Positions 1 through 64,000 of a stretch of 64,000 nucleotides of DNA are shown here, one piece after another; the stretch's first letter is position 1, and every line of letters starts with the position of its first letter. Source of the DNA: Verrucomicrobiaceae bacterium (GTDB lineage Bacteria; Verrucomicrobiota; Verrucomicrobiia; Verrucomicrobiales; Akkermansiaceae); the NCBI GenBank assembly GCA_027484055.1, contig JAIXQH010000025.1, positions 62,001-126,000 on the forward strand, read 5' to 3'. The position numbers and the translations under genes are program-made. The notes beneath the pieces were generated by a model. The model worked only from the letters and a program-made list of their open reading frames with translations. It was not told the DNA's origin and did not search any database.

Positions 1-659
1 AAATTGCATAATCCCTGCTCATAGCCAAGTAGGCCGGCGCTATTGGCGAGATGCCGCCACTTGAAGCGCGCTGCGCCGCCAAGGCTGTCGATGATCTCGT
101 GAAAGCGGGCGAATTGCTTCACCGTGAACGCTTCATCCTCATCTGCTGAGGGCAAGTGCGAGCCGATGCCCTCAATTTCCAGATGCGAGAAGCTCTCAAG
201 CTGGCGCAGAGTCTCCGGCAGATGGTCCACCACGAAGCCACCCCGGCCCATGCCCGTGTCCACGGCGATGTGGACTCGTAAACGCTTCGCTTGAAGCTGA
301 GCGAGGCGGTTGAAATGCTCAGCCTCCTGCAGCGAGGAAATGCAGGGCGTCCAGTCCCGAGCGACGATTTCCGCACGCTCTTCACTCCAAGTGGCTCCGA
401 GCAGGTAAATCCGCGTCTGCACGCCCGCCTCGCGAATGCGGCGGGCTTCACCGACGTTTGCGACGCCTAAAAAATCAATCTGTTGAGCGGCGAGCGTCTT
501 GGCGATTTCCTCCAACCCGTGGCCATAGGCCCCCGCCTTCACCACGGCCATCACACGGCCACCGAGGAACTTGCGAGAGTAGGCGAGATTGCGCTTGAGC
601 GCGCTGAGATCAATTTCAGCCCAGGCTCTCGGTGGTGATATGGGAAATGACGAAGTCAC
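1..659 (-). CDS. alr: Alanine racemase, N-terminal part (runs off the window)
   Basis: PLP-dependent racemase making D-alanine for peptidoglycan in the cytoplasm. The minus-strand translation contains the PLP-lysine segment AVVKAGAYGHG, followed by barrel segments such as IYLLGATW, DTGMGRGG and GIGSHLPSADE, all characteristic of the family. The family consensus is usually VVKANAYGHG, so the Ala-to-Gly variant at the Asn position is slightly unusual. The first possible start is GTG at 659, directly preceded by an in-frame TGA, so the protein cannot extend further upstream. The C-terminal part with the catalytic tyrosine lies beyond position 1. Confidence 0.9.
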   Translation of the reverse strand, partial: MTSSFPISPPRAWAEIDLSALKRNLAYSRKFLGGRVMAVVKAGAYGHGLEEIAKTLAAQQIDFLGVANVGEARRIREAGVQTRIYLLGATWSEERAEIVARDWTPCISSLQEAEHFNRLAQLQAKRLRVHIAVDTGMGRGGFVVDHLPETLRQLESFSHLEIEGIGSHLPSADEDEAFTVKQFARFHEIIDSLGGAARFKWRHLANSAGLLGYEQGLCN

Positions 660-712
660 TCAGCCAGGCTAGCGGTAGATCAAACGGTTACAAGGATCAG
701 GACGTCAAAGGC

Positions 713-1159
713 TTACATTTCCACTCGGCCGAAGAGTTCGCGCGAATCCACGTTTGCACCTGTTTCGACAATTTTCCACTGCCGGTCCATATTGAGGCGC
801 ACGGTGGCGAGGTGCTTTTGCGACCACTCTTCGGGTGAAATCATCGAAAGCAGTTTCCGACCGCGCATTTCGTAGAGGTAGTAGGTGCCGCCGATGATCG
901 GCTCAAACTGGATGTCTGCCTCGTAGACCAGCTTGTTCCAATTGAAGTGGTCGATCGTCGCGAGATAGGTCTCGCGGATTTCTTGCAACTTCTGTTGGAG
1001 GTCTCGCTCGACTTGGGAAATGCCACGAGATTTAAAGGAGGTGAGATCATTGGGGATGATCGGCGGACTTAGCGTCGAGACGGGATAGGGTAAAAAGGCC
1101 GTCGATGGCTTGGTTTCTGGCTCTGACATGTCGGTTGGTTCTAAGCAGCCTTCGCCCAT
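713..1159 (-). CDS. DUF2452 family protein
   Basis: A 148-residue cytoplasmic protein of unknown function. The C-terminal half has the family signature: a helical segment with ISQVERDLQQ, then FEPIIGGTYYLYE and LLSMISPEEW. This fits DUF2452, a small domain found in many Gram-negative bacteria and in some eukaryotes. No catalytic residues can be named. The start could also be the ATG at 1129 (MSEPETKP), which would give a 138-residue protein; neither start has a clear ribosome binding site. It lies downstream of a pseudopilin gene but is separated from it by a terminator, so the two are probably not co-transcribed. Confidence 0.75.
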   Translation of the reverse strand: MGEGCLEPTDMSEPETKPSTAFLPYPVSTLSPPIIPNDLTSFKSRGISQVERDLQQKLQEIRETYLATIDHFNWNKLVYEADIQFEPIIGGTYYLYEMRGRKLLSMISPEEWSQKHLATVRLNMDRQWKIVETGANVDSRELFGRVEM

Positions 1160-1175
1160 GATTCCGCACCGGGCA

Positions 1176-1210
1176 ATAAAAAAACCGGAAGGCCACGAGG
1201 GACCTTCCGG
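1176..1210 (-). terminator. Rho-independent terminator after the pseudopilin gene
   Basis: On the minus strand CCGGAAGG pairs with CCTTCCGG (1185-1210) and is followed directly by a run of T (A run at 1178-1184 on the plus strand). It ends transcription of the pseudopilin gene at 1237-1977 before the DUF2452 gene. Confidence 0.85.
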
Positions 1211-1236
1211 CTAGGGTTGATTTCAGGGCTTGATGA

Positions 1237-1977
1237 TCAGTTTTGCTCTTGTGGCTTGAGGCCAGAAGCGCCGGTGGCACCGCTCTTAGGCAGTGGGAAT
1301 GCGTATTTCACGTTGGTGTCAACGCCCCAGACGGTGTCGATTCCGCCTTCGTCCAGGTTTTTACCGTTCATTTTAGCGAGGCCGCTTCTTTGAATGATCG
1401 GGATGGAGGCAACGCTGTTGTCGAGCTTCAGGATGACGGCCTTACCGTCATACATTTCGAAGTCGAATTTTTGATTTAGCTCGGCGGTAAACGGAGCCAT
1501 CACGATTGGGCGGGCTGGGTTGCCAGAAGCACTGAGACCCGTGTCGTCTGCTCGCACCATCATGCCGTATCCGACTTCGCCTCTGGCGAGGGCGTTTTGG
1601 TCGTTGTTAAAGGCGTTGTCAGGCTTTTTGGTATAGACGGTTTTGCAGTAGAAAATGCCTTCCGCTTGGGCGATGCCGGAGCGGATGAGCTGACGGAAGC
1701 GGTCATTGGCGGTATTGCCGCTGCTCGCTTGGGTGTCAGTATTCGCGGCAACCACCGCAGCGGTCGCAGCGTCTGGGAAGTTTCCATACTCCGTTTCGAA
1801 CTCAAAAAGGGCGATTCCGATTTGGCGAGCATTGCTCACGGCTTCGGTTTGGTCGGCCTTTTTGCGCTGACGGATCACCATGGGAGCGGTGAGTCCAGCA
1901 AGAGCCGCGATAATCACGATAACGACGAGCAGCTCCACAAGAGTGAAACCGCGTGGCGTTTTGGGGTTAGTTTTCAT
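1237..1977 (-). CDS. Type II secretion/type IV pilin-like pseudopilin
   Basis: A 246-residue protein with a class III prepilin leader: short basic N-terminus, then the cleavage site and hydrophobic helix PRGFTLVELLVVIVIIAALA with the conserved Glu at +5. Prepilin peptidase would cut after the Gly. After the helix comes a globular domain with NARQIGIALFEFETEYGNFPD, the pattern seen in the many secreted pseudopilin-like proteins encoded by Verrucomicrobiota and Planctomycetota. No other secretion or pilus gene is adjacent, so this is a stand-alone copy whose substrate or assembly partner cannot be inferred. A strong terminator follows it. Confidence 0.85.
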   Translation of the reverse strand: MKTNPKTPRGFTLVELLVVIVIIAALAGLTAPMVIRQRKKADQTEAVSNARQIGIALFEFETEYGNFPDAATAAVVAANTDTQASSGNTANDRFRQLIRSGIAQAEGIFYCKTVYTKKPDNAFNNDQNALARGEVGYGMMVRADDTGLSASGNPARPIVMAPFTAELNQKFDFEMYDGKAVILKLDNSVASIPIIQRSGLAKMNGKNLDEGGIDTVWGVDTNVKYAFPLPKSGATGASGLKPQEQN

Positions 1978-2109
1978 AGGTTTATTGGTATTATTTTTTT
2001 ATGGGTGAGGTTTGACCCTCGTTTGAATAGTCCCCAAGGCAAATGCCAGTGAGACTGTCCAAAGCTGCGTCCGGTTACGGGAGGAAGCAAGAGAGAAATT
2101 TGGTAGGAC

Positions 2110-2811
2110 TCACTCGCAGAAAGTTCCGTTTTTCAAAAAGGCTAGGGTCTCATTGAGAACCGCCCGATTCTTCATCATGAACGGGTGTGTCGTGTGAATC
2201 ACCCGGTGTGCCTTCATCCCCATAACTTTCGTTCTCTCAACCGAGACTTTTCCGTCGTCCGGGCCTCGAATCCAAAGGCTATTGATCCAATTGATTGATC
2301 GATCACCCGCGATGACGCCCAAGTCAAAATTCACCGGCCCCAGTGAATTCGGCGTGGAATGAAAATCGGTGCCGAGTTCGGAACCGGCAGGACCATTGAG
2401 AGCTTTAAAAAGCCACCAACTCTTCAATTGATCCACCACCTCGCTCCCTTGATTCGGCGGTCCTAGCATCACAACCCGACCCAATTTACCCGGTTGATGG
2501 CTAGAGAAATAATTCCTAACGAGTATCCCTCCTAGCGAATGCGTGACGAAGTGGATTCGTTCGGAATCATGGAAACAAGGGTCGTGAAGTGCAGCGGGAA
2601 TCACCTTAGCCGCCAAGTCCTGCACCGAATGAGCCCTTGAGGCATAATCCACATTAAGAACCGTGTAGCCTTCCGCCTTCAGAAAGCGCTCCATGGAGTT
2701 CATGCTTGAAGAACTCCGACACAGCCCATGGAGTAGAATGACACCTTCTTGGCATTTCCCATGAAGTATTCCGGTGAGCATAAGCGTGAGTGTCAATGAG
2801 AAAAATTTCAT
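2110..2811 (-). CDS. Secreted alpha/beta hydrolase, lipase-like
   Basis: A 233-residue predicted exported hydrolase. A signal peptide (MKFFSLTLTLMLTGILHG) precedes VILLHGLCRSS, an HG oxyanion segment near residue 28, and the nucleophile elbow THSLGG with Ser at about 92. LGPPNQGSEV after the elbow is typical of triacylglycerol lipase or esterase families that act on acyl esters. The catalytic His is probably in the C-terminal THPFM segment. The ATG at 2811 was chosen because it gives a clean signal peptide; the open frame continues upstream to 2952 without one. The gene is divergent from lutA. Confidence 0.8.
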   Translation of the reverse strand: MKFFSLTLTLMLTGILHGKCQEGVILLHGLCRSSSSMNSMERFLKAEGYTVLNVDYASRAHSVQDLAAKVIPAALHDPCFHDSERIHFVTHSLGGILVRNYFSSHQPGKLGRVVMLGPPNQGSEVVDQLKSWWLFKALNGPAGSELGTDFHSTPNSLGPVNFDLGVIAGDRSINWINSLWIRGPDDGKVSVERTKVMGMKAHRVIHTTHPFMMKNRAVLNETLAFLKNGTFCE

Positions 2812-2984
2812 CCGTGATTCCAACCGCTGGAAATGACTAGCAGCCATCTCCATCTTGTCGAGCTCTTGGCAGGAGAAGCCGCTACGGCAAAATAATCCAG
2901 CCTCACATATTCTCCATTGCGCTTTGCAACTAAGCTCATAACCTGCGTTCAAGTGCTCATTGAGGCACCACTATTACTTCTACC

Positions 2985-3740
2985 ATGGCCACCCAGCTCC
3001 AGCGCCCCACCGATAAACGTGTGCTCCTGATGGGCACCTGCCTTTGCGACGCCTTCTACGACGACACTGCCAAGGCCACCGTCGAAGTCCTCGAACACCT
3101 CGGTGTCAGCGTCGAGTTCCCAGACAACCAAACCTGCTGCGGTCAGCCAGCCTTCAATTCCGGTGACTGGGTCGCCTCCCGCAAAGTCGCTCGCCACACC
3201 GCTTCTGTGTTCGCCGGGAATCTCCCCGTCATCGTCCCCTCCGGCTCCTGCGCCGCCATGAATTTCCACGGAAATTTGCTCCAGTTTGAGGAAAATCCCG
3301 ACAAGTCGATCGACTCACTCGCCAACCGCACCTGGGAAGTCATGGACTTCATTTACAACGGCTTAGGCATCAAAACATGGGCCGGCAAGTTCACCAAACC
3401 CACCCGCATCGCCTTCCACCGCTCCTGTCACAGCCGTGGCACCGGCAGCGGTGAAGCCACCTTAAAATTACTCGAATCCATCGAGAACGTCACCGTCGCC
3501 CCCTTCGGCCAAGACGAGCAGTGCTGCGGCTTCGGCGGCACCTTCTCCGTGACCTTTCCCCACATTTCCGGACGCATGGGTTCGTTAAAACTCGACCACA
3601 TCCTCGAAACCAACCCCGACATCCTCGTCAGTGGCGACATGTCCTGCCTCATGCACCTTTCCGGCCTCGCCCGCACCCAAGGCCGCCCTGTCGAACACCT
3701 CCACGCCATTCAAATCCTCAGAAACTCGCTCCTCTCATGA
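2985..3740 (+). CDS. lutA: L-lactate utilization protein LutA ((Fe-S)-binding CCG-domain protein)
   Basis: A 251-residue cytoplasmic subunit of the LutABC complex, which oxidises L-lactate to pyruvate in Bacillus and many other bacteria. Two CCG domains are visible: CLCDAF with NQTCCGQPAFNSG in the first half, and FHRSCHSRGTG with DEQCCGFGGTF in the second. Their cysteines bind iron-sulfur clusters, as in heterodisulfide reductase and glycolate oxidase subunits. It is the first gene of lutABC. Its stop overlaps the lutB start in an ATGA, so translation is probably coupled. The length matches the family. Confidence 0.92.
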   Translation: MATQLQRPTDKRVLLMGTCLCDAFYDDTAKATVEVLEHLGVSVEFPDNQTCCGQPAFNSGDWVASRKVARHTASVFAGNLPVIVPSGSCAAMNFHGNLLQFEENPDKSIDSLANRTWEVMDFIYNGLGIKTWAGKFTKPTRIAFHRSCHSRGTGSGEATLKLLESIENVTVAPFGQDEQCCGFGGTFSVTFPHISGRMGSLKLDHILETNPDILVSGDMSCLMHLSGLARTQGRPVEHLHAIQILRNSLLS

Positions 3741-5137
3741 TCGGCATCCAACCCATCGACCAATACGCGCGCGACATTTCGGACGAAAAACAAGCGTCCG
3801 TCATCGACGGCTCTTCCAAGGGCACCGACAAGCGCTACACCGTCCTCCACAAGGACTATCCAGATCCCGATAAGATCCGGAAACTCGCCGCCTCGATCAA
3901 GGACCACACGCTCCACCACCTAGAGCATTACCTCGAAAAAGCGGAAAAATCCCTCATCGCCCGGGGGGTGAACGTCCACTTCGCCTCCACCGACGAGGAC
4001 GCCCGCCAGACCATCCTCTCCATCCTCCGCTCCCACGGCGTCACCCAGCTCACCAAGTCCAAGTCGATGGCGGCCGAGGAAATCCACCTCAACCCCTTCC
4101 TCATCGAAAATGGCGTGGAATGCCTCGAGTCCGACCTCGGTGAATTCATCATCCAGCTCGACGGCGACGAGCCCTCGCACATCGTCAAACCCATCATCCA
4201 CCTCAATCGCCGCGACATCGCGAAAACCTTCCTCCGCGAAGGCATCACCGACACCTACAACGACGATCCTGAGACGATCACCCGCCAAGCCCGGGTCTAC
4301 CTCCGGGAAAAATACATGCAGGCCCAAGCCGGCATCACCGGGGCAAATTTCGTTTGTTCCGACACCGGTCGCCTCGCCCTGATTACCAACGAAGGGAACT
4401 CCCGCTTTGGCATGGCGCCTGTGCCCGTCCATATCGCCCTCGTCGGCATCGAAAAGGTCATTCCTCAGGAAAAAGACCTCGCCGTTTTCCTCAACCTGCT
4501 CGGACGCTCTGCCACCGGTCAGCAACTCACGGTTTACACCGAGTTCATCAATGGCCCGCGCTCCGCCAACCAGCCAGACGGACCGGAGCACATGCACGTC
4601 GTCTTCATGGACAACGGCCGCACCGATGTGCTTGCCTCGAACTGCAAGGAAATTCTCCGCTGCATCCGCTGCGGTGCCTGCCAAAACGTCTGCCCCGTTT
4701 ATCGCCAAGCCTCCGGCCACGCCTACCGCTCGACCTACGGCGGCCCCGTCGGTGCCGTGCTCTCACCCATCCTCTTCGGCAGCCGCTTCCCGGAACTCGC
4801 CGACCTCCCCAAAGCCTCTTCACTCTGCGGTGCCTGCAACGAAGTCTGCCCGGTCGATATCCCGATCCCAGACCTCTTGCTCCGTCTCCGCGACAAGGCA
4901 AAACGCGAGTCCGTCCCTTCCGCTGGAGCCATTCCCATGTCGCCCTTCGCCCACCTCGCGACGACGCCGTCCTTCTGGCGCACCGCCATCACCATGTCCA
5001 AGGCCATGAACCACCTGCCCATTCAGGTCGCTCCCATCAAGCCCCTCCAAGACTGGCTCGGCCAACGCACCCTCCCCGAGTGGCACGGCGGTGACTTCAG
5101 GAAATGGATGAAAAACCGGGAAAAAGCTAAAAGTTAA
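3737..5137 (+). CDS. lutB: L-lactate utilization iron-sulfur protein LutB
   Basis: A 466-residue subunit of the lactate-oxidising LutABC complex. The N-terminal two thirds is a LUD domain. The C-terminal part carries two 4Fe-4S motifs, CIRCGACQNVCPVY and SLCGACNEVCPVDIP. The start at 3737 is chosen from the ATGA overlap with lutA and from the homologous N-terminus; the open frame extends upstream to 3521, but that stretch is the shadow of lutA. A hairpin-capable AAAAGTTA/TAACTTTT pair (5129-5162) lies between lutB and lutC. Confidence 0.93.
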   Translation: MIGIQPIDQYARDISDEKQASVIDGSSKGTDKRYTVLHKDYPDPDKIRKLAASIKDHTLHHLEHYLEKAEKSLIARGVNVHFASTDEDARQTILSILRSHGVTQLTKSKSMAAEEIHLNPFLIENGVECLESDLGEFIIQLDGDEPSHIVKPIIHLNRRDIAKTFLREGITDTYNDDPETITRQARVYLREKYMQAQAGITGANFVCSDTGRLALITNEGNSRFGMAPVPVHIALVGIEKVIPQEKDLAVFLNLLGRSATGQQLTVYTEFINGPRSANQPDGPEHMHVVFMDNGRTDVLASNCKEILRCIRCGACQNVCPVYRQASGHAYRSTYGGPVGAVLSPILFGSRFPELADLPKASSLCGACNEVCPVDIPIPDLLLRLRDKAKRESVPSAGAIPMSPFAHLATTPSFWRTAITMSKAMNHLPIQVAPIKPLQDWLGQRTLPEWHGGDFRKWMKNREKAKS

Positions 5138-5183
5138 GGCCCGAATCCCCCTAATAACTTTTAACCCATAACTTGTAACTTCC
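5129..5183 (+). repeat. TAACTT-rich intergenic repeat and hairpin between lutB and lutC
   Basis: AAAAGTTA at 5129-5136 (overlapping the lutB stop) is complementary to TAACTTTT at 5155-5162. TAACTT recurs downstream at about 5170 and 5178, so the 50-base gap holds three closely spaced TAACTT units as well as a stem-loop. The role is unknown; it could tune lutC expression or be an interspersed repeat family. Confidence 0.5.
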
Positions 5184-5186
5184 ACC

Positions 5187-5795
5187 ATGTCCCGCGCCGC
5201 TATCTTTGCTAAAATCGAGTCCGCCACTTCCTCCATCAAGGAAAAGGCAGCCTACCCAGATTACGACCTATCCATCGTCCACTCGCTGCCCAAGCTGAAA
5301 GGCGAAGATCTCTGGGACATCTTCGTTCACAACTTCTCCTACGTGAATGGTAAGGCCATGACCTCCATCGAGCAACTCAGCGCCTTCCTGCTCGAAACCA
5401 AACAACTTCACGGCTACTGCGACCCCGCACTCTACGACACCATCGGCAGCAAACTTGCCGCCGCTGGCCTCACCGTAGAAACCGAATACCACCGCGACCG
5501 CTACGACGAATACCAATTCGGCGTCACCCGCGCCACCGGTGCCATCGCGGAATCCGGCTCCGTCATCATCGACGACGATCGCACCTCTCACCGCCTCGCC
5601 GCCCTTTCCCCGTGGGTCCATGTCGCCGTGTTAGAGCGCTCCGAAATCCTCCGCACCATCCCGGATGCGATCGCTGTATTTGGCGACAGCCCAAACATCA
5701 TCTGGTGCACCGGCCCGTCGAAAACGGCAGATGTCGAGGGCATCCTCATCGAAGGCGTCCACGGCCCTGGCGAGCAAATCGCTCTCCTCGTCTAA
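5187..5795 (+). CDS. lutC: L-lactate utilization protein LutC (LUD domain)
   Basis: A 202-residue LUD-domain protein, third subunit of the L-lactate oxidation system. The family pattern is visible in the C-terminal half: GVTRATGAIAESGSV, followed by the hallmark GPSKTADVEGILIEGVHGPG ending. The length is slightly below that of Bacillus LutC. It follows lutB after about 50 bases that include a stem-loop. No LutP-type lactate permease or LutR regulator lies beside the operon in this window. recO begins ten bases after the stop. Confidence 0.92.
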   Translation: MSRAAIFAKIESATSSIKEKAAYPDYDLSIVHSLPKLKGEDLWDIFVHNFSYVNGKAMTSIEQLSAFLLETKQLHGYCDPALYDTIGSKLAAAGLTVETEYHRDRYDEYQFGVTRATGAIAESGSVIIDDDRTSHRLAALSPWVHVAVLERSEILRTIPDAIAVFGDSPNIIWCTGPSKTADVEGILIEGVHGPGEQIALLV

Positions 5796-5805
5796 ATCCT
5801 CCACC

Positions 5806-6375
5806 GTGCACTCCACGGCCGCCATCGTCATTCGCCTCACCCGCCTCACCGAGACCAGCCTCATCGTCCACTGGTTCACCGAGGATCACGGCCTACTCAA
5901 AACCGTGGCGAAAGGTGCCAGAAGGCCAAAAAGTCCCTTCGCCGGTCAGCTCGATCTCTTTTTCAGCGGAGAAATCTCCCTCAGCCCGTCCCACCGCAGT
6001 GAACTCCACACTCTACGGGAAGTTTCCATCCGCCAGTGGCGCGAAGGCCTGCGGAAAACCTACACCTCCACCTTGCTCGCCGCCTACTGCTGCCAACTCA
6101 TCGAGTTAGCCGTAGAGCCCGAGCATGCCGAGCCAACGCTGCACGATCTGCTGATGCGGGCGCTCGACCACCTCGACACCAACCCACCCAGCCTCCGCGC
6201 CCTGCGCCACTTCGAGACCGAGCTCACCCGCCACCTCGGCATCCACCACCCGACCGGCCAAGCTGAGGTTTCCCTCCGCGACGCACTCGGCAACCTCCCA
6301 AGCTCCCGTGCCCAGATCATGGAAAGACTTGGCCCGCCCGCAGATTTCAGCTCGTCAGATCGTAAATCTCCCTGA
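5806..6375 (+). CDS. recO: DNA repair protein RecO
   Basis: A 189-residue protein of the RecFOR pathway, which loads RecA on gapped DNA. The N-terminal OB-fold signature is present: AIVIRLTRLTETSLIVHWFTE, then DHGLLKTVAKGARRPKSPFAGQ, which matches the RecO GxxxxxxRGAR..KS pattern. The zinc finger of many RecO proteins is not seen, and the protein is shorter than the roughly 240 residues usual elsewhere. The GTG at 5806 was chosen because the RecO homology begins there; the open frame upstream overlaps lutC. It may be transcribed from the lut operon. Confidence 0.85.
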   Translation: MHSTAAIVIRLTRLTETSLIVHWFTEDHGLLKTVAKGARRPKSPFAGQLDLFFSGEISLSPSHRSELHTLREVSIRQWREGLRKTYTSTLLAAYCCQLIELAVEPEHAEPTLHDLLMRALDHLDTNPPSLRALRHFETELTRHLGIHHPTGQAEVSLRDALGNLPSSRAQIMERLGPPADFSSSDRKSP

Positions 6376-6398
6376 TAGTTTGCACTAGCTCACCGCTT

Positions 6399-7304
6399 AT
6401 GGACTCTCCTACCGCCACTCTCATCGCCATCCTTCAAGACCGCGTCGGACTCCTCCGCGACTCTGGAAATCTGCCAGAAGCCCTCCATGCGTCGAATGCA
6501 GCGGTCGAGAAATCCCAGCAAGCCCTCAGCCCCGATCTCGATAGCATCGACGCCTTCGCCTCCGCGCTCGAAATCCGTGGTGACATCCATCGCGAACTCG
6601 GCGACTACGAGGCCGCCCTCGAAGACTACCGCCAAGCCGTCGATCAACTCCAAGACCGCCCGGACCGCTACGCGCAAATTGGTAGAATCCACGCCGGCTA
6701 CGGTGCCGCGCATGACGGACTCGACCATGAAGAGCGAGCCGTCGCCCACTGGGAGGCCGCCATCGCGTTTTACGAGCGCTGTGAGCCACCGCTGCTGCTC
6801 GATATCGCCACCCTTGCGAACAACCTCGGCTTCATTTCAAAAAGCAATGGCGATCTCGATGCCGCAGAGACCCATTTCCTCCGCGCGCTTGAAATCCTCC
6901 ATTCCAGCCTCGGGCAAAATCACGAGCAAACCGCCTCCGTCTCCAGCAATCTCGGCGCACTTTACCAAGCCGCTGGTTACTTCGAGCAATCCCGGGAAAT
7001 GCACATGATGGCGCTGGAAACACGTCGCAGCTTACTCGGTGAGGAGCACCCCGATACGGCCCAGTCCCACAACAATCTCGCACTCGCCTTGCTGAAAACC
7101 GGTGACCGCTCATGGGCACGCCGCCATTTAGAAAAAGCCCTCACCGGCTATGAATCCCTCGGTGCCGAATACGCCACCGACCTCGAAGCTGTGGCTGAAA
7201 ATTACTGCGATTTCCTCCGCGAAGAAGGTGAAGCCACGCTCGCTGACGTCATCGCCAGCCGAGTCCAAGCCGTCATCGGCTCAGAGCTCAATAAAACGGT
7301 TTGA
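6399..7304 (+). CDS. Tetratricopeptide repeat protein
   Basis: A 301-residue cytoplasmic protein with at least five TPR/Kinesin-light-chain type repeats. Clear units are ELGDYEAALEDYRQAV, NNLGFISKSNGDLDAAETHFLRAL, SNLGALYQAAGYFEQSREMHMMAL and NNLALALLKTGDRSWARRHLEKAL. TPRs mediate protein-protein contacts, but the partner is unknown. There is no signal peptide. The gene follows recO by 23 bases, and its 3' end overlaps by 17 bases the convergent DUF420 gene. Confidence 0.85.
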   Translation: MDSPTATLIAILQDRVGLLRDSGNLPEALHASNAAVEKSQQALSPDLDSIDAFASALEIRGDIHRELGDYEAALEDYRQAVDQLQDRPDRYAQIGRIHAGYGAAHDGLDHEERAVAHWEAAIAFYERCEPPLLLDIATLANNLGFISKSNGDLDAAETHFLRALEILHSSLGQNHEQTASVSSNLGALYQAAGYFEQSREMHMMALETRRSLLGEEHPDTAQSHNNLALALLKTGDRSWARRHLEKALTGYESLGAEYATDLEAVAENYCDFLREEGEATLADVIASRVQAVIGSELNKTV

Positions 7305-7851
7305 GCATCCAGTAGCAGATCGGGCCGGTCACTGCGACATACAGCCACAGCGGGAAAACCCAGCGTGCGAGGCGGCGGTGGGCAGTGAAACGATTCGTCC
7401 ACGCGGCGATGAAGGTGAAGAGGATGAAAGGCAAGCTCACGGCAGCGGCCAGGATGTGGGTGCTGAGCAGACTCAGGTAAAAGACCTTCATGGCTCCGAC
7501 ACCGCCGTAGCGCGTAGGGTCGTTGGTCATGTGGTAGGCCACATACGACAGGAGAAATAGCACCGAGAGCAGCATGGCCGTGACCATGGTGGCGCGGTGA
7601 AATTTCACAAAACCGAGCTTGATGGAGATGAGCGACACCAGCAAGCACACGGCCACGGTGGCATTGATGCCGGCGTGGAATGCCGGGAGCATAGCGGTGG
7701 ACCAGCCATCAGGAAGGGGCAGCTTGACCTTCTGCATGACTACCACCAGCAGGATGACCACGGCGGAGAGGATCCAAGCGACGAGGGTGAGCTTCTTCGC
7801 CAACGCCTCTTGCGACGGGCGGCTGAGCCATTGTTGGCGTTCGGGATTCAT
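7288..7851 (-). CDS. DUF420 membrane protein, cytochrome-oxidase-assembly-like
   Basis: A 187-residue inner-membrane protein with about four to five transmembrane helices. DUF420 features are visible: paired histidine-bearing helices (PAFHAGINATVA, KFHRATMVTAM, LLSTHILAAAVSLPFI) and a C-terminal RHRRLARWVFPLWLYVAVTGP-like segment. The family includes CtaM, needed for maturation of heme-copper oxidases, and DUF420 genes often sit beside SCO and oxidase genes. Here it is the last gene of a minus-strand run, starting 3 bases after a SCO gene. The structural oxidase genes are not in the window. Confidence 0.8.
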   Translation of the reverse strand: MNPERQQWLSRPSQEALAKKLTLVAWILSAVVILLVVVMQKVKLPLPDGWSTAMLPAFHAGINATVAVCLLVSLISIKLGFVKFHRATMVTAMLLSVLFLLSYVAYHMTNDPTRYGGVGAMKVFYLSLLSTHILAAAVSLPFILFTFIAAWTNRFTAHRRLARWVFPLWLYVAVTGPICYWMLKPFY

Positions 7852-7854
7852 CGG

Positions 7855-8574
7855 CTATTTCTTGTCGAGTTCGAGACGGATGCGGGCGAACAATTCGCCC
7901 TTGAGCTTGTCGTAGAGGAGGGGATCGAGCTTTTTCCCCTGCTCGGAGCGGGCGTCGGCGAGTGGCCATTTTCCGATGACTTTAAAATCGCGGTCCACCA
8001 GAATGAAGCCGAGGTCGTGGGCGTATTTGCCGTTCGCCTCGATGTCGAGTGGGTCCGTGCGCTGACGAATGCCGAAGAACTTGAGCACATTTTCGAGATA
8101 TTGGTGGGTCATACTGGCGTTACCCGCATTCAGGAACCACCAGTTTTTCGAGTCCGCACCGACGGCACTGGCGTAGTCGCGGAGTCGCTCAGGAGTGTCC
8201 GTCTCGGGGTCCACCGAGATGCAGGCGATGTGAAAATCCGGGTCTTTGCCGAACTCGTCGTAGATTTTACGCAACTCCTCGCCATTCCGGACGGCGCAAT
8301 GCGGGCAAATGGCGAAAAACTCGGCGACGACCCAGACCTTCCCCCGAAGATCGGAGAGCTTCACCTGCTGCTGGTCCTGAGTGACGGCAGCGAGGTCTTC
8401 TGAGATTTCAAACCACTGCGGGGCGGTATCTTTACCGGTATGGATCGCAGGCGAGGGTGCTTGATAGGGAGCATCTAGGCCTTTTCCCAACCACATCGAG
8501 AGGCTGATGATGCTGACGCAGAAAATGAAAACTCCCGAGTAAAAGAGGGTGATAGTGGTGTTACGTTTCATCAA
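7855..8574 (-). CDS. SCO1/SenC family copper chaperone/thiol protein
   Basis: A 239-residue membrane-anchored thioredoxin-fold protein. A single N-terminal helix (TLFYSGVFIFCVSIISLSMWLG) precedes the domain. The redox site is AICPHCAVR (Cys90 and Cys93), followed by the usual HIACISVDPETDTPERL and by His186 in KYAHDLGFILVD, the position of the conserved copper-ligand His. Typical SCO proteins have CxxxC, so CxxC here resembles thioredoxins, and the role could be reduction of the oxidase CuA site rather than copper transfer. The start overlaps the stop of the preceding SCO-like gene in an ATGA. Confidence 0.85.
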   Translation of the reverse strand: MMKRNTTITLFYSGVFIFCVSIISLSMWLGKGLDAPYQAPSPAIHTGKDTAPQWFEISEDLAAVTQDQQQVKLSDLRGKVWVVAEFFAICPHCAVRNGEELRKIYDEFGKDPDFHIACISVDPETDTPERLRDYASAVGADSKNWWFLNAGNASMTHQYLENVLKFFGIRQRTDPLDIEANGKYAHDLGFILVDRDFKVIGKWPLADARSEQGKKLDPLLYDKLKGELFARIRLELDKK

Positions 8575-9347
8575 GGTTTGAAGGGCTCAGCGAGTAATTT
8601 GTCGATGGTGCGGGTGAGGAGCAGTTCGAGCTCGCCGGCGTTGCTACGCTCGGTGCCGGTTTTCACCCCTTTGGCGTCCCAAGCGCTGGCTTGTTCGAAG
8701 TCGAAGGTGGCGATGAACGGCGGCCCACCTTGTTTCTGCGGGACGACGGCGCGGCGGATGTGGCCGTTCTTGTCGAGTAGGACGACGGAGGTGTCGTATT
8801 CCCATTTTCCGTGGGTTTCGTGAGGATAGATCGTGGCTTTGAGCTCGTTTTTAATGAACTTGTGCAGGGTCTTCGGCTCATTGCTCCCAAGCCACCAAAG
8901 CGGTAGCGAGATGCCTTGGGCGGCGGACAAATCCTTGAGGGTGGTAAGGAGTTTGTCAGCGGGCTGGGGATCAACGAGTAGGGAAACCATGGCGAAGTCC
9001 GGGGTGCTGCCATGGGTGGCGGCGAGTCGCTGCATGACGGCCATACTGCCCTTGGCGGCTTCCGGATCGCGAAGGGAAAAGACGTTGAGCGCGATGACTT
9101 TCCCCCTGAGATCGACGAGGTCCACCGTTTTCCCGTCTTGGCGGAGCATCCGTAAATCGCGCTCTGGAGTGATGCGGTAGATGACGGCTGGGCGCTCGTC
9201 CTTCGCCTGGGAGTGTGACCATTGCTCGTAAGCGATGAGGATCAGGGAACCGCCTAGCAGCATCATCCCCACTAATATAAAGGCCGTGAGACGGAGTTTC
9301 TTGGGATCTCGAATGGCGGGCTCTAGGCTGGGATCAGGGAGTGGCAT
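8571..9347 (-). CDS. SCO-like thioredoxin-fold protein lacking active-site cysteines
   Basis: A 258-residue membrane-anchored protein. One N-terminal helix (residues 20-40) is followed by a thioredoxin-like domain with DLRGKVIALNVFSLRDPEA, which aligns with the SCO active-site loop of the next gene. Both cysteines are replaced (SLRDPEA, residues 91-97). The later segments MVSLLVDPQPADKL and YDTSVVLLDKNGHI keep the SCO order. It cannot do thiol chemistry at that site. It is translationally coupled to the Cys-containing SCO gene and may act as its partner or bind a ligand. The assignment is by layout and partial alignment only. Confidence 0.7.
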   Translation of the reverse strand: MPLPDPSLEPAIRDPKKLRLTAFILVGMMLLGGSLILIAYEQWSHSQAKDERPAVIYRITPERDLRMLRQDGKTVDLVDLRGKVIALNVFSLRDPEAAKGSMAVMQRLAATHGSTPDFAMVSLLVDPQPADKLLTTLKDLSAAQGISLPLWWLGSNEPKTLHKFIKNELKATIYPHETHGKWEYDTSVVLLDKNGHIRRAVVPQKQGGPPFIATFDFEQASAWDAKGVKTGTERSNAGELELLLTRTIDKLLAEPFKP

Positions 9348-9373
9348 CGGCTGGGCAAGGTAGATCGGAGGGT

Positions 9374-10132
9374 TTACTTTTCACCAATTTTTATTTCAAA
9401 GAGTTGTGGCCAGTATTTCCCGGTGACGAGGAGGTGGCCGGTCTTGGCGTCGTAGGCGATGCCGTTGAGGACCTCGGCTCGGTGACGACCGGTCAACAGC
9501 TTGCGGAGGCCGGAGAGGTCGAGCCAGCCGGTGACGCTGCCTGTCTCGGGAGAAATCCGAGCGATGCGATCGGTGAGGTAGATGTTGGCGAAGAGCTGGC
9601 CGTCGATCCATTCGAGTTCATTGATGAGCTTGACGGGGCGTTCACCGTCGGTGACTTCGAGGGATTTGAGGGTTTTAAAGTCCTTGGGATCGATGAATTT
9701 GAGGACGTTGGTGCCGTCGCTCATGATGAGCTGTTTCCCGTCAGTCGTGAGGCCCCAGCCTTCCCCGGTGTAGGAGTGTGAGGTGATAGGTTTGAACGTG
9801 TCTGGCTCGAAGACGTAGGCGGTCTGCTCTTTCCAGGTGAGCACCCAGAGCTGATCGTGGAGCAAGGTGAGTCCCTCGCCAAAGACAGACTTGGCGAGTG
9901 GGCGATTCCGGAGGGTTTCTCCGGAGCTGGGATCCAGCTCACGCAGGCTGGACTGGCCATAGAGACCGGTGCTCTCGAACAAACGCCCGCCGACGAGCTG
10001 GAGACCCTGAGTGTATGCCGCGCTGTCGTGGCTGCGGGTGGAGATGACTTGGTAAGTCAGAGCGGTGGGCGTTTTATCGCAAGCGCAAAGGCCGAAAAGA
10101 GCCGCAACAAAGAGGGTGACGATTGATTTCAT
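9374..10132 (-). CDS. Glutaminyl-peptide cyclotransferase-like lipoprotein
   Basis: A 252-residue exported beta-propeller protein of the plant/bacterial glutamine cyclotransferase family, which converts N-terminal glutamine to pyroglutamate. A lipoprotein signal (MKSIVTLFVAALFGLCAC) ends at a Cys lipobox. Family motifs are HDSAAYTQGLQLVGGRLFESTGLYGQSSL, EGLTLLHDQLWVLTWKE, GEGWGLTTDGKQLIMSDG, LINELEWIDGQLFANIY and LNGIAYD near the C-terminus. The length is normal. It is preceded by the KsgA-Nudix gene with a gap of only a few bases, so it is probably in the same transcript. Confidence 0.88.
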   Translation of the reverse strand: MKSIVTLFVAALFGLCACDKTPTALTYQVISTRSHDSAAYTQGLQLVGGRLFESTGLYGQSSLRELDPSSGETLRNRPLAKSVFGEGLTLLHDQLWVLTWKEQTAYVFEPDTFKPITSHSYTGEGWGLTTDGKQLIMSDGTNVLKFIDPKDFKTLKSLEVTDGERPVKLINELEWIDGQLFANIYLTDRIARISPETGSVTGWLDLSGLRKLLTGRHRAEVLNGIAYDAKTGHLLVTGKYWPQLFEIKIGEK

Positions 10133-10135
10133 GGA

Positions 10136-11470
10136 CTAGAGGGCGGTGAATTTTTTCCAGCATTCGAGAAATCCCGGAGCGAAATCTGCCGGGTGATTCG
10201 CGACCCAGGCGGTGATTTCTGCAAGGGGGAACCACATCACCGCATCCACTTCTGCGGAGGGGAAACGGACGGACCCATCGTAGCGGATGCGGTAGAGACG
10301 GACATGCTCCCAGCCGGTTTCAGCAGTGGGGGCGAGGGTGGCGATTTCTTCGGGGGGGGACGCGGGAGCAATCCCCATTTCCTCGTGGAGTTCGCGCATG
10401 GCGGCGGCGGCGTAGGACTCCCCGGAATCGAGGTGGCCAGAGATGCTGGAGTCCCACAAGCCGGGGCAGAGGTCTTTGAGGCGTGAGCGCTTCTGAAGCA
10501 AAAGGTCGCCGCGCTTGTTCAGAACGAAGACATGCACGGCACGGTGAAGCAGCTTCTGCGCATGCACTTCTGCCCGGGTGGCGGTGTGGGTGACTTGATC
10601 TTGGAGATCCACTACATCGAAGATTTCCCCCGATTTCTGCGGGATGTCCTTGAGCGGATGTGGGTCATAGGCACGGGTGAGATCGACCCACTGACCGAGG
10701 GTCAACTCTTCACCACGGACAGTGGCACTGACCCCGAGCTGGGCGGCGGTCTCTTCCCAGGCGGGGCCGTCCGGGAGCTGTTTTTTCAACTGCTTCCGGC
10801 GCTGGGCGAAACCGCGGCGGACGAGTTCGTCGAAAAGGCGGTAGTCAAAGGTCGGCAAACCGGAAAGCCGCGGGGTGAGCACCGCGACGCTGGAGTCGAT
10901 CTTCGGCTGCGGGTAAAACGCCTCAGGTGGGACGGTCCGCAGCGGGGCGACTTGCCAATTGGCCTGCGTCCGGAGGGAGAGGATCCCGTAGTCTTTCGTC
11001 CCAGGCTTCGCGGCGAGGCGGTCGATGACTTCCTTTTGCAGCATGATGACGGCCCGCTCGAAGGGGTGTGGGCGGCTCAATAGATTTTTCATGATCGCGC
11101 CGCCACAGGAGTAGGGAAGATTTCCGAGAAATTTGAGCGGGCGGTGTTTGAAGAGTTGGCGACTGTCAAATTTCACCCCGTCGGCATGATGAACTTCCAC
11201 GCTCGGATCATCACGGTATTTCTCCGTCAGCGCGGCGGCGAGCCGTGAGTCGAACTCAATCAGGATCAGCCGCCGGACTTTCCCCACCAGATGCTCACTG
11301 AGCGAACCCGTGCCGGGCCCGACTTCGACCACAGCGTCCTCAGGGGTGACTTCTAGCTGGGAAACGATCCAGCGAGCCATGTTCGGATCGATCAGGAAAT
11401 TCTGGCCAAGCTGTTTACTCGGGAGCACTCCCGCACGATCTAGCACATCTCGAATTTCACGACCGGTCAT
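10136..11470 (-). CDS. rsmA: 16S rRNA dimethyladenosine transferase KsgA fused to a Nudix hydrolase domain
   Basis: A 444-residue fusion in a single uninterrupted frame. Residues 1-265 are a complete KsgA/RsmA: LGQNFLID, the SAM-binding EVGPGTGSLSEHL (49-61), NLPY (117-120) and FYPQPKIDSSV. This enzyme dimethylates two adenosines near the 3' end of 16S rRNA. Residues 280-444 are a Nudix domain of the YfcD/IDI-like type, with the Nudix box GHLDSGESYAAAAMRELHEE starting at 345 and all Glu/Arg positions of GX5EX7REUXEEXGU kept. Nothing suggests a frameshift or a missed stop. The Nudix substrate is unknown. glnQ-cyclotransferase-like gene follows closely. Confidence 0.92.
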   Translation of the reverse strand: MTGREIRDVLDRAGVLPSKQLGQNFLIDPNMARWIVSQLEVTPEDAVVEVGPGTGSLSEHLVGKVRRLILIEFDSRLAAALTEKYRDDPSVEVHHADGVKFDSRQLFKHRPLKFLGNLPYSCGGAIMKNLLSRPHPFERAVIMLQKEVIDRLAAKPGTKDYGILSLRTQANWQVAPLRTVPPEAFYPQPKIDSSVAVLTPRLSGLPTFDYRLFDELVRRGFAQRRKQLKKQLPDGPAWEETAAQLGVSATVRGEELTLGQWVDLTRAYDPHPLKDIPQKSGEIFDVVDLQDQVTHTATRAEVHAQKLLHRAVHVFVLNKRGDLLLQKRSRLKDLCPGLWDSSISGHLDSGESYAAAAMRELHEEMGIAPASPPEEIATLAPTAETGWEHVRLYRIRYDGSVRFPSAEVDAVMWFPLAEITAWVANHPADFAPGFLECWKKFTAL

Positions 11471-11520
11471 GGCTGGCGTTCATGAAGCATCCGCGCCGAC
11501 GACGCAATCCCCACGATTGC

Positions 11521-12435
11521 TTATCTGCGGCGGCGGGCGATTAGACAGCCCCCGAGAAGCGTGAGTCCTAGGCTTGAAGGCTCGGGAATGATCGTAATGA
11601 TCTGCGGTTGGTAATAGGATAAATCGGCAATCAGGGTCTGATCCCCAAAAACGGCAGTTTGCGCCCCGTTCGGCTGATTTTCATGAAGATTCACCGCATA
11701 GATCATCCCTGAAAGCTCCCAAAAGCTGCCATTATAGGTGAAAACCCCACCGCCAGAATCCCCAACCACCCCCTGCGCTTCATTTGCCAGCGCCCCATCG
11801 TTAAATTCAGTGGCGTAGGAAATCACATCTACAGGGGCAGGCACCGTGCCCACATTCACCGTGAAAAGATTCTGGCTCACCACATTTTCGCCCCAGCGCA
11901 CCTCCTGAGTGTTGTTGGTTTTAAAGCCAAGGATGTTTCCACCGCCGGGACTAGTTTCCATCCAAGTGTCGTCCGAAGGACCAGGATTTTGCGTATAATT
12001 CCACTCGGTTGTCGTGGATTCTTGAATGCGCCCATTTCCAATCATCATCACCTGACTACCCACCGTCGGTGTCGCGGTGGCGATACCCAAGCCCAACAAC
12101 GGCGGGGCTACGCTGAGCCGAAATAACACGATATCCGTGAAGGTGCTTAGCGAAGGAAATGGGTTATTCAAGCGCTGAAAACTCCCCGCCTCGGTCACAT
12201 AATCCACTCCCCCAAATTTCACCGAAGCCGGTAGCGAGCTAGCCACATGATTCGCCGTCATGACCCAGCCGTTATCCAAGTAGATTGCGGAAGCACCATT
12301 GAGCGTGCCGATGTTCTGGAAATACGGCTGCCCGGACGGGGCGGTGTTATTCGCCGAGCCCGATACTTGCACGACCGCTCCAGCGAACTGAATCAGACCG
12401 AGGTATGTCAAAACTGGAAGCGCAGCGCATTTCAT
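11521..12435 (-). CDS. Secreted trypsin-like serine protease with PEP-CTERM sorting tail
   Basis: A 304-residue exported protein. It has an N-terminal signal (MKCAALPVLTYLGLIQFAGA) and a chymotrypsin-like domain with the triad His63 (VMTANHVA), Asp101 (TDIVLFRL) and Ser227 (GDSGGG). It ends in a PEP-CTERM tail: PEPSS at 284, a hydrophobic stretch and RRRR. Such tails are processed by an exosortase and are common in Verrucomicrobiota. The start at 12435 gives a proper signal peptide; the open frame continues to 12528 without one. The gene is divergent from the ABC exporter. Confidence 0.85.
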   Translation of the reverse strand: MKCAALPVLTYLGLIQFAGAVVQVSGSANNTAPSGQPYFQNIGTLNGASAIYLDNGWVMTANHVASSLPASVKFGGVDYVTEAGSFQRLNNPFPSLSTFTDIVLFRLSVAPPLLGLGIATATPTVGSQVMMIGNGRIQESTTTEWNYTQNPGPSDDTWMETSPGGGNILGFKTNNTQEVRWGENVVSQNLFTVNVGTVPAPVDVISYATEFNDGALANEAQGVVGDSGGGVFTYNGSFWELSGMIYAVNLHENQPNGAQTAVFGDQTLIADLSYYQPQIITIIPEPSSLGLTLLGGCLIARRRR

Positions 12436-12534
12436 GATCGGCAAATTCCATAATTCATCGAGAAATGGCAAATCCAAATCTTCTCTCGCGTCCCCACCAT
12501 TGACGCCGCCCTCTTCATCGTCTCCCATCCGCGC

Positions 12535-14301
12535 ATGTCCACGCCCACATCGAAGAAGCTCATGTCCTCACACCGCTGGGTTCTCGGTTATTTGATGCAG
12601 GAAAAAGCGATTTTTCTCCCCTCACTCGCCGCCTTGTTCTTCACCGCCATGCTCTCGCTGGCCTTTCCCTGGTTTCTCAAAGAACTCGTCGGTGATCCCG
12701 CAGAAGCCTACCGCAATGGCGTAAACGCCCAGCAAGTCCTGGAAAAATCCAACCGCGTCGTGCTCCAGCTCGTCGCCGTGCTCGGCCTCCAAGCCTTCGT
12801 CGCCTTCTTCCGCGTCCAAGGCTTCATCCACTCCGGTGAGTCCGCGCTCAACCGCCTCCGCCGTGACCTCTTCGCCCACCTCGTCCGCCTGCCCATGCCG
12901 TTTTTCCAAGAACAACGCGCCGGCGCTCTCAGCAGCCGCATCTCCGCCGATCTCGGCCTCGTCCGCGAGACCCTCCTCACCACCGTCCCCCAGGCCGTCC
13001 GCCAGACCGTCATCCTCGTCGGTGGACTCATCTTCATCTTCGTCGCCTCTTGGAAACTCTCCCTCATCATGCTCGGCAGCGTGCCCTTCGTCGTGCTCGC
13101 CATCGCGTTTTTCGGAAGGAAAGTCCGCGCCTACTCCAAGGCCGCCCAAGAGTCCCTCGCCGAGGCCGGTATGGTCATCGAGGAAACCGTGCAAGGCATC
13201 AACGACGTGAAATCCTTCACCAACGAGCCATTTGAAGCCACCCGCTACGACCGCGCCCTTGCGGCCTTCTTCGGCGTCACCATGAAAGGTGCCAAGCACC
13301 GCGCCGCCTTCCTCGCCTTCATCATCTTCGCCCTCTTCGGCACCATCGCCTTCGTCGCCTGGTTTGGTGCACGCATGCTCGCCAGCGGCGAAATCGGCGA
13401 TAAAAACTTCGTCTCCTTCATCCTCTTCTCCATCTTCGTCGGTGCCTCACTCGGCTCATTTCCCGAAATCATCTCCCAGCTCCAGCAGACCTCTGCTGCC
13501 TCCGAGCGCCTCCGCGAACTGCTCGACACCCCGGTCGAACGCGCCGATGGCGACCCAGCCGTCAAACTCCACGGTGCCCTCTCCTTCCAAGACGTCTCCT
13601 TTCGCTACCCCTCACGCCCCGAGAGCCTCGTCCTCAGCGATCTCAACTTCCACATCCAGCCCGGCCAGCGCATCGCCCTCGTCGGCCCATCCGGTGCCGG
13701 GAAATCCACCGTCTTCTCCCTCATCCTCGGCTTCAACGATCCTGAAATGGGCCAGATCCACTTCGACTCCCACCCCGCCTCCAGCCTCTCACTCCGCGCC
13801 CTCCGCTCCCAGATCGCCATCGTCCCCCAAGAAGTCCTGCTGTTCGGCGGCAGCATCCGTGAAAACATCGAATACGGAAAACCCGGCGCCACCCACGAGG
13901 AAATCAACGCCGCCGCCACTCAGGCCAACGCCTTCGACTTCATCACCGCCCTCCCCGAAGGCTTTGAGACCCTCGTCGGCCCGCGCGGCACCAAGCTCTC
14001 CGGCGGCCAGCGCCAACGCATCGCCATCGCCCGCGCCATTCTCGCCGATCCCAAAATCCTCCTCCTCGACGAGGCCACCTCCGCCCTCGACTCCGAGAGC
14101 GAGCGCCTCGTCAACGAAGCCCTCGAGCGCCTCATGATCGGCCGCACCAGCCTCGTCATCGCCCACCGCCTTTCCACCGTCCGCCACGCCGATTCCATCC
14201 TCGTTTTCAGTCAGGGAAAAATCGTCGAAAGCGGCAGCCATGACGCCCTCATTGAGAGAAATGGGACTTATCGTTTTCTGGTGGAGACTCAGCTGGTTTG
14301 A
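12535..14301 (+). CDS. ABC exporter, MsbA/LmrA-type half transporter
   Basis: A 588-residue half-size exporter with an N-terminal six-helix ABC membrane domain and a C-terminal ATPase. The ATPase has Walker A GPSGAGKST (384-392), Q-loop, signature LSGGQRQRIAIARA (from 488), Walker B ILLLDEATSALD (about 509-520) and the H-loop IAHRLSTV. The substrate cannot be predicted: the family includes lipid A/lipid flippases and multidrug pumps. It would work as a homodimer. The coding strand is unusually rich in C (CTC, GCC, ATC codons), which produces long antisense open frames that are not genes. Confidence 0.9.
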   Translation: MSTPTSKKLMSSHRWVLGYLMQEKAIFLPSLAALFFTAMLSLAFPWFLKELVGDPAEAYRNGVNAQQVLEKSNRVVLQLVAVLGLQAFVAFFRVQGFIHSGESALNRLRRDLFAHLVRLPMPFFQEQRAGALSSRISADLGLVRETLLTTVPQAVRQTVILVGGLIFIFVASWKLSLIMLGSVPFVVLAIAFFGRKVRAYSKAAQESLAEAGMVIEETVQGINDVKSFTNEPFEATRYDRALAAFFGVTMKGAKHRAAFLAFIIFALFGTIAFVAWFGARMLASGEIGDKNFVSFILFSIFVGASLGSFPEIISQLQQTSAASERLRELLDTPVERADGDPAVKLHGALSFQDVSFRYPSRPESLVLSDLNFHIQPGQRIALVGPSGAGKSTVFSLILGFNDPEMGQIHFDSHPASSLSLRALRSQIAIVPQEVLLFGGSIRENIEYGKPGATHEEINAAATQANAFDFITALPEGFETLVGPRGTKLSGGQRQRIAIARAILADPKILLLDEATSALDSESERLVNEALERLMIGRTSLVIAHRLSTVRHADSILVFSQGKIVESGSHDALIERNGTYRFLVETQLV

Positions 14302-14321
14302 TGGGTTTTCTGGGCCGGGGG

Positions 14322-14353
14322 AAATAGGTCGTATAGGACCTATTGGGTCTATT
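14322..14353 (+). repeat. 10-bp TATAGGACC-type intergenic repeat
   Basis: AATAGGTCGTATAGGACCTATTGGGTCTATTA shows a roughly ten-base period of (T)ATAGGNCC units. A second copy of the same motif family is at 16824-16852. Both lie between genes. They look like members of an interspersed repeat family. Confidence 0.55.
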
Positions 14354-14493
14354 ACGCCTCGCCGCCGGACTTGAGATTCACATACGCCCCAGCGAGTCGC
14401 CCCATCTTTATACATTCTTAACAATTTCCTCATTCCCACACATCAAACCCCAACAATCGCCCTTCAGCGTGAACGAGTCATTCAGAAACCATC

Positions 14494-15009
14494 ATGAAAA
14501 AGACTCAACTCATCACGCTCCTGCTCGCCGCATCATCGCTTCAGATTTTTGCCCAAATGCCTGAAGGCCCACCGCCTGACCCGCTCGCCATGGCACTCGA
14601 CAAGAGTGATGATTACAAACTCTCCGCAAGCGAGATCAAAGGTGCCGCCAAGTCCCTGCTCAAGCTCGACAAAAATAAGGACAGCGCGCTCAGCGCCGAA
14701 GAGCTACGTCCCGAGCCACCCAAAGGCCGCAGCAAAAAGGAACAGGAAAACGAGAAGAGACCTTCACCTCCTCCCTCCACTCTCATGAACGCGCTCGATA
14801 CGGACTCCAGTGGCGATCTCTCCAAGGAAGAACTCACCGCCGCTCCAGAATCCCTCCTCAAGCTCGATACTGATAGCGACGGCAAACTCTCCTCCAAAGA
14901 AGCTGGCATCACAGAACCACCAACCGATGGCGGCGGCAGTGGCGGAAATGGCGGCCCACCGCGAGGCGGAAATGGTGGCCCACCGCCACCTCCACGCAGA
15001 GGCCGTTAA
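14494..15009 (+). CDS. Secreted EF-hand calcium-binding protein
   Basis: A 171-residue exported protein. After a signal peptide (MKKTQLITLLLAASSLQIFA) come two pairs of short EF-hand loops: DKSDDYKLSASE and DKNKDSALSAEE, then DTDSSGDLSKEE and DTDSDGKLSSKE. The D-x-D/N-x-D/S-G ligands are best kept in the last two. The tail is Gly/Pro-rich (GGNGGPPRGG). The protein probably binds calcium in the periplasm or outside the cell. It lies 56 bases upstream of the YHYH protein gene, which has a similar Gly/Pro-rich tail, so the two probably work together. Confidence 0.85.
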   Translation: MKKTQLITLLLAASSLQIFAQMPEGPPPDPLAMALDKSDDYKLSASEIKGAAKSLLKLDKNKDSALSAEELRPEPPKGRSKKEQENEKRPSPPPSTLMNALDTDSSGDLSKEELTAAPESLLKLDTDSDGKLSSKEAGITEPPTDGGGSGGNGGPPRGGNGGPPPPPRRGR

Positions 15010-15065
15010 AGTGCCAGTGGCAAATCCGCCTTGTGACTCGATTCATCCCAGCTCGATTGAAGACC

Positions 15066-16052
15066 ATGAAAACGCCAGCCTTTCTGATAACACTCGCCTC
15101 CACCGCCCTCCTGCTAACCGTCTCATCAAATGGTCAAGGCCCCGGCCGACCTCCGGGCGGCGGCCGCAAGCACACCGAAACTGAGTCCAAGCCCCTCAAG
15201 CTCGTCCCTGCCAATCAAAAGCCACCTGGCAAAAACGAAGTCAAAATCGAGATCAATGATGGCTTCCGAGTCATCACCGCTAACAATATCCCGAGCCACC
15301 TCGTCGGAAAATACCCGAATCCCGGAAATCCTAACATCATCTCCCCGCAAAAAGTCGAACTCAAGCTCCCGCTCAAACCCAAAGCCAACGACGAAGCCAC
15401 CGATGCCCGCACCGCCGTCGGTGTCTTCCTCAATGGCGTCTTCTTGGAAGCCGGCACCGGCGAGTTCTGGACCGGTGGCACGGGCCAACCTTGGAACTAC
15501 GAAGCCCTCGGCGGAGCCATCAATCTCGGCCTCGATGCTAACTACGCCCATGTCCAGCCCACCGGAAAGTATCACTATCACGGAAAACCCACCGGCTATC
15601 TCAAAGACGTCAAACTTTCCCACGACGCACACTCCCCCCTCGTCGGTTGGGCCTTTGACGGCTTCCCCATCTACGCCCTCTACGGTTATTCCGACCCCAA
15701 AGACACCTCCTCGAAAATCGTCGAAATGAGCTCAAGCTTCCAACTCAAAAAAGGCACCCGCCCCACCCCTCCGGCTGGCCCCGGCGGGAAACATGACGGA
15801 GCTTTCACGGCCGACTACGAATACGTCAAAGGCTCCGGCACCCTCGACGAGTGCAACGGTCGCTTCACCAAAACCCCTGAATTCCCAGACGGCACCTACG
15901 CCTATTTCCTCTCCAACGAGTGGCCCGTCATCTTCCGCAGCTACCGCGGCACCCCCGCCATCCGTCCCGATGTGGGCCCCGGCGGGCGCCCACCCGGCGG
16001 CCCCGGTGGTCGAAATCGCCCCGACGGCCCACCACCCACTCAACATCCGTAG
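15066..16052 (+). CDS. Secreted YHYH-domain protein
   Basis: A 328-residue exported protein of the YHYH family, function unknown. The signal peptide (MKTPAFLITLASTALLLTVSS) is followed by the domain: YAHVQPTGKYHYHGKPTGY, LVGWAFDGFPIYALYGYSD and a C-terminal DECNGRFTKTPEFPDGTYAYF. The conserved His residues suggest metal binding. Gly/Pro-rich linkers flank the domain (PGRPPGGGRK and PGGRPPGGPGGR). The start at 15066 was chosen because the signal peptide begins there, although the frame is open from 15033. It pairs with the EF-hand gene upstream. Confidence 0.88.
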   Translation: MKTPAFLITLASTALLLTVSSNGQGPGRPPGGGRKHTETESKPLKLVPANQKPPGKNEVKIEINDGFRVITANNIPSHLVGKYPNPGNPNIISPQKVELKLPLKPKANDEATDARTAVGVFLNGVFLEAGTGEFWTGGTGQPWNYEALGGAINLGLDANYAHVQPTGKYHYHGKPTGYLKDVKLSHDAHSPLVGWAFDGFPIYALYGYSDPKDTSSKIVEMSSSFQLKKGTRPTPPAGPGGKHDGAFTADYEYVKGSGTLDECNGRFTKTPEFPDGTYAYFLSNEWPVIFRSYRGTPAIRPDVGPGGRPPGGPGGRNRPDGPPPTQHP

Positions 16053-16104
16053 CGAGCTATTTTTCAAACTCGCAAAACTCCAAAGTTACCCTAAACTCGT
16101 CACC

Positions 16105-16329
16105 ATGAGCCGCGTCAGTGTCATCAACATCGAGGAAACTATCGGCAAAACCGTGGGCAATCGTCGCCCGCCCAATCACCTCTGTCCAAAACTACACACG
16201 ATCCAACGCGCCAAAGACTGGCAGGAAGCCTTTCGCATCCCACTACCCCCCAAAGGAGTTTTCCGTTTTTACACCCACGAAGAAGCAGACACATGGATGA
16301 GGATGAATACCCGGGTGAAGAGGAGCTAG
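16105..16329 (+). CDS. Small protein upstream of a nucleotidyltransferase
   Basis: A 74-residue basic cytoplasmic protein, not recognised as a named family. It begins MSRVSVINIEETIGKTVG and ends with FRFYTHEEADTWMRMNTRVKR. The C-terminal FRF-THEEADxWM motif is the kind seen in small proteins encoded just before orphan nucleotidyltransferases. Its 3' end overlaps the nucleotidyltransferase gene by 37 bases in another frame, which implies co-expression. The arrangement resembles a two-gene toxin-antitoxin unit, but this is inference. Confidence 0.6.
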   Translation: MSRVSVINIEETIGKTVGNRRPPNHLCPKLHTIQRAKDWQEAFRIPLPPKGVFRFYTHEEADTWMRMNTRVKRS

Positions 16330-16802
16330 TCTCGCGTGCCCCTAGCATAGAGGATCTCGTGGCACTTTGCCGTCATTTGAATGCTTCCGGCACCAAGTAT
16401 CTGGTCGTCGGAGGATTCGCCATCCGAGGTGCCGGATATGGTCGAGAAACCATGGACCTCGACCTCATCATCGCCACCGACCTTGAGAACGAGGCCAAGG
16501 TCTTCAAAGCCCTCGAATCCCTCCCCGACCAAGCCGTGCTCCAGCTCAGCCCCGGCGAGGTTTCCCAATACACCGTCGTCCGCGTGGGCGATGAAATCTG
16601 CGTGGACCTCATGGCCTCCGCTTGCGGCATCGACTATGAGGAGGCCTCCCAAGACCAAATCATCCGCCTCATCGACGGGGTTCCCATCCCCTTCGCCTCG
16701 CCCCGCATGCTCTACCGCATGAAGGTCAACACCCACCGGGAAAAAGACCGGGCCGACCTGCTCTTCCTGCGTGAAAATTATCCGGAAGTCCTGCTGCCAT
16801 GA
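16293..16802 (+). CDS. Orphan nucleotidyltransferase (MNT/AbiEii-like)
   Basis: A 169-residue protein with a minimal nucleotidyltransferase core: YLVVGGFAIRGAGYGRETMDLDLIIA. This is the GG-x-A-x-R then T-x-D-L-D-L pattern in which the two Asp bind metal, with a third acidic residue in VDLMAS. A C-terminal helical part contains RLIDGVPIPFASPRMLYRMK and KDRADLLFLRE, as in AbiEii-type or DUF6036 proteins. Some relatives are toxins that modify tRNA; others are uncharacterised. It overlaps the small gene before it. Confidence 0.78.
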   Translation: MDEDEYPGEEELVSRAPSIEDLVALCRHLNASGTKYLVVGGFAIRGAGYGRETMDLDLIIATDLENEAKVFKALESLPDQAVLQLSPGEVSQYTVVRVGDEICVDLMASACGIDYEEASQDQIIRLIDGVPIPFASPRMLYRMKVNTHREKDRADLLFLRENYPEVLLP

Positions 16803-16823
16803 GTGATGAGCCGGGCGCGGCAG

Positions 16824-16852
16824 ATAAGTCCTATAGGACATATAGGACCTAT
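16824..16852 (+). repeat. 10-bp TATAGGACC-type intergenic repeat, second copy
   Basis: ATAAGTCCTATAGGACATATAGGACCTAT has two TATAGGAC units in a ten-base step and includes the palindrome TCCTATAGGA. It is related to the element at 14322-14353. Confidence 0.6.
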
Positions 16853-16936
16853 GAAAAAGTTAGCCTACGCTTACCCGATTCCATTTTTCCAAATTCAAGA
16901 TTCGCCAGTAGCGGCTGGGTCTGACACACCGGGGGC

Positions 16937-17974
16937 GTGATCGAGACTCTTATTCTCCAAGTAGCGGATGATGAAATGAAAGACGCCGTCGTGGCGGCGT
17001 GCGAATTGTTACGCGCAGGTGACGTCGTGGCACTGCCGACCGAGACGGTGTATGGCCTGGCGGCGGATGCGTTCAATCCTGAGGCGGTGGCGAAAATTTT
17101 CACCGTGAAGGAGCGCCCGGCGTTTGACCCACTCATCGTCCACATTGCATCGCGGGGGGATTTGAAGGACGTGGCGGTGGTGCCGGAGGAGATCGCGGCG
17201 GTGGTGAACCAGTTGACGGCGGCGTTTTGGCCGGGGCCACTGACCTTGTTGCTACCGAAGCAGCCGAGTGTGCCAGACATCGTGACCAGTGGTCTGCCGA
17301 CGGTAGCGGTGCGACAGAGCGCGCACCCGGTCTTCCGGGCGGTGTGCAAGGCGCTGGGAAGCCCGCTTGCGGCACCGAGTGCGAATCGGTTCGGCCGGAT
17401 TTCTCCGACTTCTGCCACAGCGGTGATGAAGGAGCTAGGTGGGCGGATCCCGCTGGTGGTGGATGCGGGTGCTTGTGCGGAAGGCGTGGAGAGCACGATC
17501 ATCTCGATCGAACCACGCGCGGGGAAAAAGCCCATTTTCCGCCTCCACCGGGCGGGGCCGATCACGAAGGAGCAGCTTCAAGAGTATGGGCGGGTGGAAA
17601 AGGTGAAACCGTCTGTGGGGGAGATCCCGCAGGCACCGGGGCAGTTGGCGAGCCATTATGCGCCGTTGACGCCTTTGATCCTTTTGGAAAAACCCGAGGA
17701 TTTCGTACCCGAGGAGGGGAAGCGGTATGGTCTCCTCAGCTACACGGGGGACGAGGACAGCCCTTACGTGACGATGCATGAGTGGGAGGTGATCGAGGCG
17801 CTGAGTCCGGGGAGCGGCAAGCTGGCAGAGGCGGCGATCCGCCTATTTTTCGTGATGCGGCAGCTCGACGAGGCGGGACTGGACGGGATCATCGCCGAGC
17901 CGGTGAGTGAAACGGGGCTGGGCGTGGCGATCATGGATCGGCTGCGACGGGCATCAATCCGGGTGGCGGAGTGA
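16937..17974 (+). CDS. ywlC: L-threonylcarbamoyladenylate synthase (Sua5/YwlC type)
   Basis: A 345-residue enzyme that makes threonylcarbamoyl-AMP from threonine, bicarbonate and ATP for the t6A37 modification of tRNA. The YrdC domain is clear: GDVVALPTETVYGLAADA, KIFTVKERPAFDPLIVHIA, PGPLTLLLPKQ and SPLAAPSANRFGRISPTSA. A Sua5 C-terminal domain follows, linked by PQAPGQLASHYAPLTPL. This is the long two-domain form. It starts at GTG 16937 after a repeat-containing gap. Confidence 0.93.
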   Translation: MIETLILQVADDEMKDAVVAACELLRAGDVVALPTETVYGLAADAFNPEAVAKIFTVKERPAFDPLIVHIASRGDLKDVAVVPEEIAAVVNQLTAAFWPGPLTLLLPKQPSVPDIVTSGLPTVAVRQSAHPVFRAVCKALGSPLAAPSANRFGRISPTSATAVMKELGGRIPLVVDAGACAEGVESTIISIEPRAGKKPIFRLHRAGPITKEQLQEYGRVEKVKPSVGEIPQAPGQLASHYAPLTPLILLEKPEDFVPEEGKRYGLLSYTGDEDSPYVTMHEWEVIEALSPGSGKLAEAAIRLFFVMRQLDEAGLDGIIAEPVSETGLGVAIMDRLRRASIRVAE

Positions 17975-18019
17975 AGATTCGATTGCTCTTTTCTGAGGTA
18001 AGGCTATCAAGGACTTGCC

Positions 18020-18430
18020 GTGACAGATCAACTTATCACCCTTGAAGCGCCAAGAATCTTAGTCGTCGATGACGAGCCGTTCATCCGCGATCTGGTGCGC
18101 GAGTTCCTCTGCATGGCCGGCTATGAGGTCGAAATCGCGGGTAATGGGAATGAGGCGATGGTGCTTTTTGAAAATGGGAGGTTTGATCTGGTGCTGACGG
18201 ATTTGATGATGCCAGAGAAGGAGGGGATTGAAACGATTCAGGAAATGAAGCTATTGGCACCTGAGTTGAAGATTATCGCCATGTCAGGAAGAGGCGGCGG
18301 GGGGAGCTTTCTCAACGTGGCAAAGCACTTGGGTGCAAATGCAATTTTAGCCAAGCCATTTGACCATGCGAAGCTAATCGGGACGATCCGTGAAGTTCTC
18401 GGCGAGGACTTCTTTCAAGGTGGTGAGTAA
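18020..18430 (+). CDS. Stand-alone response regulator (receiver domain only)
   Basis: A 136-residue CheY-like receiver domain. The acidic pocket is at ILVVDDEPF, the phosphoacceptor Asp is in LVLTDLMMPEKEG, Ser in IAMSGRG and the conserved Lys in ILAKPFD. There is no output domain, so it would act by protein contact or as a phosphate relay. It starts at GTG 18020. Its 3' end overlaps by 57 bases the 3' end of the convergent hybrid kinase gene, so they are physically linked, although co-function is only inferred. Confidence 0.9.
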   Translation: MTDQLITLEAPRILVVDDEPFIRDLVREFLCMAGYEVEIAGNGNEAMVLFENGRFDLVLTDLMMPEKEGIETIQEMKLLAPELKIIAMSGRGGGGSFLNVAKHLGANAILAKPFDHAKLIGTIREVLGEDFFQGGE

Positions 18431-21400
18431 AACCTCTGCGGTGTAAGGCTTGGGAATGAATCGAGATAGGCCAGCTTGCTTGGCATCTTCGACGAGGTTG
18501 CTGGTGGAAATGCCACTGGCACCGATGATGCACAGGGCAGGATCAATCCGCTTCAGGATCTTGACGAGTGAAGAGCCGTCCATGATGGGCATCATCATGT
18601 CGGTGAGGACGACTGAGATGGCAACGCGGTTCTCGATATACATATTGACGGCGTCAGCACCGTTTGAGGCGGTGAGCACGGTGTAGCCGAAGGTTTCTAA
18701 GGTGAGTTGAGTAATTTGGCGGATGGAATCTTCATCATCGACGAGGAGAACGGTCTCACCGCAGCCTCGCGGCAGGGACGTGCTTCGGCTTTCGGCGAGC
18801 TCTCTAGGAGGCAGGTCGGTGCAGGGAAGGTAAATGAGAAAACGGGAGCCGATGCCAATATCACTATAAACTTGGATGAACCCACCGTGACTTTTCACGA
18901 TCGCTAGGGCGGTGGATAGGCCAAGACCGGTGCCTTTACCGACCTCCTTGGTCGTGAAAAAGGGGTCGAAGCAACTATCCATGGTTTCTTTCGAGATACC
19001 GGTGCCGGTGTCTTCGACTTCGATGCAGACATAGCGGCCAATGTCGACGTCTTGATTTAAGGAGGCGTTGATCGGCTCGATGTCGGTGTTGTGAGCGCGG
19101 ATGGTGAGCGTGCCGCCTTGGGGCATGGCGTCGCGAGCGTTCACACAAAGGTTAAGGATGACTTGATGGAGCTGGGTCGGATCTGCCTCGATGAGGCACA
19201 GCTCGGTCTGGAGATCCACTTGGATCTGGCAGTTTTTAGGGAAGGTGTCGCGAAGGATGTTCGCGAGATCGAGAATCAGGCTCTGGATTTCCACGGGGAT
19301 GCGGACGCCATCCATACCGCGGGCGAAGGTGAGAACTTGGCCGACCATGTCAGCACCACGGCGGGCGCTGGAGCCGACCATGCTGAGGATTTCATGACCG
19401 CGGGGGGCGGTGATGTAGTTTTCCAAGAGGTCGATGGACATCATGATGGGAGCCAGGACGTTGTTGAGGTCGTGGGCGATGCCGCCGGCTAGGGTGCCGA
19501 TGCTTTCCATGCGCTGGGCGCGGAGGAATTGTTGTTCGAGTTTTTTGCGTTCGGTGATGTCGGTGTTGATGGAGAGGATGGACTTGGGGCTTCCCAGTTC
19601 GTCACGGATGAGGGTCCAGCGCGATTCGACGATGAGAGGCTGGCCATCCTTATGGGTCTGCTCGAGCTCTCCGATCCATTCGCCATCAGTGATGGTGGTC
19701 TGGATAGCGGAGTGGTAGGCTTCTGAAGAGAGGAACATTTTCTCCGGGAGGGCCTTCCCGGTGATTTCCACCGCCGTCCAGCCGTAGAGGCGCACGGCAC
19801 CTTGGTTCCAGAAGAGAATCTGGTTATCCAAATCGCGAACAATGATGGCGTCCTGCGCCTTGTCGAGCAGGGTCGCTTGCTCGCTAAGTTTAGCTTCCGC
19901 AGCTTTACGAAGTTGCTCCTTGTGAATGGACTCGATAGCGAAGGAGACGTCCTCCGCGACGGAGACGAGCAGCTTGAGCTCATCCTCTTGAAAGTAGTCT
20001 GGCTCTGCCGCGAAGAGCACGATGAGGCCGTAGATGTCTCCCTGAAGGTGGATGGGAAATGACGCGGTGGAGAGGTAGCCACGGCGGAGAGCCGGAGCGC
20101 GCCATGGCTCCATGCGTGGGTCGTGAGCGAAGTCGTTGCAGAAATCGTAATGCCCGGTGCGAATGGCCGTGCCGATGGTGCCTTGGCAAAGCTCCTTCGA
20201 GGTGAGGCTGATTTTCACTTCGTTGAAGTAGCCATCTTCTGCTCCAGAGTAGGCGAGGAGATCCGGCAAATCGCCCCCGGGCACACAACGAAACACAGCC
20301 GCCATGCGGAACTGTCCTTGCTCGGTGCAAATGCGACAGACTTCCTCGCTGAGTTTCTGGGCATCCGTGACGCGGACGATGGTTTCGTTGATGCGGCTGA
20401 GGACTTGGTAGAGGCGGTTAAGCCGGGCGAGCTTTTCCTCCACTTGTCGTCGGCGGCTGATGTCGCGGGCAGAGCCGAAAATCTGGCGCGTGGAGTCCAA
20501 GGGGTAAGCGGTCCATGAGAACCAGCGGTAGGAGCCATCCTTGCAGCAATAGCGGTTTTCAAATCCCTGTATCGAAGCGCCTCCGTGCATCTCCATCAGG
20601 GCGGCACGAGTGATTTCCAGATCCTCTGGGTGCACGAACTCCATGAAGTTAGAGCCGGTGAGTTCCTCGGTGGACCATCCAAGGCAGGTCGTCCATGCAG
20701 GGTTCACTTGGAGAAAATGCCCCTCGAATGTCACCACGCAGAGCATGTCCACGGTGAAGTTGAACAAACGTGCCCGCTCTTCCTCCGCCAGCTTGCGCTC
20801 GGTGATGTCTTGGCAGGTGCCCACGGCGCGGGCCAAGCTGCCATCGTCATTTAAAAACATCTGCCAGCGTTCTTCGAGGTGTTTCATCTTACCATCCGGC
20901 AGGATGATTCGATGCTGATAAGAAAGCGGCTTGGACGCAGTCAGTGAAAGGGCGTGCATTTCCAGGTATTTCTCCCGGTCATCTGGGTGGACGAATGCGA
21001 GACAGGCCTCGAAGGACGGTGTGAATTTCTCAGGGGTCGTTTCAAAAATCCGATACTTTTCCGGCGACCAAGTGACGATACCCGTGGTGGCATTGAAATC
21101 CCAACTGCCGACATGCCCTACGGCCTGCGCGGTTGTGAGCTCGTCTGCGAGTTGGCGCTGTTCACGCTCGCTGGCGCGTAAGGCAGTCTCGCGTCGATTC
21201 GATTTACCTACCTCGCTGGAAAGACGTATCTGAGCGAGCACTTGATGACTGAGGACGCGCAAAGCGAAGAGTTGCGACTTAGACATCTGCCTCGGCACCT
21301 TGTCGATGACGCAAAGCGTCCCGAGTGTCTCGCCAGTCTCGGTGACCAAGGGAGCACCCGCGTAAAAACGGATGTATGGATCGCCCAGCACCAGCGGATT

Positions 21401-21697
21401 ATCCGAGAAACGAGAATCTTCCAGCGCATCCGGGACGATGAGTAATTCATTCCCCTCCAAAGCGTGGGCGCAGAAGGCGGAGTCACGAGCGTACTCGTCC
21501 ATGCCGAGGCCGATCTTAGACTTGAACCACTGGCGGGACTCGTCCACGAGGGTAATGAGGGCGATGGGTGTCTGGCAAATTTCCGCAGCAAGCGCGGTGA
21601 TTTCATCGAATCCAACCTCGGCCGGGGTGTCTAAGATCCCAAGGTCGTGCAAGGCGGCCAGACGCAGGGATTCATTGGTGGGTAGGGCAGCTTTCAT
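18374..21697 (-). CDS. Hybrid sensor histidine kinase (GAF-PAS-PAS-GAF-PAS-HisKA-HATPase-REC)
   Basis: A 1107-residue cytoplasmic sensor kinase without transmembrane segments. In order: GAF (about 25-165), PAS with PAC (about 190-300, DITERK), PAS (about 315-425), GAF (about 440-590), PAS (about 600-715), dimerisation domain with [14 protein letters not shown] (phospho-His), ATPase with [24 protein letters not shown] and [11 protein letters not shown], and a C-terminal receiver (VLLVDDEDS, Asp in VVLTDMMMP, Lys in PKPY). The stimulus is unknown. The kinase core is nearly the same as in the neighbour at 21791-24898, pointing to tandem duplication. It converges on the receiver gene at 18020. 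Confidence 0.93.
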
Positions 21698-21790
21698 CGC
21701 GGGGTTCTATCGAAGCTTTTCTAAATCCAAGCCTTTTAATTTTAGATAGTTAACCTAGTGCCTATTGCAACCTTGAAGCAAGTGGGTATT

Positions 21791-24700
21791 TCAAGACACC
21801 TTAAAGTCTGGTGGTCTTTCGGTGATAACGCGGCTCAGCGCGGCCAAGAGGGTGTCGAGTGAATAGGGTTTATGTAAAAAATCAGCAATGCCTGCGTCCA
21901 TGGCTTGGGTGACAAGTTCATGATCTGCCATGCCACTTGCGCCGATGATTTTGACCTGCGGTTTCAAGCGCTTTATGGATTTGATGAGGGTCGGGCCATC
22001 CATGATCGGCATCATCATATCGGTCAAAACAACTTGGATGGAACCCATCGATTCTTGGAAGATCGTCAGTGCCTCGAAGCCATTGGACGCGAGTAGGACA
22101 CGGTAGCCGTAGGCTTCAAGGGTGCGTAGGGCCACCTCCCTGATCGACTCCTCATCGTCCACGACTAATAGCACCTCGCCATTCCCGCGTGCCGAGGCGG
22201 ATGCCGAGGAAAGAGCCAGCGGCGTGCTCAATTCATCGACCGCTGGAATATAAATCATGAATCGAGACCCTTTGCCCAGCTCGCTGTAAACTCGCATGTC
22301 TCCCCCGTGGCCTTTCACAATCGCCATGGCGGTCGAGAGTCCTAAGCCCGTGCCCTTGCCGACTTCCTTGGTGGTGAAAAAGGGGTCAAAAATTTCTTCC
22401 ATGATCTCTTGAGTCATTCCCGTGCCGGTATCTTCGACTTCGAGTAAGAGATATTTTCCTAGATTCTGCTCAAGATTCATCGCCGAGTAATGTGAGTCGA
22501 CGACCGAATTCGAGGCGCGAATGGTGATTTTGCCGCCATCTGGCATGGCGTCTCGTGCGTTGACACAGAGATTGAGTAAGACTTGGTGAAGCTGGGTCGG
22601 GTCCGCCTCTACGATCCATAAATCATTATCTAACTGGGTCTCGATTTGGATATTTTTAGGAAACGTCTCCTCAGAAATGCTGACCAATTCTTGAAGCTGA
22701 TGTTTAATTTGCAGGGGGATCCGCTTTCCTTCCAGCCCCCTGGCGAAGGAGAGCACATGACCCACCATGTCAGCACCGCGGCGCGTGCTCACGCCGATCA
22801 TTTCGAGAATTTCAAGCCCACGAGGATTGACCATGTAGTTTTTCAAGAGGTCGATGGACATCATAATCGGAGCCAAGACGTTGTTCAAATCATGGGCGAT
22901 CCCGCCTGCTAGGGTGCCGATGCTTTCCATGCGCTGCGCACGTAGGAACTGCTGTTCGAGCCTTTTACGTTCAGTGATGTCGGTGTAAATCGCGAGGATT
23001 GAATTCGGAATTTCCCGCTCATCATGAAGTAAGGTCCAGCGTCCTTCGACAGTTAGGGTTGTGCCGTCTTTGGTGATTTGGCGGATTTCTCCGACCCATT
23101 CACCTTTGGCGAGAGTGGCCTTCATGACAGCGGAAAAATCTGGAGAATCCCGGTAAAGTAGCTTCTCGACCGATTGATCCAGCGCTTCGGCAGCCGTCCA
23201 GCGGTAGAGACGTTCCGCGCTTTGGTTCCAGTAGAGAATCTTATGATCGAGGTCGTGGACTAAGATGGCGTCCTGCGCCTTATCAAGCAGGGTGGCTTGT
23301 TGGCGGATGCGTTTCTCGGCCAATAGGCGCTCGGTGATGTTCTGAGCGAGGACCATCCGCGCCTGCCTGGAAGCGGACTCTAGCGAGTGTGAAGACACAT
23401 CCACATGGATGATCTGGCCATCCTTCAACACGTGTCGCCAGACTCCCACTTGACGATGACCGATGTTGGCGTCCGCAGCGCATTCCTCACTCGTGATCAA
23501 ATCCTCGGGAGGGATGATGTCCACGATGGTCATGGCCAGAAACTCTTCAAGACTGTATCCGTAGCAGTCGATGGCCATTTCATTGACCGCGAGAAACCGG
23601 AGTGAGTGGATGTCGTAGACCCACATCGGCTGCGGGTTTTGTTCAAAAAGTTTTCGATAGCGCTCTTCGCTGGCGCGGAGAGCATCAACCGCCTGCTTGC
23701 GTGCGCTGATGTCGGTGTGGGTGCCGATCATCCGCAGGGGACGTCCGCTGGCATCTCGGCTCACGACCATTCCGCGCGCTAGGATCCATTTCCACGTGCC
23801 ATCCTTGCAGAGAGCGCGTTGTTCATTCCGGTAAAGTGTCGTTTCGCCACTGAGGTGTGCTTGGGTGCGGGCCATCACATCGACTTTATCCTCGGGATGG
23901 ATGCGTTCCTCCCAGTTCGCGAGTTCATCGCCGATCTCATCTTCTTCATAGCCGAGCATCTCTTTCCAGCGCTTGCTGAAATACACACTCCCCCCGACGA
24001 TGTCCCAGTCCCACAGGCCGTCACCGGAGCCCTCGATGGCAAATTTCCAGCGGTATTCGCTTTCCTGTAAAGCCGCTTCTGCCCGTTTCCGCTCGGTGAT
24101 GTCAGTGATGGTGCCGACCATTCGGGCGGGTCGTCCCGCATCATCCCAAGACACCACTTCGCCCCTGTCGAAAAACCACCGGTATTCGCCAGATTTGACG
24201 CGCAGCCGGACCTCCACTTGTTTCACCGAGGTGAGGCCAGCGAGGTGATCTGCCATCGAGCTTTGCACTTCTGCGACGTCATCCGGGTGAATCAGGTCAA
24301 AAAAGAATTCTACCTGATCTGTCGGCGTCTCATCTTGGTAGCCCAGTAATTTTAGCCACTGAGGGCTAAAATAAACCTGGTTGGTGATCAGGTTAAAATC
24401 CCAAAGACCGTCTCGTGTAGCCTCTAGCGCATATTTAAAGCGTTCCTCACTCTCGCGGAGCTTGGCACCCGCGCGCATTCGTTCGGTAGCGTCGCTGAGC
24501 ACCAGATGAATCTTTGCAGAAGCGACCGCCTCCTCACCATCTTGAAAAAAGGTGGACTCCAGATGGGCCCAGAATGGGGTGCTATCGCCTTTTACCATCC
24601 ACAACTCGACCGCCTCTAACCGACTACCTTCTTCCAAGCGCTTTTTGAGTCGATAAAACTCTTCCTGCCCCTCATGCAAGATAAAGCGATACAGACGCTG

Positions 24701-24898
24701 GTGAATGAGAGCATCTCTCTCCATCCCAAGCATGGCGGCGGCCTTGAAGTTCGCCTGCAGGATCACACCCATTTCACTAATGACGCAGTAGCCGACGGGC
24801 GCGTGGTCATAAAGAGACTTGTAGTGAGCCAACTCCTCATGAGCCACCGAAGCTGGGGGCGGCAATGGGTGCACATGGGATGACTCCGTGTTTTTCAT
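21791..24898 (-). CDS. Hybrid sensor histidine kinase (multiple PAS-HisKA-HATPase-REC)
   Basis: A 1035-residue soluble sensor kinase. Five PAS/PAC units come first, marked by [20 protein letters not shown], two [18 protein letters not shown]-type units, [13 protein letters not shown] and [15 protein letters not shown], several ending in DITERKR. The kinase core follows ([49 protein letters not shown]), then a receiver with Asp in VVLTDMMMP. The ATG at 24898 is preferred over the TTG at 24952. It is encoded just upstream of the similar kinase and may share its transcript. The ligand is unknown. Confidence 0.93.
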
Positions 24899-25107
24899 GT
24901 TAGGCAAAAAGGAAGCGTTGGATTTGAAGTCGAGTTTCTCTCGTAACCACAATCTAAAATCATCCAGATGGCGAGCTAGAAATTAGGATCCCTTAACAAA
25001 ATACCGGCAAAAATAGCTCGATCTAAAATCTTGCTGGCGGCGGCGATGGTGGCAGTCCGAAAAGCGAGGTCTTGCGTAAAATGAAGCCTGCGGGCTAGGT
25101 TTGCCCC

Positions 25108-26259
25108 ATGCCCGCTGAGAGTCGCACTGAATTTTTCCAAACTGGAAGCCCCACCGCACCCGTGCGCCTGCGGGATGGGAGCGTGCTCCCAGGCATCACC
25201 CTAGCCTATGAAACATGGGGCACGCTGAATGAGGACCGCTCAAATGCGGTATTTCTGTTCCACGCCCTTTCCGGTTCACACCACGCCGTGGGCCATAATC
25301 CGCAGATCGAGGGGGTGGGAGACCTCTGGCAGCCTGAGATGCATGAGGGCTGGTGGGAGTCGATGATCGGGCCAGGGAAAGCGATCAATACCGCTGAGTA
25401 TTTTGTGATTTGTGCCAATTACCTTGGCGGATGCTACGGCAGCACCGGGCCGAGCTCGCTCAATCCTGAGACGAGTAAGCCTTGGGGTGCCGCATTTCCG
25501 GCAGTCTCGGCGGCAGATCAGGTCGAGGTGTTCGCCAAGCTACTGGATCATTTTAAGATCTCTGTATTGCACGCCGTGATCGGCCCCTCCGTCGGTGGGC
25601 TGGTCGCCTTGACCTTCGCCACGCGCTTTGCGGAGCGGGTGAAAAATGTCATCGTCATCGCCTCTGGGTTTAAGACCACGGTGCTGAATCGGCTGATCCT
25701 CTTTGAGCAAATCCTCGCGATCGAGAACGACCCCCACTTCCACGGTGGCGACTACTACGATGCGGACGCCCCGCTCTACGGACTCGTGCTCGCGCGGATG
25801 ATCTCTCACAAAACATTCGTCCACCTCGACGCGATTGAAAAGCGGGCGCGGCAAGACGTGGTGCAGCCGGACGATGTGCTGGCCTGGTACCGGGTGCGCG
25901 ACCAATTCCAGAGCTACATGCTCCATCAGGGGAAAAAATTTGTGAAACGCTTCGATGCGAACACCTACCTGCGGATCATCGATCTCTGGTCACGTTACGA
26001 TGCGACTCAGGAAGGAGATGCGGAAACTCCGAGCGCCTTGTTCGACCGCGCACGCAGTGCGGGACAGCGCTGGCTGGTCTTCTCAATCGACTCAGATTTC
26101 TGTTTCTACCCCGAAGAACAAGCCGAGCTCGTCAAGCACTTGGAAGAGGCGCAGGTGGATGTCATGCACATCACCGTCCACTCGGATAAGGGCCATGACT
26201 CCTTCCTTCTGGAGCCAAACCTCTACACCCCGCACATCTCGTGGGTGTTAGGAAAATAA
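25108..26259 (+). CDS. metX: Homoserine O-acetyltransferase
   Basis: A 383-residue alpha/beta-hydrolase-fold enzyme that acetylates L-homoserine in methionine biosynthesis. Family motifs are LAYETWGTLN, FHALSGSHHAVG, CANYLGGCYGSTGPSS, the nucleophile elbow GPSVGG (Ser161) and a C-terminal HSDKGHDSFLLE with the catalytic His. Some members are succinyltransferases, which sequence reading alone cannot fully separate. The upstream 200 bases were inspected for a SAM riboswitch and none was recognised. The gene ends one base before the convergent repeat-protein gene. Confidence 0.9.
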   Translation: MPAESRTEFFQTGSPTAPVRLRDGSVLPGITLAYETWGTLNEDRSNAVFLFHALSGSHHAVGHNPQIEGVGDLWQPEMHEGWWESMIGPGKAINTAEYFVICANYLGGCYGSTGPSSLNPETSKPWGAAFPAVSAADQVEVFAKLLDHFKISVLHAVIGPSVGGLVALTFATRFAERVKNVIVIASGFKTTVLNRLILFEQILAIENDPHFHGGDYYDADAPLYGLVLARMISHKTFVHLDAIEKRARQDVVQPDDVLAWYRVRDQFQSYMLHQGKKFVKRFDANTYLRIIDLWSRYDATQEGDAETPSALFDRARSAGQRWLVFSIDSDFCFYPEEQAELVKHLEEAQVDVMHITVHSDKGHDSFLLEPNLYTPHISWVLGK

Positions 26260-26260
26260 C

Positions 26261-27400
26261 TCAGGGCGCGGCTACCGGTATGCCTACGTCCGCTAGCTGA
26301 TTCTTCAGTGGCCCCTCGGGCAAGGCGCTGCGCCATTTCTGAAAGGTCGGTGGATCCTTCATCAGGAAATTTCGACCGATGCTCTCGACCGTCTCTGCGG
26401 TGAGGGTGCTGGTGGTCTGGCTACTCGCCCAAGTCGCCGCCGCTTCTGGGCCACTTCTGGACCAAGTGGTGACCAGAGCATTCGCAGCGGCGTCGCGCTC
26501 GGCACCGGCGCTCAGCTTAGCGAGCCAAGTCACGCCACTTTCTGGGGATTGCTGGGCATAAATGGTGCCAAGCTCCTCGGCGGCAGCACGGCGCTCCGCA
26601 CCAGCAGGCACCTTCGTGAGCAGCCATTCCGAGCTGGCGGTGAGATCCATGGTCGCCCAGTTGGCTAGGGTGTTGGCAAATTGCTCAGGATCCTTCTGGC
26701 TTTGACTCAGGGCGAGGCTCTCGGTGACGGCAGCGGCTGGGTCACTTTTCGCCCAACCCGCCAGAGCAGCGCGGCGTAAGGTCGGGCTGAGATCACCGAG
26801 TTTGGGGGATTCGCCGATGAATTCCAGCGCCTCTATCGGTTCATTTGCCCCCCATTTGAAAAGGATCATCTCCACCGCTGCATCTCGTTCTTGGGAAGCG
26901 GGAAGATTGCCAAACCAAGAGGCCGCTTCCTTTCCATTTTGTCCGGCCCATTCCCCGGCGATCTCGAGGAGCGCATTGTTCAAGTCCGCGCCTTTCAGGT
27001 TTTTCAAAGCCCAGTCGGCAGCCGCGCTGGGCTCATTTTCAGCAAATTGCTTGAGGGCCATGCGCATCACTTCATCCCGGCGGTCAGTGGGTGGCTGCTG
27101 GGATAACCAAGCGAGCGCGTCTTTAGGATTTTTCGCGACCCATGCTTCCAGATTGCGCAGGGCCAACTTGAAGCGCAGCAGGGGATTTTTTTCCTCCGTG
27201 AGCTGGGAATGTAGGGTGGATAGATCCAGCGCAGCCGCGCTCTCCTTCCGTTGAGCAGCAGTCTGGCGCGTGCCGATGCGCCCTCCGACCATGGGCATTT
27301 CATCCTGTGCAAGGGGCTGGCGCTTTCCGAGAAAATAGCCTCCTGTGCCACTTGCGAGGATGAGGGCGAGGGTGCCGACGAGTTGGATGAAATGCTTCAT
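26261..27400 (-). CDS. Exported alpha-helical repeat protein, function unknown
   Basis: A 379-residue protein with an N-terminal membrane anchor or signal (LVGTLALILASGTGGYFLG). About eight degenerate repeats of roughly 35-40 residues follow. Each is centred on an A-x-x-W motif, for example DALAWLSQQ, AAADWALKN, EAASWFGNL, TASSEWLLTKV, SGVTWLAKL and AAATWASSQ, with linkers rich in ERDAA. Similar Trp-centred helical repeat proteins are frequent in Verrucomicrobiota. There is no enzymatic motif. It probably forms a solenoid for protein binding in the periplasm. The family could not be named. Confidence 0.75.
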   Translation of the reverse strand: MKHFIQLVGTLALILASGTGGYFLGKRQPLAQDEMPMVGGRIGTRQTAAQRKESAAALDLSTLHSQLTEEKNPLLRFKLALRNLEAWVAKNPKDALAWLSQQPPTDRRDEVMRMALKQFAENEPSAAADWALKNLKGADLNNALLEIAGEWAGQNGKEAASWFGNLPASQERDAAVEMILFKWGANEPIEALEFIGESPKLGDLSPTLRRAALAGWAKSDPAAAVTESLALSQSQKDPEQFANTLANWATMDLTASSEWLLTKVPAGAERRAAAEELGTIYAQQSPESGVTWLAKLSAGAERDAAANALVTTWSRSGPEAAATWASSQTTSTLTAETVESIGRNFLMKDPPTFQKWRSALPEGPLKNQLADVGIPVAAP

Positions 27401-27419
27401 GGTCGGGTGCCTGGGAGAG

Positions 27420-27899
27420 TTAGAGCCAATCTTTATAACTGAAGGTCAGACTATCGCGGAAGACCCAGCCCGAGAAGGTGTATTCCCAGATGCTCAAGTC
27501 CGGAAACTGATACTCGTCCAAGGAAATCGCCAATCCACGGCTTCTTAAATTCCGGTAAAATTGACCACCCTTGAGCGAGCGTAGGCCGCTGGTCATCAAA
27601 ATCGGCCCACTCGTCGCCCCGTAATACGGAAGTGCCCACAGCTCGAAGCTCAGGTCTCCAGAACGGGTGCTCGAGTTATTCGAGGCGTAGTTCATACCGA
27701 TTTCCGCCTTGCGGTAGTAATCGGCACCGAGATTCCGGTAGCGACCGGTTTGTTTGGCCCCGCCACGGAGGTAGCTGTCTCCGTAGGCGAGTTTGTAAAA
27801 GCCGTAGCCGTCGAGGGTGATGTTTGCCGCTTGAGCGGCAGGGACGATGCTAACCAAGGATAGTGCGGCGGTGGCGAGTGTGCGAGCGAGGGTCTTCAT
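27420..27899 (-). CDS. Secreted protein of unknown function
   Basis: A 159-residue exported protein with a clear signal peptide ending at AQAANI (cleavage after about residue 24). The mature part is rich in Tyr and Gly and probably beta-structured (YGFYKLAYGDSYLRGG, YYRKAEIGMNYAS, FELWALPYYGA, WEYTFSGWVF). No known domain was recognised. It lies upstream of the Trp-repeat protein on the same strand with a 19-base gap, so the two may be co-transcribed. Confidence 0.7.
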   Translation of the reverse strand: MKTLARTLATAALSLVSIVPAAQAANITLDGYGFYKLAYGDSYLRGGAKQTGRYRNLGADYYRKAEIGMNYASNNSSTRSGDLSFELWALPYYGATSGPILMTSGLRSLKGGQFYRNLRSRGLAISLDEYQFPDLSIWEYTFSGWVFRDSLTFSYKDWL

Positions 27900-27957
27900 G
27901 AGGTGCTTGTCTTACCCCGATTCCGACGCAGCGATTTTTGAAAAATTCAGTAAATTT

Positions 27958-28677
27958 TCAAACCAGTGGAGGCACCGTAGGCCTCAGGCCGAGAGCGTCT
28001 AATTCTGCATAAACTTTACGCAGCCAGACTTTCACCCGCTGGCGGTCTAAGATCCCGAGTAGTTGGTTTCCGTCTTCGCTGGCATGAATCGCCGACCAGA
28101 AACTGGAGTTGGAATGGTCCACTTGGCGCATCGAGCCTTCGTGGAGTTTCGGCAATTCGATAATTTTTGCGCCCAGCTCAAGTGCCCTGACTTTCTGGGG
28201 TGAGGCGTGGAAAGCATCAAAACGAGCACCGCGTCCGTGGTTCAGGACGACGACGTAGCGGGCCTCGGTTTTGAAATCTTCGAGTAGGCACCCGAGCATT
28301 TCCAACGAGTCGCGCCCGTCGTCTAAAATGTGCCAGCAGTTCACCATGACTCCGGCATCGCGGAAGAGTTCCATTACGCCCGTGTCGTCCATCCAGCCTC
28401 GCAGGGAGGAGCTACTTTGGGCGGCAAGATCCACCAGCACCTGCACGCCGTCACCCAGCAGGGCGGCTTCGGCGAGGCGGTCGAGACTTTGGAAATCTTC
28501 TAGGCCGACATGTTCGGTGAATCCTTCGTAAAAGCGCATGAACGAGCTGTGTGAACGATCGGAATCGAATCCTTTAAATGGGATGCAGCGGTCGATGCAA
28601 TATTGCGCGAAGACCCGCGACATCACCGATTTACCCACTCCACCTTTTTCCCCACCGATTAAATGCACTTGGTTCAT
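27958..28677 (-). CDS. ParA/MobD-like P-loop ATPase
   Basis: A 239-residue protein of the ParA/MinD superfamily. A deviant Walker A motif, GGEKGGVGKSVMSRV, is at the N-terminus; DSDRSHSSF follows where ParA proteins keep the DxD region. VLVDLAAQSS is Walker B-like. Later parts (VVLNHGRGARFDAF) are typical of mobilisation-protein ATPases. No ParB, parS-like repeats, relaxase or conjugation gene is adjacent, so it is an orphan and its cargo cannot be stated. Confidence 0.75.
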   Translation of the reverse strand: MNQVHLIGGEKGGVGKSVMSRVFAQYCIDRCIPFKGFDSDRSHSSFMRFYEGFTEHVGLEDFQSLDRLAEAALLGDGVQVLVDLAAQSSSSLRGWMDDTGVMELFRDAGVMVNCWHILDDGRDSLEMLGCLLEDFKTEARYVVVLNHGRGARFDAFHASPQKVRALELGAKIIELPKLHEGSMRQVDHSNSSFWSAIHASEDGNQLLGILDRQRVKVWLRKVYAELDALGLRPTVPPLV

Positions 28678-28730
28678 CGCGGCTGGGCGTACCAGATTTT
28701 CGGGCTAGGTCAAAGGGCGATGTCTGGAAA

Positions 28731-29801
28731 TCAGTAGTCTGCGACGGGACTGCTCGATTCTGGGCGAGGAAGTTCCGGGACTTCAGAAGCCAGTTTTGCT
28801 AGGGCGGTGCAGGCATCTTGCCATTTTTGGTCGGACCAGATCACGGGCGGGATCAACTTGCGGCGGAAGCGTTCGAGGCGTTCTCGCGCTTCGTCGATCA
28901 TCCAGTGTGGCAGCTCGGCGAGGGCAGTGGCGGCGATTTCTGCGGTGTCTACGCGGTGGCAAATCAGGGCGAGATCATTGCCGGCTTGGATCGCTAATTT
29001 CACGTCTTGGCCGCGCCCGTAGCGCTGGGTGATCGCGCCCATGTCGAGGTCGTCGGTGAGAACGAGGTGCCGATCAAATCCGAGCTGATCCCGGAGAAAT
29101 CGCCGGATGATGCGCGGAGAAAGGGAGGCCGGGAACTCTGGGTCGATGTTCGGAAACTCGATGTGCGCCAGCATGATCGCGTCCAGCTCCGGCATCAGCG
29201 CGGTGTAGGGGATCACGTCCTCTTTGAGCAATTCCTCCAAGGTCGCCGGGGATGAGGGCAAGTCGTGGTGCGGATCGGCAAGCGCGCGCCCACCGGCTGG
29301 GAAATGCTTGGCGCAGGTGGTGATGGATCGTTTCCGCAGCCAGCGATTCCAATTTCCCGCGTGGTCGATGACTTGCTGCGGATCACGCCCCCAGCTACGC
29401 CCATTCAATGCGTTCTGGGTGCTCGGAAAATGGTCCAAATCTAGGACGGGCGCTAAATTGAGATTCACGCCGAGGAGCCGTAGTAGGTCGCCGGTGAAGG
29501 CCCCGGCTTCCGAGGATTTCAAAGTCTTCCTCGTCGCCGCCAGCGCAGGGGCGGAAGGGGAAACAGGGGCGATGTCCCGAGTCCGAGTCACGCGACCACC
29601 TTCTTGGTCGATGGCAATGATGGGCATTTCCGTGGACAAGTCACGCAGTGCATCCGTGAGTTTCCGTGTCTGTTCCGGGCTGGTGATGTTCCGCGTAAAG
29701 AGGATGTAGCCTGCTGGCTGGAGGGCGCGAAAGAGCGCCGCTTCTTGGGAAGTGAGTTCTGGGCCGGCGATGCCGAGCACAAGTAGCGAGCCATCCATCA
29801 T
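28731..29801 (-). CDS. nagZ: Beta-N-acetylhexosaminidase NagZ-like (glycoside hydrolase family 3)
   Basis: A 356-residue enzyme predicted to remove N-acetylglucosamine from muropeptides during cell-wall recycling. GH3 markers are IIAIDQEGGRVTR (65 on), KHFPAGG (165 on) and LVLTDDLDMGAI with the nucleophile Asp at about 250. The usual KHFPGHGDT..DSH segment is altered to KHFPAGGRALADPHHDLP, keeping the His pair that acts in acid/base catalysis. The ATG at 29801 was chosen because homology begins there; the open frame runs to 29960. Divergent from the membrane protein gene. Confidence 0.87.
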   Translation of the reverse strand: MMDGSLLVLGIAGPELTSQEAALFRALQPAGYILFTRNITSPEQTRKLTDALRDLSTEMPIIAIDQEGGRVTRTRDIAPVSPSAPALAATRKTLKSSEAGAFTGDLLRLLGVNLNLAPVLDLDHFPSTQNALNGRSWGRDPQQVIDHAGNWNRWLRKRSITTCAKHFPAGGRALADPHHDLPSSPATLEELLKEDVIPYTALMPELDAIMLAHIEFPNIDPEFPASLSPRIIRRFLRDQLGFDRHLVLTDDLDMGAITQRYGRGQDVKLAIQAGNDLALICHRVDTAEIAATALAELPHWMIDEARERLERFRRKLIPPVIWSDQKWQDACTALAKLASEVPELPRPESSSPVADY

Positions 29802-29902
29802 GATGGGAAAAGACAACACTGAAGGCGGTGTTTGGCGAGCGATTTGGAAATTTTCATAAACAGAATTGGCAGAGCTCCGCGCAAACAGTCTAAAGTCCGC
29901 GC

Positions 29903-31585
29903 GTGGTTCTCGAAAACGACACTTCACAGGACAGCTCGCCCTGGCGGAAATGGCAGCCATTTGGCTGGATCATCCTCGCCAGTGCACTCGCCCATCTGTG
30001 GTGCCTCGGCTCGCAGTTCTACATGGATGACATCCCGCAAATTTGTGACAGCAAATTAGTCAGGACCGGCGATCTCACGGGCGCTAATTACATGTGGTGG
30101 ACGTTTTTCTGCTACCACTGGCAGTTCCGCAGTTTCGGCATGTCGGCGCTGGGATTTCATGCGGTGAACTGGCTACTTCATACCGGGGTCGCGTGCGTGT
30201 GGTTCGGCTTTGCGCGGGGGCTGATGAAAGAGCAGCGTGGGGTGGCACTTTTCGCCGCGCTACTTTTCGCCATACATCCTCTCGGCAGTGAGATTCCCAA
30301 TTACGCCCGGACTCAGGATCTGGCTTGGGTGACTCTTTTTTCTATCGGAGCGGCTTGGTCGGTGCTGAGGTTTTTTGAAAATGGCAACTGGTGGAATTGG
30401 CTGCTCTGTGGACTTTGCTTGCTGGGCACGGCTTTTTCAAAAGGCCCCGGCCTGTTCCACGCCCTGATGATGAGCGTCGCGGTAGGGCTGGTTGTTTCAC
30501 GCACCTCGTGGCGGAGGAAATTCTTGGGAATCGCCACCTTGATCGTCGTCGGCGGGATCTTGGCGTTAATGACTGGCCTTGCAACGAAGATTCCCGATTC
30601 CTCGAACCCGCGACTTTTCGGCTGTGGCTTGACGGTTTGTCGGGTATTTTGGGAATTCGCCTGGCGCGCGGTGGTCCCCGTGGCCCTGAGTTCCGACCAT
30701 CACATTGCCGAGACCTTGATGCCACCGGGTGTCCCGATTTGGGCCATCCCGGACCGAGGAGCGCTCTTCGCTGCCGCGGCCATGCTGGCACTTGCCATGG
30801 GTGCGGTAGTCCTCGCCGTGCGGAAAGCAACCCATATTGTTGGAATCTGTTTGTTCGTTTTTGTCGGCACGATTCTCTTCCGGGTGTTCTTTCTGGTGCC
30901 TGAATTCATGCCAGAATACCGGATTTACCCCGGCCTGCCGTGGTTTTGTCTCGGCGCAGCCATCGTTCTTTCGAGAATTTGGCGTTACCTAACACCCCTT
31001 TCTCCGCGTGTGCCGGCGGCGATCTTACTCGGGCTGCTAGCTCTTCTTTCCGCAAAGCGCTCGTTCCTCTGGCACGACTTGGGTGACTTGATGGAGGATG
31101 TTTTACACCAATACCCCACCCAAGCGCGTGCCGTTTGGGAGCTGGATGACCGTGATGCGGCCGCTGGGAAATGGCAGGCCATTATCGACCGCCAGAATCA
31201 AGTCTGGCCAGACGTCGCCCGCCGATTTCATGCGGAAAATCAACGGCTCGCTCCGGCGCGTGAACTCCCCACGGGACTGTTTGCCCTCGCAGAAGTCGCA
31301 TGTGCCGGACATTACGCCGTGGCCTGCGCGCACTTACAGGGCAGCGGTCGCGGCTTGATCGAACTCGCCCGCCAGGAGCAATACATGAAACGTCTCGGCC
31401 TCGATCCTTCCGCGCACTCGGTCCACTGGGCCTATTTCCACCACGCCAAGGCCCTCGTTTTAGAAATCGCAGGTAAGGACGAAGCCGCTCTCGAACTGAT
31501 GCGCCAGTCCGTCGCGGACTCGCAGAAACAACTGGATCTCGAACGGCTTGAGAAAAAAGTCCGCGCGCTCAAGCCAGGTTCGTGA
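29903..31585 (+). CDS. Multi-pass membrane protein, glycosyltransferase-39/TMTC-like
   Basis: A 560-residue inner-membrane protein with about ten transmembrane helices and a soluble C-terminal part from about residue 400 with weak TPR-like helices. FYMDDIPQICDS near residue 40 gives an Asp-Asp pair in the first outside loop, and FHAVNWLLHTG and HPLGSEIPNYARTQDL follow, as in protein O-mannosyltransferase-like and TMTC-type enzymes. It may transfer a sugar from a lipid carrier to an exported acceptor; this is inferred from layout. GTG start at 29903. Its end overlaps the yebC gene by 17 bases. Confidence 0.7.
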   Translation: MVLENDTSQDSSPWRKWQPFGWIILASALAHLWCLGSQFYMDDIPQICDSKLVRTGDLTGANYMWWTFFCYHWQFRSFGMSALGFHAVNWLLHTGVACVWFGFARGLMKEQRGVALFAALLFAIHPLGSEIPNYARTQDLAWVTLFSIGAAWSVLRFFENGNWWNWLLCGLCLLGTAFSKGPGLFHALMMSVAVGLVVSRTSWRRKFLGIATLIVVGGILALMTGLATKIPDSSNPRLFGCGLTVCRVFWEFAWRAVVPVALSSDHHIAETLMPPGVPIWAIPDRGALFAAAAMLALAMGAVVLAVRKATHIVGICLFVFVGTILFRVFFLVPEFMPEYRIYPGLPWFCLGAAIVLSRIWRYLTPLSPRVPAAILLGLLALLSAKRSFLWHDLGDLMEDVLHQYPTQARAVWELDDRDAAAGKWQAIIDRQNQVWPDVARRFHAENQRLAPARELPTGLFALAEVACAGHYAVACAHLQGSGRGLIELARQEQYMKRLGLDPSAHSVHWAYFHHAKALVLEIAGKDEAALELMRQSVADSQKQLDLERLEKKVRALKPGS

Positions 31586-32279
31586 AAACCGCCTGCACGT
31601 CGTCATCGTCCTCGATTTTATCCAGCAGTCGCTCCACCTCTTCCATCTGCTCTTCGGTCAGCTCAATGGGCTGGGCAGGCAGGCGTTGCAGGCTGGCTTT
31701 CGTCGCCACGATGTCGATGGATTCGACCGCGTGGCAGAGATTGGCGAAGGCGCTGTATTCGCCGATCACCGTGACGATGCCCTCCTCCACCAGCATTTCC
31801 TCAAGGCCGGCGTCGATGAGCTCCAGCTCGATTTCTTCCAGCTCACGGCCTTCAGGCACGGGAAATTCGATTACCGTTTTGCGTGAGAACATGAAATCGA
31901 GCTGCCCGGCATTCACCAGTTGCCCGCCGTTTTTGTTGAAAATGATCTTCAGATTTCCGACCGAGCGGTTCGAATTATCGGTCGCGCACTCCACGATGAA
32001 GAGCGAGCCATGCGGGCCTTTCCCCTCGTAGGTAATCTCGGAAATGTCCGCAGCGTCCTTACCGGCAGCGCGTTTGATGGCGTTCTCGATGTTGTCCTTC
32101 GAGAGATTTTGCGCCTTTGCATTGTTGATCGCCACCCGCAGCGGCGCGTTCGACTCAGGGTCCGGGCCGCCGTTTTTCGCAGCCATCGTGATGGATTTGG
32201 CCAGCTTGGGAAACACCTTGGACATCGTGGCCCAGCGTGATTCTTTCGCCCGGCGGCGGCATTCGAAGTGTCTTCCCAT
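31569..32279 (-). CDS. yebC: YebC/PmpR family protein
   Basis: A 236-residue protein of the YebC/TACO1 family, described as a DNA-binding transcription regulator and, more recently, as a factor aiding translation of difficult sequences. The N-terminal signature is complete: MGRHFECRRRAKESRWATMSKVFPKLAKSI then NAPLRVAINNAKAQNLSKDNIENAIKRA. YEGKGPHGSLFIVE and the acidic C-terminal segment are as expected. Many bacterial YebC proteins begin AGHSKWANIKHRK; the ECRRRAKESRW form is the variant seen in this type. Start at 32279; convergent 3' overlap with the membrane protein gene. Confidence 0.9.
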   Translation of the reverse strand: MGRHFECRRRAKESRWATMSKVFPKLAKSITMAAKNGGPDPESNAPLRVAINNAKAQNLSKDNIENAIKRAAGKDAADISEITYEGKGPHGSLFIVECATDNSNRSVGNLKIIFNKNGGQLVNAGQLDFMFSRKTVIEFPVPEGRELEEIELELIDAGLEEMLVEEGIVTVIGEYSAFANLCHAVESIDIVATKASLQRLPAQPIELTEEQMEEVERLLDKIEDDDDVQAVFTNLA

Positions 32280-32404
32280 GGTAGTTTTTGTTAAAAGTGC
32301 TCCGGCATTTCGCCGGGCCGCAGGTTTAAACACCCTCGCCGCCAGATGCAAGCGAACTGCTCTCTTCTCGACAGCGCCCCCTCCGTGGCTACGTTTGCCG
32401 CCGA

Positions 32405-33505
32405 ATGACTTTAAAGGAACTCGGCTGGAATGAGGATTTAGAAACGGCCTTCGCTGCCTTCACCGGAAAAGGCTGGGTGCCCGCGCGCCTCATCCGCGAG
32501 ACTGTCATCAACTACGGAGCCTTCCTCAAAGGCGGCGAGGAAATCGACGTGATCCTCTGCGGCCGTGTCTGGCATGAAGCCACTTGCGATGCCGACCTGC
32601 CCGCCGTCGGCGACTGGGTGGCGGTCGAACTCGGCGACGAGAACCAGCCCCACATCATCCGCGCCACCCTGCCTCGCCGCACCTGTTTCTCCCGGAAAAT
32701 GCCAGGAAACAGCTCCCAGGCCCAAGTCATCGGCGCGAATATCGACTACGTCGCCGTCGTCACCGATGCCGGCCCAGACTACAACATCCGCCGCATGGAA
32801 CGGTATTTCATGCTCATCGGTCGCAGTGGTGCCAAGGCCGTCGTGCTCGTCAACAAAGCCGACCTTTTCCCCAAGGAGCAGAGTAAAAAAGCCGCCGAGG
32901 AAATCGCTGCGCTTTGGGACGGCGCGACCGTCCACATCACCAGTGCGCTCAATGGCGACGGGCTGAAAGTGCTGAAAAAATACCTTAAAAAAGGCATCAC
33001 CATGTGCGTCGTCGGCTCCAGCGGCGTCGGGAAATCCACCCTCGTCAATCAGCTCTACGGCGAGGAATGGCAGTGGACCAGCGAGTGCAACGAGACCACC
33101 GGAAAAGGCCGCCACACCACCACCTCCCGTGAACTCGTGCCACTTCCCGGCACCGGCATGCTCATCGACAACCCCGGCATGAGGGAAATCCAGATGTGGA
33201 CCGACGAAGCCACCCTCCGCGATAGCTTCGCCGATGTGGATGCGCTCACTGCCGAGTGTAAATTCTCCGATTGCAGCCACCGCAAGGACGCCAAGTGCGC
33301 CATCCGCGCCGCCGTGGATGCGGGCACGCTGGACGTCGGGCGTTATGAAAATTTCCTCAACCTCGAAAACGAAATCGCTGCGCTCAGGAAACGCTCGGAA
33401 AAACGCCAGATGGCCGTCGAGCGCTGGGCCAAACGCAACAGCGTGAAAGCCCGCAACCTCGCCGACCGCATCCAGCTCGAAAAGGACGTGCGAGGCGACC
33501 TCTAA
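32405..33505 (+). CDS. rsgA: Ribosome small-subunit GTPase RsgA
   Basis: A 366-residue circularly permuted GTPase that assists late 30S assembly. In order: OB-fold domain, G4 NKADLF, G1 P-loop GSSGVGKST (204-212), G2 GKGRHTTTSREL, G3 DNPGMREI, and the C-terminal zinc knuckle CKFSDCSHRKDAKC. The length is normal. It ends 4 bases before cstA, so the two may be co-transcribed although functionally unrelated. Upstream about 125 bases separate it from divergent yebC. Confidence 0.95.
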   Translation: MTLKELGWNEDLETAFAAFTGKGWVPARLIRETVINYGAFLKGGEEIDVILCGRVWHEATCDADLPAVGDWVAVELGDENQPHIIRATLPRRTCFSRKMPGNSSQAQVIGANIDYVAVVTDAGPDYNIRRMERYFMLIGRSGAKAVVLVNKADLFPKEQSKKAAEEIAALWDGATVHITSALNGDGLKVLKKYLKKGITMCVVGSSGVGKSTLVNQLYGEEWQWTSECNETTGKGRHTTTSRELVPLPGTGMLIDNPGMREIQMWTDEATLRDSFADVDALTAECKFSDCSHRKDAKCAIRAAVDAGTLDVGRYENFLNLENEIAALRKRSEKRQMAVERWAKRNSVKARNLADRIQLEKDVRGDL

Positions 33506-33509
33506 CTCT

Positions 33510-35540
33510 ATGAAATTCCTCCTCTGGCTTGCCATTTCCCTGCTCGGTGCCGCCGCTGTCGCCGTCGCGGCTTTCCAACGCAGCGAGCCGGTCAATGCAC
33601 TCTGGCTCGTCATCGCGGGCGTCTGCACCTTCGCCATTTCCTACCGTTTTTACTCGGCATGGCTCATGGCCAAGGTGCTCACCATCGACGACACCCGCGC
33701 CCCGGCAGCGGTCACTTGTAGCGATGGCAAGGACTTCGTTCCCACGCCGAAATGGGTCGTCTTCGGTCACCATTTCGCCGCCATCGCGGGGCCAGGCCCG
33801 TTGGTCGGGCCAGTTCTAGCTGCCCAGTTCGGCTACCTCCCCGGCACGCTCTGGCTGCTCGTCGGCGCGACACTCGGCGGCGGCGTGCACGACTCGATCA
33901 TCCTTTTTGCCTCGATGCGCCGAAACGGGAAATCCCTCGGCCAAATGCTCAAGGAGGAGCTGAACCCGTTCATCGGCCTCGTCGCGATGATCAGCCTGCT
34001 CGCGATCATGACGATCCTACTCGCCGTGCTCGGCCTCGTGGTGGTTAAGGCACTCGCCGAAAGTCCCTGGGGACTCTTCACCATCGCTTGCACCATCCCG
34101 CTGGCCTTCATCATGGGCCTGATGCTAAAAAGCGGGAAATTCTCCGTGACCACCGCCTCCGCCTTCGGAGTGCTAGGGTTGATCGGTGCGGTCATCGGAG
34201 GGAAATACCTATCGCCCGAGCTCACCGCCGCGCTCACCCTCAGCGCCCCGCAGCTCGCGTGGGCCATCATGATTTACGGCTTCGCCGCCAGTGTGCTGCC
34301 CGTCTGGATGCTGCTCGCCCCGCGCGACTACCTGAGCACTTTCATGAAACTCGGCACGGTCGCGGTGCTCGGTGTTTTCATCGTCATCCTCGCCCCGCCA
34401 CTGCATATGCCGGCGATCACGCCCTTCGTCAGCGGCGGCGGCTTCGTGGTGCCGGGGCCGGTTTTCCCCTTCGTCTGCATCACCATCGCCTGCGGAGCCG
34501 TCAGTGGATTTCACGCGCTGATCTCCTCGGGCACGACGCCGAAACTGCTCGGTCGGGAGAAGGACATCCGCCTGATCGGCTACGGCGCGATGGTCGTGGA
34601 AATGCTCGTCGCGCTGATGGCGATCATCGCCGCCTGTGCTCTCCAGCCCGGCGAATACTTCGCGATCAACTCACCCATCGACCCGAACAACCCCGCCGCT
34701 GTCACCGCGCAGATTGCGAAGATCAACTCCTACGGCCCCGAGTACGCCATCACCGAGGCGCGCATGAAAGAACTTGCCCAAGATCTCGGCGAGCCGCACA
34801 TGATCGGAAAAGTCGGCGGTGCTCCCACCTTCGCCGTCGGCATGGCACAGATGTTTGCGAAGGTGATCCCTGGGAATACAGCACTTTCACTGTGGTATCA
34901 CTTCGCCATCATGTTCGAGGCCTTGTTCATCCTCACCACTCTAGATGCTGGCACCCGCGTCGGACGCTTCATCCTTCAGGACTTATTGGGGAATATTTCC
35001 CCCAAACTCGCAGACACCCGTTCCTGGTTCGCGAACATTCTCGCCACCGGTGGCCTAGTCGCTGCTTGGGGATATTTCCTCTATCAAGGCGCGCTCGATC
35101 CCGCCGGCATTGCGAAGTCCCTCTGGCCCATCTTCGGGATTTCCAATCAACTTCTCGCCGTCATCGCCTTCTGCCTCGGCACCGTTATCCTCATCAAAAT
35201 GGGTAAAACCCGCTACTGCTGGACCACGGTGATCCCCATGCTGTTCCTCACCAGCGTCAGCTTCAGTGCAGGCTACTTGAAAATTTTCTCTGCCAATGCG
35301 GCCGGTTTTCTCCCCGCCATCCGCAACCTCGAAGCCCAAATCACCGCCGGCCTCCATGGTCCCGCGCTCAAGGCCGCCCAGACCTCCCTGCTCAATGCTC
35401 AGATCGACGTCGTCATCACCATCACCTTTCTCAGCTTGGTCGCCATCATCGTCATCGGCACCGCTCGCGAGTGCTATCTACTCATCGCCGGGAAAAAGCC
35501 AATCGTGCTCCACGAGTCCGCCTACACCGCGCAGCGATAG
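33510..35540 (+). CDS. cstA: Carbon starvation protein CstA (pyruvate/peptide transporter)
   Basis: A 676-residue multi-pass inner-membrane protein. CstA hallmarks are TPKWVVFGHHFAAIAGPGPLVGPVLAAQFGYLPGTLW (read in parts), GGGVHDSIILFASMRRNGKSLG, and FHALISSGTTPK. CstA proteins take up pyruvate, and in some bacteria peptides, under carbon limitation. With lutABC and the acetate-permease-like gene nearby, the window holds several functions for C2/C3 acids, though they are in separate operons. It follows rsgA by 4 bases. No BtsS/BtsR-type sensor pair is adjacent. Confidence 0.93.
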   Translation: MKFLLWLAISLLGAAAVAVAAFQRSEPVNALWLVIAGVCTFAISYRFYSAWLMAKVLTIDDTRAPAAVTCSDGKDFVPTPKWVVFGHHFAAIAGPGPLVGPVLAAQFGYLPGTLWLLVGATLGGGVHDSIILFASMRRNGKSLGQMLKEELNPFIGLVAMISLLAIMTILLAVLGLVVVKALAESPWGLFTIACTIPLAFIMGLMLKSGKFSVTTASAFGVLGLIGAVIGGKYLSPELTAALTLSAPQLAWAIMIYGFAASVLPVWMLLAPRDYLSTFMKLGTVAVLGVFIVILAPPLHMPAITPFVSGGGFVVPGPVFPFVCITIACGAVSGFHALISSGTTPKLLGREKDIRLIGYGAMVVEMLVALMAIIAACALQPGEYFAINSPIDPNNPAAVTAQIAKINSYGPEYAITEARMKELAQDLGEPHMIGKVGGAPTFAVGMAQMFAKVIPGNTALSLWYHFAIMFEALFILTTLDAGTRVGRFILQDLLGNISPKLADTRSWFANILATGGLVAAWGYFLYQGALDPAGIAKSLWPIFGISNQLLAVIAFCLGTVILIKMGKTRYCWTTVIPMLFLTSVSFSAGYLKIFSANAAGFLPAIRNLEAQITAGLHGPALKAAQTSLLNAQIDVVITITFLSLVAIIVIGTARECYLLIAGKKPIVLHESAYTAQR

Positions 35541-35664
35541 CCGTTTCTCTAGCTCGCACTTCCAAGATTCAATCCCACCCAAGGCTGGGGATGGTGAATG
35601 AGTGGCATCTCCACGCCAGCAGGAACGAGGCGATTTTTCAAAATGCTCGCTGCTCCGCTGGACA

Positions 35665-37449
35665 TCAATGAGCAGGTCCTTGGTGCTCTTGAATGTATTC
35701 TTGCTTCAAGCCAAGCGCTTCCGGCGCATGCAGGACGAGCATTTTCATCCGCACATCGCCCGGGATGCTGCGGCGAGTCGCCTTGGAAACGATGACCATG
35801 AGAATGATCGCAAGCGGCACCGTCCAGATCGCAGGCTGCTCGCAAAGGATTCTTAGCAGCGGATGAGAGGCCCAAAATGAATTCAACGGCCTGAAGCTGG
35901 TAAAGAGAGTCCCCATCGGGCCTTTGTCGAGGGCGAGGTTGCTCGCGTTCGTAGCAGCTGCTGCGACGAGCGCGCAAAGTCCGCCGACGAGCATTCCAGT
36001 CGCCGCGCCCTGCATGGTCATTCCACGCCACCAGACGCTCATGAACAAGAGCGGGAAGTAGCTCGCCGCCGCGATGGCGAAGGCCTGGCCGACCATGAAA
36101 TTGATTTCGAGAGGCTCGACGAAACAGCCGAGAATGACGGAGATGCTACCGATCAAGATGGCGCACCATTTAAACATTTTCATCCGTTGGGCGGGGGTGG
36201 AGTTCGGCCGCAGCATCCGACCATAGACATCGTGGGCAAGCGCACCGGTCATGGAAACGAGCAGCCCGGAGAAGGTGCTCATAAAGGCCGCGAAGGCACC
36301 CGCGCAGGTGATACCGCTTAGGATCGAGCCGATTAGGCCATACTTTTGATTGATCAGCCGTGGGAGTTCGAGAACGATTTTATCCGTGCCCTTCGCTCCG
36401 ACTCCGGCATAGAGCTCAGGAAGCAAATTCCTTCCTAACACCCCAAATATGGGTGGGAACACGTAAAACACGCCGATGAGAATCATGACCCACATGGTCG
36501 TTTTCTTCGCCGCCATCCCATCTGGGTTGGTGTAAAAGCGGACGAGGATGTGCGGCAGGCCGGCGGTGCCGCAAACGAGGGCGACGATTAAGGAAAAGGT
36601 GTAGAGCAGCGAGTAGGATTTTTGATGATCATCGAGGAAAGCTGCTCGTTGTTCGAGTGGAAGCGCAGCGGCTGCGGATTTGACGGCTTTAGTCGTCAGG
36701 GGACCGAAGGGGGCCAGCCAAGCCTCGTCTTGAGGGGCTTTTTCTGGCAGGGGCTCCCGCAAAGGGGTGGCAGATGCCACGAGTGCGGATTCCTGCGCTG
36801 ATTGATTTCGAGAGAGATTTTTCCCATACCCACCATAGACCGAGAGCAGCACGAAAATGGGCACCGAGATGGCGAACATTTTAATCCAATACTGCACCGC
36901 TTGGACTAAGGTGATGCCTTTCATCCCGCCGAGTGCAACGTTCAGGGTGATCACTGCTCCCACCACCACGACGCCGACCCAGTAAGGTAAACCAGGCAAA
37001 ATGTAGGCCAGAGCCGTGCCCGCTCCCTTCATCTGTGGCATGGTGTAGAAAAAACCGATGAATAGCACAAAGCACACCGCGATGCGCCGGAATAACGGCG
37101 AGTCGAACCGCCCTTCGGCGAAGTCCGGAATCGTGTAAGCGCCGAAGCGGCGTAACGGTCCAGCGATGAATAACAGCAGGAATAAATATCCACAGGCGTA
37201 ACACACCGGATACCACAGCGCGTCATACCCGGAAGACATCACCATCCCGGCGATGCCCATGAAACTGGCCGCACTGAGATACTCCCCAGAAATGGCAGCG
37301 GCATTCCAGCCTACAGAGACCGAGCGCCCGGCGACAAAAAAGTCCGCCGCAGACTTCGACGTCTTGGCCGCGCGAAAGCCCATCCACAAGGTCACCGCGA
37401 CGGTGATGCCGGAGAAAGAAAGAATCCAAGGATCGATGTTAGTGAGCAT
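35665..37449 (-). CDS. actP: Sodium:solute symporter, acetate permease ActP-like
   Basis: A 594-residue SSF-family transporter with about 13 helices. ActP-type signatures are AADFFVAGRSVSVGWNAAAISGEYLSAASFMGIAGM (read in parts), YTIPDFAEGRF, GGMKGITLVQAVQYWIKM and AGAFAAFMSTFSGLLVSMTGALAHD. Probable substrates are acetate or other short monocarboxylates with Na+ or H+. An insert of about 80 hydrophilic residues (around 215-290, with QRAAFLDDHQKSYS) is present between helices, as in longer ActP-like members. Its ATG overlaps by one base the stop of the DUF485 gene, the usual yjcH-actP pairing. Confidence 0.9.
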   Translation of the reverse strand: MLTNIDPWILSFSGITVAVTLWMGFRAAKTSKSAADFFVAGRSVSVGWNAAAISGEYLSAASFMGIAGMVMSSGYDALWYPVCYACGYLFLLLFIAGPLRRFGAYTIPDFAEGRFDSPLFRRIAVCFVLFIGFFYTMPQMKGAGTALAYILPGLPYWVGVVVVGAVITLNVALGGMKGITLVQAVQYWIKMFAISVPIFVLLSVYGGYGKNLSRNQSAQESALVASATPLREPLPEKAPQDEAWLAPFGPLTTKAVKSAAAALPLEQRAAFLDDHQKSYSLLYTFSLIVALVCGTAGLPHILVRFYTNPDGMAAKKTTMWVMILIGVFYVFPPIFGVLGRNLLPELYAGVGAKGTDKIVLELPRLINQKYGLIGSILSGITCAGAFAAFMSTFSGLLVSMTGALAHDVYGRMLRPNSTPAQRMKMFKWCAILIGSISVILGCFVEPLEINFMVGQAFAIAAASYFPLLFMSVWWRGMTMQGAATGMLVGGLCALVAAAATNASNLALDKGPMGTLFTSFRPLNSFWASHPLLRILCEQPAIWTVPLAIILMVIVSKATRRSIPGDVRMKMLVLHAPEALGLKQEYIQEHQGPAH

Positions 37450-37772
37450 TAGCGCGGTGTATTGGAGGTTTCCTGCATGGCACGACGGACCTCAGCATTT
37501 TCCAAGGCGATGGAGCGGGTGATGAAGACGCGGGCGATGATCCAGACGTAGGGGAAAAACAAAACGCCTAGCACTAACCACGTCAGCGTGAAGCCACCCA
37601 CCCGCTGGGCCATGAAGTCAGGGGCTAAAAAATTTGCCATCGGCATTCCAAACAAGACCCCTATAAAGGCGACCGCGCACGAGATCGAGAGCTTGAGCTG
37701 GCGTTTCATCAAGCCGTGGAGAAAGGCCTCACTATGAATCGAATCAATGGCGGATACTGGGAGTTCAGACAT
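37449..37772 (-). CDS. yjcH: DUF485 membrane protein, partner of the symporter
   Basis: A 107-residue protein with two transmembrane helices separated by a short loop (SISCAVAFIGVLFGMPMANF and FTLTWLVLGVLFFPYVWIIA). This is the DUF485/YjcH fold encoded before actP-type symporters and thought to be an accessory subunit. The preceding residues RQLKLSI and following RVFITRS fit the family. Translation is coupled to actP by a TAATG overlap. The start at 37772 is preferred over the longer open frame to 37820. Confidence 0.88.
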   Translation of the reverse strand: MSELPVSAIDSIHSEAFLHGLMKRQLKLSISCAVAFIGVLFGMPMANFLAPDFMAQRVGGFTLTWLVLGVLFFPYVWIIARVFITRSIALENAEVRRAMQETSNTPR

Positions 37773-37875
37773 GGGATTTAACCGACTATGGGTTGCCAAG
37801 AACAAGAACCTAGACACCATCCGTCAAGGACCATTTCTCAGTTCCCATGACCGCGGATCGGGCTATCTTACGCCC

Positions 37876-38532
37876 ATGTCCACCTTTGAAAACTTTCTCG
37901 ACCCCTCGTTCGTCTCGTTGAAAATCTGCGGGGTGACGACACTCAGCGATGCAACGCAACTCGCTGAAATGGGTGTCGATGCCCTAGGAGTGAATTTCTG
38001 GCCATCTTCAAAGCGCTACCTCGCACCGAGCGAAGCACAATGGCTTCATAACCTAGCAGGGAAAATCCTGCGCGTGGGGGTATTCGTCAATGCCCCCCCC
38101 GAGCTACCCATGCAGTTATGGAGCGACGGCCTCATCGACGTGGTGCAGCTCCATGGTGACGAGCTGCCAGAAGACGCTGCCGTCTATCGAGACTCAGGGG
38201 TGCCCTTCATCAAGGCATTCGGCGTGAAAACGGTGGCTGATTTCGCGCATGCGACGAGCTACGGCGCAGCTGCGATTTTACTCGATGCTCACGCACCCGG
38301 CATCTACGGCGGGACGGGTGAGGTCTTCGATTGGGAAGTCGCCTCAGATTTTCGCCGCCAGCATCCTCAGCTGCCCGTGATCCTAGCAGGCGGCATCGTT
38401 CCAGAAAATGCCGGACTCGCTGCGATGAGCGTCCTGCCCGCAGCACTCGACATCGCCTCGGGTGCAGAACAGTCCCCCGGCAAGAAAGACTTCGTAAAAG
38501 TCGCCTCTTTCCTCACCGCCCTCAATCGCTGA
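37876..38532 (+). CDS. trpF: Phosphoribosylanthranilate isomerase
   Basis: A 218-residue TIM-barrel enzyme of tryptophan biosynthesis, converting phosphoribosylanthranilate to its ribulose form. Signatures: LKICGVTTLSDA with the catalytic Cys, GVDALGVNFWPSSKRY, VVQLHGDE, LLDAH and the phosphate-binding ILAGGI plus LDIASGAEQSPGKKD. It is apart from other trp genes. It is followed at once by tatD (5-base gap). The ATG at 37876 fits the family N-terminus; the frame is open further upstream to 37747. Confidence 0.92.
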   Translation: MSTFENFLDPSFVSLKICGVTTLSDATQLAEMGVDALGVNFWPSSKRYLAPSEAQWLHNLAGKILRVGVFVNAPPELPMQLWSDGLIDVVQLHGDELPEDAAVYRDSGVPFIKAFGVKTVADFAHATSYGAAAILLDAHAPGIYGGTGEVFDWEVASDFRRQHPQLPVILAGGIVPENAGLAAMSVLPAALDIASGAEQSPGKKDFVKVASFLTALNR

Positions 38533-38537
38533 ACTGC

Positions 38538-39350
38538 ATGCTCACCGACTCTCATTGCCACCTGGCCTCGCACCGTTTCACAGCGGATGAAGTTCCAGCC
38601 ATCATCGAGCGTGCCGAGGCCGCTGGCGTTACGCGGTTGGTCACTCTAGCGACTTGTCTCGACGATGTTGAGGAGAACCTAACCATCGCGAGCCACCCGT
38701 CCGTCCACGCCTGCATCGGCATCCATCCTTGTGACGTGCATCAAGCCCCGGATGATGCCGCTCTTCGCCTCGCGCGCCATCTCACCGACCCACGAGTCTG
38801 CGGGATCGGCGAAACGGGCTTGGATTATTTTCACCCCGCGCCAGAGGGCTGGGAACCAGAGCGGTTTCGCGAGCGTCAACGCAAGTTTCTCCATCAGCAC
38901 TTCGAACTCGCCGCAGCAGCGCGACTCAATCTGGTGATCCACACGCGGGACCGCGAGGGGGATGCTTCATTTACCGATGCGCTCGCTATTTATCAAACGT
39001 ATCACCAATCCGTGCGCGCCGTATTCCACTGCTTCATCGGCTCTTGGGAAAATGCCAAGCGGGTTCTGGATTTAGGCGGACTCGTCTCATTCGGTGGAGT
39101 CGCAACTTTCAAGACCGCTCATCAAGTACGCGATACCCTGAAGAAATGCCCGGCTGGCACTTTCATGATAGAGACGGACGCCCCCTATCTCAGTCCTGAA
39201 CCCTGCCGTGGAAAACGCAACGAACCCGCACTCATGCGCCACACCGCCGAGCGAATCGCCGAGCAACGTGGCCAATCTCTCGCAGACCTCGCCCATGAAA
39301 CCCAACTGACGACCGCTACGTTTTTTCGCCTGCTCCAGAATTCAGATTGA
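38538..39350 (+). CDS. tatD: TatD family deoxyribonuclease
   Basis: A 270-residue metal-dependent TIM-barrel nuclease. TatD signatures: MLTDSHCHLASHRF (metal ligands HxH), CIGIHPCDV, GIGETGLDYFH with the ligand Glu, LVIHTRD, VFHCFIGS and METDAPYLSPEPCRGKRNEPA. TatD proteins are 3'-5' exonucleases linked to DNA repair and quality control. Starts 5 bases after trpF, so probably co-transcribed. Confidence 0.93.
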   Translation: MLTDSHCHLASHRFTADEVPAIIERAEAAGVTRLVTLATCLDDVEENLTIASHPSVHACIGIHPCDVHQAPDDAALRLARHLTDPRVCGIGETGLDYFHPAPEGWEPERFRERQRKFLHQHFELAAAARLNLVIHTRDREGDASFTDALAIYQTYHQSVRAVFHCFIGSWENAKRVLDLGGLVSFGGVATFKTAHQVRDTLKKCPAGTFMIETDAPYLSPEPCRGKRNEPALMRHTAERIAEQRGQSLADLAHETQLTTATFFRLLQNSD

Positions 39351-39403
39351 ATAAAACTCCTCCCTAGTGTCGTTTCAAAGGCCTAGCTCCCATCTCTATC
39401 CGT

Positions 39404-39817
39404 ATGAAAACCATTTCACGACTCGCTCCCTTCCTGCTCGCACTCGCTGCTGTGTCATGCACACCAGATCATCCGCCAGCCACTGCCGCACCTACGCCCT
39501 CCTACGTCAGCCCGCAGACAAATCCGGTTTACGACACCCCGGCCGCCTACGAAGAAACTTCAGCCACTGCAAGTTCCACTCCGAGCGTCGAAGCCATCCC
39601 GACCACCCTACCAGAAGCCAACCCGACTCTTACGACTCCAAGACCACCTGCCTCAGTGAATGGCGCAGCCATCATCCACACCGTGGTCGCAGGGGACACA
39701 CTCTCCGGCATCAGCGCCAAGTATAAGGTCCCCGTTGCTGCGATTAAAGCCGCCAACCACATGACCAAAGACACCGTCATTCTCGGCAAGAAAATGGCCA
39801 TTCCACCCGCTCCCTAA
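39404..39817 (+). CDS. LysM-domain lipoprotein
   Basis: A 137-residue exported lipoprotein with a lipobox (LAAVSC, Cys19), a Pro/Thr/Ser-rich linker of about 65 residues, and one C-terminal LysM domain (HTVVAGDTLSGISAKY, then IKAANHM and GKKMAIP). LysM binds peptidoglycan, so the protein probably links the outer membrane to the cell wall. There is no catalytic domain. A strong terminator follows immediately. Confidence 0.9.
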   Translation: MKTISRLAPFLLALAAVSCTPDHPPATAAPTPSYVSPQTNPVYDTPAAYEETSATASSTPSVEAIPTTLPEANPTLTTPRPPASVNGAAIIHTVVAGDTLSGISAKYKVPVAAIKAANHMTKDTVILGKKMAIPPAP

Positions 39818-39831
39818 TCCATCCTACCCAC

Positions 39832-39867
39832 GCCGCTGCAAGCCACCGCTTGCAGCGGCTTTATTTT
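39832..39867 (+). terminator. Rho-independent terminator after the LysM gene, abutting the next start codon
   Basis: GCCGCTGCAAGC (39832-39843) and GCTTGCAGCGGC (39848-39859) form a perfect 12-bp stem with a 4-base loop, then TTTATTTT. The T tract ends at the ATG (39868) of the next gene. Confidence 0.9.
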
Positions 39868-40848
39868 ATGAACCTTCGACTCCTTCTTCTCTGCTGCCCC
39901 TTGCTCGTGGCCAGCTATTCCGCCACCGCTCAAGTCGCGGAACCCCCACCGCAAGAAACGACTTCCGGCGCTTCACCGCGAGAGGTCGCACTGGACAATC
40001 TTCTTTCCGAGAGAGATTCCGAGCAGAGGCTTCAAGAAGTCATCGCTGCGGCGCGTATCGTTGGCATCAGTGAACAAACGATTTTAGAGGCTCGCTTTCT
40101 CTATCACATCGACCGCCGCGAAGACGACGCTGTCGCAGCGATGCTTCCCGACTTCATCAAACAACGTGACCTTTTCAAAATCGAAGACTCCTCGATCTGC
40201 GGGCAAAAAGAAGATTGGCTGGCCATCAATGAATACGTGCAAGCGATGGCCCTGCTCAAACAAGGCGACAAGGCCGGCTTCAAGTCTCACATCACGGAAG
40301 CATTTTGGCTTAGCCCCCACCAAGCCGCCGCATTCGCACCTCACATCGAGCGCATGCGCCTCGCGGAAGCCATGCAGGCGGTCAAAATCGACTTCGGAAT
40401 GAAGCTCGCCTCCCTGAGTGGGAATGACGCACTCTCACTCAAAGAACTTTCCACCCACCAGAAAGCTCTCGTGCTGCACTTCTGGTCACCTAGCAGTTCA
40501 GAAAGCACTGCCAGCCTTCCCGACTATGCGCTCACAGCGAAATCCCTTGAGGAAAAAGGCATTACCATGGTTTCCATCCTCACTGGCGACGCCACAAAAA
40601 CTCAAGACGCCGCACGTAAGCTCCTCTTACCTCTGGGCCCTAAGCCACCTGGATACTGGCTCATTGACTCCACCGACCACCCCCTTGCTAAAGAACTCAG
40701 AGTTCAGACATTGCCCTTGGTCGTCCTCGTCTCTAACGAAGGAGGCATTCTCTTCAACGGCGAACCCGGTGATGATGACTTCTGGACCGCGCTGATGAAA
40801 ATCGATCCGAGCATCCGCCGTCCAGAAATGACAGGACCACCCGATTAG
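39868..40848 (+). CDS. Exported thioredoxin-fold protein without active-site cysteines
   Basis: A 326-residue protein with a signal peptide (MNLRLLLLCCPLLVASYSATA), a helical middle part (residues 40-170) and a C-terminal thioredoxin-like domain. The domain contains ALVLHFWSPSSSES, where redox members have W-C-x-x-C; both cysteines are Ser or other residues. LRVQTLPLVVLVSNEGGILFNGEP has the cis-Pro loop and final strands. It is probably a binding or structural domain rather than a redox enzyme. The start codon follows directly on a terminator stem with no room for a ribosome binding site. Confidence 0.7.
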   Translation: MNLRLLLLCCPLLVASYSATAQVAEPPPQETTSGASPREVALDNLLSERDSEQRLQEVIAAARIVGISEQTILEARFLYHIDRREDDAVAAMLPDFIKQRDLFKIEDSSICGQKEDWLAINEYVQAMALLKQGDKAGFKSHITEAFWLSPHQAAAFAPHIERMRLAEAMQAVKIDFGMKLASLSGNDALSLKELSTHQKALVLHFWSPSSSESTASLPDYALTAKSLEEKGITMVSILTGDATKTQDAARKLLLPLGPKPPGYWLIDSTDHPLAKELRVQTLPLVVLVSNEGGILFNGEPGDDDFWTALMKIDPSIRRPEMTGPPD

Positions 40849-40911
40849 GTTTCAGTTTGGTACGGAGTTTATAGTTAGTAAGGTCGACCTCAAAATAATG
40901 TTTAAGCTTTC

Positions 40912-40924
40912 TGTAAAATTTACA
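40912..40924 (+). promoter_or_regulatory. Candidate BlaI-type operator upstream of the BlaI-histone fusion gene
   Basis: TGTAAAATTTACA is a 13-base palindrome with a single central base, 60 bases before the start codon. BlaI/MecI repressors bind dyads built from TACA/TGTA half-sites, so autoregulation is plausible. The half-site spacing is not the same as in the staphylococcal operators, so this is inference. Confidence 0.45.
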
Positions 40925-40983
40925 CATTTCAACTTGACGCGTATCCGAACGAATAGTCTTCTCATGGACACCAACTCGAAATC

Positions 40984-41745
40984 ATGTCCTCCCCCCTACA
41001 TCCGTCCAATCTAGAATTACAGGCCCTATCGGTCTTATGGCAAGAAGGCCCATCTACGGTATCTACCGTACATAAGACCTTGCCCGACGGAAAAGAACGC
41101 GCTTACACCACCGTCCTGTCGGTGATGCAGAGTTTGGAGCGCAAGAGCTTGGTGAAGCGCGAGTATGTCGGGAAGGCACATGTCTACACTCCCACTTACG
41201 CTCAGGAGGTCATTGTGCAGCATGCCACTCACAATTTTTTGACTAACGCTTTTGGAGGACGCCTCAGTGATGCGCTCCTCGCTATCCTCTCCGCTGGCAC
41301 ATTAACGCTGGAAGAGAAACTAAACATCGAACGCGAACTCAAACGACATAAAACTATGGCTGCCAAAAAATCAGCAAAGAAAGCACCGGTTAAAACCGCC
41401 AAGAAAGCCGTGAAAAAAGTTGCCACCAAAGCTCCGGTGAAAGCCGCTCCAGCTAAAAAGGCAGCACCCAAAGCCCCTGCCAAAAAGGCTCCTGCTAAAA
41501 AGGTAGCCAAGAAAGCAGCGAAGAAGGTCGCTAAAAGCGCTAAAAAAGTGGCCAAAAAAGCCGTGACCAAAACCGTCGCCAAGAAAGCTGCTCCTGCAAA
41601 GAAAGCTGCCGCCCCAGCGAAAAAGGCCGCGCCTGCGAAGAAAGCCGCAGCGCCTGCTAAAAAGGCCGCTGCTCCAGCTCCTGCGAAGAAAGCTGCCGCA
41701 CCTGCTAAAAAGGCAGCACCCGCTAAAAAGGCCGCAAAGAAGTAA
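40984..41745 (+). CDS. BlaI/MecI-type winged-helix repressor fused to a histone-H1-like Lys/Ala-rich tail
   Basis: A 253-residue DNA-binding protein in one uninterrupted frame. Residues 1-122 are a complete BlaI/MecI/CopY-type domain: LELQALSVLWQEGPSTV, YTTVLSVMQSLERKSLVKRE with the recognition helix, AHVYTPTYAQE, and the C-terminal dimerisation helices. Residues 125-253 are a low-complexity tail of AAKKA, APAKK and KKVAK units like bacterial histone H1 homologues (Hc1). An internal ATG at 41356 (MAAKKSAKK) could also start a stand-alone tail protein, but no ribosome binding site is seen before it. No M56/BlaR peptidase is adjacent. A terminator follows. Confidence 0.88.
   Translation: MSSPLHPSNLELQALSVLWQEGPSTVSTVHKTLPDGKERAYTTVLSVMQSLERKSLVKREYVGKAHVYTPTYAQEVIVQHATHNFLTNAFGGRLSDALLAILSAGTLTLEEKLNIERELKRHKTMAAKKSAKKAPVKTAKKAVKKVATKAPVKAAPAKKAAPKAPAKKAPAKKVAKKAAKKVAKSAKKVAKKAVTKTVAKKAAPAKKAAAPAKKAAPAKKAAAPAKKAAAPAPAKKAAAPAKKAAPAKKAAKK
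41356..41745 (+). repeat. Low-complexity Lys/Ala/Pro-coding repeat
   Basis: The DNA coding for the H1-like tail consists of irregular GCN-AAA/AAG units (AAKKA, PAKKA). The same bases read on the opposite strand give a long false open frame rich in Ala, Phe and Leu. Confidence 0.8.
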
Positions 41746-41826
41746 TTCACAACCCACGTTAGGGGCACCGGGCCGCCTGTTTTCACGACAAGCGCCCGTC
41801 TGTCCCTGATCGGGGGTCGGTATTTC

Positions 41827-41861
41827 GGCGGGAGATCCTCAGATCTCCCGCCTCTTTTTTT
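41827..41861 (+). terminator. Rho-independent terminator before tRNA-Val
   Basis: GGCGGGAGATC and GATCTCCCGCC form an 11-bp perfect stem with loop CTCA, followed by TCTTTTTTT. It closes the BlaI-fusion transcription unit. Confidence 0.92.
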
Positions 41862-41933
41862 AGTCAAAAAAGGGGTTGCATCCAACATCACCTCCACCCT
41901 AGCTTCCCCGCACCCCAAGTGGGTATGACCTAT

Positions 41934-42008
41934 GCGCGGTTAGCTCAGTGGTAGAGCACCTCCCTGACACGGAGGGGGTCACTGGTTCGAACCCAGTATC
42001 GCGCACCA
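41934..42008 (+). tRNA. tRNA-Val (anticodon GAC)
   Basis: Acceptor GCGCGGT pairs with ATCGCGC (one G-U). The D arm has AGCTCAGTGGTAGAGC; the anticodon stem is CCTCC/GGAGG with loop CTGACAC (anticodon GAC); the T arm is CTGGTTCGAACCCAG. The encoded CCA ends at 42008. No pseudogene features or nearby integrase. Confidence 0.97.
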
Positions 42009-42032
42009 TCTTTGACCTCTCTTTTCCCTGCG

Positions 42033-42872
42033 ATGAACGCAGTGCCACCCGCACCCGATGAGCTCGCGGCCCTCCTGAGGCTTCTCGATGACGAGACCCC
42101 TGAAGTGAGGACCCAAGTGGCCGAGCGAATCGCCCTCTGCGGTGGTGATCTCAGCGAGTGGCTCGCCACGCAGTCACGCATCTTAAGCAGTCGGGAAAAG
42201 TCGCTATTGGTGAACATGCTCAGTGCCACTCGGCGGGACAATCTAACCCGTGACTGGATTGTCCCCAGCGGTGGCATCTCGGGACTGCGAGAAGACTGGG
42301 ACACCTTCGAGGCCTTACTCCGCACCCTTTCTGATTTCTTGCACGACGGGATTTCACTCCGCCAGGCCCTCTCAGATGCCTTGGATCTACTCGCCGAGGA
42401 AGCTTGTGAAGAAGGCGTAAGCTCGGCCAATGAACTGAGGGCATTTCTTTTTAACGGCACCCGCCTAAGCGGAAACCAGCGAGGTTACCACGACCCGAGA
42501 AACTCGGACCTCGCTTGGTGCATCGAAGAAGGTCTTTCTAACCCCATTGGCCTCTGCGTGATTTACATGCTCGTCGCACGCCGACTCCAATATGAAATAG
42601 AGGGCGTGAATTTCCCCGGCCACTTCATGTGCCGCATTTTCGAGGATGGCTACCCCTTGATCATCGACTGCTATGGCCATGGACAGGTGCACCTCCAAGC
42701 CTCGCTTTTGGAAAGCCCTGAACTCACCCGCTCCCAGCGCGAGATTATCGCTCAGTCTGCCGATGCAGGTAGCATCCTACTCCGCCTGCTCCACAATCTC
42801 AATGACGCGCTGCAGCGGGAAAATCGGGATCAGGACGCACGCATCATTCAGGAACTCATCGACACCCTCTAG
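42033..42872 (+). CDS. SirB1/transglutaminase-like domain protein
   Basis: A 279-residue cytoplasmic protein. A helical N-terminal part is followed by the SirB1-type transglutaminase-like domain: NGTRLSGNQRGYHDPRNSDL, GLSNPIGLCVIYMLVARRL, VNFPGHFMCRIF and LIIDCYGHG. The Cys in GLCVIY, the His in PGHF and the Asp in IIDCY match the Cys-His-Asp arrangement, so catalysis is possible but unproven in this family. ATG at 42033 is preferred to the TTG at 42012. It begins 25 bases after tRNA-Val. Confidence 0.82.
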   Translation: MNAVPPAPDELAALLRLLDDETPEVRTQVAERIALCGGDLSEWLATQSRILSSREKSLLVNMLSATRRDNLTRDWIVPSGGISGLREDWDTFEALLRTLSDFLHDGISLRQALSDALDLLAEEACEEGVSSANELRAFLFNGTRLSGNQRGYHDPRNSDLAWCIEEGLSNPIGLCVIYMLVARRLQYEIEGVNFPGHFMCRIFEDGYPLIIDCYGHGQVHLQASLLESPELTRSQREIIAQSADAGSILLRLLHNLNDALQRENRDQDARIIQELIDTL

Positions 42873-42879
42873 CAGCGGC

Positions 42880-43599
42880 TCACCACACGCCGAGCTCTAG
42901 CAACTGCCGACTCGCGGCTTCCGCCCACCCTCGATTCGCAGCCGGAGACGCGGGCGAAGGATGAAGGATCTTACCGATCCGCACCGCCGCGCCACCGGAG
43001 GCATCGGCACGCTTCAGCCGCTCTTCTGCGAACGCACCTACACCGATGAGATAGCTCGGCTTGAGCAGTGCGATGACTTCTCGCAAGTGCTGCAAACAAG
43101 CGGCCTCCACCGGAGCCATCTCAGCAGCGGAAAGCTTATCTGGTGTGAGGTTCGCCCCCGTTTCACTCATCCAGACGAGTGGGCAGTAGTTGAGAATGAA
43201 GTGGTCTTTGAAAAAATTTTGAGGATTGGGAAATCGCTCCGCAAACAAGCCCCACAAACGTCTGCCACTCACTTCGGAGCGGGTGCATTGGAAGCCTGTG
43301 ATTGGTCGCTTCGGATGCTCTCGTGCCGGGCGCTCGATCATGGTTTCAATGCCCATCCAGTCACGAACCGCCGCCACCTCGCCGAAGGGCACGCCGGTCT
43401 GCGCCATGCCGAATGGGCCAGGGTTCATCCCGAGGAAGATGACCCGCTTTTTCCCTTTTCCGAAACGTTCGAGATAGGTGCGATGCGCCAGCCAGGTGTA
43501 ATCCAGAGTCCGGTAAACATAGGCCGCGGGTGGCGAAAACTCCAACCCTCTCAACGCCGTGGCGAGCCGCTCGGTGGATGCAATGAGCTCATTCATCAT
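42880..43599 (-). CDS. Single-strand-selective uracil-DNA glycosylase (SMUG1 type)
   Basis: A 239-residue base-excision-repair enzyme that removes uracil and oxidised pyrimidines from DNA. Motif 1 is the SMUG1 form GMNPGPFGMAQTGVPFGE and motif 2 is HPSPASPAANRGW. FILNYCPLVWMSETGANLTPDKL lies between them as in SMUG1. SMUG1 is mainly an animal enzyme, but bacterial SMUG1-like genes are known in several phyla. It is encoded after ctaB with a 9-base gap. Confidence 0.92.
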   Translation of the reverse strand: MMNELIASTERLATALRGLEFSPPAAYVYRTLDYTWLAHRTYLERFGKGKKRVIFLGMNPGPFGMAQTGVPFGEVAAVRDWMGIETMIERPAREHPKRPITGFQCTRSEVSGRRLWGLFAERFPNPQNFFKDHFILNYCPLVWMSETGANLTPDKLSAAEMAPVEAACLQHLREVIALLKPSYLIGVGAFAEERLKRADASGGAAVRIGKILHPSPASPAANRGWAEAASRQLLELGVW

Positions 43600-43608
43600 C
43601 GGTGGCAG

Positions 43609-44526
43609 TTAGTTTTTCCAGGCACCCACCAGCAACAGAAACGCCACGGGAATGTAAAGCAGGGTGAAGAAAAACAAACGCCGCGCGGAAGTCCGCTCGC
43701 CGTCTCGCGAAAATTTCAGCGCCAGCGCCACCATCACCAAGGCCAGCAGTGGCCCCATGATCGACCACAGCAGATTCACCGCGCCGAAGAGCGTCGGCAT
43801 GCATGAAAAAACAGCCAGCATCAACGCGAACATGGCAGACAGCAGACCACTTTTCCGTCCGGTCAGATCACCGTTTGACCACATTTGATAGCCGACCGAT
43901 TCGTATTCATCACGACACAGCCAATTGATGGCGATGAAATGCGGGAGCTGCCACAAAAACAACAGCCCAAACAAAAACCACGCCTGCCAGCCGATTTCCC
44001 CTCCACCGCCGACCCAGCCGATCACCGGGGGAATCCCACCCGTGATGGCACCGACCAAGGTGTTCGTCGAGCTGTAGCGCTTCAGCGGGGTGTAAACGCA
44101 GACATAGATGAACACCGTCGCCGCCGCGAGATAGGCCGCGAGATTGCCGAGTTGAGCGGCTAAATGAATAATCCCGACTGCGGAAAGCACCCAACCGATG
44201 CCGAAGGCCACCACCGGATCCATCCGCCGAGATGGCAGGGGGCGGTCCGCGGTGCGCTTCATCCGTGCATCGAGATCGATCTCCATCACTTGATTAAACG
44301 CCGCCGAGCCGAACGCCGCGAGCGCCGTGCCGAGGATGGTGTGGAATAGCTTCATCCACTGGAAATCGCTCCCGCGCATGGCCAGCACGAAGCCGAAAAA
44401 CGTGGTGATGAGGATGAAAAAGTTCAGCCGCACCTTCATCAGCACCGCTAAATCTTGTCGCAAGTTGGGCACAACCGTGTTCGGCGCGTCCTCCGTTGTC
44501 TTAGCCACTGTTACCGAATCGTCCAT
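43609..44526 (-). CDS. ctaB: Protoheme IX farnesyltransferase (heme O synthase)
   Basis: A 305-residue inner-membrane prenyltransferase that adds a farnesyl group to heme b for heme-copper oxidases. UbiA-family signatures: AFNQVMEIDLDARMKRTADRPLPS (first Asp-rich motif N-x-x-x-D-x-x-x-D), YTPLKRYSSTNTLVGAITGGIPPVIGW, and WQLPHFIAINWLCRDEYESVGYQM for the second. Eight or nine helices. It may serve the same respiratory chain as the SCO/DUF420 genes at 7.3-9.3 kb. Start at 44526. Confidence 0.94.
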   Translation of the reverse strand: MDDSVTVAKTTEDAPNTVVPNLRQDLAVLMKVRLNFFILITTFFGFVLAMRGSDFQWMKLFHTILGTALAAFGSAAFNQVMEIDLDARMKRTADRPLPSRRMDPVVAFGIGWVLSAVGIIHLAAQLGNLAAYLAAATVFIYVCVYTPLKRYSSTNTLVGAITGGIPPVIGWVGGGGEIGWQAWFLFGLLFLWQLPHFIAINWLCRDEYESVGYQMWSNGDLTGRKSGLLSAMFALMLAVFSCMPTLFGAVNLLWSIMGPLLALVMVALALKFSRDGERTSARRLFFFTLLYIPVAFLLLVGAWKN

Positions 44527-44689
44527 GAGTGTCGCGGGACCATGACGCCGATCCCATGATTTCCAAGCCACGACTTAGCAATCTGCTCATTTTGTGTCAG
44601 CCCTCGCTGAAATGCGCGTGCGGGAGAAATGAAACGTCAGGCGGAGTCGCCTTGCCCGCCATGGATCAAAGGTTCGTCATCGGTGGAAT

Positions 44690-45874
44690 TTAAAAGACCC
44701 CGAAGCGTTGCGCGGCCACCTGCTCCGCCTCGCGGGTCACCGCTTGGAGCGAAACATGGTGCAGCAACGCCGCTTGCCGGCAGTCTTCATACTCAGGGCT
44801 GGCACGTCTGGCCCCGCTTGGTAGCTCGGCGATTTTCACCCGGATCGAGCCATACCGCGTTTCTACACAATCCATTTCCCGCCGCAGGGCATCTCTCCTC
44901 GTGTCCGTGCGCCGGATGCCGAGGGTGGCCGTTTCTTCAAAAAGGATGGCCTCCAAACGATCTGCATCTTCGGGTTTCGCCAATACTTTTAGTAAATGCG
45001 CCGGCCGATCTTTTTTCATCTGCGCGGGTATCGCAATGATGTCCAGCGCGCCCTCTGCCATCAAGCGCTGCATCGTGTGACCCAGAGTTTCACCACGGTC
45101 GTTATCGAGATTTGTCTCCAGCACCGTGATCGTTTCCGTGAGCCACGCTGAGGCGGTCCCAGTGCATTCGCCGATGAACAGCCGCAGCACATTCGGAATC
45201 ACCAAGTCCCTCGTGCCCGCGCCGTAGCCGACATCGCGCAGCGTCATCGTCGGCAGCTTGCCCCAAGCATCCGCCAACTCAACTAACAGGGCGGCCCCCG
45301 TCGGAGTCACCAGCTCTTTGTTAATCGGCGAGCCATAGACCGGCACCCCTTTGAGCAGTGCAAGCGTCGCTGGGGCTGGCAACGGGATTTGCCCATGCGC
45401 GCCAGCCACAAAGCCGCGCCCCAGCGGCACGGGCGAGACGACGACCCGCTCGATCCCAAGCAACTCGAAGCCCGCCAGCACTCCCACCACATCCACGATC
45501 GCATCCACCGCGCCGACTTCGTGCAAATGCACCTCCTCCACAGATACCCCATGAATGGCGGCCTCCACCTCGCAGATCCGGCCGAAAACACGAAGCGCCC
45601 GGTGCTTAATCCGCGCAGAGAGGTCGGAATTCTCTAGGATTTCCCGGATCTCCCGCAAGCGCCGCTCCGGCGCATCATCCTGCGCCTGGACATCCACTTT
45701 CTTGGCCGCAAAGCCATTCTTGGAAACCTGACTCACTTGCAGAGTGAAGTCGGAAATCTTTAATTTCGCGAGCTCGCCCTCCAAGTCCTTCAGCGGAAGA
45801 CCCGAGTCGATCAGTGCGCCTAGCAGCATGTCGCCACTCGCCCCTGCGATGCAGTCGATGTAGGCCGTCTTCAT
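44690..45874 (-). CDS. larC: Nickel pincer cofactor biosynthesis protein LarC (nickel insertase)
   Basis: A 394-residue CTP-dependent cyclometallase that inserts nickel into the pyridinium bis-thiocarboxylate made by LarB and LarE, producing the pincer cofactor of LarA racemases. Signatures: AYIDCIAGASGDMLLGALID, VEEVHLHEVGAVDAIVDVVG, VSPVPLGRGFV, GQIPLPAPATLALLKGVPVYG and ELVTPTGAALL. In Lactobacillus the gene is split into larC1/larC2 joined by a programmed frameshift; here it is one continuous frame. ATG at 45874 overlaps the larB stop in an ATGA. Confidence 0.94.
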   Translation of the reverse strand: MKTAYIDCIAGASGDMLLGALIDSGLPLKDLEGELAKLKISDFTLQVSQVSKNGFAAKKVDVQAQDDAPERRLREIREILENSDLSARIKHRALRVFGRICEVEAAIHGVSVEEVHLHEVGAVDAIVDVVGVLAGFELLGIERVVVSPVPLGRGFVAGAHGQIPLPAPATLALLKGVPVYGSPINKELVTPTGAALLVELADAWGKLPTMTLRDVGYGAGTRDLVIPNVLRLFIGECTGTASAWLTETITVLETNLDNDRGETLGHTMQRLMAEGALDIIAIPAQMKKDRPAHLLKVLAKPEDADRLEAILFEETATLGIRRTDTRRDALRREMDCVETRYGSIRVKIAELPSGARRASPEYEDCRQAALLHHVSLQAVTREAEQVAAQRFGVF

Positions 45875-46539
45875 GGGGCTGATGCAAAGTTTTGTTGGAA
45901 AATCCGGTGCGCGGCCAGCGCTGCTCCGAAACCGTTGTCGATGTTGACCACCGTGATCCCAGACGCGCACGAGTTGAGCATCCCGAGCAAGGCGGCCAGC
46001 CCCTCAAACGCCGCGCCGTAACCGACACTCGTCGGCACCGCGATGACCGGAGCCGCCACCAAACCGCCAACGACACTCGGCAAGGCCCCTTCCATGCCAG
46101 CGACTACAATCACCACTTGAGCCCTTCGGATTTCATCAATCCGGGCATGCAATCGATGAATCCCAGCCACGCCGATGTCATTAAAATGGAGCACCGGATG
46201 GCCGAGGAAAGTCAGTGTGGAAATCGCTTCCATCGCCACCGGTAGATCGGAAGTGCCCGCCGAGATGACGGCGACACTTCGCGTGCCGACTGTAGGAAAA
46301 CAGCCGAGCGAAATTGTCCGCCCCAGCACGTCATACGTCGCCCCGGGTAGGGCGGCGAGCACCTCATCCGCGCGCTCTGCTTGCAGCCGGGTGCCGAAGG
46401 CGTGGCCATTTGCCGCCGCTAGCCCACGCAGATTTTCTATCACCTGAACGGTCGTCTTACTCTGGCAATAGACGACTTCAGGGAAGCCCTGTCGTGCCAA
46501 GCGTTCAGGGTCGAGTGTGCTATGCGGCTCACGGTTCAT
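45871..46539 (-). CDS. larB: Nickel pincer cofactor biosynthesis protein LarB
   Basis: A 222-residue enzyme that carboxylates and hydrolyses nicotinic acid adenine dinucleotide to pyridinium-3,5-dicarboxylate mononucleotide, the first step of cofactor synthesis. The C-terminal two thirds is a PurE-like fold: VAVISAGTSDLPVAMEA, VIVVAGMEGALPSVVGGLVAAPVIAVPTSVGYG (read in parts) and NIDNGFGAALAA. The N-terminus has GFPEVVYCQSKT. It overlaps larE upstream and larC downstream with ATGA junctions, so the three are translationally coupled. Confidence 0.94.
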   Translation of the reverse strand: MNREPHSTLDPERLARQGFPEVVYCQSKTTVQVIENLRGLAAANGHAFGTRLQAERADEVLAALPGATYDVLGRTISLGCFPTVGTRSVAVISAGTSDLPVAMEAISTLTFLGHPVLHFNDIGVAGIHRLHARIDEIRRAQVVIVVAGMEGALPSVVGGLVAAPVIAVPTSVGYGAAFEGLAALLGMLNSCASGITVVNIDNGFGAALAAHRIFQQNFASAP

Positions 46540-47354
46540 GGTTTCTGGATCACTTCGTTCATGCTACCCGAGCGGAATCCATCGAGATCGAGCGAGACAT
46601 AGTGAAAGCCCACGGATTTCACCGCCGCGCTCACCTCCACTCGCAGTGCTAGCAGCTTCGCTAAATTTTCTGGCTCCACCTCGATCCGCGCCACCTCTCC
46701 ATGGTCGCGCACGCGGCATTGGCGGAAGCCTAGTGCTTTAAGCGCAGACTCTGCTTGGTCGATCCGGGTGAGTTTCTCCACCGTCACCGGCGAGCCATAT
46801 GGCACTCGCGACGAGAGACAGGCCGCCGCCGGTTTGTCCCAGACAGCCAAGCCCAGCTCACTCGCCCACGCCCGGATTTCCTGCTTGGTCATGCCTGCCT
46901 CCGCCAGTGGGCTGCGCACCCCGTGAAGAGTCGCCGCACGTCGGCCGGGGCGGAAATCGGCGGAATCATCCGCATTGGTCCCGTCTAACACCACCGCGAT
47001 TCCTTCCCGGTCCGCCAGCGACTTGAAGGTCCCATACGCGCTGTCCTTGCAGTGGAAACAGCGATCTAGCGCATTCGCCACATACGCGGGATTTTCGATT
47101 TCAGACGTCGCCACCTCGATGTGGCGGATACCCACCGCCTGCGCTGCCGCACGTGCATCCTCCAGTTCACCACTCGCCAAGCTCGGCGACACCGCCGTGG
47201 CCGCGCAGGCATTTTCACCCAGCACCTTCGCTGCGACCGCCGTCAGCAAGACGCTATCCACCCCACCCGAACACGCCACGAGCACCGTGCCACAGCTGCG
47301 GATGATTTCCTCGACGCAGGCCCGGCGTGCTTGAGTGCTAGCGTTTTGTTCCAT
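46536..47354 (-). CDS. larE: ATP-dependent sacrificial sulfur transferase LarE
   Basis: A 272-residue PP-loop enzyme that adenylates the LarB product and adds sulfur. The PP-loop is ACSGGVDSVLL (27-37). DRCFHCKDSAYG is the conserved mid-protein motif and LDGTNADD follows. Cys179 in KPAAACLSSRVPYG is at the position of the sacrificial Cys176 of Lactobacillus LarE, so this is the single-Cys type that would lose its own sulfur as dehydroalanine, not the three-Cys iron-sulfur type. Starts about 30 bases after the lactonase-like gene. Confidence 0.93.
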   Translation of the reverse strand: MEQNASTQARRACVEEIIRSCGTVLVACSGGVDSVLLTAVAAKVLGENACAATAVSPSLASGELEDARAAAQAVGIRHIEVATSEIENPAYVANALDRCFHCKDSAYGTFKSLADREGIAVVLDGTNADDSADFRPGRRAATLHGVRSPLAEAGMTKQEIRAWASELGLAVWDKPAAACLSSRVPYGSPVTVEKLTRIDQAESALKALGFRQCRVRDHGEVARIEVEPENLAKLLALRVEVSAAVKSVGFHYVSLDLDGFRSGSMNEVIQKP

Positions 47355-47384
47355 AAGTGATTCGTTCCCAGTTGCCGCACGACC

Positions 47385-48242
47385 TTACAGCAAAGTCCGC
47401 CGCCGCATGACACTTTTCACATAGGCCGCATAAATCCAGCGCACGCCAGCGGCATCGGTGACGAGACGCACATAATTCGCTCGCTGCGTCGTGGGATTCG
47501 GTAACAGCAGCGCCGTGCCATCGCTTGCTAAAATTTGCAAACCAAGCGCCGTCGCGACGAGGGCGCGTCCATCCTTGAGCGGCGTCATGCCATCGATGAG
47601 ACCCTTGCCATTTTCCGGCAGCTTGACCGTGAAGGCGGCACGCGCCGGGCCTAGATCCCCGTTGGCTAACAGAGGTAGTCCTCGCACGGTTGCCGCATTG
47701 AACTCTCCTACCCATAGTTCACGACCGCCTTGGCTCAGGGTGATGCCATTCGCATTCTGCACCTCTGCGACTTTGCGAGATTCTAACGTTTGTAAATCGA
47801 GCACATAGACCGAGTTCTTCGGTCCCCATGTCCAATACAGCCATTTCTCCCCGGCGATCACCAAGTCATTGCCAGGACTGGCGAGCGGAATCTCCGTGCG
47901 CTCACCCGTTTGAAGATTCCACATCAAAGCTCGCGGCTCAGACATGCAGACGGAAAACAAATTCCCACCCGGTCCCAGCGCCAAGCCATTCGCTCGGGCG
48001 GTCTTCGCGTCGAGCAGCTCTTCCTTGAGACCTGGCACGCACTTGAAGAGTTCATCATCCAGCACATCCGTCAGATAGATCGTGCCATCGCTCGTCGCGG
48101 CGATTCCCTCCACCACATGGTAGTTCTCCCCGACCACTTCCCACGCCGAGCCCTCCACAAACACTCCGGCTTCCGCAGGGTCTGCTGCCATCCCACGCGC
48201 CGTTAGGCACAGGCAAATCCCTAGTTGATTGATAAAACGCAT
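47385..48242 (-). CDS. Exported SMP-30/gluconolactonase-like beta-propeller protein
   Basis: A 285-residue protein with a signal peptide (MRFINQLGICLCLTARGMA) and a six-bladed propeller of the SMP-30/NHL type: VVEGIAATSDGTIYLTDV, NGLALGPGGNLFSVC, PGNDLVIAGEKWLYWTW, NANGITLSQGGRELWVGEF and LIDGMTPLKDGRALVAT. The Glu near the start and the Asn/Asp residues of the metal site (N-G-L/I, N-D-L) are present. The likely role is hydrolysis of sugar lactones in the periplasm. Its ATG lies one base after the stop of the aldo/keto reductase gene. Confidence 0.8.
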   Translation of the reverse strand: MRFINQLGICLCLTARGMAADPAEAGVFVEGSAWEVVGENYHVVEGIAATSDGTIYLTDVLDDELFKCVPGLKEELLDAKTARANGLALGPGGNLFSVCMSEPRALMWNLQTGERTEIPLASPGNDLVIAGEKWLYWTWGPKNSVYVLDLQTLESRKVAEVQNANGITLSQGGRELWVGEFNAATVRGLPLLANGDLGPARAAFTVKLPENGKGLIDGMTPLKDGRALVATALGLQILASDGTALLLPNPTTQRANYVRLVTDAAGVRWIYAAYVKSVMRRRTLL

Positions 48243-48243
48243 C

Positions 48244-49215
48244 TTATGATTTTTTGTTTTTATAATACTCCAAGCTCGGCCCGGAAATTTTCTCGACCGC
48301 AGCCAGCAAGTCCTTACGCCGCTCGTCATCCATCGATTGAAAATTCTCGAGGATCGCCGTATTCTCATCAACCTGCGCCACCGTCTCACAGCCACTGAGC
48401 ATGCAAGAAACCGGCAGCGAATACACATACTCGTGAAGATTCTTCGGCGTGATTACTCCGGGTGCCAATTCTTTCCCCCGCGCGAAAATTTTCCCGAACA
48501 CCATGCTCTTCATCGCCAGCAACGAGATTTTTTGCTCCTGCAGCTTCGGCAAGACATGAATGAGAAATGAGTCGTAATGCGGGTCCACTAAGTTCACCGG
48601 CATCAGACACGAGTCCATCTGATAGCCCTTCTCCTTACAAAAATCCAAAAAGTAGCAATGTGCCTCCTGACTGCTATGCCCCGTGAAGCCGATGTATCTG
48701 GCCTTTTTCTTCTCCCGCATTTCCAGAAACAGATCCACCACTCCATTCGCGATGCGCTCCTTCACATCTTCCACGCTCAGAAAAGCATGCATCTGCCAAA
48801 GATCCACATGATCGGTCTTTAGCCGCCCTAAGGAGTCTTCAAAATCCTGCCGCGCTTCCGTTGCCGTCGTCCGCACCGATTTCGTGGTGAGGAACACTTG
48901 GTCTCGATACTTCGGCGTCAAAAACTTTCCGTAAAACGTCTCTGAAAGACCATTCTGATACATCACCGCATTGTCGAAAAACCGCACCCCGCGCTCCAGT
49001 GCCCGCTCGATGAGCGCCTGCGCCACCTTTGCATCTTTCGCCACCCCCACGTGATGCCCACCCAGCCCAAAGGCGGTCACCTTCTCCCCATTTCGGCCAA
49101 AAACCCGCTGCGGCAGCACCTTGCCTAGATTATCCGACCCGCCACGCACCAGCACTGGGCTAAGAATCGCGGCAGCGCTGGCCGCACGGAGGAAATCACG
49201 TCGAGTGGTCATCAT
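48244..49215 (-). CDS. Tat-exported aldo/keto reductase
   Basis: A 323-residue protein with a twin-arginine signal (TTRRDFLRAASAAA) and an aldo/keto reductase barrel: VFGRNGEKVTAFGLGGHHVG, RGVRFFDNAVMYQNGLSE with the catalytic Asp and Tyr, VFLTTKSV, HVDLWQMHA and YIGFTGHSS. Tat export fits a protein that folds with its cofactor before transport. It begins the AKR-lactonase-larEBC run and so may act on the same hydroxy-acid or sugar substrates. The substrate is unknown. Confidence 0.88.
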   Translation of the reverse strand: MMTTRRDFLRAASAAAILSPVLVRGGSDNLGKVLPQRVFGRNGEKVTAFGLGGHHVGVAKDAKVAQALIERALERGVRFFDNAVMYQNGLSETFYGKFLTPKYRDQVFLTTKSVRTTATEARQDFEDSLGRLKTDHVDLWQMHAFLSVEDVKERIANGVVDLFLEMREKKKARYIGFTGHSSQEAHCYFLDFCKEKGYQMDSCLMPVNLVDPHYDSFLIHVLPKLQEQKISLLAMKSMVFGKIFARGKELAPGVITPKNLHEYVYSLPVSCMLSGCETVAQVDENTAILENFQSMDDERRKDLLAAVEKISGPSLEYYKNKKS

Positions 49216-49329
49216 ATAAAGGAGTTGGCGGGGATCATTTGAAATGCCTGCTGAGCAAAGGTCCAGACCTTACGGCCCATCACTCGGCAACCTTACTCCG
49301 AAATCCCGCCCCACCAGACTTCCAGGGCG

Positions 49330-49671
49330 TCAGCAACCCAGAAGCTCAATCCCTACCCCACATTCCAGCAACTCCCTGCGGAAATTCGTCGAATTCGCAA
49401 AGCCCAGCACCGACGCCACCTCACTCACGGCACGCCCCCCTTTGAGCAAATCCTGCGCCACCTGCATTCGCTCCCGCCGTAACCAATTCTTCGGCGACAA
49501 GCCCACATCCCGCACAAACACCTCATGCAGATACCTCCGACTGCAAGCCAATTCTAAGCACATCTCTGTCACCCGATACCCATGCCGCAACGCTAACTGA
49601 TTGAGGCACAAACACTCATCCCCCGAGGCAAACAGAACACACCATGACTCCGCAGATCTGATAACTCTCAT
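49330..49671 (-). CDS. AraC-type helix-turn-helix regulator, DNA-binding domain only
   Basis: A 113-residue protein made almost only of an AraC DNA-binding domain: CLELACSRRYLHEVFVRDVGLSPKNWLRRERMQVA (first helix-turn-helix, read in parts) and GRAVSEVASVLGFANSTNFRREL (second). The usual PxxYR end is missing; it stops after LLECGVGIELLGC. The ligand-binding domain of full AraC proteins is absent, so it is a short form or a remnant. It lies upstream of the aldo/keto reductase gene on the same strand and might control that operon. Confidence 0.72.
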   Translation of the reverse strand: MRVIRSAESWCVLFASGDECLCLNQLALRHGYRVTEMCLELACSRRYLHEVFVRDVGLSPKNWLRRERMQVAQDLLKGGRAVSEVASVLGFANSTNFRRELLECGVGIELLGC

Positions 49672-49938
49672 CTTGGCCCACCTCTAACGAAAACCACTCT
49701 CCAGAGCAAGCTAAAGAGCCGTAACATTTCGTCACCGAATGCTCAGAACAGCCAGCTTATCTAAGCAATATAAATAATCTATCATCACAAACAACACCTC
49801 CCATTTTGAATAGAATTCTTTCTTGAGATCCCGGAATTACTCTGTTGTTCTTCAACTGGATTGTAGCAGTTGAGCGAATCACTCACCTACCGCTTCCCCC
49901 TCATTTCCAGCCCCCCTCTCTCTTCACCCCCACGGATC

Positions 49939-50370
49939 ATGATCTCAAGCATACGCTCTATCTTTAGAGGTTCGTTTTCCGGCGAACCGGGGCCGACCCG
50001 CTTACTCAAAGTTCCAGACAAACGGAACCCTGGCCCATCGCAAGAAATCAATCGGACCAGCTTCATCGCAGACGTGGTCGGAACACCTCAGGCCCAGAAA
50101 TGTGATAATCTTGTCGTCTTCGTGCATGGCAACAATGTCACACAGGCCGATCCCATCAAACGCCACCGGACCATCCGCGCTGGTCTTGCCAAGGCAGGCT
50201 ACAGGGCAGATTTTCTCAGCTCCGACTGGCCTACCAAAGGCAACGCTACGAACTGCCTCGAAAACCGCAGCGAAGGCCGCCGAGTGGCCCTCCAACTCGT
50301 CGATGACTGCATCACCACCTTCGCCGCGCGAGTGAAGAAAGGCAGCCCCATCAATCTTTCCTATCCATGA
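49939..50370 (+). pseudogene. Truncated DUF900-like alpha/beta hydrolase
   Basis: About 143 residues. NLVVFVHGNNVTQADPIKRH, LAKAGYRADFLSSDWPTKG and NRSEGRRVALQLVDDCI are the N-terminal half of a DUF900-like hydrolase. The frame stops at KKGSPINLSYP, just where intact relatives continue into the strand and Ser nucleophile elbow (an INVxAHSMG-type segment). Thus the nucleophile, Asp and His are all missing. TTG at 49870 is an alternative start. The stop overlaps the next gene's start in an ATGA, suggesting that the truncation is old or that the short protein is still translated. Confidence 0.6.
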
Positions 50371-51200
50371 AAAAGATCGTCATTCTTCCCGTTCACGGGA
50401 TGGGCATTACCGAAATGAACTATGCCGAAGAACTGCGCGCCAACCTGAGTAAAAAGCTTGGACCAACACTTTGGCAGCAAGTTGCCTTTCAGCCGATTTT
50501 TTATCAGGACTTGATTCAGAATAATCAATACGCTGTGTGGAACGCCATGGATTCGAGTGCTAATGGCATCGAGTGGAAACGCCTTCGCCAATTCATGCTT
50601 TTCTCCTTTAGCGATGCGGCCACCCTAGAGCATCAGTCAGGCGAACCATCGAGCGCCTACGTTAAGGCTCAGGAACGGATCCGTGAGGTGATGCTCAACA
50701 TCCTCACCACCATCCCGGGAGTTACTAGCTCGACTCCGCTGGTGCTGCTCCCGCATTCCCTCGGTGCCCAAGTGCTCTCTAACTATATTTGGGACTCCTC
50801 GCGCGGCAAGGGTATCTGGACGCACAAGCCGCTAACGCTTCCTCAGGACGAAATCGACTTCCTGAAGTTCAAAACACTCCATCACATCGCCAGCGCGGGC
50901 TGCAATATCCCACTCTTCGTCGCCGGACTCCCCACCATCCGCCCCATCGACGAACCCCATCCCAAATTCACCTGGGACAACTACTACGATCCCGACGACG
51001 CCCTCGGCTGGCCCCTCAAACCCCTGAGCCCCGAATACGCCGCTCGAGTCCGCAAGGACATCCGCATGAACAGTGGCGGCTTCTTCACCTCCTGGACCCC
51101 CTTCAGTCATACCAGCTATTGGAAGGACAAGGATTTCCTCACGCCTGTGGCAAAAATGATCAGCTCCATCATGAAACAACATGAAATCTCACCACCGTAA
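50367..51200 (+). CDS. Alpha/beta hydrolase, function unknown
   Basis: A 277-residue protein without a signal peptide. VILPVHGMGITEMNY gives the first strand and oxyanion loop, and LVLLPHSLGAQVLSNYIWD the nucleophile elbow with Ser. The C-terminal half contains NYYDPDDALGWPLKPL, common in large hydrolases of this type, and HTSYWKDKDFL with a possible catalytic His. The substrate is not known. It is the first intact gene of a seven-gene plus-strand cassette ending at 55117. Confidence 0.75.
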   Translation: MKKIVILPVHGMGITEMNYAEELRANLSKKLGPTLWQQVAFQPIFYQDLIQNNQYAVWNAMDSSANGIEWKRLRQFMLFSFSDAATLEHQSGEPSSAYVKAQERIREVMLNILTTIPGVTSSTPLVLLPHSLGAQVLSNYIWDSSRGKGIWTHKPLTLPQDEIDFLKFKTLHHIASAGCNIPLFVAGLPTIRPIDEPHPKFTWDNYYDPDDALGWPLKPLSPEYAARVRKDIRMNSGGFFTSWTPFSHTSYWKDKDFLTPVAKMISSIMKQHEISPP

Positions 51201-51210
51201 TACAACCAAG

Positions 51211-52119
51211 ATGTCCCAGAAATCCATCCGATCCTTGATTCTCACAACGCTCATCGGCCTGCACGTAGCCTGCACACCGCTCGCGGAGGTAAAGGAATTT
51301 GGCGAAGCCACCAGGAATGTCAGCACTGTGACTGCGACCTGCTACACGACTTTCAATACGAGCCTAGTGGATGCCCGTCGGAACACCGCGATCATTAACA
51401 AGGAGCCAATTACTCCGGCTATTCTCAGGAGCCCCTTGGAAGACAGCTTCAGGTTACGGGTGCAGATGTTGAATGCTCTCGGCGGATATGCGGGCGCTCT
51501 TGAGGCGCTTGCCACCAAGGACACGAACGCCGAAATCAACAAGTCCGCGTCATCCTTTGCGTCCAACCTCAACAGCCTCTCCAAAACCTACGAGAAAAGC
51601 ACCTCTCGCTCCCTAGGCATCTCCTCGTCGGATATTAGCGTCCTCGCAACCGCCCTCAAAGTGGGAGCCAACGGTTACACCGAATACAAACGCAAAGAGG
51701 CCATCAGGAACATCGTAAAGGCGGTTGACCCATCCATTCGGAAGGTGTGTGACTATCTGCCCGGCGAGCTGCGGAAAACCGGAAATACGTTGGATGGATT
51801 CCTGCAGGCGGAAGTGAATGCGCACACCAACGCTCTGAATGCCAGTCTAAGCACCCTCCCCAGCGCCCAGGCCCTTGAGCAAGGCAAAAAACTACAGGAA
51901 CTGAGCCGCCGGCAGCAGGAAACCCTGCCGTTGTTCAATGCCGCGGCCAATGCCATCAAAAAGGTGGGGGAGACCCATGCAAAGCTCGTCGTCGCCGTCG
52001 ATACCAAGGAATTCACAACCGCCGAACTTTACTCCTCCCTAGGCGAGCTTGAGGTCTACACGAAGGAAGTGATTGAATTCTATGAGTCGACCAAGCCGTC
52101 GGCAGCTGCAGCCCAGTAA
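51211..52119 (+). CDS. Exported lipoprotein, mostly alpha-helical
   Basis: A 302-residue protein with a lipoprotein signal (IRSLILTTLIGLHVAC, lipobox Cys at about 21). The mature part is predicted almost entirely helical, with stretches such as ALGGYAGALEALATKD, LNSLSKTYEK, LSTLPSAQALEQGKKLQEL and LGELEVYTKEVIEFYE. No named domain was recognised. Related lipoproteins with LNALGGYAGALEAL-like helices are found as single genes in Gram-negative bacteria. It would sit in a membrane facing the periplasm. Start at 51211. Confidence 0.75.
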   Translation: MSQKSIRSLILTTLIGLHVACTPLAEVKEFGEATRNVSTVTATCYTTFNTSLVDARRNTAIINKEPITPAILRSPLEDSFRLRVQMLNALGGYAGALEALATKDTNAEINKSASSFASNLNSLSKTYEKSTSRSLGISSSDISVLATALKVGANGYTEYKRKEAIRNIVKAVDPSIRKVCDYLPGELRKTGNTLDGFLQAEVNAHTNALNASLSTLPSAQALEQGKKLQELSRRQQETLPLFNAAANAIKKVGETHAKLVVAVDTKEFTTAELYSSLGELEVYTKEVIEFYESTKPSAAAAQ

Positions 52120-52152
52120 CATGTCATCTGAACAACTAATCCAACCACATCC

Positions 52153-52500
52153 ATGCCATCTAACGCATACGAAGCCGAACCCAATATCCATCAGGCGATC
52201 CAAGAACTCGTCCAAAAACTGACCATCCTTGAATTCTCGACGATTCCGGAGGAGTCGAAGCGAATCAGGCAAATCATCGGACGCCTCAATGAGTTAAACT
52301 TGGATCTCCTGATCGTGGAAGTCACGGGGCATGACAGCGAAATTAAGGCCGCCACGAAGCTCTTCAATCAGGCGAAGAAATCCGCCGAAGAGGCCGTCCA
52401 GGATATTCAGAAGATCGCCGAGACAGTCGCCAAGATCGCCAAAGCCGTGGGGCTCATCGAGACGGCCATCACCAAAGTCGCACTGGTGGCCATCCCTTGA
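52153..52500 (+). CDS. Small helical/coiled-coil protein of unknown function
   Basis: A 115-residue protein, all helical by inspection: NIHQAIQELVQKLTILEF, ESKRIRQIIGRLNEL, then a long helix with KSAEEAVQDIQKIAETVAKI ending in a hydrophobic segment (GLIETAITKVALVAIP). No signal peptide and no named domain. The amphipathic end may associate with a membrane. It lies between the lipoprotein and amidase genes, 33 and 54 bases away. Confidence 0.65.
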   Translation: MPSNAYEAEPNIHQAIQELVQKLTILEFSTIPEESKRIRQIIGRLNELNLDLLIVEVTGHDSEIKAATKLFNQAKKSAEEAVQDIQKIAETVAKIAKAVGLIETAITKVALVAIP

Positions 52501-52554
52501 CGGCTTCATGTGATGATCCGAACCGGTATTTCAGTTCCCAAACATTAGAATCGT

Positions 52555-53400
52555 ATGGCATTCGAAAACGTAGGCAAGGTATGGACTCCCGCTTCGCTGG
52601 CGGAGTATCTCAAAGGACGGGCGAAACCGGCTTGGGTGAAGAGCATCACACTTCATCACACCGCCGAACCATCCTTGGCTCAGAGACTAAATGGACTCAC
52701 AATCCAGCATATCATCAACATCCGGGAATACTACAAAAAGCCCAAGTTGGTGAAGGGCGTGATGAAGCCTGGCTGGAAATCAGGTCCGCACCTTTTTATT
52801 GATGAAGACGAAATCTTCGGCATGTGTGACTTAGCGGTAAAGGGAGTGCATGCGGTGAGCTTCAACTCCAGTTCTCTCGGGATCGAAGTGCTTGGCTCTT
52901 ATGACGTCGGAGCCGAGGATCCCAAATCCGGTAGAGGTCTTCGCTGCTGGATGAACGCCGCAGCAGCCACCAAAGTTCTTTTGGACTGGTTGGGTCTCCA
53001 GAAGTCCGAGCACACCATCCTTTTCCACCGGGATGACCCGGAGACCAGTAAGACCTGCCCCGGCTCGGCGGTCACCAAAGACTGGTTTTTGAATTTGATC
53101 CCTGGATCTGTTCCTGACCCTGTCCACCAGCCCGCTCCTTTCGCAAAGCCGGATGTTGGGATGGCTTGGGATAAATGGCATTTCACCGGGGAAAAGTGGT
53201 GTGTGCCCATCCTGCCGTTTCTCTCCGCAAAAGGCGTGGAACCGGCGGACGTAGTTTCGAAACTGAAGGCCAAGGATGGCAAGTTCTACTATGGGAACGA
53301 ACTCATCCAAGGGGGATTCTATGTGGCTAAAGATAAAGACCCCAAGCCGGATGAAACCAGCTGGGCACCCGCTAGCGAGCTTATGGAAATCGCAACCTGA
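52555..53400 (+). CDS. N-acetylmuramoyl-L-alanine amidase/PGRP-like protein
   Basis: A 281-residue protein. Residues 30-185 form an amidase_2/PGRP domain with the zinc ligands His (SITLHHTAEP), His (ILFHRDDP) and Cys (TCPGSAV), and FNSSSLGIEVLG in the fold. It would cleave the bond between muramic acid and the peptide. No signal peptide is seen, so it must be exported by another route, act after lysis, or be delivered as an effector. The C-terminal part (about 200-281, WDKWHFTGEKWCVPILPF) is of unknown type. Part of the 50-55 kb cassette. Confidence 0.82.
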   Translation: MAFENVGKVWTPASLAEYLKGRAKPAWVKSITLHHTAEPSLAQRLNGLTIQHIINIREYYKKPKLVKGVMKPGWKSGPHLFIDEDEIFGMCDLAVKGVHAVSFNSSSLGIEVLGSYDVGAEDPKSGRGLRCWMNAAAATKVLLDWLGLQKSEHTILFHRDDPETSKTCPGSAVTKDWFLNLIPGSVPDPVHQPAPFAKPDVGMAWDKWHFTGEKWCVPILPFLSAKGVEPADVVSKLKAKDGKFYYGNELIQGGFYVAKDKDPKPDETSWAPASELMEIAT

Positions 53401-53491
53401 TGATCACACTCCATCGATAGATCATCCCGCGTAGAAAAATTTTCCACCACGATCCAATGTCTTCCTTCACAATATACAAAGACTTCACACC

Positions 53492-54595
53492 ATGAATCAA
53501 TCCCCTCCCCCTAATACAGATGACGCACTAAACAATCCAGTCGAAACGCCTGTTGCAGATCCACAGACTGATCCGCCGCACGAACCGGGTTCGAAGGCGA
53601 AGCAGCCCGTTGATGGATACGCACGGCCCAAATGGCTGGTTGGGGGAATCGTCGCGGCATTTTTATGGTTCTGCGTTCTGGCTATCGGAGTGCTTATTCC
53701 TGCAGAAGAGTACAGGATAAAGCTTGGCTGGATTCCTGATAAAGTGGCGAAGAGTGAAGAATATAAAAGTTTGCTCAATGACTTCTCGGCGGTCGTTTTT
53801 AAAAAATTGGAGACATTACCTAATGAAGGAGAACCAGTTCCACCTGCAGGTGAGCAGGTCCCAGGTGGAGCTGGCGAGAAAACTGGCAATTCTGTGGGCG
53901 ATAAAGGGGATAAAAAAACGTCAGACACTCCAGCTAATAAATGCTTAGACTGTCAGAAGCCTTCGGAGAAACATACAATATCATGTGCTTCATGGTGGCA
54001 ACCTCTAGATACGTTTTTGAGTTCAATTTTTGCATTCTGCATGGCCTCGATAAGCTACCTACCACTAAATGTCTGCTTATTGACTATCCTCGCTGCCTTC
54101 ATCGGCGGTTGTTCGGTGAATGAGGGAGAACTGGCACATTTGGTGGAGCGCGTGGATGCTCAAAAAGCGGCTGGAGATGATTCTGTGGAGGCAGAACGTG
54201 ACCGTAAGCGGTTGAACTATCTGCGTGAGCACCCTGGCTATTCGGCGCTGAGGGGAGTGGTGGTATATCTCATCATCGTTTCGGGCCTACTCATTGCAGC
54301 GGGTTCCTCATTTATTCTCGAAGGATCACAGACCAGCCAACTGATGCAGTATTTCAGACTGGCCGGCATCTTTTCCTTCTTTGGTTATCTCGCGGGTTCC
54401 GACCCAACACTTTTCGCTTCCATGGTGGAGTTTGGAAGCTCCCGCATCCGCCAAAACTCTACTGCCGGTCCTACTACTGGTCCTACTAGTGGTCCTACTA
54501 GTGGTCCTACTACTGGCCCTACTACTGGCCCTACTACTGGCCCTACTACTGGCCCTACTACTGGCCCTACTACTGGCCCTACTACTGGCCCATAA
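53492..54595 (+). CDS. Membrane protein with a GPTT tandem-repeat tail
   Basis: A 367-residue protein. A Pro-rich N-terminus is followed by a first helix (VGGIVAAFLWFCVLAIGVLI), a soluble part with a Cys cluster (CLDCQKPSEKHTISC), then three more helices (around 175-205, 255-275 and 285-310). The C-terminus is ten and a half copies of GPTT/GPTS. No known domain was recognised. Base use is visibly more AT-rich than that of neighbours, suggesting transfer. The gene lies between the amidase gene and a conserved unknown gene on the same strand. Confidence 0.7.
   Translation: MNQSPPPNTDDALNNPVETPVADPQTDPPHEPGSKAKQPVDGYARPKWLVGGIVAAFLWFCVLAIGVLIPAEEYRIKLGWIPDKVAKSEEYKSLLNDFSAVVFKKLETLPNEGEPVPPAGEQVPGGAGEKTGNSVGDKGDKKTSDTPANKCLDCQKPSEKHTISCASWWQPLDTFLSSIFAFCMASISYLPLNVCLLTILAAFIGGCSVNEGELAHLVERVDAQKAAGDDSVEAERDRKRLNYLREHPGYSALRGVVVYLIIVSGLLIAAGSSFILEGSQTSQLMQYFRLAGIFSFFGYLAGSDPTLFASMVEFGSSRIRQNSTAGPTTGPTSGPTSGPTTGPTTGPTTGPTTGPTTGPTTGPTTGP
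54467..54592 (+). repeat. 12-bp tandem repeat (GGTCCTACTACT type) at the end of a coding region
   Basis: Ten and a half head-to-tail copies of a 12-base unit. The early copies read GGTCCTACTACT/AGT and the later ones GGCCCTACTACT, so the array is nearly perfect and in frame. It codes for GPTT. It is likely to vary in copy number by slippage without changing frame. Confidence 0.92.
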
Positions 54596-54634
54596 GCCGA
54601 CTGTTCCCTTTTCCCACCAACACCCCAAACCACC

Positions 54635-55117
54635 ATGCCTTACACGAATATAGACGCCACCGTCACCGACGCGCAGCGCACCGCCGTTTTCACGGCCATC
54701 ACCCAGATCGAGAGCAACCTTGGCTTCCTTATCAACCTCACCGCCCAGGAGCGGCAGGCTTTGCCGAAAATGGGGTCTGCATCCCAATCCTTCGTTTCCA
54801 AGGCACTCGAAATCGCGGCAAACAACCCGCAGTTCATCCCGCCTTATGTGGATGTCCCTGCCATGCAAAAGGACTACGACTTGGCCCTGCGCTTGCAGGG
54901 GATCGAGATGCAGCTCGCCTCGCTGTATGAAAAGGTTTCCGACACCAATCTCGCCGTCGGTTCGGAAGCCTACGTGACGGGTCTGACGATCTACAATTCG
55001 CTTAAATCCGCTGCCAAGGCGAGCGTACCCGGTGCCAAAGCCCTCGCCGCCGAGCTGGCGGAGCGTTTCGCCCAAGCTTCCGAACCAACGCCTCCCCCTG
55101 TCACGAAACCTGTTTGA
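54635..55117 (+). CDS. Conserved protein of unknown function
   Basis: A 160-residue cytoplasmic, mostly helical protein. Visible features are AVFTAITQIESNLGFLINLT, VDVPAMQKDYDLALRLQGIEMQLASLYEKV (read in parts) and VGSEAYVTGLTIYNSLKSAAKASVPGAKAL, followed by a Pro-rich tail. The pattern recalls short conserved proteins of unknown function found in Bacteroidota and Verrucomicrobiota. No function is proposed. Last gene of the 50-55 kb cassette, with a terminator 33 bases after its stop. Confidence 0.72.
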   Translation: MPYTNIDATVTDAQRTAVFTAITQIESNLGFLINLTAQERQALPKMGSASQSFVSKALEIAANNPQFIPPYVDVPAMQKDYDLALRLQGIEMQLASLYEKVSDTNLAVGSEAYVTGLTIYNSLKSAAKASVPGAKALAAELAERFAQASEPTPPPVTKPV

Positions 55118-55149
55118 GAAAAGCTCCGTAATTTGTTGAAAATCAACGG

Positions 55150-55186
55150 GCCGTCATTCGCATCCTGCGGGTGACGGCTCTTTTTT
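55150..55186 (+). terminator. Rho-independent terminator closing the 50-55 kb cassette
   Basis: GCCGTCA (55150-55156) pairs with TGACGGC (55172-55178), with an inner CGCA/TGCG pairing, and is followed by TCTTTTTT. Confidence 0.88.
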
Positions 55187-55227
55187 GCCTAAAATGCCGC
55201 CTGCCTCACTTGCGCCTACCCCCCACT

Positions 55228-55441
55228 TCGGAAGTCCCCCCTCCACTTCCTAACTGCAATGACGGAGTTCGGAACTGCGGCATCTGAGTTCGGAACCGCG
55301 ATAACGCAGCTTGGAACCGGGCGCGCGCCGTTCAGAAGCGCTCAATCGGAGTTCGAATCCACGAGTGAGCTCCTACGAACTGCGACGGCGGAGTTCAGAA
55401 CCGGGACAACGCAGGTCGGAACGGCGTGCTCGGGGTTTTGA
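55228..55441 (+). repeat. Degenerate 21-bp tandem repeat array, possibly coding a heptad repeat
   Basis: From 55262 to 55441 there are about eight and a half diverged copies of a 21-base unit of the form NCGGAGTTCGGAACNGCGNNA. Each unit contains a near-palindrome AGTTCGGAACT. The open frame 55259-55441 (ATG to TGA, 60 residues) has one seven-residue unit per copy: TEFGTAA, SEFGTAI, TQLGTGR, APFRSAQ, SEFESTS, ELLRTAT, AEFRTGT, TQVGTAC. Just upstream (55228) a related palindrome ACTTCGGAAGT occurs. It is unclear whether the array is translated, structural RNA, or a repeat family. Confidence 0.75.
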
Positions 55442-55751
55442 AATGGGGTGCACTGGAGCGAGATGCATGGCTTAGCCTAAGCGGATGAGATGCGCTGTAG
55501 CGGCGGTCTACGACCGTCGATGCGAATGAGGTGCCAGGATTGAATAGGGCTCGCGCGGAGCTTTCGCACCGACTCTAATAGAGAACCGCTACATGGCTTT
55601 TCTTTGGCCTCACACTACCCGCATTTGGCAGTTCATGATTGAAGGGGGAGGAGCCCCAGTCGCGGAGGGTGTGGAGAAGTGCCCCGTCTTAGCTGCGCTA
55701 TGCCGCGCAAGCTGAGTGATCAGTGAGCAGGGAAGAGGCTGTTGGTGGTGT
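55442..55751. other. Non-coding stretch with palindromes
   Basis: No supported gene in these 310 bases. Two inverted repeats are present: GCTTAG-C-CTAAGC (55470-55482) and CGGCGGTC-TAC-GACCGTCG (55501-55519, one mismatch). The second, preceded by CTGTAG, looks like a member of an interspersed palindromic family. The DUF5131 gene ends at 55752 with no visible terminator. Confidence 0.6.
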
Positions 55752-56486
55752 TCAGGAAATTTTCGCCACGCGGCGCTTCTTTGGAGACGGGAAGGTATCG
55801 TGATGCGCGCCATCCAGCTCCCGTCCAGCCGCTTTTTTGTTCCGACCGCCCCACTGCTTGAAGAAAAACGCCACGTCGTGCTTTCCGCACTGGTCACGGA
55901 TCGAAGTCGCCCACTCAGGCTTCATTGGCCGCGGGCTGGCTCCGCTCTCGCCTCCGACGATCACCCAGTCAATACCTTTCAGGTTTAGCTTGGCAAGCGG
56001 TCCGATGAGCGGCTCGCAGGAAAGAAATCGTACCGCCGCAGGAACCTTGCGCAAATCGTCGATCCGGCAGGTGACGCGCTCATCCTCCACGCTGACTCCC
56101 ATCCAAATATTTTGGCTCCATGTGAGGTTCTTCCAAACATCAGCAAGGCGCTCGGAACGTTTGGTTAGCACTTGGAAAATCAGGTGGGGATTCGCGTTCA
56201 TCACGGCGAAGACCTTTTGAATGAATTCCAGAGGCACGTCCTTGTGGAACAGGTCGCTCATTGAATTCACGAAAACCATCGCCGGCTTCTTCCAGCCAAA
56301 TGGAATCGCCAAGGCCGCCTCGTGCTGACGGACCTTGAAGCCGTCCTTGTATTTCTCCACACCCATCGCTTCCAAACGCCGGGACATGATCTCCGCATAG
56401 CAGAACTTGCATCCTGCGGAAACCTTGTCACACCCGGTCGTGGGGTTCCAAGTGAGTTCGGTCCATTCGATGGAGCTGCTTGCCAT
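55752..56486 (-). CDS. DUF5131 (phage Gp37/Gp68-like) three-Cys-motif protein
   Basis: A 244-residue protein. Near the N-terminus it carries WNPTTGCDKVSAGCKFCYAE, the three-cysteine motif that defines the family, reminiscent of radical-SAM cluster sites. VFVNSMSDLFHKDVP, FQVLTKRSERL, NIWMGVSVED and VIVGGESGASPRPMKPEW are further family blocks. Found in phages and bacterial islands; the reaction is not known. ATG 56486 is chosen over TTG 56516. It starts 4 bases after the stop of its partner gene, the usual arrangement. Confidence 0.9.
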   Translation of the reverse strand: MASSSIEWTELTWNPTTGCDKVSAGCKFCYAEIMSRRLEAMGVEKYKDGFKVRQHEAALAIPFGWKKPAMVFVNSMSDLFHKDVPLEFIQKVFAVMNANPHLIFQVLTKRSERLADVWKNLTWSQNIWMGVSVEDERVTCRIDDLRKVPAAVRFLSCEPLIGPLAKLNLKGIDWVIVGGESGASPRPMKPEWATSIRDQCGKHDVAFFFKQWGGRNKKAAGRELDGAHHDTFPSPKKRRVAKIS

Positions 56487-56490
56487 AGGT

Positions 56491-57591
56491 TCAGGATACT
56501 TTGGAAATCCGAACAATTCTATCCTTTTTCTCGTGATTCTCGTAGCCGAGGTAGAAAACGCCTGAGCGGGGAGGCGGCGGCTCCACGGTGAGCCTTCCCG
56601 CCTTTTGCCACGCTGTCAGAACCTCATTCGCGTGCTTGGGCAAGAATCCTTGCTCCAGCGTTTCCCGATAAACCTCCGCGTTTGTTGCGCCTTTGCCATC
56701 AAGAAGCGTGTCGAGCGACTTCTCTAGGATTTGGGTCTGCGGAGTTGGAGTGGCGAATAGATCGTCAACGCCAACCGCCGATGAATAATGCCAACCGTGG
56801 CCGGTTTCACCATTGAACCGCCACTTCGCTTCCAGCATCTTCTCGAAACCCCGGATGTGGCGGGTGAAGAAGAATAGACAGAAAACGGTCTTAGCGTCTT
56901 TCTGGATCGTGAAGGTATCGACAAAATGTGTTCCTTCAAGCCGCTCCCGGAGCAATCGCTTGGTATGTTGGATGTAGCCCATGATGTTCAGTCCTTTGGG
57001 CCAAGGGCTTCCCCGGCTCAACTCCTCCATGAAACCGGCCAAGGCTTCCGGTGTTCCTCTCTCAGAAAACCGGAACATGAACGAACATGGCTGGAATAGC
57101 AGCAATTCCGTTCCATTCGATTGGAGCAACGACAGGATCTCGGCCAGGCTGATTTGCGAATACCCGAACGGATCAACGAAATAGAACCTCTTGGATTTCA
57201 GCCTTTGATCCGCCTGTTCGGCCAGAAGATCGGGAATCAGCCCCGCCGCATCCTTGGAGCTCGAGATGAGTTTGATTTTCGGGTGTGCCGATTCAAGAGG
57301 ACGAAGGAAACCTTCGACCTCTGCTGTATTTTTGCTGTCGGCATCGTTGAAAAGAAAATCCGTTTTAGGAGCCGCCGGATGAGCGTTGTGCAGGCCCGCG
57401 AGCATCCTTCCAATTTCGACAGGACTCCCAGCCTTGTTCCCCTGATACATTCCCGGACCGCAGAACAAATCCGCAAGAAAGACCCTCTCGGTATATCGAT
57501 CATGGCCGACCACTGCCAGATAAGCTTCAAGATACGCCTTTAACAATTGGATCTTGGCTTCGGAATGATGAGGAAGTGGCTTTAGGGGCAT
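56491..57591 (-). CDS. tcmP: Three-Cys-motif partner protein TcmP
   Basis: A 366-residue protein of the three-Cys-motif partner family. The N-terminal half has a Rossmann-like, methyltransferase-like core: VFLADLFCGPGMYQGNKAGSPVEIG resembles a SAM-binding loop, and FYFVDPFGYSQISLAEILSLL follows. A C-terminal winged-helix-like part has TPQTQILEKSLDTLL and EVYRETLEQGFLPKHANEVL. It always accompanies a DUF5131 protein, and the pair's role is unsolved. ATG at 57591; about 330 non-coding bases lie upstream. Confidence 0.9.
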   Translation of the reverse strand: MPLKPLPHHSEAKIQLLKAYLEAYLAVVGHDRYTERVFLADLFCGPGMYQGNKAGSPVEIGRMLAGLHNAHPAAPKTDFLFNDADSKNTAEVEGFLRPLESAHPKIKLISSSKDAAGLIPDLLAEQADQRLKSKRFYFVDPFGYSQISLAEILSLLQSNGTELLLFQPCSFMFRFSERGTPEALAGFMEELSRGSPWPKGLNIMGYIQHTKRLLRERLEGTHFVDTFTIQKDAKTVFCLFFFTRHIRGFEKMLEAKWRFNGETGHGWHYSSAVGVDDLFATPTPQTQILEKSLDTLLDGKGATNAEVYRETLEQGFLPKHANEVLTAWQKAGRLTVEPPPPRSGVFYLGYENHEKKDRIVRISKVS

Positions 57592-57921
57592 ATCTTTGGT
57601 GCGCTACTTGTCGTCTAATTCCTGAGATGGTTTTTCAACCGGATGCACGGGAAGATGCCTAACGATGGCAGGTGCGGATTAGCAGTCTTTTTTTTGGAGA
57701 ATGTGGGGCGTAGGAATGGCTAGGGACGAAGCTCCGGGCAGACTGGGCGAACGGATCGCCCATGACCCGACGTCTCAACTACCTCATAGGCTTGCTCATT
57801 CCCCGGACCGCTCGGAGATCGGTCCCTGCCTGAAGATGGGCAAATGGACGGGTAAGAGCCCGACGCTCCCGCTTTCTTAATGACGTTTTCGCAATCACTT
57901 GGCTAAGATGCGGCCCAAGAA
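57592..57921. other. Non-coding stretch with palindromes upstream of tcmP and the DUF3616 gene
   Basis: A divergent promoter region of 330 bases without a supported gene. It contains GGGCGA-ACGGA-TCGCCC (57745-57761) and GGACCG/CGGTCC with a 9-base loop (57805-57825), plus a run of eight T near 57685. The second palindrome resembles a type of interspersed hairpin seen in intergenic DNA of this phylum; that comparison is from memory. Confidence 0.55.
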
Positions 57922-58869
57922 ATGAACTGCTACCTCACACCACCGATTTTCCACATCGGCGCATGGGATGGCTCGGCGGGGGTGAGCTGGGGGGCGGATC
58001 ATTTCGTGGCGGCGACAGATGAAGAGAATACCTTACGAATTTTTCCGACGGACGGCGCGCAGGCGGGGACGCGGCTGCTGGACTTGAATGAGTGGGCGGC
58101 TTTCCCGAAACGGGTAAAGAACGGTGTTGCGAAAGAGGCGGATATCGAGGGGGCGGCGCGAATTGGCGAGGTCATTTACTGGATCAGCTCTCATGCGCGG
58201 AATCGTGAGGGGAAAGCCCGGGCAGAGCGGCAGGTATTCTTCGCGACGTGCGGCACGGCAACGGGCATGGCGACGCTGGGGCTGCCCTATACTTTCCTGT
58301 TGGAGGATTTGAGTTCAGAGGCTCGGATAGCATTTTTAAAGCCTTTCATTGAGGCTGAAATCGCACCGAAGGAGAGGGGCGGTCTTAACATCGAGTCGCT
58401 ATGTGCGGTGGGTGAGCGGCTGTTGATTGGATTTCGAAATCCGATTCTGGAAGGCAAGGCGTTGTTAGTGCCGTTGGAGAACCCGCGTGAGTTGGTGCTA
58501 GGCAAGGCGAGGGCCGTGTTGGGTGAGCCTATTTTTCTAGACCTTGGTGGCTTGGGATTTCGCGATATGGTGAAGTGGCGAGGTGGCTTTTTGATCGTGG
58601 CAGGAGATTTCCGAGATCGGTTTGATGACCCTAAGGCGCTCGGGCCGAAGTTGTTTTGGTGGAATGGAAAACTAGACGACTCGAATCTGGTGGCGCTGAA
58701 CGTGGACTTACTGGATCTGAATCCGGAAGCGGCCCTTGTTTTCACGAATGGTGAAGAAGAACGGGTCCTGATTCTTAGCGACGATGGGAAACTAGAACCC
58801 GAATTACACGATGTCAGGGCCCAAGTGAAAGCGAGGTTTCGCAGTGCTTGGCTGGTGGTGGAGAATTGA
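57922..58869 (+). CDS. DUF3616 family protein
   Basis: A 315-residue protein without a signal peptide. DUF3616 traits: DHFVAATDEENTLRIF near the start, IEGAARIGEVIYWISSHARN, GGLNIESLCAVGERLLIGFRNP, and IFLDLGGLGFRDMVKWRGGFLIVAG. The family forms a beta-propeller of unknown function. Starts after the palindrome-rich gap, divergent from tcmP. Confidence 0.82.
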   Translation: MNCYLTPPIFHIGAWDGSAGVSWGADHFVAATDEENTLRIFPTDGAQAGTRLLDLNEWAAFPKRVKNGVAKEADIEGAARIGEVIYWISSHARNREGKARAERQVFFATCGTATGMATLGLPYTFLLEDLSSEARIAFLKPFIEAEIAPKERGGLNIESLCAVGERLLIGFRNPILEGKALLVPLENPRELVLGKARAVLGEPIFLDLGGLGFRDMVKWRGGFLIVAGDFRDRFDDPKALGPKLFWWNGKLDDSNLVALNVDLLDLNPEAALVFTNGEEERVLILSDDGKLEPELHDVRAQVKARFRSAWLVVEN

Positions 58870-58938
58870 GACATGCTTTTCTGAATGCTTGCCGCAAGCA
58901 TGCTGGTGACTAGGATCTATCCCAACGGACTAAGATTT

Positions 58939-59831
58939 ATGGAATGGAAAGGGCGCGAAGAAAGTGAGAATGTGGAAGACGCAAGGGGGCAGAGTGCTGC
59001 CAGTTATGGCGGCGGCATGAGAGGTGGCGGGCTGGGCTTACTGATGACAATAGGGAGAGTTTTCGGTTTAAGGGAATCATCGTCGCCTTGGTGATCGGTA
59101 CAGCGGCCTGGCAAATGGGCTTGGTCGACCCCAGCATGCTGCTAGGTGGAGCATCTTCGGGAGGGTCCGTTCAAGCGGCCGTGAGTTCTCAGGATGAAGA
59201 GAGATACACTTTTGTGAAGGTGGTGATGAAGGGAACAGAGGAGGTCTGGAGTGAGGAGTTTAACAGAATCGGGAGAGACTATGAGTTCCCGAAGTTGAGA
59301 GTCTATCGCGGAAGGGTCCGCACGGCTTGCGGGGATGGCAGTGCGGATATGGGGCCGTTTTACTGCCCTGGAGATCAGAAAGTTTACATCGATTTGAGCT
59401 TTTATGATGAATTGGCGGAGACATTCAAGTCTCCTGGTGACTTCGCCCAGGCTTACGTGATCGCGCATGAAGTTGGTCATCATGTTCAGAAGTTATTGGG
59501 TACCTCGGCAAAGGTCGCGGCGATGCAAGGTAAGCCGAATTACAACGAGTATTCCGTACGGCTGGAGCTGCAGGCAGACTTTTACGCCGGCGTGTGGGCG
59601 AAGCACTCACAGAAGACATTCCGACTGGACCAGAGTGACATGGAGGAAGCCATGAGAGCTGCCAATGCGATTGGCGATGATGCGATTCAACAAAAAATTC
59701 AGGGTCGAGTCGTTCCCCATTCATTCACGCACGGCACCTCAGCCCAACGGATGCGGTGGTTTAGCAAGGGATTGGCAAGCGGTAAAATCGAAGACGGTGA
59801 TACCTTTACGAAGGCGTATCGGGATTTGTAA
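58939..59831 (+). pseudogene. YpfJ-type neutral zinc metallopeptidase, frameshifted
   Basis: The N-terminal piece 58939-59094 (MEWKGREESENVEDARGQ, then a Gly-rich stretch) is the start of a YpfJ family protein. The rest lies in another frame from about 59060 to 59831: GIIVALVIGTAAW membrane segment, FPKLRVYRGRVRTACG, MGPFYCPGDQKVYIDLSFYDEL, the zinc motif VIAHEVGHHVQ and RLELQADFYAGVW. All catalytic residues are intact. A one-base indel in the stretch 59051-59070 (GGGAGAGTTTTCGGTTTAAGGG) explains the break. It may be a sequencing error, a real mutation or, less likely, recoding. Confidence 0.82.
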
Positions 59832-59851
59832 AAACGCCTAATACCGCTTCA

Positions 59852-60604
59852 TTACGGCGCAGGGTAAGTGCTAATGTCCAAGGGTATTTCAGCGGAGAAA
59901 ATGACTGATCCTTCGACTAAGTAGTCATTCCTATCAGGATTTGGGTTCAGATCAGCTGTGGCTGAGCCTACTACCCCGGTGAGCCTTGCTGAAGTCAATT
60001 GATACTTGAAAGGGTAGGACACTTTATTGATCAGTGCTGAACCGGTCTTATCCGTGGCGGTGAGCAAGCCTTGCGCTTTAAAATCGTTCGTCAGTCCGGG
60101 GATTTTCCCTTCGAGGGTAAAAGTGCTGCGAAAGGAGGTAGTCCCGGAAAGAGTCCTCTGTGAAGGATCTACAAGACTGGTGAATGCTTCGACGTAACCC
60201 GGCTTAGGAATCGCACGAATGATATCATCGGTGAGGAGCACTTTGGGCTGACCCGTTTTCACGAGATAGAATGCACGCACCACGGTGTCTCGATCACCCG
60301 CCAAGGGGGTGCGATTCACGTAGACGAGCTTCCAACCCGTCACCGTGTTATCTGGGAGTTTATTGGCCGCCTTGAGCTGATTAATGAAGAGGAGGTTATT
60401 GAAAGAGGTCCTCAGGATGCCGCTGGAGTATTGGCTATTCACCCCGACCGTCTTGCGCGGCAGATCACTCGTAACGCTGAGAGTGAGGGCCAAGGTCACG
60501 TCGGACTGCGCCCCAGGGACGACGACTTGACCGCAAACCTTAGCGACCATTAGGCCGAAACAACCAACGATCGTGAAGATTCTGCGTGGTGAGGAGTGAT
60601 TCAT
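59852..60604 (-). CDS. Secreted protein of unknown function
   Basis: A 250-residue exported protein with a signal peptide ending at AKVCGQ. The mature part is beta-rich with paired blocks (VTLALTLSVTSDL, GWKLVYVNRTPLAGDRDTVVRAFYLVKTG, FRSTFTLEGKIPGL, GSVIFSAEIPLDI). No known domain was recognised. It is followed on the same strand, 54 bases upstream of its start, by maf's end; a functional link is not evident. Confidence 0.7.
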   Translation of the reverse strand: MNHSSPRRIFTIVGCFGLMVAKVCGQVVVPGAQSDVTLALTLSVTSDLPRKTVGVNSQYSSGILRTSFNNLLFINQLKAANKLPDNTVTGWKLVYVNRTPLAGDRDTVVRAFYLVKTGQPKVLLTDDIIRAIPKPGYVEAFTSLVDPSQRTLSGTTSFRSTFTLEGKIPGLTNDFKAQGLLTATDKTGSALINKVSYPFKYQLTSARLTGVVGSATADLNPNPDRNDYLVEGSVIFSAEIPLDISTYPAP

Positions 60605-60658
60605 AATCAGGGGGTGATCGTGTTTATTTGGGACTGATCGCTAGGGAAAAACCGCGAA

Positions 60659-61222
60659 TTAGTCAAGAGAGTAACTCTCCAAGACTGTAAGTAGGCGGGC
60701 GACAGGGAGTCCCATGACGTTATCAAAGGCACCTATAATCCCAGAAACAAGCTTCTCTCCATGTTCTTGAATCCCATAGCCACCGGCCTTGTCGAGTGGG
60801 TTTACTAGGGTGAAATAGTTGGTGATGGCCGCATCATCGAGGTGGAGGAAAGTGACCTCCGTGATTTCATGAAAACTATATGGAACCCCACCGGGAGGGA
60901 CGATGCTGACCCCGGTGCAAACTTGGTGGGTCCGGCCGGAAAGACGCCGAAGCATCTCCCGCGCCGCAGTAAGGTCTTTGGGTTTACCGAGTGGTATGTC
61001 GTCAATAAAAACGAGGGTGTCTGCGCCGATGACGAAGGCGTCTGGTCGAGTGGCGGCAACTGCTTCTGCTTTGAGCGTAGCGTTCAGCTCACAGAGGACA
61101 TTAGGAGACAGGGAAGCGTCGTGCACTTCCTCCGCAGGTGAAGGGGCGATTTCAAAGTTAAGGCCTGCCTCTTCGAGCAATTGGCGGCGGCGTGGCGAAG
61201 AGGATGCGAGCACGTAGGTCAT
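60659..61222 (-). CDS. maf: Maf-like nucleoside triphosphate pyrophosphatase
   Basis: A 187-residue house-cleaning enzyme that hydrolyses non-canonical or modified nucleotides. Signatures: VLASSSPRRRQLLEEAGL, DAFVIGADTLVFIDDIPLGKPKD, LRRLSGRTHQVCTGV and DKAGGYGIQEHGEKLV with the acidic catalytic residues. The length is normal. Cytoplasmic. It lies after the pseudoprotease gene on the same strand with a 47-base gap. Confidence 0.93.
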   Translation of the reverse strand: MTYVLASSSPRRRQLLEEAGLNFEIAPSPAEEVHDASLSPNVLCELNATLKAEAVAATRPDAFVIGADTLVFIDDIPLGKPKDLTAAREMLRRLSGRTHQVCTGVSIVPPGGVPYSFHEITEVTFLHLDDAAITNYFTLVNPLDKAGGYGIQEHGEKLVSGIIGAFDNVMGLPVARLLTVLESYSLD

Positions 61223-61269
61223 GCCTCTGCATGGCGCATCCTCTGCCGGTGGGCAAGCCTAGCGGGGAC

Positions 61270-62472
61270 CTATGGCCCTTGAAGCTGTGACATTTCCGAG
61301 CGCATGTGGTCCATGAGGCGCTGCATATCGGAAAGGTGGCGCAGCATTCGCTCTTCATTACCGGGCTTAGCCCTCCCACGCGGTGAGGTGTCGCGAGCGA
61401 GTTGTGTGGCCTCTTCTTGCTGCTGTCGTGCGAGGGCGAGGGCTGGATCGACACCATCCGATTTCAGCAATTTCACAAGGGCGGCCGCCGGCATGATAAA
61501 GGTGCGGGTCCGGTCGGCGCGCGCCAAGGTGATCCCGATGACTTGTCCTTTGAGATCGACGACCGGGCCGCCGATCTGATTCGGACTCGGGTGCATGTCC
61601 GACTGCATCGCATGGGTGAATGAATCGCGGACTTGGCTGATCGGGCCACCCATGCGCTCCATTTGACGAAGTCGCTCGCCGAAAAACTGGTCGGTTTTGG
61701 GTCGATTCCCAAGTAGCACGTCAAATTTTTTCTCGCCCTCCGCCGTTTTAGCGAGCAGCGAAATTCTTGAACCCGGTGCCACGCCAGTTAGGGCATTCTT
61801 TAACTCAAGCAATCCGGATATGGAACGCTCACCGACTTTTAAAATGACATCGTTCGGCTTGAGACCAGCAGCTTCAGCACCGGTTTTTTCGGTAACTTCC
61901 GTAATTCTAACGCCCTCACCCCGGTAATCCGGATCGCTGGCGATGCCGAGAAATGCAGAGTCCGTCTCACGTAAATTTCTTTCCAACACACTCACCACTC
62001 CAAAGGCCCCGAGACGACCGTCCGGCTGCGGAGCTGCGATGAAGTCACCGAGCTTGGGAGAGGCCTGCGACCACTTCACCGGAGTCAGTGGCTTCCCGTT
62101 TATTTTTAACAGCACGAGGTCTTCATCTTGATAAACGGAAACCAGCTCCACGGCCCGAGTCTCATTTTCACCGGCATCAGCGATGAGGGCCCCCTTCGCC
62201 TTGGAAATTTCACTCCACTTACTAAGGATCTGCGAGCCATCACCTACCACGGTGCCGTAGGCGAGTCGGCGACTGCCGGACCACAGCCTCACGGTAGACT
62301 TCGACGACTCCCCAAGCACGGGAATGATCGCCTCATTGAAAGCTTGTGTCTGCGCGTCAAGGGCTTGGCGCTCCTCTGGCAAAATGAGCGGCACTTCCTT
62401 CTCGGCGAATGTTGAATCCGCACCGAGAAGGGTCAGGGTCAGCAATACGATGGATTTCATAAATGGCTTCAT
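61270..62472 (-). CDS. PDZ-containing degenerate trypsin-like protein (pseudoprotease)
   Basis: A 400-residue exported protein. After a signal peptide come a trypsin-like first barrel (STVRLWSGSRRLAYGTVVGDG), a PDZ domain at about 172-256 (FLGIASDPDYRGEGVRITEV, GLKPNDVILKVGERSISG) and the end of the second barrel (IGGPVVDLKGQVIGITLA, 300-317). The catalytic His position reads ILSKW instead of TAAH and the Ser position reads NQIGGP instead of GDSGGP; only the Asp region (QDEDLVLLKI) is kept. The PDZ domain lies before the GGPV segment, an unusual order. A coiled-coil-like Met/Gln/Arg-rich tail follows. Its ATG overlaps the stop of the active protease gene. Confidence 0.82.
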   Translation of the reverse strand: MKPFMKSIVLLTLTLLGADSTFAEKEVPLILPEERQALDAQTQAFNEAIIPVLGESSKSTVRLWSGSRRLAYGTVVGDGSQILSKWSEISKAKGALIADAGENETRAVELVSVYQDEDLVLLKINGKPLTPVKWSQASPKLGDFIAAPQPDGRLGAFGVVSVLERNLRETDSAFLGIASDPDYRGEGVRITEVTEKTGAEAAGLKPNDVILKVGERSISGLLELKNALTGVAPGSRISLLAKTAEGEKKFDVLLGNRPKTDQFFGERLRQMERMGGPISQVRDSFTHAMQSDMHPSPNQIGGPVVDLKGQVIGITLARADRTRTFIMPAAALVKLLKSDGVDPALALARQQQEEATQLARDTSPRGRAKPGNEERMLRHLSDMQRLMDHMRSEMSQLQGP

Positions 62473-63464
62473 TATCTTTCTTGGAAAAGGGCTTCGCGGC
62501 GGGCCAGCACGACTTCGACATCAAGTGCTTTCTGATCCCGGAGTAGTCCGAGCTTCACGCGATCTCCCGGTTGGCGTTTCACCAGTACTTGGAGAAGCTT
62601 GCCGCCGTCGCGAATTTCACTGCCGTCGAGAGATTGGATGATATCGCCCACTCGGAGGCCAGACGCTGCGGCGGGTGACCGAGGGACCACGCTTTGCACG
62701 GGCACACCTTTGATGTTTCGCTGCATCCCCATGCCTATCCCTAAGACGGGCATTTCCGGGTTCGCGAACGGGTTGGTTTGCAGCTCCCCCCACATTTCTC
62801 CGGCTTGGATGCGATCCCAGTCTTCTTTGAGACCGTCGATGCCCGCGTGATTATTGTTCAAAAGCGAACTCCCGATGGATGAGTTAATCCCCACGATTTT
62901 TCCCTCTAAATCAAACACCGGCCCACCCGAGTCACCGCCGATGAGGGTGCAGTTCGTGGTGAAAAAATTTCCTGGACCTCTCGACACCACGTGACCGAAA
63001 CGGACCGGCGGCGTGCGCGCGGCATCGAACCCAGCAGAATGCCCGAGGGCGACCACCCAATCCCCTGCGGCGAGTGGCTTGGAGGATCCCATCGGAGCAA
63101 ACGGCCAAGTGCCCTTGTCGATGATTTGTACCATCGCGATATCTTTCGAAAAATTGGCCCCCAGCACTTTCCCCCGCACCTGCTCACCATCCGGGAAAAC
63201 CACTTCGACTTCCTCCGCCCCTTGCACCACGTGGGCCGCCGTTAAGATCAGTCCGCTCGCCGTGGTGATGACGCCAGAACCCGAGGAGCCCGTGCGCGAA
63301 GAAAGCAGCGCTACGGTGGCTGGCATCACGTTTTGTGACACCGTCTTCACCTTCGCCTCTAGGTTGATGATGTCTTTTAAGTCGCGCACCGGCGGAGCTG
63401 CGTGGACGAGCACAGGCATAGAAACACCAAGGCTAAGAAGCAGAATGCAGGATTTCACGTTCAT
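62472..63464 (-). CDS. HtrA/DegQ-like serine protease with one PDZ domain
   Basis: A 330-residue exported protease. A signal peptide (MNVKSCILLLSLGVSMPVLVHA) is followed by a trypsin-like domain with His78 (LILTAAHVV), Asp108 (SKDIAMVQI) and Ser179 (GGDSGGPVFD), then one PDZ domain at about 240-322 (VPVQSVVPRSPAAASGLRVGDIIQSLDG). It would act in periplasmic quality control. The next gene is an inactive relative coupled by a TAATG overlap, so the two probably form a complex. Start at 63464; divergent from the penicillin-binding protein gene. Confidence 0.9.
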   Translation of the reverse strand: MNVKSCILLLSLGVSMPVLVHAAPPVRDLKDIINLEAKVKTVSQNVMPATVALLSSRTGSSGSGVITTASGLILTAAHVVQGAEEVEVVFPDGEQVRGKVLGANFSKDIAMVQIIDKGTWPFAPMGSSKPLAAGDWVVALGHSAGFDAARTPPVRFGHVVSRGPGNFFTTNCTLIGGDSGGPVFDLEGKIVGINSSIGSSLLNNNHAGIDGLKEDWDRIQAGEMWGELQTNPFANPEMPVLGIGMGMQRNIKGVPVQSVVPRSPAAASGLRVGDIIQSLDGSEIRDGGKLLQVLVKRQPGDRVKLGLLRDQKALDVEVVLARREALFQER

Positions 63465-63561
63465 GGTTTCGTCGGTAAGAGCGGCACCCATCACCGAGTT
63501 CGTCTGTCGCAATAAACAAGATTGGAACCTCAGCTTGGAAGAGCTTATCCTGCACCCGCCG

Positions 63562-64000
63562 ATGCCAAAACGCAACCCGCCAGACACCAACAGCCCACAA
63601 CGACCTGGGGTCTCCTCTGGGCCCAGCCCGCTGTCCTTATTGATCTTTTGGCCATTTCACCTCTTCAATTTTTTCACAAGGGGGCTTCACCCGTTCTTCC
63701 AATTTCTCACTCGCGCGGCTGGGTATCCCTTCGTCGCTGGACTCTATGGTCTCGTTTTCATCGCCATCATCTACGGACTCCGCGCCCAAAAATACGATTT
63801 GTCCAAAATCCAAGCCATGCCGGAACGCTCGATCATCCATGACCGCCTCGGCGAGGAAATCGGTCGCATCCATGGTGAAAAGCGCTCACTAGTCCCCCTT
63901 CAGCAAGTCTCGGAAAACTTCCGCAAGGCCATTCTCGCCCGCGAAGACGAACGATTTTACCACCATGGAGCCGTTGACCCCATCGGTATTGCCCGTGCGT
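63562..64000 (+). CDS. Class A penicillin-binding protein, N-terminal part (runs off the window)
   Basis: The first 146 codons of a bifunctional peptidoglycan synthase. A cytoplasmic basic start (MPKRNPPDTNSPQRPG) and a Trp/Phe-rich stretch lead to one transmembrane anchor (AGLYGLVFIAIIYGL). SIIHDRLGEEIGRI and then FRKAILAREDERFYHHGAVD follow; the last is the glycosyltransferase-51 motif with the catalytic Glu in EDERFYHH. The transpeptidase domain lies beyond the window. The ATG at 63562 is chosen because it gives the usual short cytoplasmic tail. Divergent from the HtrA-like gene. Confidence 0.87.
   Translation, partial: MPKRNPPDTNSPQRPGVSSGPSPLSLLIFWPFHLFNFFTRGLHPFFQFLTRAAGYPFVAGLYGLVFIAIIYGLRAQKYDLSKIQAMPERSIIHDRLGEEIGRIHGEKRSLVPLQQVSENFRKAILAREDERFYHHGAVDPIGIARA

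Follow-up and report, generated by a model that had tools for sequence, protein, structure and literature searches.

Repressors of the BlaI/MecI/CopY family (PF03965) normally end after their dimer helices. For BlaI and MecI, the portion of the source drawn on here gives TACA/TGTA dyads as the binding sites (PMC7253601). AlgP (AlgR3) and PhaF of Pseudomonas each have an N-terminal domain followed by a long disordered Lys/Ala/Pro tail, and AlgP is described, in the sections of the report cited here, as a DNA-binding protein with a 154-aa KPAA region of net charge +55 (PMC9239181). Chlamydial Hc1/Hc2 are rich in Lys and Ala and have almost no acidic residues. One ORF can also give two products in the same frame, as described for RepR/RepR' of pIGRK and TrfA of RK2 in the cited part of PMC6854812, and HrcQ is, in the partial account used here, an in-frame nested gene whose internal start yields two products from one ORF.

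We analysed a stretch of 64,000 nucleotides, here called the window, in which a BlaI-type repressor gene continues into a sequence for a Lys/Ala tail (Table 1). The initial annotation had read this gene as a BlaI/MecI repressor fused in frame to a 129-residue tail, and we found that it is indeed a single 253-aa ORF whose first half matches PF03965 over the full length of the domain at 81.6 bits, above the curated gathering score, which places it in the BlaI/MecI/CopY family. Its own 4.4-Mb genome has no other PF03965 match (E <= 0.001). The predicted structure runs H-H-H-E-E-H-H-H (mean pLDDT 66), and the top matches in a fold comparison were MecI and BlaI, although weak (best E 1.9e-3, none <= 0.001). 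No M56 (BlaR1/MecR1) peptidase was found among the ten neighbouring ORFs, one of which was without any family match, in agreement with the initial annotation; the adjacent sensor peptidase that marks a bla/mec sensor-repressor pair is thus missing among these ten. The CopY copper repressor model TIGR02698 scored 40.1 bits against a cut-off of 121.95, and the C-terminal CXC copper motif is absent, there being no Cys anywhere in the protein.

From Met125 the tail has a net charge of +46 and a predicted pI of 11.7, and in 79 complete tails the median K+R fraction is 0.43 with at most two acidic residues (D+E) per tail. This is the low-complexity, strongly positive Lys/Ala/Pro composition of H1-like basic tails; it resembles Hc1/Hc2 in its Lys and Ala content and near lack of acidic residues, and AlgP and PhaF in domain order and charge. 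However, Pfam returned no family for the window's tail at E <= 1, and an HC2 profile gave no report at the gene's place in the genome, so that by profile the tail does not belong to the Hc1/HC2 histone H1 homologues. AlgP differs in its N-terminal domain, which the cited sections of PMC9239181 describe merely as predicted alpha-helical; those sections mention neither a separate tail product nor an embedded leader. A literature search with little reach into subscription journals or preprints did not find a BlaI/H1-like fusion or the embedded element described below. As separate observations, a non-repeat KSAKK block, possibly a modification site, lies in the middle of the tail in 57 of the 79 complete relatives (mostly 53-71 residues past the Met), and Lys/Ala-rich N-terminal extensions occur in the same bacterial family on proteins that look by eye like sigma-factor types (L239:874-2001 and L243, minus strand).

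Table 1. Features of the locus, with positions counted from the first nucleotide of the window
Feature	Position	Strand	Remarks
-35-like hexamer TTGACG of the gene's promoter	40934-40939	+	AACTTGACG or a near variant in most printed upstream regions, by eye
Operator-like site TACTA-N6-TNGTA, degenerate in the window's species	40951-40966	.	place inferred from relatives
Full ORF, BlaI/MecI-family domain and Lys/Ala tail	40984-41745	+	253 aa, no stop at the domain/tail junction
PF03965 domain, winged helix and C-terminal helices	41005-41343	+	residues 8-120, 81.6 bits, cut-off 22.6
Embedded nucleic-acid element under synonymous constraint	41245-41376	+	codons 88-131, about 130 nt
Hairpin P1, GGAGGaCGCCTC/GAGGCG.TCCTC type	41255-41280	+	98-100% of cells paired in 72 sequences; changes mostly none or one-sided
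Hairpin P2, CTCT..CCGGC-loop-GCCGG..AGAG type	41288-41317	+	98.3% of cells paired
A/C-rich unpaired leader before the internal start	41318-41355	+	about 38 nt
Internal start codon ATG (Met125), then GCT	41356-41358	+	conserved column
Lys/Ala tail, proposed separate H1-like basic protein	41356-41745	+	129 aa; stand-alone relatives in G167 and five g21 genomes
Intrinsic terminator, 11-pair stem then T run	41827-41852	+	3 terminator-like sites in the window vs shuffle mean 2.0; longest stem here

We looked for the same domain pairing in relatives, as the initial annotation had proposed. Of 36 other genomes of the same genus, 32 have an orthologue (E <= 8.1e-33, tails read); G010, G020, G029 and G033 gave no orthologue match. 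The tail was present in 60 of 63 named contigs, and the other three (L074, L093, L094) end before the tail or at its first residues. Among the carriers are, by record title, the cultured isolates Luteolibacter pohnpeiensis, L. marinus, Haloferula rosea and H. luteola. From the order we sampled 239 genomes, that of the window included, of which 50 had a match of at least 120 bits and 48 had the joined gene, all of which were read. The matches of at least 120 bits in G189 and G153 lack the tail, and one of the 48 (G046) has it in another frame. Among 236 genomes sampled from the class, 18 of the 40 match rows from other orders were read and none had such a tail. In a tree of BlaI domains the 101 joined rows were separate from six other BlaI proteins (97/72). 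A frameshift or assembly artefact was considered and rejected, as the two parts are joined in frame in cultured isolates and single-contig genomes too. Its presence in most of the genus, in isolates and in 48 of the 239 order genomes argues against a sequencing accident, and judged from this comparison the fusion is real and old.

In many of the relatives the gene is preceded by TatD, LysM and a 332-aa TlpA-like protein (a label given by eye, Pfam being silent) and followed by tRNA-Val and a transglutaminase-like gene; in the window tRNA-Val likewise lies downstream, past the terminator-like stem. Nineteen listed genomes of genus g18, which is probably Akkermansia, are without the joined gene, and the seven of these that were searched are also without the TlpA-like and transglutaminase-like neighbours.

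We measured synonymous change in 42 non-redundant sequences of the joined gene, using permutation of codon columns as the null. The ratio of synonymous differences to expectation was 0.57 in codons 88-131, compared with 1.20 for codons 2-86 ahead of them and 1.17 for codons 132-150 beyond, and none of 10000 column permutations gave a window as low as 0.57. The lowest 44-codon windows in the neighbouring TatD, TlpA-like and TrpF genes were 0.96, 0.88 and 0.95. Codon use is normal over the first two thirds of the BlaI domain, nearly frozen from about codon 88 to codon 131, and normal again in the tail. The frozen codons include Leu CTC (68 of 68 at two sites), a Glu GAG (69 of 69) beside a Glu GAA (60 of 61), and GCT for the Ala that follows the Met (63 of 64 in the closer alignment). 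The constraint passes through the ATG to about codon +6 and then ends.

Among the six reading frames across this element, the one best conserved is that of BlaI. Rfam reported only the tRNA above its gathering score in 40600-42100, and the element was unmatched at E <= 5. We built a covariance model, R1, from 72 sequences of the element, the window's copy included; it matches the window at 41242-41364, a copy that belongs to its training set, and it matched 76 of 145 genomes of the family, once in each except G141. We also noted in the +1 frame of 41242-41364 a possible 12-codon leader ORF with an NTG start and a stop inside the P2 loop. This ORF is whole, with GGAGG or GGGGG 8 nt upstream, in 57 of 72 close sequences, in 1 of 13 distant ones and in 7% of synonymous recodings. 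Because the sequence is frozen anyway, these counts do not demonstrate selection for the ORF.

The 72 sequences share the two hairpins P1 and P2, in which 98.6% of cells taken together are paired and most pairs hardly vary. Variation is seen at the loop-closing pair of P2 (57-66), which is CG in 42 sequences, UA in 15, UG in 7, GC in 2, AU in 1 and something else in 5. Double-change cells numbered 21, compared with 6.9 +/- 2.1 in shuffles, and 18 of the 21 lie at this one pair; a slide of -2 likewise yields 21 double-change cells, but with 51.6% paired. The alifold consensus energy of 62 sequences was -25.8, below that of all 200 codon-shuffled sets (mean -24.1). When single sequences were compared with their synonymous recodings no extra fold stability was found (mean z +0.54). 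A third helix, P0, which would join the ends of the element, appeared in the consensus of 62 sequences and was dropped as it is missing from that of 72.

Between P2 and the internal ATG lies the A/C-rich leader, in which no Shine-Dalgarno motif is evident. We found that the unpaired probability from -25 to +15 around the ATG was 0.68, compared with 0.52 in synonymous recodings, and that it was higher in all 22 sequences tested (every fourth of 85). According to the part of PMC7043885 used here, starts that lack a Shine-Dalgarno motif in E. coli and other bacteria are marked by A-rich surroundings that fold weakly. The ATG, which the initial annotation had pointed out, is present in all 69 rows that reach the junction (two contig-cut rows having been dropped), and 88 of the 101 rows of a wider set have it at this column. 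Codon +1 is GCT in 78 of the 81 rows with Ala there (87 rows in total), compared with 25% of 3747 tail Ala codons. Two of the marks of an in-frame nested gene are present, a conserved in-frame internal start codon and an initiation region conserved independently of the protein sequence; the latter was not seen in families f3 and f6.

The remaining rows of the wider set allow the Met and the element to be compared. Seven rows of family f3 (L097, L098, L100, L168-L171) have Met-Ala-(Ala/Val)-Lys-Lys-Lys beyond a longer linker, and six are without the Met. These six are most simply explained by three losses, in a g21 clade of four (100/97), in L162 and in L163, a count read on the drawn tree from Met-keeping nearest relatives and with the placement of L162 and L163, on long branches, unsure. 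Eight rows that keep the Met scored 63.8 to 124.9 bits with R1; L128 is the only one of them that R1 was trained on, and the other seven reach 63.8-95.5 bits. On the Met-less rows L138, L163, L133 and L137 the model scored 27.6, 25.8, 22.8 and 17.9 bits, and on L157 and L162 it gave no match at the place. Within g21, L128 keeps the Met and a long tail and agrees in codon with the genus at 0.71 of element sites (control 0.28), and the four Met-less rows have short tails and an element agreement of 0.22 to 0.44 (control 0.39 to 0.62). Another g21 genome (L254) keeps the Met and the element, at 114.1 bits with R1, with 54 residues from the Met. L021/L061 keep both, yet have just 27 residues from the Met. 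Rows L097-L101, of families f3 and f6, keep the tail Met but gave nothing convincing with R1, which also found no element in genomes G058, G055 and G044 of the same two families. As read in these alignments, the element is decayed where the Met was lost, in six rows and probably three times.

This linkage bears on what the element is. It might be another kind of intragenic regulator, such as an internal promoter for a short RNA, an mRNA processing or stability element or a regulator binding site, and have nothing to do with a translation start at 41356. A constraint of 130 nt exceeds the needs of a bare start, the hairpins lie upstream of the start and Rfam offers no family, all of which would fit such a regulator. 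However, the constraint runs through the ATG and stops at about codon +6, the element decays upon loss of the Met, and an A-rich leader with GCT as second codon has the features of a start site. We consider this explanation improbable.

We then considered tails that occur without a recognisable repressor half. In G256 the profile recognises the domain only at positions 73-124 and single alignments extend back to about 53; since the profile match is limited to these positions, the winged helix is not recognisable. The element of G256 scores 121.3 bits and has the majority letter at 104 of 123 nt, its ATG and 125-residue tail are kept, and the same kind of promoter lies ahead of the gene. In G046 a frameshift close to the end of the BlaI part leaves the intact tail ORF in a different frame; like G256, this is a draft assembly. 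G167, of the same family, has a stand-alone MAAKKK... gene of 204 aa after TatD-, LysM- and TlpA-like ORFs (the first two named by eye), with no R1 match upstream of it (L180). Five g21 genomes have a separate gene for a 58-80 aa MAAKKAAKK... protein, preceded by a hairpin and a 28-34 nt CA-rich leader.

Within these five g21 loci R1 gave matches of 18.9 to 28.1 bits that end at the ATG. In G141 the stand-alone leader is the only R1 match besides the joined gene (E 0.009), and in the four other genomes it fails E 0.1 genome-wide. These weak matches are partly scored from ATGGCxGCA and A-richness, and the likeness to the element may reflect common descent or convergence. The stand-alone genes lie in L210, L213, L215, L216 and L220, and a glutamyl-tRNA-synthetase-like ORF is nearby in L210 and L213 (by eye). 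Two further sets of candidates were rejected: divergent MAAKK frames beside blaI in g21 are 17-aa chance ORFs, and the other Lys/Ala starts in the genomes read, the g21 genes aside, are chance frames or the N-termini of other proteins.

Upstream of the joined gene a consensus promoter scan found no promoter in the region of the -35-like hexamer. TACTA-N6-TAGTA scored 8, 9 and 10 of 10 in 39, 17 and 7 of 101 upstream regions, which are related to one another; mononucleotide shuffles gave 8.7, 0.2 and 0 at these scores. The dyad lies 17 nt after TTGA in 52 of the 75 rows that score at least 7, is perfect in 7 of 8 f3 rows, and overlaps the expected location of the -10 box. The best score in the window itself is 6, at another place than the one listed in Table 1. 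An operator-like dyad in the relatives' promoter may be a likeness to BlaI and MecI and suits self-repression, and we put at about even the chance that the full-length protein represses its own promoter via TACTA-N6-TNGTA. A palindrome at 40912-40924, TGTAAAATTTACA, is also perfect; it was rejected as an operator, and TACTA-N6-TNGTA preferred, because 34 of 100 shuffles contain at least one match within two mismatches and the other printed upstream regions, read by eye, do not have it.

A genome-wide search with TACTA-N6-TNGTA, with counts for genomes including G135, G239 and G158, did not reveal a wider regulon; counts were uneven between genomes, the reversed-pattern control was poor and full palindromes were counted on both strands. 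The pattern is several times commoner than its reverse in some genomes (96 vs 20 in G239) and rarer in the window's own (6 vs 35). We read 17 perfect palindromes in G135: 11 fall deep inside mechanically called ORFs, one falls at the very start of an ORF and five fall between ORFs. Two of the three near sites fetched were on the minus strand, outside the scoring of the script.

Along with the shared frame, our comparison of genomes establishes the synonymous constraint, the hairpins, the open A-rich leader, the joint loss of Met and element, and tails without a recognisable DNA-binding half, and these argue for a separate tail protein, which the initial annotation had raised as a possibility. 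We infer that ribosomes start at 41356, and that the locus is probably an in-frame nested gene pair encoding a tailed repressor and a free basic tail protein. Translation from 40984 would give the BlaI-type repressor with its long basic tail, and translation from the internal ATG would give an H1-like protein of 129 residues, rich in Lys and Ala, that consists of the tail only. The final 37 repressor codons would then also be the 5' leader of the tail, with two hairpins, about 38 nt of unpaired A/C-rich RNA and ATG-GCT, and the start signal seems to be kept by selection for its own sake. The leader may act within the whole mRNA or within a shorter RNA made from an internal promoter. Compared with the short products of RepR/RepR', TrfA and HrcQ, the one proposed here is a low-complexity basic protein without the folded domain of its parent, and its leader is a conserved structured stretch of about 130 nt within the coding sequence of the parent. 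The free tail would bind DNA or another polyanion as AlgP-type tails do; its composition and the cited sections on AlgP (PMC9239181) make binding of DNA or RNA reasonably likely. The repressor, acting on its own promoter, would set the supply of both products.

A rival account, that of a plain fusion, is that only the 253-aa protein is made, its tail giving a non-specific hold on DNA near the operator, with Met125 and the codon bias incidental. It agrees with a frame that is open and in phase in nearly all genomes read, with a BlaI domain that is itself well conserved and with the operator-like site that most close relatives have in the promoter of this gene. However, the needs of the protein do not explain the synonymous constraint, and the open start region, the retention of the Met across linkers of varying length and the retention of tails where the winged helix is absent or unrecognisable also stand against it, which leaves this account very unlikely. 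The proposal of the initial annotation that the long fusion coats DNA beside its site is thus probably half the story: the fusion holds as real and old, but the strongest signal of the locus is the start at 41356. The full-length product may be a site-specific binder with a basic tail, and the outcome that the annotation had named as its refutation, only separate products in proteomics, may be partly true. That the constraint comes at least in part from an overlapping frame is the least probable explanation, for although the +1-frame ORF is far more often whole in close sequences than in recodings and one antisense frame is open through the element (a minus-strand ORF, 41229-41918, is listed), the recoding test is blind to the difference between selection and a frozen sequence that happens to hold an ORF, 15 of the 72 close sequences and 12 of the 13 distant ones do not have the +1-frame ORF, which stops some 50 nt short of the ATG although the constraint continues, KKA repeats commonly leave antisense frames open, and the minus-strand ORF covers the whole tail whereas the constraint ends at codon +6.

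The +1 leader ORF could also regulate the internal start and would hence be compatible with the nested gene pair. A more speculative extension, which we hold as a minority possibility, is that the element belongs to a novel type of embedded leader RNA and acts in the repressor coding sequence as a regulated switch of translation, coupling a site-specific repressor and a free chromatin-type protein from the same codons. The second start might be opened or closed by ribosomes crossing the end of BlaI, by the 12-codon +1-frame leader ORF or by binding of the basic protein itself to the hairpins. If this were true, related leaders on stand-alone Lys/Ala genes would make up a small family of H1-protein leader RNAs.

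We would expect automatic annotation to record this gene as a single BlaI-like regulator with a low-complexity tail. If the nested gene pair is real, a free nucleoid-type protein has been missed, and a start signal has been kept by selection within another gene across a bacterial family. A specific repressor and a protein that coats DNA non-specifically would then come from one ORF, and the genomes would offer a natural series in which the two were parted. Our analysis also suggests that synonymous constraint can reveal nested starts in bacterial draft genomes.
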